From positions 3,844,001 through 3,908,000 of the forward strand of contig JAHBBC010000001.1 of the NCBI GenBank assembly GCA_019915015.1: a stretch of DNA of 64,000 bases, read 5' to 3'. The stretch is from Auriscalpium vulgare (Eukaryota > Basidiomycota > Agaricomycetes > Russulales > Auriscalpiaceae). The notes under the pieces were generated by a model that saw only the letters and a program-made list of their open reading frames with translations, was not told the origin of the DNA and did not search any database. Each line of letters starts with the position of its first letter. Within the stretch, counting starts at the first letter, position 1. This document shows positions 1 through 64,000 of the stretch, piece by piece. Made by a program: the position numbers and the translations under genes.

Positions 1-167
1 CGTGAGCTCCGTGGGCATAGGAAGCAAGACCGAGAACGGTGTCTAGAGCGACAGCGAGGACCGGTGCAGCCACTGCGAGGACGTCGACGAGCAGAGTGAA
101 GAGAGTGGGCAGGACAAAGTCCAGGGCGGTGTAGAGGACAAAGAAGATGGCGCCGATAGATTGAACA
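1..167 (-). CDS. Possible 3'-ward fragment of a hydrophobic membrane protein, cut by the left edge
   Basis: One frame of the minus strand stays open from about base 175 to the edge and encodes an almost continuous hydrophobic stretch (SIGAIFFVLYTALDFVLP, then LFTLLVDVLAVAAPVLAVAL), which looks like one or two membrane helices. The first part can be laid over the N-terminus of the membrane protein at 14398 (shared spacing of LY, VLP and VD), so a paralogue is possible. No ATG lies in this frame; a preceding CCAG could be a splice acceptor. The rest of the gene lies outside the window. It may equally be a chance open frame. Confidence 0.3.
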
Positions 168-422
168 TTCTGGCGAGGTGCTGAGCTTGTGCGAGTGCGG
201 GGATGGATGTGGTACGAGGTTAAACTGGTGGGAGCAGGCCAGCCGCATCTGCGAGCATCTGCGCCAGTCGGCATCCTCCGGCCTTGCATATTGCTGCACC
301 TTCGCGCCACTCAATGGATGCTCCGTGAGTTATCATTCATTACTGAAAAGCCTGAACACAAGTGGTAGACTAGGGCTATAATACAATGCAGTTGACAGCG
401 GCCATGTCGCTCAGGGCAAGTC

Positions 423-2592
423 TTATGAACCAGCAGCTGCCGAGTCCTTCACCTCCTCCTTGACGAACCCAGTGCGCTTGAACTCCTCCTTCCGCTCCCG
501 GTCCTCCCGCTGCTCCTTCACCCACTGCTCGATGTCCTCCGCAGCCTGCACGGGCCTGACTTTGTAGGCCATCAGGTACCCCTGCATGCTCGCCATCGAG
601 AATTCGCGCTCAGGGATGCTGGCAGCGAAGCGCTCTGCGAGGCGAAGGATCTGCTTTTTGGACAGCGTGGGCGCACGGGAGGAGTGCGACGTGCCGTTGA
701 ACGTGGGCGCAGCGTCGGACGCGAGGGCGGACGTGCTCGGCGTCGGCGAGGCGGGCGCCGCAGAGTCGGAGGCGGCGGACAGGTCGATGAGGTCGGCGTG
801 CGCGGGCTTCTCCTTGGTCGGCGTACCGTACCCCGAATCGATGCCCTCCTCCTCCGCGCCATCGTCGTCATCTTGCTCTGCGCCCCCCGCAGCATTGGCC
901 GACGCAGGGTCCGGCACGAAGAACCGCTTGAACATCTCGCGCGCCTGGTAGCGGCTCGCGAGGCGGAACTCGACGTGGAGGTCCATCCGCCCGGGGCGCG
1001 TCAGCGCGGCATCGAGGACGGAGTACCGGTTGGTCGTGGCGAAGAGCAGGCGGCCCTCATGCGAGGAGACGCCGTCGAGCGCGTTCAGCAGGCCGGACAG
1101 CGTGAGCCGCGTTCTCCCCACGTCACCGCCCGGGCGGTGCTTCTGTGCGCGCTCCTGCTGCTCCTTGCTTTCCGGGTCGTCGTCTCGGCCGTTACCTTGC
1201 TTCTCACTGCCGTGCGAGTCGTCGAGTTCGGTGCCCGCATTGTCGCGCGTGATGCCGCGCGTGAAGGCAGCGTCGATGTCCTCCATGATGGCGATGCACT
1301 GTGGCGGGAGGGACGAGATCAGGCTGTTCAAGGTGGTGTCGTCGAGCCCGGACTTGGACAAAGAGATGATGTATATATCAAGACCGAGTTCGCCGGCCAA
1401 GCTGTGTATGATTGAGGTTTTACCAGAACCAGGGGCTCCGTACTGTGATCAAATAACTGTCAGGAACTGTTCTTTAGTTATTCGGAAGGAGACGGACCAG
1501 GAGATAGCCGCGCCGGAAGGGAATGCCCCGCTCAGAGTACCATTTTTTGCTCTTCAAGAAGTCGCGCGCGTCGTTGAGAAGGAGCTCCTTCACGCCTGCG
1601 TCGAGGATGATAGAATTGATAGGACGCTTGGGACGCGAGCCGATAAAATCCCAGTCGGACCTGCAATTGTATACGCTTTTAGATCTGGCTCTCAAGATGA
1701 GTGCACAAAAACGCACCCATCCATCACATAGATGTTGATCTTGTTTGCACAGGCAGCCAACCACTTCTCCCTAGCCTCCAGAATGAGTGCATCCAAGACA
1801 GACCGGTCTCGCGAGAGGATACTGTATTCATACGTCAACAACAGGTAAATGTGTCTTTCAGATCTGCCAACTCACGTTACGGTGAGCGTCGACTTGTCCG
1901 CGAACCACCGGCTTTCCTCTTTCGTGCGGGTGATCCTCATCCAGCGGCGCTTGTACCACATGGTGTAGTTTGCCGCATAAGAGGGTAGGTAGCGCACTGG
2001 GCGCGTCCGCTTACGTGCCGTGGAGTTCTCTTCGTCGTCGTCGAGCTCAATAGCATCGCTTGTGCCCAGACTGTTTGTGCTGACAGTAAAATCCCGGACC
2101 TTTCCTGTGAAACCCAGAGTCAGGTGTGGTGAATTCATAAAACAGGGATGGAGTACGTACGCCACTCAGGGAGCGAAGACAGCCATAACATCATCCAAAC
2201 TACAAAGACAAATGAGCTTAGTATATGCGCAAGGTCAGACTGGGTGAGCGCAACATACAGAAGGCGCTATCGTCGCTCTCGAAGCTGGCCGAGATGTAGA
2301 AGCGCTCCACCAGGCTAACGTACGAGCGGGAATAAAATCGCCGCAGAGCCTCGAACGCGCCTCCCAGAACGATGAGTTTAACGTAATCGCGCAGTGCGGA
2401 GAACGAGTTGATCCAGGCGATTAAGGACGTCAGGTCGGAGGGGGTGCCAATCGGCGCCGACGATGCGCCTGTCATTGTTGTTGCATTGCTCACGGTGGCA
2501 TTGATGGCGGCCGCAGCACCGACGTCGGTCTCGTTCAGGATGGAGAGGATGGAGGAGACGAGACTGACGAGCTGCAGAACGGGCCCGGCCAT
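423..2592 (-). CDS. BCS1-like mitochondrial AAA ATPase
   Basis: AAA ATPase with a BCS1-type N-terminal domain. True BCS1 sits in the mitochondrial inner membrane and moves the folded Rieske protein for complex III; basidiomycetes carry many paralogues of unknown substrate. Start at 2592 (MAGPVLQLVS). Hand-spliced exons give the BCS1_N hallmarks FWMMLWLSSLPEWR (second exon, ending at 2161) and RDFTVST (exon from 2104), then ILSRDRSVLDALILEAREK, FLKSKKWYSERGIPFRRGYLL, Walker A GAPGSGKTS near 1440-1415, Walker B IAIMEDIDAAF, and the sensor/arginine-finger stretch ATTNRYSVLDAALTRPGRMD. Introns are about 55-70 bases; the one before Walker A uses a GTCCGT donor. A low-complexity acidic insert (about 650-860) separates the AAA core from the C-terminal helices. 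It probably acts in mitochondria, but I cannot say whether it is the orthologue or a paralogue; the Ser for Thr in Walker A and the insert favour a paralogue. Confidence 0.88.
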
Positions 2593-3662
2593 GGGTGCAG
2601 GCAAGGCAGAGGGAGGTTACAGTAATGCTCCTCGAGATATTCTAAGCGACCTTTTATACGCCCTCGAGTTGCGTGCCTCAGTCATGCGGCACTTATGTGG
2701 CCGGTGCGCATACGGTGGCGAGCGGCGGCAAGGGCAGTGTGACTCAAAGAACCTCGTTCTTGATGGCGATGAGGGCCACTGGAGGACGACGAGGCCGGTG
2801 GCTTGCGCGCCAAGTGGAAGACATGCGTCGGGTGCTGTGCAAGTTGAGCTAGTGAGAAAATGGGCCACATAAAGACGCACCGCCGCTCGGAGCCTATGAT
2901 TCGCCTCCAATGTGTCGTAGCCAGGAGAGTGATTGCGCAATGCGTTTCTAGTCGTCCAGAGGACAATGAGCTTCTAGTATTTGGATTTGAATTTAGCCCT
3001 GAGAAGTTCAGCGGGACAAAGATATCGCAGATCCTGACGAGCGTGTGTCAGACAACATGAACTTCCAAGGTACTCGTCCGTCGAGGACTCTGTTGACGTC
3101 GAGCGCGTCGCCGGGGAAGCTGATAGCAAGCTGAAATATGAGTGGTCGCTGAGGTGGTTGTTCTGATAGATGCAGGAGCGAAGGAGATGGCGGAGAGAAA
3201 GGAGCATGTCGCCAAGACGCCAACTACAAACCCGCGGCCTTCAATGCGGCCGGGAAACGGCCGGGCCTGCCGGCGCCGAATGGCAGTCGGAATCCTAAGG
3301 CTTTCTGGACGTATGCATCATGATACTACTACTAGACTCCTACCGATGCCTCCAGGAGCATTGAAGGTTAAGTTTCTGCGTATCCTGATCAATACCCAAG
3401 TGTTGCCCTGGCAGGCTCGGGCGACTCGGAAGAGAACTTCCCAAAAGCCGCCCCCATGCCTCCCCCCGCCTTTCACAGACAGGGCCTTCCCTGGCCCACA
3501 TTCAGACTGTCTTACTCATGGAGGTCATCGTCACAGGCGTACTCGCAAGACCCTCGAAATCCTAGCCGGGCAATAGTCGGGACTCATTTCATACACCTAC
3601 ACAGTGGTAAGCCGAGATTCATCCTAGAACCCTTGCAGACTCTATCCGTCTCCCTAATCGAA

Positions 3663-4057
3663 GAGCGCAGGGATGTCTAAGTCTTCTAACGCCGAACATC
3701 AGGTCTTTTTTTTTTGAATACAGCTTACTGTCTGTGTCTGAACAGCGGTTATTCAAAGAACAGTACGCAAGTCAAGAACGTGGGATCGGGCTCCCCCAAG
3801 ATGTTCACAAGCAAAGAAGCTTGATCACGACAACTGCAGGCTGGCAGATGCAATCCATGTCGAGCGCAGGGATGTCTGAATCTTCTAACGGCGAACATCA
3901 GGTCTATTTTTTGAATACAGCTTACTGTCTGTGTCTGAACAGCGGTTATTCAAAGAACAGTACGCAAGTCAAGAACGTGGGATCGGGCTCCCCCAAGATG
4001 TTCACAAGCAAAGAAGCTCGATCACGACAACTGCAGGCTGGCAGATGCAATCCATGT
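3663..4057. repeat. Tandem duplication of about 198 bases
   Basis: Two head-to-tail units, 3663-3861 and 3862-4057. Both start GAGCGCAGGGATGTCT and run through CTTACTGTCTGTGTCTGAAC, GGGATCGGGCTCCCCCAAGA and CTGCAGGCTGGCAGATGCAA to CCATGTC. They differ by a few substitutions and by the length of a T-run, so the duplication is recent. Each unit contains a short open frame, but nothing suggests that it is coding. Confidence 0.9.
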
Positions 4058-5188
4058 CAGAACGTAGAAGTTTTACTCTATTGGCATGGCATCCGACACA
4101 TATCCAGTTGCTCGAGTCGGCCGTCACCGCGGCATCTCCCCGCTGCAGCCAAACCATCTCCTGCTGAGTCAATATCAAAGCCCCCTTTTGTTTTGCGACT
4201 CGCAAAGCGAACAGCAATAACATTGCCGCGTTGCCGCCGACACCGCGGAGATGCAGGCAAGTTGACTCAATAAACGATACAGTCTCTGGTGCGCTTACTC
4301 CTGGCTTACTCTCGACCACCCTGAAGACACACCTTCCATTTACTTGCCTCATCAATGCATCGCCAAGCTTGGCCGCTTGGGTCGCTTCAGCCCCAGCCCA
4401 AGTGGACTTAGTACTTTGCGGTTCCACTAACCAGTCCCTTTCGACTCTTCTACAGTCAAGATTGGCCCTTGACGACCAGCGGCGCGCTCTCCCCGCCTCT
4501 CCCGCTTCCGGCCCTGATGATCCCGGCGTAATTTCAAACATAATCGCTCCTGACGGACGCAACTCTACTGAGCGCGCAGACGACAGGCACGGCGGCGCGG
4601 GCCCGCCGTCGTCAGCTGCTCCTCCCGCCTCCTTTCCAAACTCTCAGGGCCCGGGAATCGCCATCACTTCTGACTTGACTCTATGACGTCGGGGAAACCC
4701 CTTCTGTCTTCCCGATATTGCATCCGTTGGTAGTAGGTTTTTTTTTCGAAGAAGTTCATACAGGAACGAACGGACGTCCAGAAGGACGAAGTGACTATTA
4801 GAACTATACCTGTCTTTTGCCCTGAGGCACTTGGTAACGCAACCATTTCCTCATTTGCACCAGCGGTCAGGCTGCGTCAGGTGCCAACAGTGCCGGGATG
4901 CTACCCGGAGGAGCTTGATGGCCAACGAAATGTTATGGTAATTGTTCCTAGGCGCGGCCGCTGCCATGCGTCGATGCCCAAGGCATCCCCGTCGACCTGC
5001 ACGACTCCTGCATCTCGTCTCTCGATTAAAGCGTGACGAGCGGACTGGTCACGAGCCGGTGGGAGGCGGGGAAGATCGAGAAAATATAGAGTGAACAACG
5101 ATACCTTCCTTAAACAGGCCGATCATGCGGGGTAAGGGCGGGCCGGCTCCCGCAGGACGGCTCCCAGGTCGCGCGTGGGGCAGAAGCA

Positions 5189-5195
5189 TATAAGG
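5189..5195 (+). promoter_or_regulatory. TATA box of the MFS transporter
   Basis: TATAAGG lies 91 bases before the ATG at 5280, in a GC-rich surrounding, followed by a pyrimidine-rich CTCTGACTCTCCTTCCCCC stretch that would suit a transcription start. Confidence 0.55.
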
Positions 5196-5279
5196 CCGCC
5201 CACTCCCATATGGATCCCCAGAGCCTCTGACTCTCCTTCCCCCAACGACGACGACGACGACCTCTCGTTCTAGCCTGCC

Positions 5280-7373
5280 ATGTCCGTTTTCTGGGCCAAC
5301 ATCTTCAGGAACAGCCGAGTCTACTGTGAGTCCTAGCGTCGCGAGATACTACCGGCGTGGCGCGGTCTAGCTGACGGACGTTTACAGGGCTCGCGTTCAT
5401 CGCGTACTGGGGCATCGTCCTGTTTGGTTACGATACGTGAGCTCTCCCAACTGCATGTGTCGACGGCCACTGACGACCACGAGACAGTGGTGTCGCTGGA
5501 GGCGTCGTGAACTCGACGTACTTTCAGATCAAGTTCGGCATCCGGCCAGCGACGGGGCCCATTAACCAGGGCAAGATCGACTCGGTCTCCTCCAACGTCG
5601 TCTCTGTTCTTCAGGCGGGGGCGTTTTTCGGCGCCTTGATCAGCGCGCCAGTTTCAGGTGAGTCTTGCGTTTTGTCCGAAGTCTTCCCTGATGCTGACTA
5701 TGCGGCGTGCGGGCCAGCGTACATTGGGCGGCGTTGGACGCTCGAAGCCTTTACGGTCATCTTCTCAGTCGGAGCGGTAAGTGGCGCTGTCTTCCCTGAC
5801 TTCTAGCGCTCGCCGAGCTCAACTGGTTATCCCACAATCACACATCCAGGTCCTGCAAACCATCGCAGGTGGCAGCCGGGGCTTGGGTTACATTTATGGT
5901 GGCCGTGTCATCTCTGGCTTTGGCATTGGCGGCATATCCGCTGTATCCCCCGCATACGTTTCCGAATGCTCGCCCAAGAACGTACGTGGGCGCATCACTG
6001 GTCTGTTCCAGATCATGGTGGCGATTGGTGTGATGATTTCGTACTTCATCAACTGCAAGTCTTGCCGTCACTTTCACCAGACTCGAGCTGACCCGTGTCC
6101 TCAGTTGGTATCAGCGAGCACATCAAGAATAGCCCCAAGATATGGAGGATTCCGTTCGGCTTCCAGCTCGTGCCTGCCGGCATCATGGCCTTCGGCCTGC
6201 TCACCGTGAAGGAGTCCCCCCGCTGGCTCGCTTCCAAAGGCCGCATGGAGGACGCGCTCCATAACCTCGCCTACCTCCGGAAGCAGCACCTCGACTCTGA
6301 CGAGGTCCGCGCCGAACTCACAGAAATCGAGGCCGCTATTCGGGAGGAGCGCGAGGCTCGCGCAAACCTTGGTCTGCGCGAGGCGTTCTTCGGGAAAGGC
6401 AACTTCATCCGCTTCGTCATCGCGTTTGTGGTATTTTTCCTGCAACAGTGGGGTGGACAGAACTCGGTAAACTACTACACACCGCAAATTTTCACCTCGG
6501 TGCGTGTTTCATCCACACTAAACCTGTTTCGCCTCCCACTCATTAGCCGCTCAGATTGGCTACACTGGCGCCACAAACTCGCTTCTCGCATCCGGTGTTT
6601 ACGGCATCGTCAAGGTCATCGCGACAAGCATCTTCATATTCTTTTTCGTCGACAGCCTGGGCCGCAGGCTCTCGTTCTTCATCTCCGCGTTGGGCATGGG
6701 CACCATGTTCTTCATTGTCGGCGCGCTTCTCAAGACGCACCCACCCAACACAGCACCTGGCGCGACGCCCGCCGCGTCGAGCAAGGCGATGGCTGCGATG
6801 ATCTATATCTACGTGTGCTTCTACTCGATGGGCTGGGGACCGCTGCCGTGGGTGTATGTCTCTGACATCTTCCCGACACGCACACGGCACTACGGTCTCG
6901 CGGTCGCGTCGTCCTCGCAGTGGCTATGGAGTGCGTTGTCCCCCGTTCTTGCTGTCCTGTTTTGCTTTTGCTGACAACGCGCAGATTTCGTCGTGTCGAA
7001 GGTCACGCCCACAATCCACACGCATCTCGGGTACAAGATGTTCCTCATGTTCGCCACGATCAACATCGGCGCCATGGCCACCTTCGCATTGTGCGTTTAA
7101 CCCCATCTCTCCTCATACATAATGCACAGATGCTCATCCCCGCGCCCGCAGAATCATCCCCGAGACCAAGGGCCGCTCGCTCGAGGAGATGGACATCATA
7201 TTTGGGTCGATCACCGCCGAGAAGCGCGCGGAGAACATCGAACGCCAGGAGCGCCGTACGCACCGTTTGCTTATGTTCTTGTTCTTAGTCGCTGACCCGC
7301 GTGTCTACCGCCAGAAAACGCTTACGACAAGAAAGAGACGACCTCAGTTCAATCGTTGGACCAGAAGGTCTGA
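5280..7373 (+). CDS. MFS sugar-porter-family transporter
   Basis: Twelve-helix plasma-membrane transporter of the sugar porter family; the substrate (hexose, quinate or similar) cannot be told from sequence. Start at 5280 (MSVFWANIFRNSRVYW). Splicing many 50-60 base introns gives GYDTGVAGGVVNSTYFQIKF in helix 1, GRRWT in loop 2-3, GGRVISGFGIGGISAVSPAY with YVSECSPKNVRGRI, KESPRWL closing the first half, QQWGGQNSVNYYTPQIF in helix 7, DSLGRR in loop 8-9, and PETKGRSLEEMD after helix 12. All of these are family signatures. The intron after the YYTPQIFTS stretch ends at CCGCTCAG, not at the earlier TAG, because only that keeps the frame (IGYTGATNSLL). The C-terminal tail is short, ending at QSLDQKV. 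It appears intact and full length (about 530 residues). Confidence 0.92.
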
Positions 7374-7996
7374 AGGCCGGCCTCTCCGTCTTACTCGCAT
7401 CTCATATGCGTGCGGACTGGGCTGAGGCCTTGAGGAGTTTAGGTTTACATATGTTCTTGTAACTGATTTTATTGCGTTAATGTTGTACGACAACTGTATA
7501 CATAGGATATCTTTATTTTGTTGCGACTTCTCGAGCAAAGCGAGCCCAAAGACGAAATCTGCAGAAGCGAAGCGTGGCACCGACATCGAACCAAGCCCTT
7601 CTCTGGCAGAAGTCACATTGAGCAGCGTGCGGAAACACTGGTGTGCTTCAATTGCGTCCACGTCACAGTAAGTATGGAAGAAGGGAACGATAAGTAGTGG
7701 CGATGTTCAGAAGTTGCAGCATGCATATGCACAGGAACATCGATTCTCAGTGAACGTACTCACCCCAAAGCGTCTCGTCATATGACATGATATTCAGGAT
7801 CGTAAAGTACTGCTTACTGATATCACACAGTCGATTAGATGTATCATTTCTGTCCTAGATCCACGTCCATCCACAGCCGTAAATAAGTGAGTATCAACGT
7901 CGACAGCAAAGCGCCATCAACCGCACATCGTGCGCCGCCCGCCCATCGTATCTCCACGGGCCGACATGATTCAAGTACACTACATCACTGACAACG
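7374..7996. other. Intergenic, convergent 3' ends
   Basis: Lies between the convergent transporter and protease genes. No open frame here has recognisable features; 3' untranslated regions are the likely content. Confidence 0.5.
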
Positions 7997-10094
7997 TCAT
8001 GCGCTGCCAAAGATCGCGCGGCCCGCGACGAGCGTCGTGAGCAGCGAGAGCCCCGCCGCGAGAGCGACACCGCCCGACGGCATGTAAGACGCGACAGCGC
8101 CCGCTGCGAAAAAAGAAGACATGATCAGATAGACGTGGGAGCGGCGGAGGCCGTCGATGCGTACATGGGGAGCTGCTGCTGACGGAGGGCAGTGGTACAC
8201 CGGTGCCAGACGTCTTCGCGGTGCCGGATGCCCCTGCGGTGCCCGGGGTGCCTGTGGGGACGGGGGGAGAGCGAAAAGTTATTGACGTGGTCCCGACAGA
8301 CGAGATTGAGGAGGACAGGGTGGACGTGCTCCCGGCTTGTCATCAAAGGAAGATTTCAGATGAGGTTGAGCTTCTCGAGAGAAGGCAAGCGCTCAAGCTG
8401 ATGCTGATCCCAAGAAGCAGAGGGACGGGGCAAAAAAATAGAGATGGGGAATGAAAGTTAGAACGCACCTGAGGACCCACCAGCCGCATCCGACAGCTCC
8501 GCGAAACCAACCGACGGAGGGTTAGCACGGTAGACAGAGTAAACGTTTTTCTGCACGCATCAATGAGTTGATATAACTCAACGTAGCACCGTATAATGAC
8601 GTACCAGGAAGGTGTCACCGACAATCCACGACGGGTTGCCACTGCCGGGTACGACACTGGTGCCTTCGGTGATATCGAAGATCGCGCCCAAGCACTGCCC
8701 GGCGCCCAACTGTCCCAAGTTGAGGTCAGCATTGCTGATTGGCCACGATTTGCCACCAAACGCCAGCGAGATTGTCAACGACGCGCTGCAGGCTATTGTA
8801 AAGCTGAGCAGGCGAGTTCATTGTGCGCAGAAGGAAAAATAGTACGCACGGAAGCTGAAGAAACCAGCCTGATTGCCGCTCAGTGCTTGGGAACCGGACA
8901 CGGCACCCCAGATAGCGTTGACGGCAGCAGTGGGGGCACCGACGAGCGTCGTGCCGGTGTCGATGGCAGCGAGCGCAGAATCGCCTCCGGGGACCGTGAC
9001 GCTCTTGCCGTTGACGGTGACGGCTGTCCGACATGAGATTAGTCCTCGGTGCTTTCAACAGCTCAATGCGGTGAGCGCCTTCCGCTTACCTGACACCGTT
9101 TGTAACCAGAACGACGGCGTTGAGCCGCTTGGGAAGTCATTGAAGTCGATGTCGCCCTGGTAGAACGTAGAGTTTGTGCCGCCGAGAGTGAGCACTCCTC
9201 CGGGCTCCTCCTCAGTCGCTTTCGCGTCGTTACCAAAGCGAGTGATGAAGAAAGAGAATTCGGGGCTGGTGAACTGGTTGGCATTGAGCAGGGCCTGCCA
9301 GAAAGGCGTAGCGTCGGTCGCCGCGATGCTGTCGAAGCCCAATCCCATGATACCCGCAAGCTGACCATCGATGAGGCCGGTGGAGATGGTGTCGACGGTC
9401 ACTACATCGGGTACGCAGAGTGAGCAGGAAGCAAGAGCATAACATGACGAGCGCAGAAGCTTACCGAATATTTGGTTACTGATAGTAAAAGGTCCCATGG
9501 TCACCGTGTCCTGCGCAAGCGTGCCAGACGCAGCGCCCGAACCGTATTTCAGGCTGATGGGCTGAGTGGATGGCTTCAGTGAGGTCGACTTTGTAGTGTC
9601 AAATTCGGGCGTCCCGCCGGGACACGAGGCGTCGCAAGCCGTAGTCGTGAACCATAAGTCGGATGAGCCTGTGTCGAGCACTAGGTCGAAGACTTGCGCT
9701 CTGCGTAAACAGTGATCAATTGCAGCCCTCCCGTAAAGAAAGGCGACTCACGGTGTACCAACACTGACGGGAGCAAAGTAGCTGGTGTCGCCGCCCTACG
9801 AGGTCCTAGCGTAAGAGTGTGCCGAGAGCATGGAAGACGGCACAGACGGACCTGGTTGGTGATAGCTACGTCTGCGCTGCTCTGCCGGCGGGACACATCG
9901 TCATCATGGGTCTTCCATCCGTACTTGTACTGGAGGTCGGTCTTGGCTTTGGTATATGCTTCTAGGTCCGCGAGGGGAGAACGGGTGCGAATGGAACGTC
10001 GCGCGAGTTGGAGGTGGTGCACATCGTTGGGAGACGGCGCTGCCGCCACGAGCGCAGCCGAAAGGGAGAGTGAGGCGACTATCGAGGGCAGCAT
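7997..10094 (-). CDS. Secreted pepsin-like aspartic protease (family A1) with a GPI-type tail
   Basis: Start at 10094 with a clear signal peptide (MLPSIVASLSLSAALVAAA) and a propeptide rich in basic pairs. The first catalytic motif is LDTGSSDLW (Asp codon 9672-9674); the flap region has KYGSGAASGTLAQDTV; LAGIMGLGFDSIA and FSFFITRFGNDA follow. The second catalytic motif is AAIDTGTTLVGAPTAAV (Asp codon 8959-8961), and the C-lobe ends with NPSWIVGDTFL then YRANPPSVGFAELS, as in fungal A1 enzymes. After the catalytic domain comes a Ser/Gly/Thr-rich linker and a final hydrophobic stretch (about 8120-8000) ending at the stop, typical of a GPI-anchor signal. The enzyme therefore probably stays on the cell surface. 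The gene has five or more short introns and no visible lesions. Confidence 0.9.
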
Positions 10095-11047
10095 AGGGTA
10101 TGGATGGTGGGGAGATGGAAGAAGGGAAGGGTTGTTATGGCTTGAGAGGCCTTTGTGATGTGATACTACGGCCAAGACCGGCTTGAGTTAATTATTAACC
10201 TTGGCGTTCCTGGGCGCTGATCAGCAAGTCGAGTCTGCTGTCCGACCAAGACGGTGGGCCGTCGACGGGCCTTGGAATGGGATTGCGGAAAGACACAGAT
10301 GTGGGAGGAGGGAGGGAGGGTATTTGTAGAACAAACGGAATTGGCCCGAGATGGGCTTGTGCTGCGCGCGAGGTCCGTTCGCACCCCACGCTGACCTCAG
10401 CCGCGCCCAGGACAGCCCGTGGCAGTGCGATATGCCTCCTTTCACTTGTTCCTTCACGGGTCGACTTCTTCGACATATCTTCAGCGCATCGCATAAGTAC
10501 GTCTCTTCCCCCCCAACGCCGTCGCCGCCTTCAGCACAAGCCTCGCCAGACTCGGCACAAGCATCTTGGCCGCGCTTGGCGGTCTACCAGCCGCGTGCAT
10601 TGCAGGCACGTCTGTCACAACGTCTCCACGACACGATGCAAGGACACTGCATTTTTCTGAACATTCATAGTAGTAGGTATAGCCTCTTCACCGTTTGTGC
10701 GCGCTGTTGGGACTTCACTTATCCAATTCACCGTGCAGGTCGCCACAGACCCGCAGCTCCCTCGAAGCCCGCTTGTGTTGCCGTCTCGGGCGAAAGGGAG
10801 ACGCGATAGTCGCCCCGACAAGCCTCGTGGACGCAAATGGCATTTCAGTTGGTGCCCATCCGCCCCGAAGCTCACATGTGGGAGGGTATCCGCGCGTGCC
10901 GAACGGCATCGGGGACTTGTCGCCAGACGGCTGTGGGAGCCCAAACACCTCATATGAGCGCGTCGGGCGGGTGCTGCGGCGTCCCGTAGGTATACCATTA
11001 ATCGAGTTTACAGTACTGCATCGAGCCATGAACATGACGTGGGGTAT
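10095..11047. other. Intergenic, including the conserved 3' flank of PriA-like copy A
   Basis: The right part (about 10890-11047) matches, inverted, the sequences downstream of copies D (59327-59490) and E (61081-61240): all share GATGCAGTACTGTA, a CATATGAG word, and GTCTGGCGACAAGTCCC. The left part is the protease promoter. No gene is supported; overlapping open frames of 70-150 codons look like noise. Confidence 0.6.
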
Positions 11048-12065
11048 TCACCGGGGCTGTACGAAGAGAGGCGCCAAACCGTCCGCCTGACATGCATCAC
11101 CTGCCGCCGAAACCCTGAAGCCCGCCTTGCAACGCCGCACGACGCAACCCCCGGCCACGCACCCCACGTCGAGCGCGTTCGGGAGCACCGAGCAGTCCGT
11201 TCCTTGCGGCCCTTGCTCCGAGGGGAGCAAGAACGGGCTAGGGTACATGCAGCCGCCACCTGCAGACAATTAATCAGCACAGCCCGCTCAACAAGAGCGG
11301 CGATCGACGCACAGCTGTCCAGCGTCCTGGCAAGGTCGAGGCACTCAAAGCCGACCGAGCCACGCGGCACACCGCACACCGTCTCGCTTGTTTGGCAGGT
11401 CGTCTGCGCATCGGCATGCGTTCTGATACCCAGCGAGCGTCCTGCGAGCACGTTACGCTTCAGAGGATCCTGAGGAACGGCCGAACCGCAGCCCTGAACC
11501 GTCAAGGCGCGTCGATTTCAACTGTATCACCGCACAACTGCGTAGTGCACCTACGTTTGGGAAGACATCGCAGACACCGTTGCATGACGTGTACGGCGCG
11601 GCGCAGACGCACTGGGAATTTTGTTCAACGTACGGCGCGGAGCACTGCTGGAACCCGCATGGGTCGGTCTCCGAGCAGACAGGCGTCACGCCTGGCGGAT
11701 ACGTGCACGCCTCCCCAACATCGTGAACCTACACCCGCGCAACACCGACAGCGTCAGCGACTTGCAAAGAAATTCAAGGGCATACGGACCAACATCGTCA
11801 GCAGATCCGTCACATAGTCGATGCTAGTAGCCGCGACAAGCTCAACGTTGGAGGAAATCACGTCCGGGATGCCAGAGAGGCAATAACACACCGGCGCATT
11901 GGGCCCCAGTGTGCCATCGCTTTCCACCGTCGGAATGTAGGTGTATACACAGGTGTCGGTCTGCGCGCGGGGCGCGACGTGCTGGCGCAGTGCGCGGACG
12001 GAAGATGCACTGGCAGTCGCGACGACGCATGAAACAAGTGTGAAGAGGGTGCGTGCGAGGTGCAT
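11048..12065 (-). CDS. PriA-like secreted cysteine-rich protein, copy A
   Basis: Four exons: 12065-11790, 11728-11555, 11493-11313 and 11259-11048; all splice phases agree. The product has a signal peptide (MHLARTLFTLVSCVVATASA), a variable N-terminal part with CYCLSGIPDVISSNVEL, a Cys-rich module (CTYPPGVTPVCSETDPCGFQ, then CVCAAPYTSCNGVCDVFPN), and a C-terminal PriA-type module: TVCGVPRGSVGFECLD, then DSCGGCMYPSPF, DCSVLPNALDVGCVAG and CVVRRCKAGFRVSAAGD. PriA was first described as a developmentally expressed protein of shiitake; its biochemical role is unknown. Exon 2 differs from the other copies by an extra residue (FQQCSAP). It appears intact. A TTAAATATCTGCG box lies about 116 bases upstream. 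Confidence 0.85.
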
Positions 12066-12627
12066 CCTGTCTATACTTCCAATGGGGATTCTGATGCAAA
12101 GGAGAGAAGGGGAAAAGAGCAGCTGGGATGAGTGTATACTGAGACAGAAGGGGGGAATAAATAGCCAGCGCATGAAGTCGCAGATATTTAACACCGGACG
12201 AGAGAGCCAAATTAATCGAGTACGTGACGGCGTTGTCCTCGACATATAAACATCAACAGGCCGAGGTTCGGGGATGCCGTGAAACATTCTGCCACTGACA
12301 GGCTGCGACAGCGGCTCTGATCTTCTTACAGGCGCAGGCGCTGAGTAGCGTCTAGACGGTGGGATCAACGACCACACTAGATGTTCCTAAAGACTGAGGC
12401 GCAGGACGTGAAGCTGAGCGTAGAATTTTGAGAGCATAGGAAGGGAGAATAACATTCCGGGGTGGACAAAGAGGCGGTCGCTCGGCGCCAACAAGCAGAC
12501 GGGTCATACTACCCCAATCAAGGGCGAGAGTTAGATGCAAAGCAACTTTTCACGGGCTGGCGATATACCCACAAGCAAGTTTGTAGACTCCTGTACTCCA
12601 TCGGCCCATGAACATGACGTGGCATAT
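12066..12627. other. Promoter of copy A and 3' flank of copy B
   Basis: Contains the TATA-like box of copy A near 12181-12191 (minus strand) and a block at 12250-12325 matching the upstream blocks of copies B, D and E (GACAGGCTGCGACAGCGGCT). No further gene is seen. Confidence 0.6.
12181..12191 (-). promoter_or_regulatory. TATA-like box of PriA-like copy A
   Basis: Minus strand TTAAATATCTG, 116 bases before the ATG at 12065. The same word, continuing CTGCG, stands about 105 bases before the ATG of copy D, and copy B has ATATATCTGCG at the same distance, so the element has been kept across copies. Confidence 0.5.
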
Positions 12628-13662
12628 TCACCGGGGCTGTACGAGGAGAGGTGCCATACTGTCTGCCTGACATGCGTCGCCTGCCGCCGAGACGCTGAAG
12701 CCCGCCTTGCAACGCCGGACGACGCATTTTCCGGCCACACACCCCACATCGAGCGCGTTCGGAAGCACCGAGCAGTCATTTCCCTGTGGCCCTTGCTCCG
12801 AGGGGAGCAAGAACGGGCTAGGGTACATGCAGCCGCCACCTGCAGACAATGAATAAATCAGCACAGCCCGCTGAGCGAGAGCGGCGATCGACGCACAGCT
12901 GTCCAGCGTCCTGGCAAGATCGAGGCACTCAAAGCCGACCGACCCACGCGGCACGCCGCACACCGTCTCGCCCGCACGGCACGTCGTCTGCGCCTCGGCG
13001 TGCGTTCTGATCCCTAGCGAGCGTCCTGCGAGCACGTTACGCTTGAGAGAATCCTGAGGAACCGCCGAACCGCAGCCCTGAACCGTCAAGGCGCGTCAGA
13101 ATCAACTGTATCACCGCACAACTGCGCAGTGCACCTACGCTTGGGAAGACATCGCAGACACCGTTGCATGACGTGTACGGCGCGGCGCAGGCGCACTGGG
13201 AACCTTGCTGAACGTACGGCGCGGGGCACTGGAACCCGCATGGGTCGGGCTGCGAGCAGACAGGCGTCGCGCCCGGCGGATACGTGCACACGTCCCCATT
13301 ATCGTTGACCTACACCCGCACAATACCGACAGCGTCAGCGACTTACAACTGTAAGGAAACGGTATACGCACCAGATTCGTCAGCCCAGGCGTCACAACGG
13401 CAGTGCCCAAAACCGCGCTGTACAATATAAGGTTGAAGTTGGTGGAAACGGCCTCCTCAATTTCGGAGGAGCAAAGGCACAGGCCCAACGGAATCTCGAA
13501 CAGAGTGGGGAATTGAGTATGAAGGGTCTGGCTATCGAGGTACGCGCAGGTGTCGACCTGCGCGCGGGGTGCGACGTGCTGGCGCAGTGCCCGGACGGAG
13601 GACGCACGGGCGGTCGCGACGACGCAGGAAACGAGTGTGAGGAGGGTGCGTGCGAGGCGCAT
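12628..13662 (-). CDS. PriA-like secreted cysteine-rich protein, copy B
   Basis: Four exons: 13662-13372, 13309-13139, 13077-12897 and 12839-12628, with phases matching copy A exactly. Signal peptide MRLARTLLTLVSCVVATARA; then VRALRQHVAPRAQVDTCAYL and the N-terminal CLCSSEIEEAVSTNFNL stretch, the most divergent part of the family. The Cys-rich module has CTYPPGATPVCSQPDPCGFQ and CACAAPYTSCNGVCDVFPS. The PriA-type module includes TVCGVPRGSVGFECLD, then DSCGGCMYPSPF, DVGCVAGKCVVRRCKAGFS and a tail ending VQPR. No lesion is visible. Of the five copies it lies closest to A, about 560 bases away in the same orientation, as expected of a tandem pair. Confidence 0.85.
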
Positions 13663-14397
13663 CTTGTCTGAATATCGAACGGGGCTTATGACGCAAAGGA
13701 GAGAAGGGTAAAAGAGCGACTGGAATCCGTGTACAGAAAAAACACTCAGCGCATGAATCGCAGATATATAATCCCGCAGGAGCGCGCTAAAACTAGCCAA
13801 ATCAATTGATGTTGGGACGGCGTTAACGTTGTTCAGTCGTTGTTCTCGACCCAGAAAAATCAAGAGGCCGAGGCTCGGGGGTGCCTTGGAGCATTCTGAT
13901 TTGACAGGCTGCGACAGCGGCTGCGATCTACTTCCAGTACTAGTGAGTAGCGTCTATGTATAGACGGGGGCAGTAACGACCACACTGGACGTCCCTGCGG
14001 CGGAGGTCAAGAGGGGGGCAGAAAGCGCAGGTCATGAAGCTGAGGGTAGGATTCTGACATCAGAAAGGGAGGGGACTCTTGAGGTTGGTGTCGATGAAGA
14101 GGCGGTCGCCCGACGCCGAGTCGACGGGACATCTGCGCCATTGAAGGGCGAGAATCGAGTTAGGTGGGCAATGCAGCTGACGACGTCGACGTCGACTGTT
14201 ACTGTCGACAAGGCTGAAAGCAAGTTCGGTAGACCAGCTGAACTGACATGTTGAAGATTTAGCGACAAGGCGGACCGGCCGGGAATCCGGACCGTCGCTG
14301 TCTCTAACGACGGACCGCGGTACCAGCTCTTGCCTTTCCCCAGCTTGAACCAACACCACATCCAACCCGTATCTTCCCTCCCTAGTATCAAGCCCAA
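13663..14397. other. Divergent promoter region between copy B and the PAM2-motif membrane protein
   Basis: Left part: promoter of copy B with ATATATCTGCGAT on the minus strand near 13757-13770, and at 13860-13935 the block shared upstream of other copies. At 14040-14130 lies a block that recurs inverted at 59655-59775 between copies D and E (GGGCGACCGCCTCTTCATCG). The right part serves the gene starting at 14398. Confidence 0.6.
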
Positions 14398-16017
14398 ATG
14401 CTTTCCACTCTTATCAACATCATCCTGGCCCTCATCTACTCTATCATTGGCTATGTGCTCCCTCTGGTCATCGTCTTCTTCGTCGACATCTGGGTGGCTG
14501 GCACTCTCGTCCTTCGCCGTGCTTTGCAAACGATGCAACTCCAGTCCTTCATCTCAACCTACAGCACGATGGAGCACTTGCTTGTGCCTGGTTCGGTAAG
14601 AACCGCGTCGAGGTCGATGGTGAGTGCTGCGAGGGATCTGGTTGTCGCGGCGGCTGACAAGCCTTAGGCTCGCGTTCTCCGACAATTGACGACCCACATA
14701 GTCAGCACAGCTACAATCCCTCTTCAATGCCTCGATGAGTATGCTCTGAATGCTCTCGACACTGCCGATCAGCTCGCCTTCGCCATCTATACCATCGGCT
14801 CCGACCCGCTCGTGCACGCCTGCGCTTGGCTCCTCCTCGGGTCCATCATCTCCTCACTCGAAGTCACCTTCGACCTGTATCTGGACTACGTGGAGTTTCA
14901 TGCCCTTCAGCCGGCATCGCTTGTTGACTCCACGGGCGCCGATGCCTCATGCAGCACCACCCTCGACAGCGACCTCTCCGGCTCGACGGCCATCGCGTCT
15001 GATCTCGATCCTACGTTCGCTGCCTCTTCGCCCAAGTCAAGGCTCGGAGATTATGCCGACTATCACAAGAGCTTCAATGACGAGGATTCGGAATTGCTTG
15101 CACGCCTGCGCGACTCGAAGCTGCCAAAGGAAGTCCGGTCAGATGTCTTCCGCTCTGAGTTCAAGTCGTCCTTGAATCCACTGGCGACCCCGTTCACTCC
15201 CTTGGCGCTCATGAACCCTAACGTGCTTTGTGTCAAGTATGGATTTTCTTTGGAGGCGGCTGTCGAAAGGTCGAAGACTGTGGAGAAGAACACTGTTCTC
15301 AACCCGTTGGCCGCGCCATTCTGCCCTCGTGTGCTCATGGCTACCAAGACGACTCCGAAAGCAACGCTCAACCCCCTCGCGCCTGCTTTTAAACCTGCAG
15401 GTTCTGTCAAAGTCCCGGCCAGAAAAGAGGTCACGTCTGCGAGCAAGTCTGGTCTCGACGCTGCCATCTATACCGGTACCCCGCGCCCAGCATCCGTCTT
15501 CCCGACCGGTGGGCTCGACTTGCCTTTGACCAAGAGCTCTTTGAACGCCTCTGCGCTGGCCTTCGTTCCTGCTGTCGCGATCACTGTCTCGAAGAAGCCA
15601 TTCACATTCAACGCGAATGCACCCGAATTCACGCCGCGCTTCCTGGAAGTCGCCCCCACCACGCCTTCGTTCGGCAGCGCGTCAGTCCCGTTGCCGGCGC
15701 CGTCGAGTATGAGCGACATTCTCGCGGCGCTGCCTCCGGTGCCCCCATTCCCCTCGTCACACTCGTTCAACCTTTTCCCGCTGCCCACACCCCCGTGTCC
15801 CACCCCGATCTCGTCATCCGTATCGTTCTCGAGCCCGCACACGCCTTCCGCCGCGCTTCCTTCGCTCCGCTCATCCGCCACCTGCCCGACGCTCCCATGC
15901 GTCTGGGATGAGACCGACTCGGATTCGGATGCATCAGTTACGGATACGCTCGTGGATGCGGAGGAGCGGTGGGGGAAAGTCGAGCTCTTGTTGCGTGGGG
16001 AGCAGATGTGCCTTTGA
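14398..16017 (+). CDS. Membrane protein with five PAM2-like (poly(A)-binding-protein binding) motifs
   Basis: Two exons, 14398-14595 and 14668-16017, give 515 residues. Residues 1-33 (MLSTLINIILALIYSIIGYV onward) are strongly hydrophobic, and a second hydrophobic segment lies around residues 115-130 (ACAWLLLGSIISSLE). The rest is a Ser/Pro-rich, largely disordered tail. In it the pattern LNxxAxxFxP occurs five times: LNPLATPFTP (235), LNPLAAPFCP (277), LNPLAPAFKP (300), LNASALAFVP (358) and FNANAPEFTP (380). This is the published PAM2 consensus by which Paip1, Paip2, eRF3 and ataxin-2 bind the MLLE domain of poly(A)-binding protein; the fifth is the closest match, with Phe for the first Leu. 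The family of the protein itself is not known to me. Inferred role: tethering PABP or mRNA to a membrane. No lesion is seen. Confidence 0.8.
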
Positions 16018-16626
16018 GGGCGGTGTATGCGCACAGTTGTGGGTATTATGGATCATTTTTCCTTTCTTTGGGTCATCTGTATCTTTGGGACTACGGTGTT
16101 GTCGAATCGATCGCGTTTTTCTTATTGTGTTCTTATCTGTGCGGGGCTTTGGAGGATGTTACCTTGCTCGCCAACTTATGTGCCAGGCACATAACGATCG
16201 GTCTTGTATGCGTGCATTTGTACCTGTTTGCGCCTCTCCAGCCACCGAGAACTTGAGGACGGCGAGTCGTTGTCCTGCAGTCCTGGACAGCCTCGATCCT
16301 GCATCGGAGCAAGGTTACAGCGCCTGGGGCGCGTTCCGAGTTGACAATGGCTCGCAAAGTAGGGTACGCTGTGAAGGGGTATCCTCTTTCGTATGGAGTG
16401 CGGACACACTAGATTAGTAAGCGTCGCGTACGCGACGCGACCAAAAGTCATCAAGATGACACCATAACCGTAGCCTCGCTCCCTGAATAACAACTTGGCG
16501 GACCTCAGCTTGCGAAGTATAACCTTGCAATCAGGAGAGCGCCCGCTGGAGCGCGGTGCGGTGCGTTCCTCAAGCTCTAGAGGCTCTGTCCACTCATCTC
16601 CAGCGCGTTGTACATAGGCCTGCAGG
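16018..16626. other. Intergenic, nothing recognised
   Basis: 3' flank of the PAM2-motif gene and promoter of the F-box gene. The open frames in it are fragmentary and carry no domain signature. Confidence 0.5.
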
Positions 16627-18345
16627 ATGTCCGTGCCTGCTGCCAGCGAATTCTGGCATGGCATAGTACGCTCGCGACTTGCAGCTACTGGAAATGCAGC
16701 ACTTCCCCAGTTCGTCCCCATGGATCCCCATGCTATTGAAGCCCTCGAGGAAGAAGAACGCGCCATGCGGCGTGCGATATGTGCCGTGCGCGTCGAGCGC
16801 AATGCTCTCCTCCCCATTCACGGTCTCCCATCTGAGGTCCTCTCCTACGTTTTCGCCCTCTGTGCGGCGGATCCACCATCATATCACACGAATTGGCGAT
16901 CGCTGGGATGGGTTGTGGTCACCCACGTGTGTCGAAGATGGCGGGATACTGCTCTTGGTTGCGCTGGTCTGTGGGCGGATGTATCGTTGAGGAAACGAGA
17001 ACGGTGGGCAGGGGAGATGCTCCGCAGGGCACAAGTGGTGCCGGTGCGCATTGACACCGGAGAAAATGTAACGGGCACCGCATGCGAGCTCGTCGCTGCA
17101 CACCTCCACCATACCAAGGAGCTGTCTCTAGGGGAAATGGCCCTCGTGGAGCTGCCGCCCGGCGCCCGCCTTCTCTCAGCCGACAATCCTGCCCCCCTCC
17201 TCACGACCTTGAACATCTCCGCCTTCTCTGGCACGCCTCCTCTCGGCCAGCTTGGCAGCTGCGCGCCGAGCCTTCGCCGACTCACCGTGCAGACGAGTGC
17301 CCCAAATCTCCCATGGACGTCCCACCTTCTCAAAAATTTGACGATGCTCAACGTCTCGGGATCCGTGTGGCAGCTGCCGACGTTGTCGATGAATGACGTC
17401 TTGTCCGCGCTCCGAAGGATGCCGGGCCTGGAAATGCTCCATCTCGTTGGCTGTCTTCCCCGCCCCGAACAGGCTCAGGACACCATCGTTCTGTCCCGCC
17501 TCACCGACGTCAAGCTTGGCGGGCATATGCAATCATGCATCAATCTGCTTTGCGGAATCAAGGCTCCCAACTGCTCGACGACGTGCTTCGACCTCTTCTG
17601 TTCCTCTGCAATCGTCGAGTCCATCGTGGATGCCATCAATGCCCTGTCCGCGTGGCTGAAGACGAACTGGCGCGTGTCACCAATGGCGCTCAGATTTTCG
17701 GACAACATGGACGATCATATGCAGGTGGAAGCGTGGGCAACATCGTTTGGTGAATTCTCAGCCCGCCGGCTTGGGCACATGTACAAGCAGGAGGCCGACG
17801 TGTTGATCACCTTCCTGTGGATCGAAGGCGAGCCGCCCGAGGTGGACAGGCCTGGCCTTGCGCTTGCCTGCTACGGCGCGCTCGAGTCGCCTCAGCTCGA
17901 GCAGCTTGCCGTGCAGATGAATGGATGGGACTGTGAGACGTGGGAGGACCTGGTGGGCGGCCACGCAGGTCTGCAGCGGATTTCAGCCGACAAGGAGGCC
18001 GCGGACGGTCTCATCACAGCCCTCGGCGGCGCCGACGACAACGAGACGCCCCATTTCCCATCGCTGTACTCGATTGAGTTGTGCGGCGTTAAGTTTTTTC
18101 AGGCAGAGTGGCATTTGCGGGGCGACGGACATCCGGTGAGGTCACACCTCACGTTTCACTCGAATTTGCAGGAATGGCTGCAGATGCGCGCGGATAGAGG
18201 GTATCCGTTGGGGAAGCTGACACTGCGGGATGCGATAGTGCATGCCGACTACTTGACGGAGCTAGGGGAAGTCCAGGGACTTTCTGTAGATGATGCTGCG
18301 TGCACGGTCTCTCGTGCTACCATCTTTGAACCGTTGTCTCAGTAG
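16627..18345 (+). CDS. F-box / leucine-rich-repeat-like protein
   Basis: Single-exon gene of 572 residues. After a short helical lead (IEALEEEERAMRRAICAV) comes an F-box-like domain at about residues 59-120: LLPIHGLPSEVLSYVFALC, VVTHVCRRWRDTALGCAGLW. The remainder has irregular leucine-rich stretches (LLTTLNISAF, LRRLTVQTS, LTMLNVSGS, MPGLEMLHLVGC). This matches the very large Agaricomycete family of F-box proteins, in which the F-box binds Skp1 of an SCF ubiquitin ligase and the repeats choose the target. The target is unknown; such genes expand rapidly in mushrooms. The start at 16627 is the first ATG of the frame. Confidence 0.85.
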   Translation: MSVPAASEFWHGIVRSRLAATGNAALPQFVPMDPHAIEALEEEERAMRRAICAVRVERNALLPIHGLPSEVLSYVFALCAADPPSYHTNWRSLGWVVVTHVCRRWRDTALGCAGLWADVSLRKRERWAGEMLRRAQVVPVRIDTGENVTGTACELVAAHLHHTKELSLGEMALVELPPGARLLSADNPAPLLTTLNISAFSGTPPLGQLGSCAPSLRRLTVQTSAPNLPWTSHLLKNLTMLNVSGSVWQLPTLSMNDVLSALRRMPGLEMLHLVGCLPRPEQAQDTIVLSRLTDVKLGGHMQSCINLLCGIKAPNCSTTCFDLFCSSAIVESIVDAINALSAWLKTNWRVSPMALRFSDNMDDHMQVEAWATSFGEFSARRLGHMYKQEADVLITFLWIEGEPPEVDRPGLALACYGALESPQLEQLAVQMNGWDCETWEDLVGGHAGLQRISADKEAADGLITALGGADDNETPHFPSLYSIELCGVKFFQAEWHLRGDGHPVRSHLTFHSNLQEWLQMRADRGYPLGKLTLRDAIVHADYLTELGEVQGLSVDDAACTVSRATIFEPLSQ

Positions 18346-18594
18346 GAGGATATTTATCACATATACATACCAACTCTTACAACTCGGTATACCTACGCAT
18401 CCAGTGTTCTTACTCTGGCGCTGGCGCACCTCAAGACGTTTGCAACGGCCCGCCTTACACCAGACGCTCAAACACCCAAAACAAAGCAGCGCTCGAACGA
18501 GTCCGACATATAGTCCCGGGTTATCATTCATGACGGCTATAACGAGCCACAAACATGACGCGGATATTTACGGAGGCTGTAAGACAGGCGCATG

Positions 18595-19615
18595 TCAATT
18601 GTCCGCCTGGCATGCGTCGCCTGCCCCCGAGACGCTGAAGCCCGCCTCGCAACGCCGCACGACGCATTTCCCGGCCACACACCCCACGTCGAGCGCGTTC
18701 GGGAGCACCGAGCAGTCTTTTCCCGGTGGCACTTGCTTCGAGGGGACCAAGAACGGGCTAGGGTACATGCAGCCGCCGCCTGCAGACAAATAATCAGCAC
18801 AGCCGGCTCAGCGAGAGCGGCGATCGACCCACAGCTGTCCAGCGTCCTGGCAAGGTCGAGGCACTCAAAGCCAACAGACCGACGCGGCACGCCGCACACC
18901 GTCTCGCCTGAATGGCACGTCGTCTGAGCCTCGGCATGCGTTTTGATTCCTCGCGAGCGCACGGAATGCTTGCCACCTTTCTGAGGAACGGCCGAACCGC
19001 AGCCCTAGATCGTCAAGGCGCGTTAAGATCAACCGCATCACCGAAAGCCTGCGGCACAAAACTGCGTGGTGCACGTACGTTGGGGAAGACGTCGCAGACG
19101 CCGTTGCAAGACGTGTACGGCGCGGCGCAGACGCACTGGGAGCCTTGTTGAACGTACAGCGCGGGGCACTGGAACCCGCATGGATCGGACTGCGAGCAGA
19201 CAGGCGTCGCGCCCAGCGGATACGTGCAATTGCCCCCATTACCGTTAATCTACACCCGTGCAACACCGACAGCATCAGCGACTTGCAAACGACTCGAAAG
19301 GGAATGCATACGCACGGCATCCGTCAACGCATCTGTCGCATAATTGTTTCCAACATCCGCGCTCCAAAGTACCAGCTCGGCGTTGGAGGAAAGTGCGTCC
19401 AGGATGCCGGAGAGGCATAGGCACACCGGCGTCGAGAAGTTGGAGTTAGAGAAATCAGCGCTAGCGCCAAGAAGCTTCGTGATGTCCATGTATGCACAGG
19501 TGTCGGTCTGCGCGGCGCGGGGTGCGACGTGCTGGCGCAGTGTGCGAACTGAGGACGCATGGGCGGTCGTGACGACGCAGGAAACGAGGGTGAAGAGAGT
19601 GAGTGCGAGCCGCAT
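18595..19615 (-). CDS. PriA-like secreted cysteine-rich protein, copy C (shortened tail)
   Basis: Four exons: 19615-19316, 19249-19079, 19004-18833 and 18789-18595 (last exon start inferred from the CTGCAG acceptor). Signal peptide MRLALTLFTLVSCVVTTAHA. The N-terminal part carries CLCLSGILDALSSNAEL and the Cys-rich module CTYPLGATPVCSQSDPCGFQ. Exon 3 is nine bases shorter than in A, B, D and E: the stretch around KRNVLAGRSLG is replaced by KGGKHSVRSRG. The PriA-type module keeps its cysteines (TVCGVPRRSVGFECLD, DVGCVAGKCVVRRCEAGFS), but the protein stops right after ACQADN, so the conserved tail ending in VQPR is lost. It is the most diverged copy, separated from B by two unrelated genes, and lacks the TATA-like box of A, B and D. 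Confidence 0.82.
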
Positions 19616-21022
19616 CCTGCCTGTCGAAACCGTATTTAATGCAAAGGTATGAAGAAGGGGGAAAGACAACTGAAATTCGTGTCTTATAGGCATTCTGATC
19701 CTGACAGCTGCGAGCCTGCAACATGGGCATCGAATGGTACACAGGCGACGGACGGTGAGCAGAGCCTAGACGATGCCATTGATGAATACTGATGTTCCCG
19801 AGACTGATCAAGAGGCGCAGGACTGGCAGGAAGCTCGGGCCCGGGTAAGTCGGAGGTAGAAGACCATAGAAAGAGAAGCATTGTCGATAGAAGTAGAAAG
19901 CACAGGCAGGCCAAAGATCAGTTGTCCGAGTTAAGTGCAAGAATTGCATTCGGTTTGTTTGTTAGCTTGAGTACGTGAGTGACGAAGCGCCAGGCGAGCA
20001 AGTGCGTCTCCGGATGGCGGCAAGGCGGACCGCTCTCCAAGAAAACTCGGGCATCACATACGTCCTATATACTGATGAATGGTGACTATCCAAGGATACC
20101 CTGCGTGTATCGAGAGAGAATCGAGTCGCCAAGATAAGGCCCTCGTGAAATCGAAGTCGTCACCAAGTGGAGGTGCTGAGGACGCTGCTAAGTCTATGTA
20201 CGTGGTCCCGCTCTAGGTTAGTCTTCGGAAATCTTACGCACACGTTATCATGAAGCGCACCTCGTAGTATTGGCCTCTTACACCACTAGCAGCGCCGCCG
20301 CCGATTCTCCCAGCTGGCCATCTAGGCGCTGAGGAGATGCTATGTGGGCGTTGAGATCGCATCACAAGGTGTGTGGTCACAGGTAGACTTCATGAAGCAG
20401 GCGACTCTAGAGCAAGCTGAGTAGTGATGATAGTGAGTACTGCTTTCCAGGACTCGGAGGGTGCACCTGCCGGGCGGGGGAGACGCGATCTCCTTCTCGG
20501 TCGACACATCGACCTCGTAGATGTCCTCGTCCCAGCGTGCTTGGAAATTTCCCCCCAGATACCAGTTGCGCTTGGCCGTCTACATGATGTCCCGAATGGT
20601 CGTGAGCTGTCTGAGGAGACCTGGGGCCAGCTCGATGGAGTTTGTGGATGGCATTCTGGACTTGTTCTGGACGCACTGAGAGCAACTCACTGTTACTCGC
20701 GCGGCAGTGATCATGATTGGGATCCTGATAACTATCGATAGTCATAAGTAGTTGACTCGCTCAAGCCAAAATCTCTGCCACTCGATCCTGATATAGACGT
20801 TATAACCAAATGCAGCGGGTCGTGTGGCGGGAATACAGTCTTTCCCTTTGACTAGCCATATCTCTTTCTCTTCCTACCATCACCGCGACCTGTTGCCTGC
20901 ACCACTAATCTACCCCTGCGGCCTCCCCTGCTTCCTAAATACGTGCCCAAACGACACTTCGTCGGCAATTGAGAGGATCGGAAATCGGCCGGCACGGACC
21001 TGGCTGTAACCTCGCTTCATGC
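19616..21022. other. Intergenic with one possible broken gene
   Basis: Promoter side of copy C and, from about 20820, the promoter of DEG1/PUS3. The only coding-like piece is listed separately at 20430-20715. Nothing else is recognised. Confidence 0.5.
20430..20715 (-). pseudogene. Possible remnant of an unidentified protein gene
   Basis: One minus-strand frame reads SIELAPGLLRQLTTIRDIM, then an in-frame TAG, then TAKRNWYLGGNFQARWDEDI and YEVDVSTEKEIASPPPGR. The residue composition on both sides of the stop looks like real protein, and the stop could be a single base change from a Tyr codon. There is no start, no family that I recognise and no clear continuation. It may be a decayed fragment or chance. 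Confidence 0.25.
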
Positions 21023-22735
21023 ATGCACCTCGCTTTCCGCTCACGGACATTCTCAGGAAACATTTATAGCGCCCGGAGATCGCTCATGTCGCCTCCACGC
21101 TCTCTCCACTCCCATGCCCCTGACTACGCGGCCTGGACAAAAGAGGAGCTCATCGCGCGCCTGACGCAGCTCACTTCCCCTCTGCCACCTGCCCACCGCT
21201 CGCGCACCCGCTCCCATTCTCCTCCTCGCCCGCAGCCCAATCCAAAACCGTTCTCGTTTTCCAAGCACCCAACGCGGAAGATTGCGTTGCGGTTCAGTTA
21301 TGTCGGCGAGGATTATAACGGGCTGGCCTTCCAGAACGGCTTCACGCCACTCCCGACGGTGGAGGGCGTGCTATTCGATGCGCTCGCGAAGACGCGGCTC
21401 ATAGATGGTGAGGCAGGCTTTGAGGGATGTGGCTGGGAGCGGTGCGGCCGGACAGATCGCGGAGTGAGCGCTGCTGGTCAGGTCGTGAGCCTGTGGGTAC
21501 GAAGTGCCATGGGCGGCAAGCCCGCAACAGAAGCCGTTGAAGGTCAAGATGCCGAGGACTCGTTGTCGCAGGCAAATGGCGTCCCAGAACTGACCGAAAC
21601 CGCCGGTTTAGAACCCAGTGCTGTCTCCGCCGAGGGGTCTGGCAAAGCTGGCCCGTCTTTCCCCGCCACTGAGCCACTTCCTGCGCCATCCCTTCCTTCA
21701 TCAGCGCCGAAGAAGGAACTCCGCTATATCACACTCCTCAACCGCGTTCTCCCACCCTCCATTCGTGTTCACGCCTTTTCCCCTGTCGACGCCTCCTTCT
21801 CCGCCCGCTTCAACTGTCGCTGGCGCCACTACAAGTATTTCTTCTCCCCCGCGCACCTCGACGTCGCAGCTATGCAGTCAGGCGCCACCCGCCTCGTCGG
21901 CGAACACGACTTTCGCAATCTGTGTAAGCTCGACCCCACCAAGCAGATCACGAACTTCCATCGACGCGTTTTGCGTGCGGAGCTGTCCCCCGTGTCGCAG
22001 TCTGACAGCGGTTTGTGGGTCTTTGACCTCGTCGGCACCGCATTTCTCTACCACCAGGTCCGACATATTATGGCCATCTTGTTGCTCATTGGCGCAGGGC
22101 TCGAGCCGTCTACGATTGTATCTGCTTTACTCAATGTCAACCCGGACGCTCCGTACTTACCGTTCGCCGACGGGGAGGACAGTCCGCCGGTCGTTTCCTG
22201 CAAGCCCGAATATCAAATGGCAGATGGACTGCCGCTGGTGTTGTGGGACTGCGGATACGGCGAAGGCGATCTATCGTGGCGAGGAGATGATGACGAAGAC
22301 GAGGAGCCGGCCCAGAGAAGTGGCAAGGCAGGTAGACATTCAGGCGACAGTGGTGCTGCCCCGAAGACGAACCTGATACTGCAAATGCAGTCCATCCGCG
22401 AACGATCTCACACCCAGACTGTCCTACACGGCCACTTTCTTGAGGCAGCTACCCGATACCAGGCCACGCCTGCGAACCCTTTCCCACTATCTGAGCCTCT
22501 GACGTCTCGGAAACCTGGTCAGGGTGTCGATTTGCTGGATGGCAAGTCCCTCAATGTCCCGCTCGGAGGAGGTACGTTCCATCGGACGTCCAAATATGTG
22601 CGACTACTGGAACGCAAGAGGTTGGAGAAAGTGGAGGTCACTAACGAGCGTTGGATGCTCGGGAAAGGCGGGCGCCGGGCAGCCAGGCGATCGGGAGCTG
22701 CAGAGGTCATACAGAAGAATGACGGCGACGAGTAG
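21023..22735 (+). CDS. DEG1: tRNA pseudouridine synthase DEG1/PUS3 (TruA family)
   Basis: Converts uridine to pseudouridine at positions 38/39 of the tRNA anticodon arm. Single exon; the first ATG of the frame is 21023 (570 residues), with an alternative at 21086 (MSPPRSLHSHAPDYAAW). The residues between are basic and Ser-rich, so two starts could give mitochondrial and cytosolic forms. Domain order: KIALRFSYVGEDYNGLAFQ (first strand of the TruA fold), CGRTDRGVSAAGQV with the catalytic Asp at residue 145, FSARFNCRWRHYKYFF, LVGEHDFRNLCKLDP, FLYHQVRHIMAILLLIGAG, and near the C-terminus a basic GRRAARR. The spacer after the active site (about residues 160-235) is low-complexity. The short NFHRRVLRAEL segment and the DFRNLCK stretch point to DEG1 rather than PUS1. 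Confidence 0.93.
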   Translation: MHLAFRSRTFSGNIYSARRSLMSPPRSLHSHAPDYAAWTKEELIARLTQLTSPLPPAHRSRTRSHSPPRPQPNPKPFSFSKHPTRKIALRFSYVGEDYNGLAFQNGFTPLPTVEGVLFDALAKTRLIDGEAGFEGCGWERCGRTDRGVSAAGQVVSLWVRSAMGGKPATEAVEGQDAEDSLSQANGVPELTETAGLEPSAVSAEGSGKAGPSFPATEPLPAPSLPSSAPKKELRYITLLNRVLPPSIRVHAFSPVDASFSARFNCRWRHYKYFFSPAHLDVAAMQSGATRLVGEHDFRNLCKLDPTKQITNFHRRVLRAELSPVSQSDSGLWVFDLVGTAFLYHQVRHIMAILLLIGAGLEPSTIVSALLNVNPDAPYLPFADGEDSPPVVSCKPEYQMADGLPLVLWDCGYGEGDLSWRGDDDEDEEPAQRSGKAGRHSGDSGAAPKTNLILQMQSIRERSHTQTVLHGHFLEAATRYQATPANPFPLSEPLTSRKPGQGVDLLDGKSLNVPLGGGTFHRTSKYVRLLERKRLEKVEVTNERWMLGKGGRRAARRSGAAEVIQKNDGDE

Positions 22736-23598
22736 GCCTTTCGGTATGCACATGCGTTTCTGGGATTGTCAAGATACTAACTATTGCATTCCACGTCAGT
22801 ACTCAGTAGACGCAGAATAAACTTGCATACATTTGCGACAACCGCGACAACCTGGATGACATATATGTTGTTGGTGAGCTGATGAAGGCGTCATATCCAG
22901 TAAATATTGACCGTAAAATGTGCGTTGCTCCACTTAGGCTGATTGGCGGGCGAGAGCGCGTAGAGTCCGGCTGGGGCGTATCTTGGGATTGCCGCGGACT
23001 GTGTCTATCAAAGTTGAACATTGACTGCCCAAATGCCAGACCCCCTGCTACTCCGTGCTGTGAGCAAACGAAATACTGGGCACGAAGAAAGTGCGTACGG
23101 ACCATTTCGGCCGCTGGCGGCGAGATCTCGGCGAGAGAGCGGGCCGGTTGGTGGGCTGAACCGGCTGACCAAGCGGGGAGCGTCCGTGCACAGGCCGGCA
23201 CGCCAAAATTCATGCCCCGCCCGACCGAAATTCCCACCGCCAAAAACCGCGCGTCGCACGCCCACCAACAAACCAAACCCCTGCCAGCCGCTCCCTCACT
23301 GCAGGCCTCCCAGCCAGCCCAGTGTGCCCGCGCCCACCAGCCACTTTTATTTCCTTCGTCTCCCTCACGCACAATCGCCTTCGTCGTTAACACTACACTA
23401 TAAAGGTATCGTCTACGCTTCATTCTGGCTCCATAGGGGCCATCGTTATCGATGGCGACGTCGTCACCGTCGTCGATCGGCGCTCGGGCGCGCTCTCACA
23501 GAGCGCGCGCGTTTGTGCGGCTGCGGGGCCTCCTGCGAAGTCTCGGGCAGTTTGCAGACGTGTCGATGGATGTGCTGACCCTATTCTACGCGTTCCAG
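22736..23598. other. Intergenic; promoter and 5' leader of the HMG-box gene
   Basis: An open frame begins at an ATG at 23452 and runs without a stop into the HMG-box gene (start 23599), so a 49-residue longer N-terminus is possible. Because the sequence just before 23599 is TTCCAG, a 5'-leader intron ending there is the alternative. No other gene is seen; frames at 22800-23420 lack any signature. Confidence 0.5.
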
Positions 23599-24277
23599 AT
23601 GCCGAAGGAAGCTACGAAGTCCAAGGTGGGTGTTCGACTTGCCCCAAACCCGCCCTCCCGTTATGCTATCCCCCCGCCTTGGCTAACGCGCTCCTCTGAC
23701 TACCCAGACGCGCAAGGCCGCTGAGAAGAGCGAGAAGGCACCTCGCCAGGCCAAGGCAAAGAAGGATCCCAAGGCGCCGAAGCGTGCCCTGTCCGCATAT
23801 ATGTTCTTCTCCCAGGACTGGCGGGAGAGGATCAAGACTGAGAACCCGGACGCAAGCTTCGGTGCGTGCAGTCTCCCTTCCGTGCCTTCCTCGTCGAGGG
23901 CTGCGCGTTACCGCATGCTGACGGCCGCGTTCAGGCGAAGTGGGTAAGCTTCTTGGGGCAAAGTGGAAGGAGCTTGACGAATCCGAGAAGAAGGTTCGTC
24001 TACCCCATTCCATGCACATATATGCGCGTTTGCATGCACATATATGCGCGTTTGCATGCGCATACATGCCTGTTCCGTGTTGAATGTACGCTGATCGCTG
24101 TCTCCTCCAGCCGTACGTCGAACAGGCTACAAGGGATAAGTCGCGCGCCGAGGCGGAGAAGGCGGATTATGATGTGGGTTGCTTCTTTCTTCCCACGTCA
24201 CTACCTCGATGTCTAATGCATTGATTCAGAGCAAACAAGGCGGCGGCAGCGGTGATGGCGACGATGACGACGAGTGA
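23599..24277 (+). CDS. NHP6: NHP6-type single HMG-box chromatin protein
   Basis: Small nuclear DNA-bending protein that assists FACT and transcription complexes. Five short exons give about 115 residues: [29 protein letters not shown], then the HMG box [20 protein letters not shown] with [51 protein letters not shown], and an acidic tail ending GDDDDE. The basic arm before the box and the single-box layout are those of yeast Nhp6. Start at 23599 was chosen because fungal homologues begin MPKEA; an upstream in-frame ATG exists at 23452. The third intron carries a short tandem repeat. Confidence 0.93.
24008..24066. repeat. Short tandem repeat inside an NHP6 intron
   Basis: CACATATATGCGCGTTTGCATG occurs twice in direct succession (about 24014-24058) and is followed by a diverged third start. 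It lies wholly inside the intron between the LDESEKK and PYVEQ exons and so does not affect the protein. Confidence 0.8.
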
Positions 24278-24844
24278 ATGCGCTGCAACCGTGCTGAGCG
24301 CGCAGTTCACATTGTACACCCACCTCCCTGCGTCTGTGTCTCCACCTTTAACCCCATAAAGAATTCTCTTGCGTCCTGTCCCTTCGTTTCCTCTTACCTT
24401 TCTTTCTCCTGTCTGCGCGCCGATGTTCTGCGTTGAGTAAATTAATGTGTCGAGAAACCTAGCTTGTCGTGTCTGTTACGAGTATACGGTACCAATGAAA
24501 GTTCGATTGACGCCTGGTCCGCGAAGTGTGAGTTTTTGACTACCTCTCCATGCTCTCCAAGCTCCACAAGCGAATCAAACAGGTTCGAAACCACCAATGG
24601 CACCATCATTCGGTCTTTGCCTCATCATGTGACCTCTCGTCGTTGCAGCACCTTCTCAACGTCCATTTGACTCTTACGACTCGCTCCTCCACACGAAATT
24701 TCTAAAGCTGTCTCGTCTTCTGGCTCTCGTGACCTCTCGTCATTCTAGTTCTCGAAGTCGATTTTACTCTGGCGACTGCCTCGCACTCCACATGAAATTA
24801 TATATAGCCGCCTGACAAGCACCCATGGATCTACTTGGCCTCTC
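24278..24844. other. Intergenic; carboxylesterase promoter with a diverged direct repeat
   Basis: Two copies of a roughly 73-base unit start at 24629 and 24729, both beginning GTGACCTCTCGTC and ending in a CACA(C/T)GAAATT word. The second copy runs into TATATATAG at about 24799, which is 46 bases before the ATG at 24845 and could be the TATA element. Confidence 0.6.
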
Positions 24845-27251
24845 ATGGCTTCTCTCTGTTTCCTCGTGGTCGCGTTGGTCTTGCAGCCCTTCCGTTCAGC
24901 GGCCAGTCCTGCGGGCGGAGCAGCGAGTCCTACTGTCACGCTCGACAACGGGACATTCATCGGCACAGCATTCGGCGGCGTTAACAAGTTTTTGGGAATT
25001 CCATTTGCCCAACCACCGTGAGTCCCTGCAGCCCACCGACGTCTGCGTCTAATAATAGGAGCGATCCACAGCGTGGGTGAACTGCGTTTTCGCCTGCCGC
25101 AGCCCAATAACCCGTACACGGGCACGCATACAGTGGAAGCATTTGGCCCGTCATGCCCTCAGCAAGCAGTCACGCTCCCAATCCCCGAAACGTTAGCTCA
25201 AGATGCTGTCGATTTCCTGGTCAATACCATATACGATGTCATTTTCCCCGATAGCGAAGATTGTAGGGGTTTTCAGCATGACGAGGCAGGCGGCAGATGT
25301 CTGATTTACGGGCCAGGTTTGACGATCAATGTCGTGCTGCCTGCCTCTGCAACACCCACGTCCAAGCTCCCCGTGGTGGCCGTGAGTGCAACATGCTGCT
25401 TGTATAGACTTCAGATTGATTTTGATTTTGGTTGAAGTGGATCTTTGGAGGTAACATCATATCCGTGTTTCATGACAAATACTGAGCTCAGATGTACACT
25501 CAGGCGGCTTCGAACTCGGCGGGACCTCTACGTAAGTGGGCGGTTTCACATCTGAAAAAAGGAACAAGCACTCAACTGTGCCAGTTACGATGGGGCTGTT
25601 GTCGTCCAGAGGTCAATTGACATAGGGCAGCCAGTGATCTACGTCAGTATGAACTACCGGTGAGCCCCGCGGCTTGAGATATGTTTGTTGAGAGTTACTG
25701 ACATGCTCCGTGTCGTAGCCTATCTGGTAGATATCAACACACTTGCCATTGCCTCGAGCACAACTGACGCCCCCGATACTATCTAGCTTTTGGCTTTTTA
25801 GCGAGTCAAGAAGTCAAAGAGGAAGGCGTTGGCAATCTAGGACTGCAGGATCGTGCGTTACACCTTTCCCGGCAGCTACCCATTTGTTCAAATCACTTGT
25901 GCTACAGAGCGCCAAGCTCTTCGGTGGATCCAGAAGTATATATCTGCCTTCGGAGGCGATCCGACGAAAGTGACTATGTCGGCAACTCTTGCTCAGCCGT
26001 TAAGCCAACATCTAATGGGAATGTACAGCTGGGGCGAGAGTGCAGGGGCTATCTCTGTCTCTCTGCACTTGCTCACGAACGGTGGAAACACCGACGGCCT
26101 ATTCCGCGCCGCCTTCATGCAATCTGGCTCCCCCATTCCCGTCGGCGACATATCGCATGGTCAACCATACTACGATGATTTAGTACTCCGAACCGGGTGC
26201 AATGGCACATCGGACACGCTCCAGTGTCTTCGTCAAGTACCGTACAACACTTTGAAAGCCGCTATGGACAAGTCTCCATCTATCTTCGCGTATCAGGTGA
26301 CTACTGTGCTCATGCTCACTGGGGATAATCTAGCTGACGCGCAATTAGTCGCTGGTGCTCGCCTGGTTGCCACGCGCAGACGGCGTGTTCTTAACAGATA
26401 TCCCTCAAAAACTCGTTCAGGCTGGCAGCGTGGCCGCCATCCCGTTCATCACCGGTGAGATCCTCTTATACGCCTCAAACATTGCCTCGAACATGACTTT
26501 TGTAGGTGACTGTGACGACGAGGGCACCCTTTTTTCGCTGTCTACTTTGAACATCACGTATGTGCCTCGATACTACTCTCCGTCCTCGATACTGAACACT
26601 CCTTCCAGCACCGACGAGCAGGTTTATGACTACATGCACGCGATCTACCTTCCCACCGCCTCGAACGATGAGATCAACCAGCTTCTGGACTTATATGATG
26701 ACGACATCGTCGACGGATCACCTTTCGACACTGGCGGTCTCAATGCCCTGACACCTCAATACAAACGCCTGGCCGCGATCCAGGGTGACGTGGTCTTCCA
26801 GGCCCCTAGGCGCTTCTTTCTTCAACAGCGTTCGGGGAAGCAGAACACGTGGTCGTTCTGTGAGGACCAGAATCACCCCTCAGTGTCGTAGTCGTACTGA
26901 CAGTCTTGTCTCTTAGTGAGCAAACGCCTGAAAGGCCTCCCGGCACTGGGCTCGGTCAGTCGCGACCTAGTGCCTCGCGTAGTATGTTCTGATCGTCATC
27001 TTACTCAGGTTCACGGTTCGGACATTCTCAACGTCTATGGGCCTGGCGACATGACGGAATATCTAGTGCGTTTCGCCACGAACCTAGATCCGAATGGCGG
27101 CTCGAACCTCAATTGGCCAAAGTATACAACATCCTCCCCCAATCTTCTCACTTTTTTGGATGGCTTGGTCCCTCAGACCGTTACGCTGGATACATATCGA
27201 ACGGACGGATTCACATACTTGACGCAGCTGTCCCTTCAGCACCCCATCTAG
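24845..27251 (+). CDS. Secreted type-B carboxylesterase / lipase
   Basis: Alpha/beta-hydrolase of the carboxylesterase family; hydrolyses esters outside the cell, natural substrate unknown. Start at 24845 with signal peptide MASLCFLVVALVLQPFRSAA. Hand splicing many introns gives FLGIPFAQPPVGELRFRLPQ, the CL disulfide segment DSEDCLTINVVLP, WIFGGGFELGG (oxyanion hole), YVSMNYRLSAFGFLASQEV, GLQDQRQALRWIQKYISAFG, GGDPTKVTIWGESAG with the nucleophile Ser, ITGDCDDEGTLF with the acid residue, and VHGSDILNVYG with the catalytic His. The NYRLSAFGF stretch needs an eight-base exon (25719-25726). The intron before WGESAG joins AT to C. All catalytic residues are present. A GPI tail is absent, so it is probably fully secreted. 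Confidence 0.88.
25719..25726 (+). other. Eight-base micro-exon of the carboxylesterase gene
   Basis: CCTATCTG stands between TGTCGTAG (acceptor) and GTAGATATC (donor). Joining AACTACCG + CCTATCTG + CTTTTGGC restores NYRLSAFGF, the conserved family stretch; leaving it out breaks the frame. Confidence 0.75.
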
Positions 27252-27695
27252 GTACATTTTACATGAGACACTTGCCTGTCTTCGCGATACGACAGGGTTT
27301 TCTTATTCTACATTCGCGAAGATGTCCAGACGCCTGCTATACCTAGAAGCTCCGCGGCTGCCTGCACACTTGGAGATTATTTCAGCATACGCGATTTGCA
27401 GTGATTTTACTATCAGGTACACCTCAGATACGAACGAACAAATGGTTCAGCCAAACTGCACAGAACAACAGAAGATGCATGGCAGAATAAATGCATACAG
27501 TATATAAAACGGACATGCGACAGCACAGTTGAAGGGAAAGCAGCAGTCAGTCTGGCAGAGCTCATGGCTATATCTATCCACGGCGCACAGTATCTCATCA
27601 CTCCATGGATTCGTCAGAGTCAGATATGATCTCTTTGCTCTTGCTGTGAGTATTTGTCAGACCACTGTGACGATGAATGAAAGTTGCGTTACTGA
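27252..27695. other. Intergenic between convergent genes
   Basis: 3' ends of the carboxylesterase and CTR9 genes meet here. No gene or regulatory signal is recognised. Confidence 0.5.
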
Positions 27696-30600
27696 CTATT
27701 GCTTTTTGCGCGGAGCACTGGCCGACGGCTCGTCCTCGTCCTCGTCCCGAACGATACGCTTCTTTGGCCGCTGCAGATGGACAAAACTGGATCACCACAG
27801 GCCTCACCAAGCAGTCTGAAAATAGCTACGCACCTTCTTGGCTGGCTTCTCCACATTTTCGCCGCCCGAAAACAGCGCCTCCTCCTCGCCGTCGGACCCC
27901 TCTGCCGGTGTTGCGGTGCCCTTTTTGAGCTTCCGTGTCCGCTTCTTTTTGGGCTCCCCGTTCGCGGCTCCGTCCTCGTCCCCGCTGACGGGCCCCGACT
28001 TGGTGCGCTTGTTGGCAGCTTTGCGCGCTTTCCGCTCGCGCTCGTCGTCGCTCTCCATGCGCACTTCCTGCGTCCACTGCAGTGCTTCGGCACGGGCTTT
28101 GTCCCGCTCCCCGCGAAGTTTCTCTGCTTCCTCCTGGAGCTTTGCGGTCCTCTCGCGCTGATTAATGAAAGTATCAGCTTAGCGCGGGAAGCTGCGAGGT
28201 AACTACTGACCTCCAAAGCTTCCTGACGCTGCTTCTCCTCCAACCTCTTTTGCCTCGCAGCTTCGAGCCTAGCATGCTGCTCCCCTTCGTGCTGGCGCTG
28301 AGCGACCAGATGTTCCTCTGCTCGCCGCAACATGCTGTCACCGTACTTCTTGCGCTGGTCGGCAATATCGCGATTATAGGGTAGCGATGTAGAAGGGTCC
28401 GCCGCAAGGGATGCGAACATCTTCTGTGCGTGGCTCGCATGTTCGATTGCACGTTGTAGATCCTTGAGGGTACGCTTAGCGCTTGGGAGAGCGAACATCA
28501 TCTCGGCTGCCTTCTGCTGGATCATGGCGATGTTGTAGAGGACGGCCTTATCATTGGGTTGTATGTGAAGTGCCTTGGTCGACGTCGTCAGCAGTCTCAT
28601 TTGGAAAGGCACAATGTGTGTCCAACCTTCTGCGTATAGCTCAGAGCCGTGATCATGGACGAGAAGGACTGATCCTTATTTGCCTTCGCATACCAAGAGC
28701 GCGCTAGAGAGAGCAGCACCGACACATTTTGATCGTGATAGTACCGCCTAGACGCAGTTTCGTACTATAGGACAATCGATCAGAGATATACGTGGAATGA
28801 GTGCCAACCCACTTACACTTTCAATGGCACGATCGAACTCGTCCCGAGCGAAATGACAATGTCCAATATTGATGTAGACGCTCCCATCGTTCGTGGACTC
28901 GCGCACCTTAGCGAACACCTCCAGAGCATCCCGTGCATTTGTCGCGCGCTTCTGCCCCTCGTCCGGAGTTGGGCCAGGAGGCAAAGTGCCCCCAAGCGTT
29001 CCCAGAGCATCTTCTGCGGTGACAATTGCGAGCCCCTGCGCCGCCACAGCACACATCGGGTCTAAATGCAGTGCCTTCTCATAGAACTCGGCGCTCCGCA
29101 AGAAGAGCTTTTTGCGCTCGTCGACGCCTTTCGAGCTAGAGTCACGGCTCTCGCGCGCTTGGTGGTAGTGCAGCCACCCTGCCGCGCAGAGTGACCAGAC
29201 ATCGTGCTTGTCATGATCTTTTAGGGTAGCGAAGACGAACTCTCGGGCGGGTTTCGGGAGATTTGACTGGATGAGGAAGTATGTGTAAAAGGCGCGGACG
29301 TTGAGGTTGTGGCTTTGGGAAACGAGGGCATCCTTGAGCAGCTCGTGTGCATCGTTCCGCTGATTCAAGTTACCAAGCATATCTGCTTGACGTATCTTGG
29401 CTGGTAGCATAGATGAGCAGTCGACTACTTGCTATAAGAGTGAGGCTAGCCTACCATCAACGTACTCCGGATGTCGCGAGAGGAGCTTTCCGTAAGCTTC
29501 CGACGCCATGGTGTCTTCGCCTACGTCTTCATACACCCGAGCAAGGTTGTACAAGATCGACGTCGACATTGCCTCTGCCGTTGAAGTCGCAGAAACGGTG
29601 ACGCCTGTCAACGCATTCTCATACATCGCCCGAGCTTGGTCGTGTTGACCTTCCAAATGCGCCAAGACACCCAAGTTGTTCCACAGACGTGGATCAACAT
29701 CCCCGTTTTCTTGGCTGACCCGCAAAGCCTCCCGAAGTGCCTTACCGGTGCGGTCGAGGTTCTCATTCCGCCACAACCGAGCCACCTCGAGATGCATCTC
29801 CACATCGTCCAAGATAGCACGCGCGGGAAGATGAGGCCTCTGCGAATGCCCATTGAGAGGTGTCAGCTCCTCGCCGTGCTCGATTGTCTTGTGCACGCGA
29901 TCGAAGAGTTCGCGGGCGCGAACCGTCTCCTGGACGGCTTCAGAGCTGGACACGCCAGGGCGCGGATGAGCGCGGAGTGAAGCCAACATGGCCATGGCTT
30001 CGACGGAGCGAGGCGCATTTGGCGGCTGCAGGAGGGTGTCAAGAGTGTGGATGGCAGCTGGAATCTCGTCTACGCGTCCGCTTGAATACAAGGCCATAGA
30101 GAGAACGGCGATCACTCACTGTTTCGCAACTGAATCTGCGCAACTCCAATGACAGCTAGTACATTCTTCGCGGGGCCTTCAGCTGCTTTCTGGTAATAAC
30201 GCAGTGCGTCGCTGTAGTTGCCGTCCACATGGCACACACGGCCGGCACGAATGTAGCCATCCGCAAGAACAGCTCGTGTATCAGCGAACTGGACCGTCCG
30301 CTCAGCCAACTTCAGTGCCTGCCACCAATTGCGTCAGTCAGTCGTCCTCATGCTCAAGATAGATGCCTACTCGACTATGCAAACCCTTGCGGAGGAATAT
30401 GTCACACAACGCATTCGCAGCTGATGCGTTGCGCTGATTGCCATTGAACGCCTTTTCGATGAGCTTGGACCCGATGGTGATCTCCCGCACTCGTTCGTCG
30501 TCAGACATGTTAGGGTTCTTGCTTGCGTTCAAGGCTTCGATGCCAAGCAACAGCTGCCCTGCCGATTCCGATGGGTTCTGAGTGAGATAGGTCAGCAACC

Positions 30601-31624
30601 AGCGTCTTACCAGATTTCGCAAAGGACTGACGACTTCCGCACTCCGCTCCCATGCGGCCTTTGCCTGCTCTCTGTGGTTCATAGCCCAGAAACAGAGGCC
30701 TATACCTATTCGAGGGTCTGGCAGGCAATGTGGATTGAGCTGAAGGACTTGTTGAAAGATCTTGAGCGCCGCGCCGTATTGTCTTCGTGCGTACAGAATC
30801 CTTGCCTAGGAGGAGATGAGGATCGTGACAACGCGTTGAAGTGTATCAAACGCACCTTCCCTAGCAAAGCGATCAAGTTTGTAGGCTTCTTTACAAGAAT
30901 CGACTGAAATGACCTCAGTGCATCGTCCATCTCGTTGTTGGCCAACTGGTGAATGGCTGAGAGCCTATTAGACGCGAAGTCCCGCCAGGGCATGCAGTGT
31001 AACGCACCTCGCGTCATTACAATGAGCTCCATCATCGCCTCCAAACGCTGCTCAGAGTCTGCGCCAGAGAGTTGCTCCGTGATGACTCGGTCACATATGT
31101 TGAGATCCTGGGTCGCCTCCCTGACGTAGTCATCTCGAGTCTTGTAATCAAGCAGGATGTCCTGACCTATATTCATTCATCACGCGTCACTATTCGCGCC
31201 TGTAATAATCAAGTAGGAGGGCGTACGAGGATTGGCCAGCTTGATCTTTGGGGCGCTCCGTGCTCTTGCAAGGTGAATATTCGCCAGTAAGGAATACACG
31301 GCCGGGAATGATTCTGTCGATCCGCTTAACTGGAAACCTGCCCAGATGCGGACATCAGTTGCAGCTGTATCTTCGAGTCGTAAGGAACGCACACTTAGCA
31401 GCCGCATTCATGATGGCTTCTGCTGCATCTAAGTCACCCCTTCGAAGGTACTCTCCAGCCAGACGCGTCCAATATTCGACCTTGGGCTGGCCATCCATGA
31501 GCAAATCCACGACGTCTTCCACATTAGAGTCCAACGCGTCAAGCTCGATGTTGATGACCTCTTGTCCGCTGAGCTCTATGTCGATTGAGCGTCCAGGAGC
31601 TGAGTTCCATGGGTAGAAGCTCAT
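27696..31624 (-). CDS. CTR9: CTR9, TPR subunit of the Paf1 transcription-elongation complex
   Basis: Scaffold subunit of the Paf1 complex, which travels with RNA polymerase II and promotes histone H2B ubiquitylation and H3K4 methylation. Start at 31624 (MSFYPWNSAPGRSIDIELSG). The early stretch INIELDALDSNVEDVVDLLM with VEYWTRLAGEYLRRGDLDAAE is typical of CTR9. Tetratricopeptide helices continue through at least ten exons, for example NEMDDALRSFQSILVKKPTN, DPRLWNNLGVLAHLEGQHDQ, NLARVYEDVGEDTMASEAYG and MCAVAAQGLAIVTAEDALG. The C-terminus has a basic coiled coil (LEAARQKRLEEKQRQEALE) and a charged tail with KKKRTRKLKKG. The last exon (RPKKRIVRDEDEDEPSASAP) ends at 27696. It is complete, with about 12 introns. 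It shares a divergent promoter with ADA2. Confidence 0.93.
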
Positions 31625-32245
31625 GTTGTGTGGGTGTGGCGTCGCAACGCGCGGCAAGGCGCAGGGACAGACGGAAAGAGAGAAGTCGTTGAAATGGCTG
31701 CTACACAGCGAGCAGAAGCGTAAAATGAGCCTGAGGGCGCGACGGAGGAGGACGAGGCCGCTGACTTGCTGCCTCAGTGCACTGGCGTTGACGGGCGCTT
31801 GTGATCGGATTACGTACGCGGAGTGCAAAGAAGGCCAAACATCGCTCGCGCCGCCACCGCCGCTGCCGCCGACGTCGTCGAGCGCGTCGGGCGCAGCGTC
31901 CTCCTCATTCCCACTCCCTTTCTACACCACCTCTGCCCGTCACACAACATTCGTTGGAATCGCGGAAGCCGCTTTGTCAGCCCTATACCAAGTGTCGCTT
32001 GCCCGCCGAACATAACCACGACTTCCAATCACCGTGTCGTCGGCGACGGCAACGACCTTACCGCGTCCCCTTCACCAGTTCCAAGCCGTCTCTGGGCTCC
32101 TCGGACTAATATCGTCCTCCCAAATACCCAACTCGCACACACCGCGGTCATCGCAACGCCCGAGCCCCACCTCATCTGCGCGCCTGGAAGCCCTTTCCAG
32201 CGTCGGAATAACATAAGGAGTGGGCTGGAAGTTGGATCCCCGCGA
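31625..32245. promoter_or_regulatory. Divergent promoter of CTR9 and ADA2
   Basis: 621 bases separate the two start codons. No TATA box stands out. CACACAACATTC-like and pyrimidine-rich patches occur on both sides. Open frames across it are all without signature. Confidence 0.55.
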
Positions 32246-34492
32246 TGACTGTGACGCATAGGAAGCGGCAGCACCAGCCGGAGGAGATTACAAGTACGTG
32301 GTAAAGATTGAGTGCAGGCCCTCCTCCTCCCCTCTTGCCTCTCGTTTCTCACGCTCAGCTCCTTACGTAACTCCAGCCATCAACGAACCCGGATTTCAGA
32401 TCGAGTGCGACGGATGCCTCAGAGACCTCACCCACTCCATCCGTATCAAATGTGCCGACCCCATTTGCGACCCCGGCGATGGCGTCGATTTGTGTCCGAA
32501 TTGTTTCCGCACTGGCAAGGAGTTTGGCAAGCACAAACGGAGTCATGCATACCGGGTAGTGGTGGGTGGTGTTCACTCATCAGGGTACTCGCCGCTAATT
32601 CATTTACAGGAACTACACTCGTACCCGATATTCTCAGAGGACTGGGGAGCAGACGAGTGAGTGGCATGCCCTTTATCTCCTGCCTCATTCTTTTAAACCG
32701 TCGTTACAGGGAACTTTTGCTCGTCGAGGCCATTGCTTCTCAAGGGCTTGGTAACTGGCAATCAATAGCCGAGCACTTAGGCACGCGGACCAAGGAGGAG
32801 GTGGAAAAACACTACAACGAAATCTATATCGACTCACCCACGTGGCCAATACCCGTGAGCCTTTCTCTGCTGGTCCTGGGATCTTCCTGACAATGATTAT
32901 CATATCCATCAGCGAGGAGATAAACGTTTCAACATCGATCCATCCGAATTTCAGGAACGCAAGCGCCGACGAATATCAAACATGCCCACCGCTAACGCGG
33001 CGCCGAAGGTGGCACCGACATCCGCGCCTGGCGTACACGAAGTGGCGACGTTCCTTCCCGGTCGACTCGAGTTCGAGCACGAGATCGAGAATGAGGCCGA
33101 GGAAATAATTAAGGACCTCGAATTTGGTCTGTGTATGGAGTGGGGAGGAGACGCCATTCCGGAGGATGAGACAGACCCTGACGTGAAGGCACGCGCCCGA
33201 TGGGAGGAAGAGAAGCGAGAAAAGGAAATTGCCTTTGTGCCGCCAATAAGTATCAACGGAACCATGAACGGCGCTGCAGTCAACGTCAATGGCTTTTATG
33301 GGACTAACGGCATAGTCAAGGACGCTGTGAAGAAGGAGAAGGAAGTTCAGCGGCCGTCAGAGGATCTAAGCACTGGTGATGACGCGGACGAAGACTCGGA
33401 AGAAAACATGCCACCATTACCCTTTGAGACGACCGACTCTCTTGCCTTCAAGCTCACGCTGCTCGAGACCTACGCTCAACGGCTCGAGAAGCGACACGAA
33501 GGGAAAGCGCTCATCTTTGACCGCGGCCTCTTAGAGTACAAGAAGGTGTGTATCATACCGCCTCTGTTCCGATCTGCTCTAACTGTGTCGCGAAGATCCA
33601 AGCTGCGGAGAAGAAGCGGCCGAAAGAGGAGAAGGACATCGTCCACCGTCTTCGGCCCTTTGCCAAATTGCAGACCGCAGAAGACTACGAAGTCTTCTGC
33701 GCGGATATCCTGTGTGCGTGCCCCGGCCACATGCCCTACTATCTGACGCTCATGCCGCACAGACGAGGCCGTTTTGCGTAAGAAGATCGCCGAACTGCAG
33801 TCATACCGGAGACTGGGCCTCACAACTGCAGCCGACATCAAGAAATGGGAAGAGGACGCCTACAAACGGGTACGCATGTGCCTCCTGACTCCATCCACCT
33901 GTCTCACGATCGCCCGCCTTACAGACGCAGGCCAAAGCAAATATGTCGCGCGACCACTTCTCGTCGGAACGCCTGCAGCAACTGCGCGCAGGTGGGGGGC
34001 GCGGCTCTCTCGGGCCGGACTCCCGCCGTGCGAGCGCCCTCCCAGAAGCCCACGATGGTGACTCGCGGGCGGCCGCTTCCGCCTCCGCGCACACCGGGCG
34101 GAAGCCTCGTACGTACTGGCCCTGCTTCCAACTTCCGTGCGACGAGTTGACGCGCATGTTCTTTCCCTCCAGCTGCGCCACTCAACCTCGCGAACAGCCC
34201 GCTCCTGCACCTCCTCACGCCTGCAGAACAGACGCTCTGCTCAACACTACGCATCCTGCCCAAGCCGTATCTCGTCATCAAGGAGACACTCGTACGCGAG
34301 TACGCACGGCGCGGTGGCAAGCTGCGCCGGCGCGAGGCTCGCGACCTCGTCAAGATCGACGTGAACAAGACGAGCCGCGTGTGGGACTTCCTCGTTCAGG
34401 CTGGATACCTCCGAATCAACGTGGATGCGGGTTCACAATCTCAGTCTCAGTCGCAAACGGCAGTGGCAGAAGGCAGCAATACCGCACTGTAA
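32246..34492 (+). CDS. ADA2: ADA2, adaptor subunit of the SAGA/ADA histone acetyltransferase
   Basis: Partner of GCN5 that raises its activity on nucleosomes. Start at 32246 (MTVTHRKRQQHQPEEIT). Domain order: ZZ zinc finger (FQIECDGCLRDLTHSIRIKC, CDPGDGVDLCPNCFRTGKEF), SANT domain (ELLLVEAIASQGLGNWQSIA, EHLGTRTKEEVEKHYNEIYI), the ADA2 hallmark FLPGRLEFEHEIENEAEEII with KDLEFGLCMEWGGD, KLTLLETYAQRLEKRHEGKA, LRPFAKLQTAEDYEVF, RRLGLTTAADIKKWEEDAYK, and a C-terminal SWIRM domain (LLHLLTPAEQTLCSTLRILP, YLVIKETLVREYARRGGKLR, then TSRVWDFLVQAGYL). A Ser/Ala-rich linker precedes SWIRM. It is full length, with about nine short introns, and divergent from CTR9. Confidence 0.93.
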
Positions 34493-34767
34493 GGCCTTCC
34501 CTGGTGCCTACATACGTACTCCGGCGACTGACCGTTTGTGGGCTGCAGATCGTCCGGGACGCCAGGTCCCTCCTCGCTCCTTGGCATGACTCCGTCCCCC
34601 AGCAAGGGATCTGTTGGCAAGCTGACGCCGACGCTGTCCTTCGCACCCGCGCCCAGTGGGCTCACCACGCCGACTCCATCCTTCTCCTCCGCCCCCTGGC
34701 CGCACTGACCGCCACCATCGGACTCATCTCGAACTGCTTACCATACTCGATTACACTTACCTCCTGC

Positions 34768-37067
34768 CTAGTACTGCACCGCACTTGTAATTCTACCACG
34801 CACGCACACCATATCAGTATCAGTATGTACGATGGATTGATCGACAAGAACGGGGGAGAGTGAGTGGAGGTGGGCCGCCGCGAAGATCAGGATCATATCT
34901 TCGTGATCGACGAGATTGGGGGGTATGGCTTGGTGAGCAGGTCTTGCACGAGGCCGATGTCGTTCGGGATGCCTGCTTTGACGAGGTACTCGTCGTTCCT
35001 TGGGTTAAGTGAGTACTACCGAAGCACCGCGAACAAGGTCGACCTACCAGAACTACGAGCCGAAGGAAGACGTGGTTCAGTGCCAGAGCCTGTGACAATT
35101 CACGACAAAGCTTACCTTGGAGTAATGTCGATTCCCAGAATCGCATCTATGATTCAAGGCGCATTATGGGTATGAATATTAATCACAAACACCAGCGGTA
35201 CTCACAAAATAGTGACGACTTTCTCGCCATTCTGCCAGCCCATTTTCTGCACGAGTTTGACGCATGCTACGAGGTTGCACGCGCTGCTTGAGCCGAGGAA
35301 GAGACCGTCTCGCTGGACGAGGAACCGCGACATGCTGACTGCCTCTGCGTCGGTTATCCTGCAACCGGTGCACAGATATTCAGATATTCATCAAGACACA
35401 GGGGAAGTAAAACTGGAATGGTTCGGCAAATACGCACCGGAACGCATCGTCGATGATGGGCAGCGCAAGCTCAATGTTCTTTGTGACCCGGTTGATACCG
35501 CTACAAAATGAGATCAGTATGCGTGTGTGTGACAAGCGAGATAGGGGAACCAACTGACATGCCCTCAACCACGGTGTCAACCTGATGTCGCCGTTTCGTG
35601 CCCTCGCTCTCTTTCCGATCGTACATGACGCCGTGCTTCACCTTATTGTAAAGCCCACTGCCCTCTGGATCTGCCAACGCAACTATGACGCCCTCATTCA
35701 TGGACTTGAGGTACTGCCCTGTGCCCGCGATCGTGCCGCCCGTGCCGGCGCCCGCGACGAGCGCGACGGCCTCACCGTTCGTCTGCCGCCACAGCTCGGG
35801 GCCGGTGCCGTCAAAATGCGCGTCGAAGTTGCTGCGGTTCTGTATACAGTGCGTGATTGGAACGCGATTTTCGTGGCGAGAATGTATCAGCATACCTCGA
35901 ACTGATCCGCAAAAAATCCGCGCGGTTTCGTGCGCAGCTCCTCACTCTCGTCAGCATGCCCATTTGCCACGCCGTTCCCATTGCGGTGTGCGTCGTGCTC
36001 TGGGTCCTCCGCGGTGGTGACGACGACGGACGACGCGGAATGCTTCAGAGTGTACGGGTGCTCGTGGTGCAGTGGCAGAGCGGACGCTGGAGCCCCATGG
36101 GTATTCTCGCTGGTGAAGTGCAGCGCGTATTCGCGTGCCAGGTTCTTCGGAGACCATAAGCTTCGCGACTTTCGCAGAGGTCAAGCGGGCACTCACCACA
36201 TACTAAATGACAGTGTTCATTAGCAGCCCACAAGAATGGAGACTCGACATACCTGCTTCTTGTCCACGATGCTCGCGGGCCTTACCCGCTCTACATCCGC
36301 ACCAAGCGCCTCCAACGCCCTCACCTTCTCGATAGCGACATCGTCGGGCATTATGATGGCTACGAACAGTCAGGGTCATGCGCTCCATGCTATTGAATTA
36401 TGCTTACTCGTGTCATAGCCTCTTTTGAACGTTACACATCGTCAGTATCCGTGAAACTCTCTGACTCCATTCTCACCGTGCGCGGGCGATCGTCGCGATC
36501 GAAATCCCAGTCGAGCCAACCGTGCCCTCGAAGATGCGGGATCCTGTGTACGGGTGTAGAAGACCTTGACGCTCTGCGTCTTCAATCACTGTGGACGCTC
36601 GCGATGAGACCTCGAGAGAGAGTACGAGGCGAAGGAAACGTACTTCTCAACGCGACGCGGTCCTTCACGCTCCCGCCCGGGTTCAGGTACTGGAGACGTG
36701 TCTTTAGTGGTCCACGATGCATACACCGCGGAGCTTACCTCCGCCTTCCCAAGAATTTCCACGCCCAGCGCATCGCTCAAAGAGTTGATGCGCACAAGGG
36801 GCGTGTTTCCTGTATGCAACAGCGCTCAGCACAACACGTGCGCGGCGCGCGCGACGTACGAGACGCACCTATGAGCCCCGTCACACCATCCAGAATCTCG
36901 TCGCTCCGGAGCTCAATGGGACGGAGCGTCAATGCCTCGGAGGGCTTTTCGCGCCTCCGCTCGCGGACGGCGAGCGCGACGGAAGTGGTGGCGAAGGAGA
37001 GTGAGAAGCCGATGAGGACGCCATAGAAAAGGTGACGCGCGGTCGATGGAGAGGGTACCCAGGACAT
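34768..37067 (-). CDS. Membrane-anchored cysteine-synthase-like PLP enzyme (MCY1 type)
   Basis: PLP-dependent beta-family enzyme related to O-acetylserine sulfhydrylase. The start at 37067 gives MSWVPSPSTARHLFYGVLIG followed by a hydrophobic helix, as in the yeast mitochondrial outer-membrane cysteine synthase Mcy1. Then [47 protein letters not shown] with the PLP lysine, EGTVGSTGISIATIAR (phosphate-binding loop), GIIMPDDVAIEKVRALEALG, then TGPELWRQTNGEAVALVAGA, GTGGTIAGTGQYLKS, VDTVVEGMSVG, SSACNLVACVKL-like exon remnants near 35270 and CDSGNRHYSKFWNDEYL near the end. SKFWNDEYL requires a five-base exon. The exact stop (34768-34770) is inferred from the frame and is the least certain part. 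Substrate unknown. Confidence 0.82.
35048..35052 (-). other. Five-base micro-exon of the MCY1-type gene
   Basis: Minus strand TTCTG between CTCGTAG and GTAGGTCG. Joining ...TCCAAG + TTCTG + GAACGACGAG gives SKFWNDEYL, the conserved C-terminal stretch. Without it the frame is lost. Confidence 0.65.
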
Positions 37068-37529
37068 TGGTGCGCAGGTGCAGATGTGTTCTGCAAGACA
37101 AGATACGTAGGGCAGATATATAGATAGGTGGTGGAGGCCAGATGGTGAGGACCTGCAGCGGAGTCGCTGACCGCTCTCAGGCGCCTCGTGCCGACGACAC
37201 ATCCGTATTTGGAACGTCGGAAGCTCGACCAACATCCCTGCCCCCCATGCATCAAAGCGCAACGAGGATACGCCTCTACAAACCACATCGCCGTCTTTCG
37301 TACCGCGTTTCTGACTGAGAGAGCGCAGTGTTGGCGAAGAACTGGAAGTTGCTGGACGGGAGACGCGGGCCGGACGGCGGCCCGAGATCCGGCACACGAT
37401 TTTTCGCAGGGCTCGCGTTTGATTGGCCGAGCGCACACACTCTCCGCTAGCGATCGTCCACGAAAGACTCTCCCACCCTAGCGGCATTCAACGTTCAACT
37501 TGAACGCGAGCAGACAATTTGCTGCAGAT
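37068..37529. promoter_or_regulatory. Divergent promoter of the MCY1-type and LYAR-type genes
   Basis: 462 bases between two start codons facing away from each other. No clear TATA box; AGATATATAGATAGG near 37110-37125 on the left side is the only AT-rich patch that could serve the minus-strand gene. Confidence 0.45.
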
Positions 37530-38995
37530 ATGGTGTCTTTTCAGTGCGTCAGATTCTCCTGCAATCCCCTTGCAACTCATTGATTATACTCAACTAACTT
37601 CTCAGATGCGACGGTGAGCCTCGTGGAGTTTCGAAGGCTCTATCCGTCCCTCACACATGCACATAGCATGCTCCGACGTCGTGAAGAAGCCGAAGCTTGA
37701 TAACCACTACGGAAAGTGTCGCGCGTCGTTCACCTGCATCGACTGCAGCACGACCTTCTCGTCGCCGGCCCAGTACAAGGGCCATACGGCCTGCATCAGC
37801 GAGGCGGAGAAGTACCAAAAGTCCTTGTACAAGGGACCGAAAACAGTGCGTCCAGTCTTTTTCATTCGCCGTTCTCTGACTTATAGCGTACGCAGAACGG
37901 CCAGAGCAACGGCGTCGGACGCGACAACAGCGCCCGCGGGCCGCCACAAAACAACGCCAACGGTAAGTTTGCGACCGGCCAATACCCTGGCGGGCGTTAT
38001 CAGCCACGCCCGCAAGCCGTGCGCATTCGGGTAACTGGTGCTAACGGTACTCCCCTCGGCACGCCGAAACGAATGTCCCCCGTCGACCCTGCTTCGCCGC
38101 CGCAACCATCGCCTACTCCGAAATCCGCCAATGCAGATGGAGCAGCGAACGGGAAACAGAAGGAGAAAAGAAAGGCAGATGATGCGGCAGAGGCGAGTTG
38201 TATTCAACTGTGATCATTTCATTACCTGACTCGCTGTCGCGTTGTAAGGATGCGCCGCTGAAAAAGAAGGCGAAGAAAGCTGCTAAGGATGAGGCCAAGC
38301 AGGATGCTCCGTCGATACCTGTCGCCTCTACCCCTTCAGACGAACCCACTGCCTCTGCTAGCAAGGGCAAGAAAAAGGAGAAGAAAGTCAAGGGCGACAC
38401 GGCAGCTGTCCCTGCGGCCAGCGTGGATGCGGATGCGGAGGGAAAGAAGACAAAAAAGACGAAGAAGGAGAGCAAGAGCGCGCCTACTGAAGAAGCAAGC
38501 GCTGCAGTGGAGGCTCCCAGCGCACCAGCGCCTGTGCCCGCGCCCGAGTCCAAGGCCAAGTCGAAGAAGGAGAAAAAGACGAAGGCGGTAGAGTCAAATG
38601 GTGCGGAGGTGGCTCTGGACGTTGGCGGGGAGTCGAAGAAGGAGAAGAAGAGCAAAGGGAAGAAGGGCAAGGAGGTGGCGGCGGAGGTCCTGGTTGTGGA
38701 CGGTGCCGCAGACCCGATACCAGAGGTGACGAGCAAGAAGGACAAGAAGAAGAAGCGGGAGTCGAAGGCGATGGACGTGGACGTGGACGCGGAGCCGCAA
38801 CCTCCAGCGCAGGATGAACCAGCGAAGGTGGGGAAGAAAGGGAAGCGTTCAGCGGAGGCGATGGATGTTGATGTCCCCGAGCCACTGGCAGCTGAGGGCG
38901 CAGAGGTTAACGTTGTCGAGAAGAAAGCGAAGAAGGACAAGAAGGAGAAGAAGGGCAAGAAGGACAAGAAGGCTGCTGCCGTCGAGGCTTCATGA
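37530..38995 (+). CDS. LYAR-type C2HC zinc-finger nucleolar protein
   Basis: Homologue of the cell-growth-regulating nucleolar protein LYAR, which binds pre-rRNA or DNA in the nucleolus and aids ribosome production. Exon 1 ends after MVSF; an eight-base exon (37606-37613) then supplies part of the first finger, giving MVSFQCDACSDVVKKPKLDN. The second finger is HYGKCRASFTCIDCSTTFSS with QYKGHTACISEAEKYQKSLY. The rest is low-complexity: a Gly/Asn/Pro-rich piece (NGTPLGTPKRMSPVDPASPP), then a long Lys/Glu/Ala tail with many KKEKK-type clusters (DAPLKKKAKKAAKDEAK to KKDKKEKKGKKDKK), as in LYAR proteins. A 303-residue open frame on the opposite strand is only its shadow. Confidence 0.88.
37606..37613 (+). 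other. Eight-base micro-exon in the first zinc finger of the LYAR-type gene
   Basis: ATGCGACG between TTCTCAG and GTGAGCC. Joined as TTTCA + ATGCGACG + CATGCTCC it gives FQCDACSDVV and so supplies the Cys-x2-Cys pair of the finger. Confidence 0.75.
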
Positions 38996-39385
38996 CCTTG
39001 CGCCTTTGTGCTCCTCCGAGTCATCTATCTTTCCATCTCTTACAACTCCATACTTGCTTGCATGGTATCTTCAAATTCCAAGATCTCGACGTTCGCGCGT
39101 TCGCGAGTCAGGCCAGACTTGACGGCGGTACATAGCCGTCCAAGTGAATCTGGACCTGTCTAACGCCCATTTGCGTTGCGTATGGCTTGTTCAACAGTTC
39201 ATCTGCGTACATTGCCCCACGTTCCAGGGTGCCTATGGGCTTCGCAGTGCTTCATTAGCAGAGGACAAGGTTCGTAACCGCGCCTCGTGTTTGTCACGTG
39301 CAGGCGTGTATATAGAAATCGATTGCCAGGAGCAGCAGTCCCCGTTACCCTCGTCTGCTCGTCCATCCTTTCATCCCCCGTCGCC
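38996..39385. other. Intergenic; promoter of ATG3
   Basis: 3' flank of the LYAR-type gene and promoter of ATG3. A GTGTATATAGAAATC word at 39305-39319, about 75 bases before the ATG at 39386, is a likely TATA box. Confidence 0.55.
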
Positions 39386-40825
39386 ATGCACGCGATCCAG
39401 GTGAGCGCATCACTTGTCTCGCGTCTGATCATAACTCACGACGCGATCGCAGCAACAATACTGGGCTGTCCGCGACTATCTCAGTCCGGTGCGCTGCTGC
39501 GGCTCTGTTGCAGTCGTGCAGTCTTTGACCTTTTGTCCCAGGTCTTGAAGGAGAGTAAATTCAAGGAGCATGGGCGCATAACACCTGGTGCGTCAAGCCC
39601 ATCATCTGCAGTGTAGCTGACGCTGATCTCTCGCTCGCGCTACAGAGGAGTTTGTGGCCGCAGGCGATTTCCTGACCTACAAGTTCCCCGTTTGGCAATG
39701 GTGCGTCCCTACACCCTTGCAACGCCCCTCAACACTCATCGCCAACCCCCTACCCCAGGGAAAAGGGTGACCCGTCGAAAGCGCGCGACTACCTCCCCGC
39801 CGACAAGCAGTACCTCGTCACCCGCGGCGTGCCATGCCTGCGGCGCGCAACGTCGCTCGCCTACACCGACGCCGACGAGGATGCCGAGCGGCTGCTCAAC
39901 TTCGGCGACGGGTCCGCTGCGGGCGGCGAGGCAGACGAGTGGGTCGAGACGCATGCGGGCCGCCACCCATCGGCAGACTCGGCCGCAAATCCAGGCTCCA
40001 TCGACGACATCCCGGACCTGGATGGCGGAAACGATGACGAGGGACTTGCGAGCGGCGTGGGCAACCTGTCGATTTCTGCCGCGGCCGACACGCCCGACAT
40101 GGACGACATTCCGGACATGGAGGAGGATCTAGAGGACGAGGACGACGCGGCGGCCGCGCCGTCGAGGGCCGCGCCACCGTCTGGCAAGGGGGTCGAATCA
40201 GGGTGCGTCTTGCCCTCATCTAGTTGCGCGTCCTACCAATCATAGAGTTTAGTGAGGTAGAGGTCGCGAACGGCAATCTGCTGCAAGTGCGCACGTACGA
40301 CGTCATGATCACCTACGATAAATACTATCAGACGCCCAGGACATGGCTGCTCGGATATGACGAGGTGCGCTCACCCTCGTACCAGCTTCCGCCTGGCTAA
40401 CATCCTCCGATACGCCGCAGAACCGGACACCCTTGACCCCACCGCAGATCTTCCAGGACGTGTCCGCCGACCACGCGTTCAAGACCGTGACGATCGAGGG
40501 CTTCCCACACTCCGGAACGCTACAGGCGGCGTCGGTGCACCCCTGCAAGCACGCGAGCGTGATGAAGAAGCTCATCGAGCGTATGAATGTCGGCGTTCTC
40601 GAAGAGCAGAAGGCCGCGCAGCGCAAGGCGACCGGGTCGAAGGACGCGAAGAAGAAGTGGATGTTCCGCCGCGCGAGCGGGACTGGGAAGGACGAGAAGG
40701 TCGCTGCTGCGGGCGAAGAGGAGGATGTCGACGGCATGCGGGTTGACTTCTATCTCGTCGTGTTCCTCAAGTTCATCGCGTCGATCGTGCCGACGATTGA
40801 GGTTGACTCGACCACCGCGTTCTGA
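39386..40825 (+). CDS. ATG3: ATG3, E2-like enzyme for ATG8 lipidation in autophagy
   Basis: Transfers ATG8 from ATG7 to phosphatidylethanolamine on the forming autophagosome. Start at 39386 ([20 protein letters not shown]). Order of features: [20 protein letters not shown] with [20 protein letters not shown] (N-terminal helices), [19 protein letters not shown], a long acidic loop ([31 protein letters not shown]) that in other species binds ATG7, then [20 protein letters not shown] with [29 protein letters not shown], and the catalytic Cys in [18 protein letters not shown]. The end, [20 protein letters not shown], matches the conserved C-terminal helix. A Lys/Ala-rich insert (about 40600-40730) lies after the active site. 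It is complete, with about seven introns. Confidence 0.94.
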
Positions 40826-42166
40826 GTGGGCAGTAGAAGAATTTGGATGGTATACCCGTGAAGTCGTGCTTGGCTGTCTGTACTTGTCTGTCATACGCTG
40901 TAGGCTTTAGAAGGCGAATGTGTGTATAAGATATCATATTGACCACGAAAGAGGCGCTCCGGCAGAACGCGGAAGCGCTGGCGCGGTTCGGAGTCCTGCT
41001 AACTTGGCCTTACTCACCCACTTACACTGACTCCTGCTTCAACTTCCATCGCTCTGACCGTCCCTGAACGTGCCATCGGCGTCATATGCAGAGTCAGACT
41101 AGATCGTCAGCTGCGACAACTCCCTTAGCAGCGGCAGTGGAGTGCAGTGGCACTGCGGCCACTGGCAGGACATGATGAGGTGCGTTTCACCTAGATGTAT
41201 ATGTGTATGTGCCAGACTTTCAAGGATTGACCTCGACAGGGGTGCATGACTCGCTGCGTCTCTGAAGTGCCTGCGACTGACATCTGGGATCACATTTTGC
41301 GCTCAAAATAACTCATGTTCGTCCGGCTGTCAGCTGGCACTATATCTGGGCACCATCTCGGAATGTCGACGGACCCGTCCTCCCAGATAAACCCACTCAT
41401 ATGTCTGCTTTGGTTGTGCTCCCCTGTTTCAAGGTTCAGCCAGCGCGCATTGTATTCACGATGTGAACCTTTCGATGCAAGTGAAGGGGTCATGGAAGGA
41501 TGCCAATCGTCTCTTCGGTGAAGGCGCTCACCAATGGGAATTGAGCTATTGGCCTCGGTGCGCATGTCTGCGGGAAGTGGGCGGCGGACACAGATCTTGT
41601 CATCCTCTCATGTCCGAGGCGTCCAATCGCTCTGTCTCCTCGCCCCGGCTTTCAGAGGTGCAATGTGGTCTGCCTTCCAATGAGTGAGTGCCTAGATCGT
41701 CACCGCAGTCACTCTGTTGACGCTGGATTGTCTAAGAAATGCGTGATGGAATTATGACACGCCGACCAGTCCGTCAAATGGATGTCGCCAGAGTAACTGA
41801 AGCCTGTCTAGATGTTATTGAATGCCGCATCAGATTCACATTGTCTCAACATGCATGCGCCCTACGAAGCTTCGCGGAGCGCTCGATCTGGCATCCTAGG
41901 ACACATGGAGCGAAGAGTAGCCTATCCATGTGACAGCACGGATACTGGGAGCCAGTAGGTCGGCAGGATAGCCATCGCGCTTAATTGCGGGCGGAAAACA
42001 AGACAGCTGCCCATCATATTCGCTGCGCCTTCCCTTAAGTATCCTCGCTCGCAGTGGCGAGCCTCGCTTCCCAGCCTGGCGTAACTTTCTCTGGTGACCT
42101 GTGCGTACCCTCCCTTGTCGTATCTGTGCTAGACATGACCGCCTTGAATCTAGTTACGAGTCAAAT
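40826..42166. other. Intergenic, 1.3 kb
   Basis: On the minus strand 41565-41290 an open frame (LASKGSHREYNARWLNLE, FIWEDGSVDIPRWCPDIV) has protein-like composition, and a small Cys-containing frame follows at 41190-41102, perhaps joined by an intron. No family is recognised and no good start is seen, so I do not call a gene. The rest holds nothing visible. Confidence 0.45.
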
Positions 42167-45084
42167 ATGGATCCAGAGTCTCCACCAAAGGATAGAACGC
42201 CTGAAGCAACCGGCGGGATCCATCCCCCGAGCGCTGGCCTCCTACCACCCCTTCTTTCTGTCTCTGAATCGCCAATGCCCATCCCCGTCTCTCTTCCCGT
42301 TCTCCAAACTCATTTTGATACCACATCCGCTCATAATCGCACCTCATCGGAAGCTCAATTCCTGTTGGAAAAAACACCCAGCATGCCACCGAGTGCTACG
42401 CGTCTCCGGCGGTCCTCTTTTCCGAACATGAGGAGCACCCGAGTCGACGATCCCTTCGTAGTAGTCGCCAGCAAAAGGTGCCATCTCCAAATCGTTGACG
42501 CAGGCAGATTACTTACGGTGTGAATAGCGAATTTTCGAAAGACTTGGAGGCTCCTGTTCTCAGTCAAGCGGCCGCAGAAGACGGAGAGTTGCCGACGTCG
42601 CTCTGGTCGCTGTACTTCAAAGAGGCAGCCGCTCGCGACGATGCGCTTATCAAGCATATGCAGGACGATACAAACAACATCGTTGTCTTCTCCGGCCTGT
42701 TTTCTGCCGTACTCGCGGCATTCATAGTCGAAAGTTACAAGCTTCTGCGACTAGACCCTGGGATGACAACTGTTGCGCTCCTGGCTCAGATAGCCCAACG
42801 GTCTGCCACCGATCAATCCCTTGCATCCACAGCCTTGGACGCAATTGTCACCGATCCCGACGCATTTCATGCCTCGTTATCCAGCCTTCGTGTGAACGTT
42901 CTGTGGTTCGTCAGCCTGGTCCTCAGCCTTTCGTATGCCTTGGGCGCCACCTTAATGCAGCACTGGGCCCGTAGATACCGGCGCACCACCGAGCGCATCC
43001 GAAACCAAGGCGTCACTCCCAAGCAAGGCCGCATGCACGCATACGTCCTCACAGGATCGGAATCTTTCGGGATGGAGAGCACCGTCGAAGGCCTACCGGT
43101 ACTCCTCCACGGTTCCTTTGTCCTGTTCTTCGCAGGACTGGCAGAGTTCATGTTCCCCATCAACGACGTTCTCGCCAAGATCCTCCTCATCATAGTGGGA
43201 TGCGGCGGCGTCATCTATCTCGGCTTCAGTGCTATTCCCATCATATCGCCAAGCTCTCCGTACTCGACTCCATTGACCACGATCTGTCATGAGATCTACG
43301 AGTTGCTTCAGTCGCTCTTCTTTGCGACATCCAGAGCACTCGGCGGTACCAGCAGCCGGATGCGCCAGACCCAAATCAGCCAAGAGGATACAAACATTAT
43401 TTCATTCGCGCAACGCGCACACGTGGCGCTTCGGGAATGGCTCAACTTTGCTCTTCTCAGCAACCGGCTCGATAGGATCGAGCGTGCCATCAAGGGCGAT
43501 GACGAGCTGGATGCTAAGGCCATGGGGTGGACGCTTGCCGCGCTCATGCACCGCAACGACGACCTGACAGTGTTTATGAATGCCTTTGCACGGGTCCGCC
43601 CAAAGCCGACGCAAAGAGCGACGAAGACTGCGAACGCTGTGTTGACGACGCCGGGGTTCGCTCGGCGCCTTGCTCGGATCCTCGAAATGCCACAAATCGA
43701 TGGCGTATTGCGCCACACCAAGGAGCAGACCCCCATGGTCCTGTCTTGCCTTCGAGCTCTTCGCACCGTGATCACTTTGGAGCCAGACATGACGCTGTGT
43801 TGGCGGACCTTCCTCACGATCATGAAGCCGCTGAAGGAGCTGGAGAAAGATCCATTCCCAAATATTGCATTCAACGCAATGTGTACCTTCACCGTCGTCG
43901 CTTCCTACCTGATGGAGCACATGACGGCAGACGCAGACTTTTCCTCCCGATCAGAGAAGATGGACTTTATCCGTGCCCTTCTTTCGTTCGTCGATCGGCC
44001 CTCGGACAGAATGGTGACGCGCACCCAGGATACGCTCGCCACGCTTGTCGCGCAGCTACAGTCCGACGGCCCCATGAACAACATTGCGAACTTTGTGGAC
44101 GGCCTGATGAAGTGCAACGAGGAATGGCGTACCGCAGCTAACGTCAACGTCGCATGCAACATTCTCGGAAAGCTGAGACTGCTGGACCCTCCGGACGTCA
44201 AGAAACCCGAGAAATGGGTCGCACAGACGTTCCCAATTCTGATCGACGTACGGAAGCGGCTGTTAGAAAAGGATTGGGGCCCTTGGGAACAGCCATCACT
44301 GGACTACGACGACGACCTCAATCCGAAGTTGACACCACAGGCCCGAGCGGAGCTTGACAAATATCCCGCACATATCAGACTCTGCGAGGAGCTGCGCGGG
44401 GTGGCCCAGCGCCTTCGACAGCTCTATCCGATGTACAACGCAACTGCAGCGGTTCCGTCTACCCCTCCATCCGATGCACCGCCCACGCGCCCGCCGCCGA
44501 CGAGGCCCCGGTTGGCATCGGTTCGTGTGATGGACTTCATTCGCCAGCGGCCGGCGACGCCGGCCCCAGCTCGTCGCGAGTCTGCAGATGCACATCGACC
44601 GGTTGGCAATGGCGGACAGCATCCCCCTCCGGCGTGGCTGCCTCGGCTGCCGTATATACGCCGTGGATCGTCTCAAACCAGTGCCTCCACTGCCACCGCT
44701 ACAGTCGCTGAGATACGGCATACGAGTGCCACTTTCACTTCGCCTACCGGTGCATCCCAGCCGAGCACCAACCGACAGCCGGCCATGCCTGCATTAAATG
44801 TTACTCCACCCCCAGAAAAGGACGAATATGGTGCCCCTCCATCTCCGGCGACTCCGAGCACGAATCCGCCGTCCACCCCAGCGACCCTCGTTGGCAGACC
44901 CCTACTCGGATATCCCTTCCTCACCCCAGATGCGTACCGTCCGCCTGCGCTGCAACGAAATCACTCTGAACCCATGCCACAACGCGTCCCGGAGCCATAC
45001 CTGCCCGCCTCTCCTGAACATCCACGATCTCCGTCGCTTGCCTATGGAAACATCGACGGGCTGCCTCTGTGGCAAAAGCATTGA
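42167..45084 (+). CDS. DUF6535 multi-pass membrane protein
   Basis: Two exons, 42167-42477 and 42528-45084, give 955 residues. After a Pro/Ser-rich lead comes the DUF6535 module common in Agaricomycetes: LWSLYFKEAAARDDALIKHM, DDTNNIVVFSGLFSAVLAAF (helix 1), VLWFVSLVLSLSYALGATLM (helix 2), QHWARRYRRTTERIRNQG, LLHGSFVLFFAGLAEFMFPI (helix 3) and IIVGCGGVIYLGFSAIPII (helix 4). The middle (about 330-640) is alpha-helical, of unknown type. The C-terminus is Pro-rich and disordered (PSTPPSDAPPTRPPPTRPRL). The function of the family is not known. The exon 1 start at 42167 (MDPESPPKDRTPEATGG) is the first ATG that joins in frame; exon 1 ends AAAAG before GTGCCATC. Confidence 0.85.
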
Positions 45085-45304
45085 TAGTCTAAGCAACGGC
45101 GCTTCTTGTCGGTGAGCTCTTTCCTCCCATGTGAAAGGTTAGATGACCGATACATATACAAGATAGGCGCGGGTTTTAGACTTGAAGAAGGGCCGCAAAC
45201 GACCAATTAATTGCATCCACCTGAAATAGCTTATGACCCTGGGTTCTGACGCTCTGTGGCGAAGATGCTTGCCTATGAAAATGAATGGAGGGAGTTACTC
45301 GATT

Positions 45305-45690
45305 CAATTAGTCTTTAAGCTGCTTGCTACGAAGCACGCCATCGGCCGGCGACTTCGTCGCCTTTGATGCCCTATCCGTTCGAGGACCTGGACATCGTCC
45401 AGCGGCGTTAACGACAACAACATTCCCTATCCGGCCCAGACTCGTGCACTTCAGGCCCCGGAAGTGCGGTAGATCGATAACTAGTACATCGAATTAGTCT
45501 TCAAGCTGCAGAACACTGCTTGCTACGAAGCACGCCATGGGCCGGCGACTTCTCGAGGTCGCCTTTGATGCCCTCCCGGTTCGAGGACCTGGATGTCGTC
45601 TGGACGCCGGCAGCGTAAACGACAACTCTCCTATTCGGCGCAGAGGTCTGTCCGTCGAGCACTTCAGGCCACAAAAACGCGGCTGATCTA
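45305..45690. repeat. Diverged tandem duplication of about 190 bases
   Basis: Units at about 45305-45488 and 45492-45690. Both run from AATTAGTCTT(T/C)AAGCTGC through TGCTTGCTACGAAGCACGCC, GCCGGCGACTTC, CGCCTTTGATGCCCT and TTCGAGGACCTGGA to GCACTTCAGGCC. They differ by substitutions and several small insertions, so they are older than the duplication at 3663. Confidence 0.85.
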
Positions 45691-47580
45691 CTAATACGTA
45701 CACCGGGGTCCTGCCATACGTACATGAACTGGCACTGCTTATTATATACATCCTCGGTGTCGGCGTCCGACCGCGCGCGGAGACGTCATGCAGTCAGCCA
45801 TGACGCGAACGACACACCGGAGAACAATTTCGCGGAGTGCGCGCTGGCCGACCCCGACCCGCCTCAGAAAATTTTGATTCCTCGCGCTTTTTCGTTTCCT
45901 CTGTATGGCGTCCCGCCCGATCACCCGGCGGCGACCCGGAGCCGATCTGGCTGACAGGTTTACTTACTACCACCCACGAAGCGGTGGTGAGTTGGAAGCT
46001 TCGTCATTGAGCGTTGATTGTCTGAACATTCAGCCAGCTGCGCACGATCTACGGTCGAGATGACGACTTTGCCACTGGTGGCCGGGCGGGCCGCCGGCGC
46101 GCGCCACCCGCTCATACGCATGCCGCCGCTGTCGTTGTGCGTGTCACGGTCGCCGCAGCGTCGTGCTGCACGCAAAGTGCGCCTGGGCATCGGGGGAGGG
46201 CTGTCGTTCATCGCCGACGAACTTGGAGAAGCATGCGGAGGCGGGCGGCGATTCGCTTCGCGGTTGTTGTGCGGCAGGCCCTACCCTGCTTGAAGGTGCA
46301 ACACGCCGCACGGACAGTTTTCAAGACGTCGAGCAGTTTTCAGGATGTCCTTGTGAGTGCTAGCAAGCCCGCTGAAGCCCGGCGGGGGAGGGATTGCGCC
46401 GAGGTGCAGTTCTTCGAGGATTCTTGAATGACCCTGCACCGACACGCCGCTCGCTTCGTCTCCACACCGTGAGCTGATCCACGAGCGATCGCAGCCCGCA
46501 CTACGTAGCTGCTCGCACGCAGATAGCACGCCGCCGCCCCTTGCTTATCACCCCACCTCCTCCTTGCCTATCTAATCATCCACCGCAGTCAGCAGCGCCA
46601 CCACCGGCAAGATACCGCTCCATGCCCGCACCCGCAGATAGGCAGATCTGTCTCAGGCCCCGGGGAGCGCAATGCGTGATAGCCCCTGAGAAGAGATGCC
46701 CGCCGGCGACCAAGCGTGGCAGATGGGATCGGCGTGCAGAATCAATGGGCGATAAGAATACGACAACGCGTCAATGCGCATGCAGGCCGATCGAGGAATG
46801 CGCCGCGCGGCCGATGGGGCCGTTGCGTTTCGGCTGCTTGATGCTCGTGCTGGACGGCGTCCCGGGCCTTTCCCCTAAAGTACTTGCTCACCATCTGTGC
46901 GTGGGCTTGGGAACCTGTATGCATATGCAGGCCGATTGCTATCGACGTACAAAGACGAACATACTAGTACTAGCACACTGACACGGGCCCGTCTCCCTGC
47001 ACGACGCTTCCTCGACTTCGCAGCCTCGCACCCGATTATTTAATGACAGAAGAACCCAGGAAAAACCGCCGCGCCGCTTCCTGGACCTGGCAACTCGCAC
47101 CGCACCGAGCTTGCAGGCGATCCAGGGCGCGGTGCGATAAGCACGCCACTCGCGCACGCACGTTCCCCTGCGCGACGAGCGGTGCAAATGATTGTGAAGG
47201 CGTCGACAGTGACAGAATGCCCGAGGTGTCGCCGGCCACGCTCGCGCTCGCGTCCGCCGTCGAAAATAAAATTGTGCGAAGCCCGCCATCGATCGACGTG
47301 ACGACGGCATCGCCCATCACCGGTCACCACCACCGCATACATGCATGCATGCGTGATATGTAAATCCGGCGCACAGGGCGACCTTCACGGCGCATGCTGA
47401 GAATCACTGTCAGGCGCGACACGCACCTGCGTCGAAATTTTACGACGGCGCGGGTTCTCGGAGCCCGGACGCGGTCATCACAGCTCTCGAACGAGATGCG
47501 CGTGAGCAGAACGCCGAGGTTGCGCGTGCGCGTGCACGCGGCTTCGAATTCTGTGGTGCCGGTTCCCGCAAGGGCTTCTG

Positions 47581-47700
47581 CGTCTGCGTCTGCGGGTAAG
47601 GCGGTCAGCACGAATATCAAGACGCTAATAACTGCCACTGCGTCTGCGTCTGCGGGTAAGGCGGTCAGCACGAATATCAAGACGCCAATAACTGCCACAG
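47581..47700. repeat. Tandem duplication with an exact 60-base period
   Basis: Bases 47581-47640 and 47641-47700 are the same but for two positions. Within each unit CGTCTG is itself repeated. The unit is 20 codons long, so an open frame passes through both copies, but nothing else supports coding. Confidence 0.9.
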
Positions 47701-49299
47701 TGCACTACTTACTGCATACGGCGTACGCGGCACACGCCCGCACGTCACGCGTCTGCACTGGTCAGTACACTGTTAGTACTGTACTGTTTGCACGACAGAC
47801 CGCACCGCGTGAATTTGCACCGCCAGGGCCCACGCATACATACGCTGCGGCATCTCACTGGCAGGTCTCAGATCTCCCGCACGCCGCACGCCAGATCCCC
47901 GCCCACACCGACCCCGATCCATGAACGCCGGAGGCAGCAGAAACCGCGCACGTTGCGCCGATTAGGAAGGTGCGCGCCGGCGCCGTGCGGTGCGATGGGC
48001 TGGACCGTAGATCTGGCCGTCGAAGAAGGCATTGTAAGCACCGGTGTCGCGCCGTCGTGCGGCGTGCGGCGTGTTTTCGTTTTCACGCGCACGGTGTTCG
48101 GGGCACCGGGAGGAGCGCGTGTGGTGGGGGTGAGCGGCGCACGGCTTCTCCTTTGTGGCGCGCGGAATCTGGGCGCATCCAGGCCTGGCCCGACACAGCA
48201 GCCACCGTCCTTGCAATGTGCATCGCAAACCTTGGCGACGGGATGACCCTCCCGCGCGTTCGCGAAAATCGCGCGCCCTATTAGAAGCACTGGCAGCGGG
48301 CGCGCTTTTAGGGTGTGCTTCGTGTGTGCGCCGCGAACGAACGTGCACGTAAGGACAGGCCTTCCATCGCGTCATGCACTGCAAGCGCCGCAGCGGTGTG
48401 CAGGCCGTGCGGACGACGTACGCACCCTGGAATGCAGGCGGCGGCGGCGCATGCAGCTGCAGATGTCCATAAGCCTAGGCACGCGCGATAATTGCACGCT
48501 CGCGTCGGATCCTCGGCGAAATGGATCGTGCGCGATTGATTTCGCGTGCGTTTGTTGAGCGCAGGGTACACAAACCGGCGGTCTCGGTCGGCTGGGTCGG
48601 CTGGGTCTTGAAGATGGCGGCATGGATATTGAGAGAAGATGGGCGGGAGATAGTGGTGGATTGAAGATGGCAGGCCGCGATCGCGGGGGTCTTGACGGCC
48701 CTGCGTACCGCCGAACTACTAGTAGTAGCTACTAGTGCGCCCGCACCGGCCGCTCAGGAGGCGTACGTACCTTGCCCTGCGCACCGCGGCCCCGTGCAAG
48801 AGGCGAGAAGGCGGCAATGCGACGACAGGCATGTCCCGCCGGGCGGGCCTCGGACGATCCTGCTGTGATCGTCCGTGGGCTCTGGGAACGCGGGCCCAAA
48901 CGCGTCGCGGACACGACGAGGAGGGTGTTGGGATCTGCCAGCGGTCATGATGAGTCGTTCGCGGCGGCCTGGTGATGATCACGAAGCGCCTGCATCCGAC
49001 GCGAAGCCGACGACACAAAGTTCTTCGCTGATATGGACGCGCGTCGCGATGGAAGACGAATGGGACGCGTTGTGCTGGAGACAATTGGGTGTATCTGGGG
49101 TGGCGGCAGTGGCGTCGAATGGAATGGACGTACGTCGGGGCAGCGCACGATACGCGGATGCGGCGCTTATCTGCGCAGGGCGGTGGCGGTGCAGGCCCGG
49201 CAGGGCAATCGCAACGGGATCAATTCACGCCGCGAGCCTCCGGGGGCCCGGCGCGCGTCGTTATCGCAGTCCGACTCGGCCCGGTCGCGCGATTTGCAC

Positions 49300-49307
49300 A
49301 CGGGCAC
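49300..49307. repeat. Left target-site duplication of the hAT element
   Basis: ACGGGCAC immediately before the left terminal repeat; the identical word follows the right end at 54637-54644. Eight bases is the length made by hAT transposases. Confidence 0.92.
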
Positions 49308-49327
49308 TAGCGTTGCGGGAAAAACCT
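49308..49327. repeat. Left terminal inverted repeat of the hAT element
   Basis: TAGCGTTGCGGGAAAAACCT; pairs with the right end (54617-54636), differing only at the fourth base. Confidence 0.92.
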
Positions 49328-49740
49328 GAGTTTTTCCCCGAAAACGTTTTTCCCCGGTAATGTACCTGTATAGTACCGGTACCATACCTGCCCTGCCCTG
49401 GGCCCCAATATACCCGGTACAATACCTCCAGCACGTGATGTGTGTCGGCCCCTCCGGCGCCCGGCGCCGGCCCATGAGCCATGAGGCTCGCAGCCTCGCA
49501 CGCAGACATGGCCGGCAGTCGTAAGGTGGTTGTGCAATGCTACGCGGATGTTTAAGGAGGTATTAGACACATCCCGCCTCGGCATGGGATAGTTGCAAGA
49601 GTGTTGTATGCAGCAACGTGTGTATGATCGACCCGTTGCTGTGATCGACATTTACACTCCGTAGTGAGTGACTAAATGAGGGCGCAATCTTCACCTTCGA
49701 CACTGGCCTAGCACATTTTGCCAACCCTCAAAACTGTCAA

Positions 49741-52700
49741 ATGGCGGACGACGAGGTCATCCACGACATCGACTCATTTCAAACTCTGGGTGATATCCTC
49801 AAAAGAATACCCATTCCCGACGACATTAAACATGTCCTACTACCCACACCAGCCCTGCGCAATGCCGATATCCAAAATTTCCCTGTCCCACCGGAGGCGA
49901 ACGCGCCGTCTCTGCTCCAGCAGAGCACACTCTTCTCGAAGGGCCAAAGCTTCATAACGGCCGCAAATGCAATGGTCCTGCTCTCTAGGCCGATGCCGCC
50001 GCACACCGAGGTGTTGGAAATCCTGCAAAACCGCGTCATCCCCGCCCTAGAGACAGGCTATGCTTGCCTGGGCTATCCTGTTCAAGAGTCGGTCACTCAA
50101 CAAACACTCAAAACCCCGATGTGGGTTCTCACCTACTGGTACGAGGTCCGGCGCATACTCGCTGCCAAGGCGCGCCTTTCTCTGGCCACTGCGTGGTTGA
50201 AGACTTGGACCGAGGGCTTGCTCAACGACGAGGTGAAGTCCCTTGCTGCAGACACGTCAGCACTCCTCGACGACTGGCCATGGGACGTACCCCTCCCAAC
50301 GACGATGGGCGTCGATCCAAAGACGCTTACATCGTACTGTGGTCGGCGTTGGCTGGCGGCGGAGCATATGGATCAGCTGGGGATGCTGCTAGGTCATCGT
50401 CTGCAAAGACAAGGCAAGCCGGCATGTATACTGCCGAGTGCGGCATCAGTCAAGCTCATTGACACGTACCGCAACCGCGCACGACTCAATGCTAGCGGAA
50501 CATCTTACCAATCAATGCGCGGCATCACTCCCCTACGATTGGCTGGCTCGCAGCTGCAAGATGGATCACTCAAGGAGGTTGGAATGACGATCGGGGTGCG
50601 GATCGATGGCGCGGATGTGCTCTTGCCAGCAGCCGTACACGAGACAAATCACTGGGTGTCCGTTGCGATCAGCGTAGAGCCACACACGGCTTTCTATGCT
50701 GATTCTCTTGGACGGAAGCCGCCCCGCGAGCTGTTGGAGATGATAGAATGGTGGTTAGGACAACACGGAGCGACTGGGCCGCTTTCACTCAACGTGTTAC
50801 CATGCACCCCACAGCTCGACAGCTTCTCCTGCTCTGTCCTCAGCCACAATTCTCTTGCTCACCATCTCATCCCCGACGACATCCATCTCCTCTCGGATAC
50901 AGACTGTGTCGTGCAACGCATTCGACACCTTGCTGACATAATGTGTTACCTACGTGACATGGTCAGTGCGCGCTCAGCTTCACTTACTTGCGGACTCGAC
51001 TCACCGACAGTGCAGGACAGTCTCAAATACAAGTCCAATATGCTAGCGCCTGGCATGCTTATACGGGCAAGTGCGCACACATCGGCGTTCACGAAGCCGC
51101 AGTTATTGAGTCTAGAAGGCGTCGTTAAGAGGCGACTGAGTGTAGCCACCAATGTCACGCCACTCACCGTGCCAGCCAAACGCACGAAGAAAAATGCCGC
51201 TTCGAAAGGAAAGGAACCGGCGGAGAGTTCCGGCAATGCGGGGAGCAAGCAGCAGTGGGACGAGGTCTTCAAACCGGCGCCGTTGAATCTGCATATTGCT
51301 GGAACGTCAACTGTAAGTGCCCAAAGAGGTTGTCAGCGCGCGACAGCAGTAAGTAACAGAAGCTTTGCTTACAGGTTGCAAAGCGTTCGGGCGGAAACAC
51401 AGTCGCTACGCACAAGCAGCCTAGTAGTTCACCGGTACTGCAAGACCAGCAGCTCGATGAACAGAAATCAGATGCCGAAGGAGTTGCGGACGGCGCAGCT
51501 CCGTATGTGAACGAGATGGGGGAAGAAGATGGGAGCGACATGGAGATTGAGCTTAACCCTGGTGACCTTGTCAAATGGGTGCAGCCGAAGAAGGATGCGC
51601 GCCGGGGAGGACGGCCGCCGGATCCTCTGATGGACGCTCTCACCGAGGCTTGCTATCGCCGCGACAATCCAACTACGCTGCTCTGGCGCTGTGTCGGAGG
51701 TCCTGATAACCCTTGCCATCATACTTTCCGACATCGAGCGTTGATCCGAGTCGTTCGTCATGCAAAGGACTGCCCCAAGCTGTCCTCAGAGCTGCGGGAG
51801 AAAGTGCACATACATTCAGCTGGAAAGGCACTGTCTGCGCAGGTCCAGGAGCTCACCAATTCGAAAGGATCCATGATGGTTGCGAAGGAACTAGGAGCTC
51901 AAGATGGAATTGGACAAGATGGGGAGAAGCAAGATGCAGGCGCCGCGACACATGCGTTCTTTCGGCAAGCAAAGGCGCTTGGGAAGCTCGAGCGTCACAG
52001 AAAGCTCGACCTTGCCATTCTTAAACTCATATGCGTCGCGGGTTTGCCAACATATATCGTCTCGCGCCCGGAGTGGAAGGAGATGCTTGAGATTGCCTTA
52101 CCATCATATGCACCTTCAACCAGAGACAAGCTCGAATATGAAGGCATCGTAAACGAAGCATCGTGGGTCCGCCGGGAGCAACTCAAGTATCTGCAAGGTC
52201 AGGAAGACCTCACTCTCTCCTATGACGGCGGAACTTCGACAGGTCGTGAGTCCTACTGGACTGTACACGTCTCGACCTCAGACCGTGAAGTATACTTGAT
52301 GGACACACGGGAGGCAACTTCCGAGTCGCACACTGCACCTTGGATTGTTGAGAATGTCGCAAGTCCGGTGCGTGGGCATTGGAACTTAACTACTTCAGCA
52401 ATTTCTAACAACTTCGCGCAGATTGTCAATGCCATCGGTCCGTCCAGGTTTTCCGGCCTGACATGTGATAGCACGGGTAACACGCGAGCCTCGCGTTCCA
52501 TTGCAATTCTGGCCCTCATGCCCACTGCGCTCAATCTTGCGGATGTTTGCCATCACTTGAATCGCACAATCCTTGAGATTAATCTCATTGATGTTTTCAA
52601 ACCGGTGCGCAAACGTCCACACTACCAGCATTAATCAGATCTAATCCGCAACCAGATCATCCGTGTGGTGCGGCAGACAATAACATTATTTCATACCTCG

Positions 52701-54257
52701 CACGCTGGACATGCAGCCCTCAAGAAAGCTCGTGAAAAACTAAAGACAGGACGCGGCCTGGAGGCTATCGGAAAGACGAGATTCGCAACAATCCCGCTCT
52801 CTGCTCGCTCTGTCCATCGGTCCTCAGCTGCGATCAAGAAAGTCATCCGTGAATCGCCTAACGGACTTTATGAGGTACAATTGATGGATCGACTAGACGA
52901 AATGACTTGCTGACAACATTCGCAGGAAATTGCTGAGTATTTTCAGCCTGCACCGGATGATCACCAGACATTCAAGTTCGAGTCTGGTCTCTCCCAGTTC
53001 ATCGCGGCCACTTTGCCTGCAACAAAGGCATTAGCCTGCCTGGAGGCTCTGGAGGCGACTGCTGCCGACGTCTATATATTCTGGCATGCTGTTATTCGTG
53101 CAACAGAGGACGCCTTTCAAAATCCTAGGCTGTATTTTGACGCTGAGGTCGCGAACGCCATCCGCGGCATCCTCAATGCGCGACATCGCCAACTCTTTCT
53201 GGATGGCAACATAGCTAATAATGCATACCTTGCTGCAGCATATCTGAACCCTGGTTAGAGCCATTCTTTTGCTTGCATCTCGTCGCTGTCTTATGTGTGC
53301 ATCAATCAGATCTTATCACGTCGGACCTGTGGCTACCGGAAGGCGAGAAGGTGACACTCATTGGTGTTCGGCATCCATCAATTTTCGAGTCCGTTGTCCG
53401 CTTCTTAGCCAACATCGGAGAGAAAGAGATCGTTCATGGCCATAAGAAGGCATTCTTGAAGTGGGCAAAAAAGGGAAATCATTTACAGCCCAACTTCACA
53501 GGGAAACTCTAGCCTATGCTCGACACCAGTTCCCATTCGATCATCCGCTCGACGATACGGTTCCGCAGGCGGTCCTTAAGTGGTGGAAGGGCCGTGTTGG
53601 CTCTGATAATGTGCACATCCTTCCGGTACGTGTTCGTGTCCGTATGATTCACCGAGCGCTGCCGACTGATGCTGTCATGAATAGCATCTCGCTATCAAAC
53701 TGTATTCCGTCCGAGTCAACTCCATGCCCGATGAACGGACTGGCTCTACATTCACATGGCTTACTCCAAAGCATAGGAATCGGCTATCCGTGCATAACAT
53801 GTCTGCAATGACTCAAGTCCGACAGTACCACATGTCTAAGAGCAAGGTAAGCAACCTCCGTTCTTTATTGAAGTACACAGTGTTCCAACCATTCGAGCAG
53901 GTGCGCGCGCACACTAATCAATTCCCTTCGGTCAAGTTCTACAACATCGAAAAGAAGGTATTCCCCTCTTCAGAAAACGCACCCGCACCGATGTCGGACG
54001 AAGAAGACGACAATGACGACAATGACGTTCAAGGTGAAGACCTGGCAGAACCGTACGAACCTGCCAATGCTTTCATCAAGATGCCTCACATCAACCTGAG
54101 GTCTGCAATTTTATCTGATGTCCTCGCGGAGGAAGCTCAGCTTCCTGCACGTCGGAACCCTGCTGTCGGAGTCAGTGCAGGTCAGGCTAGGGACGAGAGC
54201 ATACCAGATTCTGATGAAGAGGACAATGATTTCAGCACAGATGCCTTGTTTCAATAA
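49741..54257 (+). CDS. Ulp1-protease / hAT transposase fusion, with one -1 frame change
   Basis: Exons: 49741-51312, 51375-52367, 52422-52604, 52656-52874, 52926-53253, 53310-53625 (frame change inside), 53685-53846 and 53901-54257; about 1376 residues. Part 1 (residues 1-524) holds a C48 Ulp1-like cysteine protease core: ETNHWVSVAI (H304), FYADSLGRKPP (D321) and PQLDSFSCSVL (Q358, C364). The 17-residue His-Asp and six-residue Gln-Cys spacings equal those of yeast Ulp1. A basic low-complexity linker follows. Part 2 has a zinc-finger stretch (LLWRCVGGPDNPCHHTFRHR, ending HAKDC) and hAT transposase motifs: DLTLSYDGGTSTGRESYWTV, IGPSRFSGLTCDSTGNTRAS, LADVCHHLNRT, AYLAAAYLNP and NSMPDERTGSTFTWLTPK. 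The 51313-51374 intron is phase 0, so both parts lie in one reading frame. At 53467-53473 the frame must slip by -1; see the findings. The tail is acidic. Confidence 0.85.
53467..53473 (+). other. A-AAA-AAG heptamer at the frame change in the transposase
   Basis: In the incoming frame the codons are GCA AAA AAG GGA; transposase-like sequence (GKSFTAQLHRETLAYARH) continues only after a -1 shift. The heptamer has the X-XXY-YYZ form of known -1 slippery sites. Incoming frame alone stops at 53510. A one-base loss from the A-run or an assembly error would look the same. Confidence 0.6.
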
Positions 54258-54616
54258 GCCTCCCGAGGTTTCAGTATGTATTGTACGCGTTGTTACAATG
54301 TACGCTCGAGTGCTGCGGCAGCCTTGCAAAAGCCGCGTCTGCTGACAAATCATGACACTTGTGTAGCAGGCAGCAGCGAATTCGTACAGGTCGGGGCACC
54401 TACGGCTAAGCTCTGGCAATTTGGCTATGGATACATACACTGCTAAATCTTCATCTGATGCATTGAAACCATTCCAAATCCTCGTGTGTACGCGAAAATC
54501 GAGCTGCTACTGCGTGGGAACTAAACATCACGTGACTATTTCCCTGGTACGGTACCGGTTTGATACCTCCCCGGCTAGGAGCGCCACCGGTACCTTACCG
54601 GGGGGATACTGGCCAG

Positions 54617-54636
54617 AGGTTTTTCCCGCAACACTA
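54617..54636. repeat. Right terminal inverted repeat of the hAT element
   Basis: AGGTTTTTCCCGCAACACTA, inverted match of the left end. Confidence 0.92.
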
Positions 54637-54644
54637 ACGGGCAC
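54637..54644. repeat. Right target-site duplication of the hAT element
   Basis: ACGGGCAC, identical to 49300-49307. Confidence 0.92.
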
Positions 54645-54987
54645 GGGCGCGAGCAGCGACTGCGCGGCGTAGGGCATGTCTTGTGACCGTGGTCGGGCAG
54701 GAGAGGATCAGTCAGGCAGCAGCGCGTTGGTGACACATATGTGCCGGCCGGCCGAACCCGAGCGAAAAAAGCGGCGGGAGGGTAAACTGGTCGGCCAGTG
54801 GCTCGCGGAGGGCGTTCGCGGGGGCATTGGGGTGGCAGCGGGAGTGGACGGGGAGTGTCGGGGGGATGGTGCTGCAGATCCCGATCTGAGGAGGAAGGCG
54901 GCCGGATTGGGAGAGATATAAAAGCGCGCAGGGCCCGAATCGAGCGCCGCCTTTCCCTTTCTGCACCGCGGGCTTGCTGGGCGCACG
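54645..54987. other. Intergenic; promoter of the alpha-arrestin gene
   Basis: 343 GC-rich bases between the transposon and the arrestin start, with a TATA box near the right end. No gene. Confidence 0.55.
54915..54922 (+). promoter_or_regulatory. TATA box of the alpha-arrestin gene
   Basis: TATAAAAG 73 bases before the ATG at 54988, in otherwise GC-rich DNA. Confidence 0.65.
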
Positions 54988-57481
54988 ATGTCCTTCCCTC
55001 TCACACGCATCGCTACCCCCGCAGACACCCCAAGCCACCACGCCGGTCCTAGCAGTGACATAGACTCCCTCGCTTCCGCCCTTCATAATGCTTTGCAAGG
55101 CATCTCCCGTGCTCAGGCCTCCTCCTCCACCGCCTCCCCGCCCTCCTCCTCCCGTCTACACCACGACGCAGACATGAACAAGAAGGACGACAAGCTCCCC
55201 AACCTCGAGATCGTCCTCGCAGACGACTTCCTCGCCCTCAGCGGCGTCGGCGTAGACGTCGCACCCGCTCTCCTCTCCGGGCACGTCGTTCTCAACCTCG
55301 CAGAGTCCACCTCCCTCAAGAACATCACCCTCGACTTTCGCGGCAAGGCCCGCCTCCCCCCGCCCCAGAACGAGGCGTGCGCACACCCCTCTTCTCCTCT
55401 TTGTCTCTCTGTCCGCTAACACGCGCCGCAGCATCAGCCTCAACAACTCGGGCCTCACCTACCTCGTCTGCAGCCACGAGTGGTCCTTCCTCGAGGGCGA
55501 GCGCAAGCACGCACACACCCTCAAGGCCGGCCGTCACCTCTTCCCCTTCCAGCTCCGCATCGGCGGCTCCCTCCCCTCCAGCATTGCCACCGCCGTCCTC
55601 GGCGGCGCCTCCGTCGCCTACAAGCTGCGCGCCGTCGCCGCCCGCCCCGGCCTCGCCTCCAACCTCACCGCCCAGCTCCCCGTCGCCCTCACCCGCTCCT
55701 TCGCCCCCGAGGCCCTCGAGTACCAGCAGTCCCTCGAGATCGAGAACACATGGCCCGAAAAGCTCATGTACTCCATCATGATCCCCCACAAGGCCTGGGC
55801 CGCCGGCGACACCCTCTCCGCCGTCGTCAAATTCTCCCCGCTCGCCAAGGGCGTCCGCGTCCTCACCGTCCAGACACACGTCAACGAGACCGTCAAGCTC
55901 TACGCCAAGGTCGGCTGGCAGGAGCACACCAAGGCCGTCGCGATCGCGAAGCACGAGATCCAGAACGGCCGCGCCGTCGCCGTCGACCCGCGCCCCCGCG
56001 CGCCGTCCTGGCACAGTCGCAGCACGCCCTCCACGCCCGGCTCGATGACGCCCGCGCTAGGCTCGGGCCACATCAGCCCCCCAATACACACGCCCTACGG
56101 CGTCCCGCAATCCAGCGGATCGACCAGCTCCTACTTTGAGCCAATTGGGGATACTTCGTCCGCGGCCGAGGCCGGCCCGTCCTCGGCGCGCCCCGCACCG
56201 ACACCCGCCTCGAGCTCGCCCAACGCGGCCGGCAGCAGCAGCAGCAGCAGCGACCCCGAGCACTTCGCCACGCACGACGACTTTGAGCTCTCCGAGGAGG
56301 ACGTCGTCACGCAGCTCGATGTGCTCATCCCGCCCTCCGCGACGCCGACGCACTCGCTCGAGCCGATCGTCGTGACGCACCGCGTGCGCTGGTCGATCCT
56401 CATCAAGAACCTCGACGGGCACACGTCCGAGCTGCGCTGCTCGCTGCCGCTGCACGTGCTCGACCCGCGGCTCATCGACGACGCGCGCGCCGCGACCGCG
56501 CAGACGCGCCGCCTGCTGCTCGGCGGCACGGCGACGCCCGAGGACCAGCTCGTCGACCAGGACCTCGAGCTCCCGAGCTACTCGTCGCACGTGCGCGACC
56601 GCGTCGCGAACATGTACCTCCCCACGCAGGCCGTCATGCGCGTCACCAACCCGTGGGTGCAGCAGGGCGTCTCGCCCGTGCAGCTCGACCCACACCACCC
56701 GTCGCCACCCGGCGCGCCCGCGGACCCGCACGCGCTCGAGGCGTCGCATCTGCCGTCCGCGCTCCCGCCGACCGCCGCGGGCCTCGACTACGTCAACTCG
56801 GAGCTGCTGCTTTCGTTGTCCGCCGACGCGCCGCCCGCGCTCGACGCCGCGCTCGCGCCGCCGACGGACGAGCGCTACACGTACCCCGAGACGCTGCCGC
56901 CGACGCGCGCGCCGTCGCCAGACCTCGCGCTCTCGCGCCGCTCGTCCGGCTCGCGCTCGGGCACGTCGACGCCCGCGGAGGCGCCGCCCGGCTCGACGTA
57001 CGTGCACGACCACAGCGCGGCGGCGCGCGGGCTGCACGGGCTGTTCAACACGTCCATGAAGCCGTTCACCTCGCTCCTGCCGTTCCACCACCACAATCAC
57101 AACCACCACGCGCACCACCACGCGCACCACGCTGCGCGCCCGGCGAGCGCGACGGGCACGCGCGGGCAGCCGCCCGTGCAGGTCGTCCCGCCTGTGCTCA
57201 ACACGCCGCACTCGGCGCTGCACCGCGCGTTCACGGAGGTGCCGGACTATGGCATCGCGTCGCGCGGGTTCCTTGGCGGCGTCACCCCGCTCGAGAGCCA
57301 GCAGGGCCTGCCGAGCTACCAGGAGGCCGCCGCGTCCGCGTCCGCGTCGGCGCTCACGCGCTCGCAGAGCGTGCCCGTGGACCTCGCTGCGCTCGCGCAC
57401 CCGCACCCGCACGAGTCGCGCGTGGACGCGCTGCGCCGGGCGGCCAGTCCGCCGGCCGTGCGGCATGTGCTGACGTCGTAG
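54988..57481 (+). CDS. Alpha-arrestin (ubiquitin-ligase adaptor)
   Basis: Two exons, 54988-55376 and 55432-57481 (812 residues). Fungal alpha-arrestins bring the Rsp5 ubiquitin ligase to plasma-membrane transporters and so cause their endocytosis. The arrestin N domain runs from LEIVLADDFLALSGVGVDVA through LSGHVVLNLAESTSLKNITL and YLVCSHEWSFLEGERKHAHT to FPFQLRIGGSLPSSIATAVL; the arrestin C domain includes YSIMIPHKAWAAGDTLSAVV, LTVQTHVNETVKLYAKVGW and, further on, VVTHRVRWSILIKNLDGHTS. Two LPSY words (DLELPSYSSH and QGLPSYQEAA) resemble the PY motifs that bind Rsp5 WW domains. The rest of the C-terminal half is Ser/Pro/Ala-rich with a His-rich run (HHHNHNHHAHHHAHH). Strong GC bias leaves a 482-codon shadow frame on the other strand. 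Confidence 0.9.
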
Positions 57482-57544
57482 CGCGCGCGTGTATTTTGCC
57501 TGCATCTCCGTCTCTCACCGCATTGTCTGTTCAAAGCTTCGCAC

Positions 57545-57580
57545 CATCCATCCATCCATCCATCCATCCACCCATCCACA
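57545..57580. repeat. CATC microsatellite
   Basis: About eight units of CATC/ATCC with one CACC interruption, in the 3' flank of the arrestin gene. Confidence 0.85.
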
Positions 57581-58170
57581 TTCACTATTCTGCTGTATTT
57601 GTGCCTGCATCCGCATAGACGATATTTTCGCCGCTCTGACACGCCCGCCCCCGCCCCGCTCATCGCATTCCGTTCCGGTATTTATCATGATTGGTTGATT
57701 CCATTGGGCTGCTATACCTGCACACAGCACATAATGCTTTTTTTTTGCCCACACGTTGTATTTAGAGTCTTGGACGGCTCGATATCCCTATCCCTATTCC
57801 CCGTACCGTTGCTTGGCTGTTAGCTGTAGGGCCGCGACGTACGTACGTGCGCTTTTTATAGATTGTGTAGAGAAGAAGTGTAGGTGAATTTTGGCATGCG
57901 TCTTCCGTTTGAAAATCCTACGCTCAGCCCGGTTTCCAGGAACGTGATCTAGTGTGGTCGTTATTCCAGTTGATTCAAGTTAGTGGCGCCGTCTGACTCT
58001 ACGTGTACTGAGCGTCTGTCGGTTGTCAGTAGACCAGAGCCGCTGTCGCAGCCTGTCAGATGCAGAATGCTCCAAGGCACCCCCGAGCCTCGGCCTCTTG
58101 ATGTTGATATGTCGAAAACAAGGCCGCCACGAACTTTTGGTATGGCTGTTCAACGCGCTCGTCCGGTGTT

Positions 58171-58185
58171 ATTTAAATATCTGCG
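58171..58185 (+). promoter_or_regulatory. TATA-like box of PriA-like copy D
   Basis: ATTTAAATATCTGCG, about 105 bases before the ATG at 58283; the same word is kept before copy A, and copy B has a close variant. Confidence 0.5.
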
Positions 58186-58282
58186 TTTCCATCATGCGCT
58201 GGGCACCTATTCCCCCTTCCCCTCGGAAACCAGTCGCTCCTTTTCGCTCCTCTCTTTTGCAGCAGCAGAAACCCCGTTCGAA

Positions 58283-59326
58283 ATGCGCCGAGTCGCACGC
58301 ACCCTATTCACACTCGTTTCCTGCGCCGTCGCGGCCGCGCGCGCGTCCTCAGGCTCCGTCCGCACATTGCGCCAACACTTCGCACCCCGCGCGCAGACCG
58401 ACACCTGTGCATACATCCCGTTGGCGCTTATTCCGATTCTGCATATTACTCTGCTCAAGCAGTGCCTTTGCCTCTCCGGCATCCCGGATGCGCTTTCCTC
58501 CAACGTTCAGCTTGCGCCGTTAAACGGGATATATGACAGCTCATTGATAACGGACATACTGACACAGTTGGTGCGCATGCCTTGAGAGTTGTTTGCAAGT
58601 CGCTGATGCTGTCGGTGTTGCGCGGGTGTAGATTGACCATAACAATGACGGGGTGTGCACGTATCCCCCGGGCGTGACGCCTGTCTGCTCGCAGTCCAAC
58701 CCATGCGGGTTCCAGTGCCCCGCGCCGTTAGTTCAACAAGGCTCCCAATGCGTCTGCGCCGCGCCGTACACGTCGTGCAACGGCGTCTGCGACCTCTTCC
58801 CGAACGTACGTGCGCCGCGCAGTTGTGTTTGTGCGCGATGCAGTTGATGCTGACGCGCCTGGACGATTCAGGGCTGCGGCTCGGCCGTTCCTCAGGATCC
58901 GCGCAAGCGCAACGTGCTCGCGGGCCGCTCATTAGGGATCAAAACGCACGCCGAGGCGCAGACGACGTGCCGTGCGGGCGAGACGGTGTGCGGCGTGCCG
59001 CGGGGCTCGCGCGGCTTCGAGTGCCTCGACCTCGCCCGGACGCTGGATAGCTGTGCGTCGCCCGCCGCTCTCGCTGAGCGTCTGAGCTGATTACTTGTGA
59101 TTTGTCTGCAGGTGGCGGCTGCATGTACCCTAGCCCGTTCTTGCTCCCGTCGGAGCAAGGGCCGCAGGGAGAGGACTGCTCAGTGCTCCCGAACGCGCTC
59201 GACGTGGGGTGCGTGGATGGGGGGTGCGTCGTGCGGCGGTGCAAGGCGGGCTACAGCGTTTCGGCGGCGGGCGACGCATGTCAGGCGGACAGTAGTATGG
59301 CACCTCTCGTCGTTCAGCCCCGTTGA
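58283..59326 (+). CDS. PriA-like secreted cysteine-rich protein, copy D
   Basis: Four exons: 58283-58570, 58632-58805, 58872-59052 and 59112-59326; phases 0, 0 and 1 as in the other copies. Signal peptide MRRVARTLFTLVSCAVAAAR; N-terminal part with TDTCAYIPLALIPI and CLCLSGIPDALSSNVQL; Cys-rich module CTYPPGVTPVCSQSNPCGFQ with CVCAAPYTSCNGVCDLFPN; PriA-type module with TVCGVPRGSRGFECLD, DSCGGCMYPSPF, DVGCVDGGCVVRRCKAGYS and a tail ending VVQPR. Reading past the first donor would meet an in-frame TGA, so the GTGCGC donor after TQL is required. Unlike copies A-C it lies on the plus strand, about 39 kb from copy C. It is intact. Confidence 0.87.
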
Positions 59327-60052
59327 ACACGCCACGTCCATCATGTTCATGACTCGATGCAGTACTGTACACTCGATCAGTTGTATACCTTGGGATGCCG
59401 CAGTCGCTCGACGCGTACATATGAGGCGCTCTGTTTGGGCACCCACCGGGTCCATAGCGTCTGGCGACAAGTCCCCAATGCCGCTCTCGAGGCTGGAGAA
59501 GCGGACCTAAGTCTTCACGGTCACCTGATTGTGTGTCAGCTGAGAGCTCGCGATGATCGACTCTACGACGCGTCTACGAACTTGCTTTTGGCTTGTCGCC
59601 AGCTCGTTCAAGTTGCATTGCCCACCGCGCTTTATTCTCGGCCTTGACTTGCGCAGATGTCCCGTCGGCTCCGAGTCGGCGCCGGGCGACCGCCTCTTCA
59701 TCGACGTCGACACCAACCTCATCAAAACCTCATCGTCCCTGTGTTCTTCGCAGTCCTACGCTCAGCTTCACAACCTGCCACAGTCTACTCACCGTCTACA
59801 CTCTCCTCAGCGTCTGTCGCATGCACGTAGATCATAGCCGCTGTCGCAGCCTGTCAGATTCAGAATGCTCCAAGCCTCAAGGCACCCCCGAGCCTCGGCC
59901 TCTTGATGTTGATATGTCGGAAACAAGGCCGTCCCGAACTTTTAATCTAGCTTTTGCGCAGGGTACCTATCCCCCCTTCCTCCCCCCTCTGTCTCCGTGC
60001 ACGGATCCCAGTCGCTCCTTTCGCTCCTCTCCTTCGCAGCAGCCCGCTCGAA
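59327..60052. other. 3' flank of copy D and promoter of copy E
   Basis: 59340-59490 is the shared 3' flank. At 59655-59775 lies the block that is found inverted at 14040-14130. 59840-59940 is the shared upstream block (GCCGCTGTCGCAGCCTGTCA), followed by the promoter of copy E, which lacks the TTAAATATCTG box. Confidence 0.65.
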
Positions 60053-61080
60053 ATGCGCCTCGCACGCACCCTCTTCACACTCGTTTCCTGCGCCGTCGCG
60101 GCCGCGCACGCGTCCTCAGGCTCCGTTCGCACGTTGCGCCAACACGTCGCACCCCGCTCGCAGGTCGACACCTGCGCGTACATCGAGCCCGACACGCTTC
60201 ATGATTATTTCCCCACTACGCCCGAGATGCAGTCGGGCCTGTGCCTTTGCCTCTCCGGCATTCAGAACGCCGTCCAAACCGACTTGTACCTCATCTTATA
60301 CCACGAGTTTTTGGGCAATGCCGTATTGACGGCTGGGCTGACGGACCTGGTGCGCATGCCTTTCGAGTTGTTTGCAAGGCGCTGCTGATGCTGGGTGTAG
60401 ATTGACGATGGTGGGGGCGTGTGCACGTATCCCCCGGGCGCGACGCCGGTCTGCTCGCAGTCCGACCCATGCGGGTTCCAGTGCCCCGCGCCATTAGTTC
60501 AACAAGGCTCCCAATGCGCCTGCGCCGCGCCGTACACGTCGTGCAACGGCGTTTGCGACCTCTTCCCGAACGTACGTGCGCCACACATCTGTGCAGTGAT
60601 GGAGTTGACTCTGACGCGCCTTGACAAATCAGGGCTGCGGTTCGGCCGTTCCTCAGAATCCTCGCAAGCGTAACGTGCTCGCGGGCCGTGCTCTGGGGAT
60701 CACCACGCACGCCGAGGCGCAGACGACGTGCCGTGCGGGCGAGACAGTGTGCGGCGTGCCGCGGGGCTCGCGCGGCTTCGAGTGCCTGGACCTCGCCCGG
60801 ACGCTGGACAGCTGTGGGTCGACCGCCGCTCTGTGCTAATTGCTAATTGCTGATTGATTGGTCTGCAGGTGGCGGTTGCATGTACCCGAGCCCGTTCTTG
60901 CTCCCGTCGGAGCAAGGGCCGCGGGGAGAGGACTGCTCGGTGCTCCCGAACGCGCTCGACGTGGGGTGCGTGTCTGGGGGGTGCGTCGTCCGGCGTTGCA
61001 AGGCGGGCTACAGCGTTTCGGCGGCAGGCGACGCATGTCAGGCGGACAGAGTGGGACCTCTCGTCGTACAGCCCCGATGA
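60053..61080 (+). CDS. PriA-like secreted cysteine-rich protein, copy E
   Basis: Four exons: 60053-60349, 60401-60571, 60633-60813 and 60869-61080. Signal peptide MRLARTLFTLVSCAVAAAHA, then TLRQHVAPRSQVDTCAYIEP, CLCLSGIQNAVQTDLYL, and the Cys-rich module CTYPPGATPVCSQSDPCGFQ with CACAAPYTSCNGVCDLFPN. PriA-type module: KRNVLAGRALGITTHAEAQT, TVCGVPRGSRGFECLD, DSCGGCMYPSPF, DVGCVSGGCVVRRCKAGYS, tail ending VVQPR. It is the tandem neighbour of D, about 730 bases away in the same orientation. The exon 1 pattern (LILYHEFLGNAVLTAGLTDL) resembles copy B (LILYSAVLGTAVVTPGLTNL) more than copy D, so the pairs are not simple duplicates of each other. Confidence 0.87.
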
Positions 61081-61633
61081 ACACGCCACGTCCATCTTGT
61101 TCATGACTCGATGCAGTACTGTAATCTCGATTAATTGTATACCTTCGGACACCGCCGCACTCGCTCGACGCGTACATATGAGCGTTTGGGCACCCACCGG
61201 GTCCATAGCGTCTGGCGACAAGTCCCTGATGCCGCTCGGCGCGCGCGGCGCACCCTGGGGGACTGCGACGGTCAATCTATGATGAAGGTCAACGCGTTCA
61301 ACGTTGGTCGCGTACCTCCCGTCAGGTCCATGACGTATCTTGGTTCGTTTGTCACGTGCTCGATAGACGAGGTGGCAATTGAAATGGAGATGCACGAATT
61401 GTGGTAAAATTCCGTAATCTACGCTGCAGCTAACAACTACTTGTGTAAACGACTTGAATTGAGGGTATATATAGTTCTGAGGTTTTGTGCCCGAGGATGC
61501 AGCCTTAAGCCGGCGCCTATTGACCGTCGATTGCGCGATCGCGCCAATTTCTGTTCACCCAACGAACTCACGATTGAAATGTCTCCGCTCTCAAGCATCC
61601 TCTCGCCACCCCGTGCACCTACTTAACCGTACT
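61081..61633. other. 3' flank of copy E; no gene
   Basis: 61090-61240 is the shared 3' flank of the PriA-like units. Beyond it the sequence becomes AT-richer and leads into the decayed cysteine synthase gene. Confidence 0.55.
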
Positions 61634-62872
61634 ATGGCCTTCCGAGCGGCCGTCAGGAAGTCCGCGCTCTCGCGGGGTTTCACATCTCGAGCTGTGGACG
61701 GTTTCCCTGGCGCCGTCTGAAACACTCCTCTCGTACGCTCTCGCACATTTCTACCACTATTTGCTCTCTCACTCCGTGTCAGATCCTACTCAAAGGCCTA
61801 TCAGAAAAGACAGGCTTCAAAATCTATGGGAAGGCGGAGTTTCAGAACCCAGGAGGTAGCGTGAAGGATCGCGCTGCGCTGGGCGTCATCGAGGATGCAG
61901 AAGCGAGCGGCCGGTGCGTCTCGATCCACTTGTTCGTCTGCGCTATATCCGACCTGTTTCTCCCCGGATGTGCAGGCTAAAGCCTGGCGGAACCGTCGTC
62001 GAGGACACCGCGGGCAACCGTACGGGCATCGGGCTCGCCCACGTCTGCCGCGCGAAGGGCTACCGCTGCGTCATCTACATGCCCAACACGCAGTCGCAGG
62101 AGAAGATCGACCTCCTGCGCAGCGCGAGATGGCAGTGGATGGCTTCGTGTGCGCGACGGGGACGGACGGCACGCTCGTGGGCGTGGGCCGGTACTTGAAG
62201 GAGGCGAGCGACGGGCGCGCGCAGGTGTGGCTCGCGGATCCGCCGGGGAGCGTGCTGTACAGCTACATTGAGAGCGGTGGGAAGCTGAAAGAGCGCAGCG
62301 GGGGGTCGATCACCGAGGGTGCGTCGCACGCTTGCTTTGCTCTCGACACACGCTGACGCGGCGGCAGGCATTGCAGGCCAGGGCCGTATCACGGACAACC
62401 TCGGCACGTTTGTGGATGCGGTGGACGGTGCGCTGCACATTGCAGACACGAAGAGCGTTGCGATGGTGTACGACCTGCTCGACACGGAGGGGCTCTACCT
62501 CGGTGCGAGCTCCGCGCTCAACGTTGTCGCCGCGTACGAGCTTGCGCTCAAACTCGGGCCTGGTGCGTGCTCATCCATGCGCTTTCTCGCTTCTGTGTTC
62601 CTTATGTATGCGCGTGTATAGGAAAGTCGATCGTGACGATTCTGTGCGACAGCGCATATCGCTATCAGAGTCGGCTGTTCTCCAAGACGTGGTTACGGGA
62701 GAAGGGCCTCGAGGACACAATACCGGAACATTTGAAGAAGTATGCAGTGCTAGAGCATTGCGCTTTCGGGAAGCAACTGGCGATGCCTTGTCTCACTATT
62801 TACACATGCATCCGTGTCAGTGACTGTAATAAACGTCGCTCATTCTCAGTCACGATCCCGCAGGTCAAGTGA
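61634..62872 (+). pseudogene. Decayed cysteine synthase (O-acetylserine sulfhydrylase) gene
   Basis: Starts like a mitochondrial cysteine synthase ([20 protein letters not shown], a basic targeting peptide). After an intron comes [20 protein letters not shown] and [19 protein letters not shown] with the PLP lysine, then [40 protein letters not shown] and EKIDLLR. Later parts are [67 protein letters not shown] and TILCDSAYRYQSRLFSKTWL. Three lesions are seen: the GNTPL segment expected before LLKGLSEK is missing; an extra Arg codon splits the substrate loop (GNRTGIG for GNTGIG); and after EKIDLLR at about 62117 roughly 85 codons are gone and the frame changes. The C-terminal end also runs past its usual stop. 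It is unrelated in detail to the MCY1-type gene at 34768. Confidence 0.8.
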
Positions 62873-63763
62873 GCCGCAAGCTGTCATGTTATTATCGCCG
62901 CGAAAGTTGTTGACCACGACCAGCAATCAAATTTATCACACTTACCGCAATCAATAGATATCCGATATATAACCGGAGCCAATATGGGGTACGGCCTCGC
63001 CCATGCTCCGACCATGAAGTACGTGTCGCTGTACTTCACTCTCCACCACAGTTACTGCTCACACTCGCATCCTCCTGTCATAGTGAATATGCTCATTGTT
63101 TTTGGCTCCGTTGCGCAGGTTACAGACGGTGCAAGTGACTGCGCCTTGTCGCACATCAATGTGCCTTCTTGACATGCAAGTTCGCGACAAAGCGTTGCAG
63201 TGCCAGCGAGCGCACCTTACACAGTCATCCACAGAACTCGCCGCGCGTCGGCGTGCCTCTCGGGTCTTGCTATTGTGATACCATCCATTATGTTGGCCAA
63301 GGAGCCGGACTCGCAAGATAACAAAAGGCGCTCGCCACCAAAAACTTTTGTTTAGGTGAGTGCCAAAGCATACTACCTAACAACTGCTGAAGGGCTCGTT
63401 TTCTTGCCGTCGCTCCATAGACAACCATCTTGTCCTTTTGTCTTCTGAGAGAATAGTAAGACAAGTGTGCTTGGATACTGACAGAGCACGCCTGTAGCGA
63501 TGCAAAGCAGACATATAACTACGGAGGTCGCAGAACTACATCCCTACTAATCAACGCGTTCTCAAGGCACTGCATCGGTGAGCATGACTTGTCTCGAGCG
63601 CGAGATGTATGTAACTCACTGGGCGACAGACTACAGAGCCGATTGCGTTGCTCAAAGACACTACTGTCAACCAATGTATGTTCTGCACTTCTGGATCTTC
63701 GCACGCGCTCACGTTCTGGGATATGAACAGATCGTGCTGCATCTACACGCCATACGCCATCCA
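62873..63763. other. Intergenic, nothing recognised
   Basis: AT-richer stretch with only short, conflicting open frames. No promoter element stands out before the gene at 63764. Confidence 0.5.
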
Positions 63764-64000
63764 TGAGTACTCCTCTCCCCAAGGTCACAGTCAATGTGAC
63801 TATCGGCGGCCGTACAACGATCGAAGGTACGCCACTCCCATACTTCGTTCTTAGAGCCCCATACGTATCCAGAAACAGAGCATGAGTTCGAGTCCGACAG
63901 GGAAACGGAGTATGAGCTCGAGTCTGACAGCGATGATGCACTCGACGATGCGACCTCAAACTCGCCCCGCAACGAAAGTGTCGACTTGGCCCGCAATGAA
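63764..64000 (+). CDS. Start of an acidic protein, cut by the right edge
   Basis: ATG at 63764 opens MSTPLPKVTVNVTIGGRTTI. A second piece, open to the edge, reads EPHTYPETEHEFESDRETEY then ELESDSDDALDDATSNSPRN and looks strongly protein-like. Joining the two needs a 28-base intron (GTACGCC to TTCTTAG), which is unusually short, so the true first exon may be different. No family can be named from this part. The opposite strand has a Ser-rich open frame here that I take to be its shadow. Confidence 0.35.

Follow-up and report, generated by a model that had tools for sequence, protein, structure and literature searches.

According to our analysis, the gene at positions 49741 to 54257 of the window (the whole 64,000-nucleotide stretch of Auriscalpium vulgare DNA analyzed here) is the single gene of a complete and recently mobile hAT element, and it is predicted to encode a fusion of a helical N-terminus, a C48 (clan CE) protease, a linker, and a transposase, in which the protease would act as a nuclear isopeptidase aiding transposition. 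We assign this reading as a whole a probability of about 60%. At the level of the sequence, the protease part travels in the mobile unit, stays open, is conserved in two diverged families, and is connected with the transposase via a partly conserved linker.

Ends, copies, and gene model of the element

The gene lies within a hAT element of 5,329 bp (49308 to 54636, forward strand), which has inverted repeats at both ends, numerous near-identical copies, and a perfect 8-bp target-site duplication, ACGGGCAC, the left copy of which (49300 to 49307) is identical to the right one (54637 to 54644). The left terminal inverted repeat (TIR), TAGCGTTGCGGGAAAAACCT (20 bp; 49308 to 49327, forward strand), and the right one, TAGTGTTGCGGGAAAAACCT (20 bp; 54617 to 54636, reverse strand), differ by one mismatch. 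hAT elements possess short TIRs starting with TAGNG, a pattern which is fitted by the ends of the window element (TAGCG/TAGTG) and by those of a second, related element, L047 (TAGGG). CCGGTA/TACCGG words cluster near both ends of the window element, at 49354 to 49420 and 54551 to 54601; 7 of the 25 occurrences in the window fall in the two 250-bp ends and are putative transposase binding sites.

Fragments counted in, exon 1 of the gene has 86 matches in the 51.6-Mb genome. It is full length and open at 45 places, 37 of which, including the window copy, show 100% protein identity, while the 108 genomic matches of exon 2, which encodes transposase, include fragments and the L047 family. When 20 of the 36 other protein-identical places were compared at the DNA level, 11 copies agreed with the window at every base across the initial 3,505 bp of the element and a further copy had one mismatch; in the remaining eight, shifts spoil the ungapped mismatch count over this length. 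Perfect 8-bp target duplications, all different, flank 18 of the 20 copies (the exceptions are L011 and L014), and since the copies with their own target duplications include the protease part, this part is placed inside the mobile unit. Judged from these copies, the element is recently mobile, and the 11 that are free of mismatches make it young enough to be still active. Five other copies (L048 to L052) look diverged in protein, yet their aligned bases are 98.5 to 99.9% identical, with 14 to 335 gap columns that are partly due to cutting at the ends. RIP, the C-to-T silencing process, was rejected as an explanation for these five, as no C-to-T excess was present; they may be indel-bearing copies, reflecting real decay, or assembly noise in repeats, rather than old families.

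Our gene model, on the forward strand throughout, comprises nine exons encoding 1,362 residues without a stop, in the order helical N-terminal region, Ulp1-like domain, linker, and hAT transposase. All eight introns are GT-AG and measure 41 to 62 nt, the least certain being that at 53461 to 53501 (41 nt). Exon 1 as modeled (49741 to 51312; 524 amino acids [aa]) holds the N-terminal region, the Ulp1-like domain, and the linker. The 62-nt GT-AG intron that follows (51313 to 51374) separates the protease part from the transposase part and has no counterpart at that place in L047; it is in phase 0 and opens into the hAT frame, as the preliminary description had it. The first transposase exon (51375 to 52367) contains an RRGGRP motif, the first catalytic block SYDGGTSTGRESYWT, and a Cys/His finger-like stretch (51690 to 51779) recognized by eye and without a Pfam match, and the second (52422 to 52604) contains the TCDSTGNTRASR and CHHLNR blocks. 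Further transposase exons are at 52656 to 52874, 52926 to 53253, and 53310 to 53460, the last preceding the uncertain 41-nt intron. The C-terminal dimerization region begins in the exon at 53502 to 53625 and continues in that at 53685 to 53846, and the last exon (53901 to 54257) encodes an acidic tail and the stop codon.

Taken together, the 8-bp duplication, the TAGNG ends, and the dimerization domain, with DUF659 in the second family, identify the window transposase as hAT on sequence grounds. Against Dimer_Tnp_hAT (PF05699), the isolated transposase part scores 22.2 bits, above the cut-off of 21.4, and the whole window protein 21.0 bits, just under it; the C-terminal exon of L047 alone scores 11.8 bits, below the cut-off. 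DUF659, a domain tied to hAT transposases, matches one of the two members, L047, at an E value of 4.7e-4. Three blocks of the window transposase picked out by eye, SYDGG, DSTGN, and HHLNR, are conserved in L047 and are candidate parts of an RNase H-like catalytic core with its acidic residues and (C/D)xxH; when the PDB was searched by sequence with a profile built from both transposases, no hAT structure was retrieved. The element thus resembles the hAT superfamily in its 8-bp duplication, short TIRs, and C-terminal dimerization domain, and in the DUF659 match of its relative, but differs from it in about 500 extra N-terminal residues carrying the Ulp1-like protease. Elsewhere in the genome, 33 matches to the hAT dimerization model were recorded, by eye none of them within 20 kb of the places matching exon 1, and other hAT elements of this genome may therefore lack the Ulp module.

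The Ulp1-like domain and its relatives in the genome

The Ulp1/C48-like catalytic domain spans approximately residues 196 to 407 (50326 to 50961, with approximate limits) according to profile and alignment evidence, and the same domain is present in L047. The residues singled out in the preliminary description, H304, D321, Q358, and C364, were indeed found, in HWVSV, YADSLG, and PQLDSFSC contexts and with the claimed spacings of 17 (His to Asp) and 6 (Gln to Cys), and sequence alignment places them in C48 order. The predicted catalytic residues H304 (50650 to 50652) and D321 (50701 to 50703) align with H283 and D300 of L047, respectively; the former also aligns with the His of yeast Ulp1 (1EUV), whereas the latter is opposite a gap there. 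The predicted oxyanion residue Q358 (50812 to 50814) and nucleophile C364 (50830 to 50832) were likewise assigned by sequence alignment. The catalytic set of yeast Ulp1 has the same 17- and 6-residue spacings. The likeness of the domain to the Ulp1/SENP/NEDP1 (C48) proteases consists of this residue order, these spacings and, in a poor model only, the order of secondary-structure elements, while it differs from them in its low sequence identity and in being joined to a transposase.

A significant C48 match, the check called for earlier, was not obtained with the window copy alone but was with its relative: against the Pfam C48 model (PF02902; curated cut-off, 20.7 bits), exon 1 of the window gene scores 15.3 bits (E value, 0.018) and the whole protein 14.1 bits, whereas the homologous domain of L047 scores 30.3 bits (E value, 4.7e-7). 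The best PDB sequence matches of the window copy are to SENP2, with E values of about 1. A four-row profile, made of the window, L047, and two pieces of L076 (a member of the third family described below), has yeast Ulp1 (1EUV) as its sole PDB match up to an E value of 10, at 0.026, with His, Gln, and Cys aligned and Asp in a gap. The weak C48 support for the window copy thus firms up, since its relatives match better. The predicted structures were of low confidence (pLDDT of 36 for a 407-aa model and 46 for a 209-aa model), and none of the 241 Foldseek matches of the latter reached an E value of 0.001, all being weak and the 50 matches listed including unrelated proteins.

In the whole genome, the C48 model has six matches. 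Three other C48 places (L053, L054, and L055) look by eye like ordinary host genes; L055 (C11:88500-96500) is a Ulp1-like gene, apparently of the host, with WLNDHIINYF, NNHW, and SDCGVFC motifs read by eye. Iyer and co-workers have reportedly worked on KDZ elements, and the genome is rich in them (the KDZ transposase model matches at 168 places, many with stop codons). We could not confirm the idea that Ulp1-like domains occur in KDZ elements of fungi, with six C48 matches set against 168 KDZ matches, and Pfam scans of the window protein gave no match to the KDZ transposase domain PF18758. No relative of the window element was detected among the viral contigs and bacterial and archaeal genomes scanned, as expected since the element is eukaryotic.

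L047, on contig C24, is a 4,936-bp element with its own repeats and its own 8-bp duplication, GCCGTGGT. It has the same order of parts as the window element and retains all four catalytic residues, with identities of 38% in the N-terminal exon and 44% in the main transposase exon (tblastn pieces range from 36% to 67%). The expectation that relatives would share the fusion was borne out within this genome, in which those found carry both parts together. Between the window and L047, the protease domain differs by 0.46, 0.35, and 0.66 at codon positions 1, 2, and 3, respectively; the corresponding values are 0.38, 0.34, and 0.66 for the transposase exons compared, 0.46, 0.42, and 0.67 for the N-terminal region, and 0.57, 0.50, and 0.71 for the linker. 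This third-position excess fits a protein under selection, with the poorest fit in the linker; dN/dS values are not given because synonymous change between the two is probably saturated. The alignments indicate that the Ulp1-hAT architecture is kept across two diverged families of one genome.

A further 21 places match the N-terminal exon of L047 at 27 to 35%, and the three that we read, L076 (C2:743300-749300), L077 (C14:531500-536500), and L078 (C1:4200500-4206500), have a sharply defined left border in common, although they lie at different sites, and are 99.6 to 99.9% identical over 4.4 to 4.6 kb. With one intron removed, the N-terminal and protease module of L076 aligns with L047 at a score of 207 (maximum of 64 in 1000 shuffles) and with the window at 126 (shuffle maximum, 66), and it keeps H, D, Q, and C. 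The rest of the part read, left of the right end, has no significant BLAST match to the window or L047 transposase, and the part read after the module matches no Pfam family at the curated cut-off, so this third family appears to combine a related module with a transposase that is apparently unrelated. It also has a Cys/His finger-like stretch, its transposase-like part differs from the window hAT, and its motifs VVSYAADG, QDSNHGRKTYRNN, and TEVCEHVFG are, we presume, reminiscent of P-element-like transposases. A reverse transcriptase-like open frame was recognized by eye at L078:2-1435, reaching the left end of the third element.

That three families of the same genome carry related modules suggests that the Ulp cassette is useful to the elements. 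The protease could be seen instead as a functionless passenger fragment captured from a host gene, given that transduplication is common in grapevine elements and includes ULP pieces, according to the available portion of PMC2528002. We deem this very improbable, since two diverged hAT families have both kept the protease open and conserved, with its catalytic set and a third-position excess, and a related module is present in the third family.

One fused protein and its possible role in transposition

Directly after the Ulp1-like domain, a 54-nt in-frame stretch (50962 to 51015; GTCAGT...GTGCAG) is probably a further intron, since L047 has an intron (4089 to 4137) at the matching place; its removal would split exon 1 in two and shorten the protein by 18 aa. 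Downstream of it, a basic stretch, PAKRTKK (51172 to 51192), which by eye is a possible nuclear localization signal, aligns with PSKRQKI of L047, and is followed by the conserved linker peptide GNAGSKQQWDEVF (51232 to 51270), P-KR-K and GNAGSKxxWDxVF being common to both elements. The linker alignment scores 68, and in both tests none of 2000 shuffles scored as high (highest, 63 and 56). In the window, the linker peptide stays in the open frame of the protease with or without 50962 to 51015 as an intron, and in L047 it is part of an exon running unbroken into the transposase, which argues for one fused protein; a single chain appears to be the simplest account of its conservation.

Alternatively, one transcript might give two products, a free protease when the intron is kept and a fusion or the transposase when it is spliced, with the protease acting mainly in trans. 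Retention of the intron at 51313 to 51374 would yield a protein of 589 aa, ending 65 aa past exon 1, and in L047 retention of the intron at 4089 to 4137 leads to a stop after 400 aa, directly past the protease domain; moreover, the first Met of the window transposase exon (aa 572) precedes the finger-like stretch and the first catalytic block, making a separate start possible. We regard this as unlikely, however, since the conserved linker prolongs the frame of the protease in one element and belongs to the transposase exon of the other, which makes little sense unless the product is normally one chain, and since the intron at 51313 to 51374 has standard GT-AG ends. The 90-nt stretch around this intron is identical in 19 of the 20 copies, which carries little weight as the copies are too young.

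Proteases of the Ulp1 type cut after Gly-Gly, and the protease might thus cut itself off the fusion, a candidate site being the Gly-Gly of RRGGRP (aa 600 to 605) at the start of the transposase part, and free an active transposase. This motif, the sole Gly-Gly shared near the junction, is common to both hAT families and lies just ahead of the finger-like stretch, but it may equally be a DNA-binding motif. The linker Gly-Gly of the window (SGGNT, aa 529 to 533) has by eye no counterpart in L047, and in the part read of the third family nothing significantly matches the linker or the transposase of either element. Self-cleavage thus finds little sequence support, and we consider it improbable.

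In the fusion that we favor, the transposase would carry the protease, as a nuclear isopeptidase, to the ends of the element. There it would take SUMO or a related modifier off element-bound proteins, such as chromatin proteins or repair factors, or off the transposase itself. Removal of the modifier would counter silencing or turnover and help transposition, and in this way a transposon may edit host protein tagging to move or to avoid silencing. More tentatively, and with appreciable doubt, the N-terminal helical-plus-Ulp1 cassette could be exchanged whole among fungal transposon superfamilies that are not related to each other (hAT and one or more others), enabling each to strip SUMO-like tags at its own ends, with intron retention switching between free and tethered protease. 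If the fusion is as we propose, the old guess that transposon proteases serve silencing escape, transposase stabilization, or repair steering is made testable.

Comparison with known transposon-borne proteases

Among the open-literature matches listed, considered by title and abstract opening and with Repbase and most subscription journals outside this scope, none described a hAT element with a Ulp1 domain. The available part of the PMC12062965 main text makes no mention of C48 or Ulp. As far as can be told, then, a Ulp1 domain is new in hAT and is already known in other transposons.

Such domains are found in Mutator-like and CACTA elements, including rice CACTA proteins with both Tnp2 and ULP1 domains, according to the available portion of PMC2528002. 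These plant elements resemble the window element in having a Ulp1-type domain in a DNA transposon but belong to other superfamilies. In grapevine Mutator-like elements (MULEs), the ULP follows the transposase frame and may point either way, whereas the window element has it at the N-terminus, in frame, and in a form that both hAT families conserve; for the grapevine hAT family Hatvine-6, the same portion of that source reports captured sequence and no ULP. In fungi, the hAT7 elements of rusts are similar in that a hAT carries an extra enzyme thought to counter silencing, but that enzyme is a TET/JBP dioxygenase acting on methylcytosine, and the target-site duplication is of 7 bp (PMC12730594); its main text nowhere uses the terms Ulp, protease, SUMO, SENP, or peptidase.

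Ginger1 likewise combines a Ulp1 domain and a transposase in one protein, with the differences that its Ulp1 or OTU domain is C-terminal and that Gypsy integrases are the relatives of its transposase; Ulp1 or OTU has been proposed to take part in its transposition, as stated in the available part of PMC2836005. The VTD and OTU deubiquitinases of Helitrons are comparable as transposon-encoded means of removing a ubiquitin-like tag, and three zebrafish VTD domains are active on ubiquitin, but they represent another protease family and reside in rolling-circle elements (PMC9741609, available portion). Together, the activity of Helitron VTD domains and the proposal for Ginger1 provide precedent for the transposon-borne removal of ubiquitin-like tags. 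If our reading is correct, hAT becomes one more group of transposons that bring along a ubiquitin-like protease of their own, here tethered N-terminally to the transposase.
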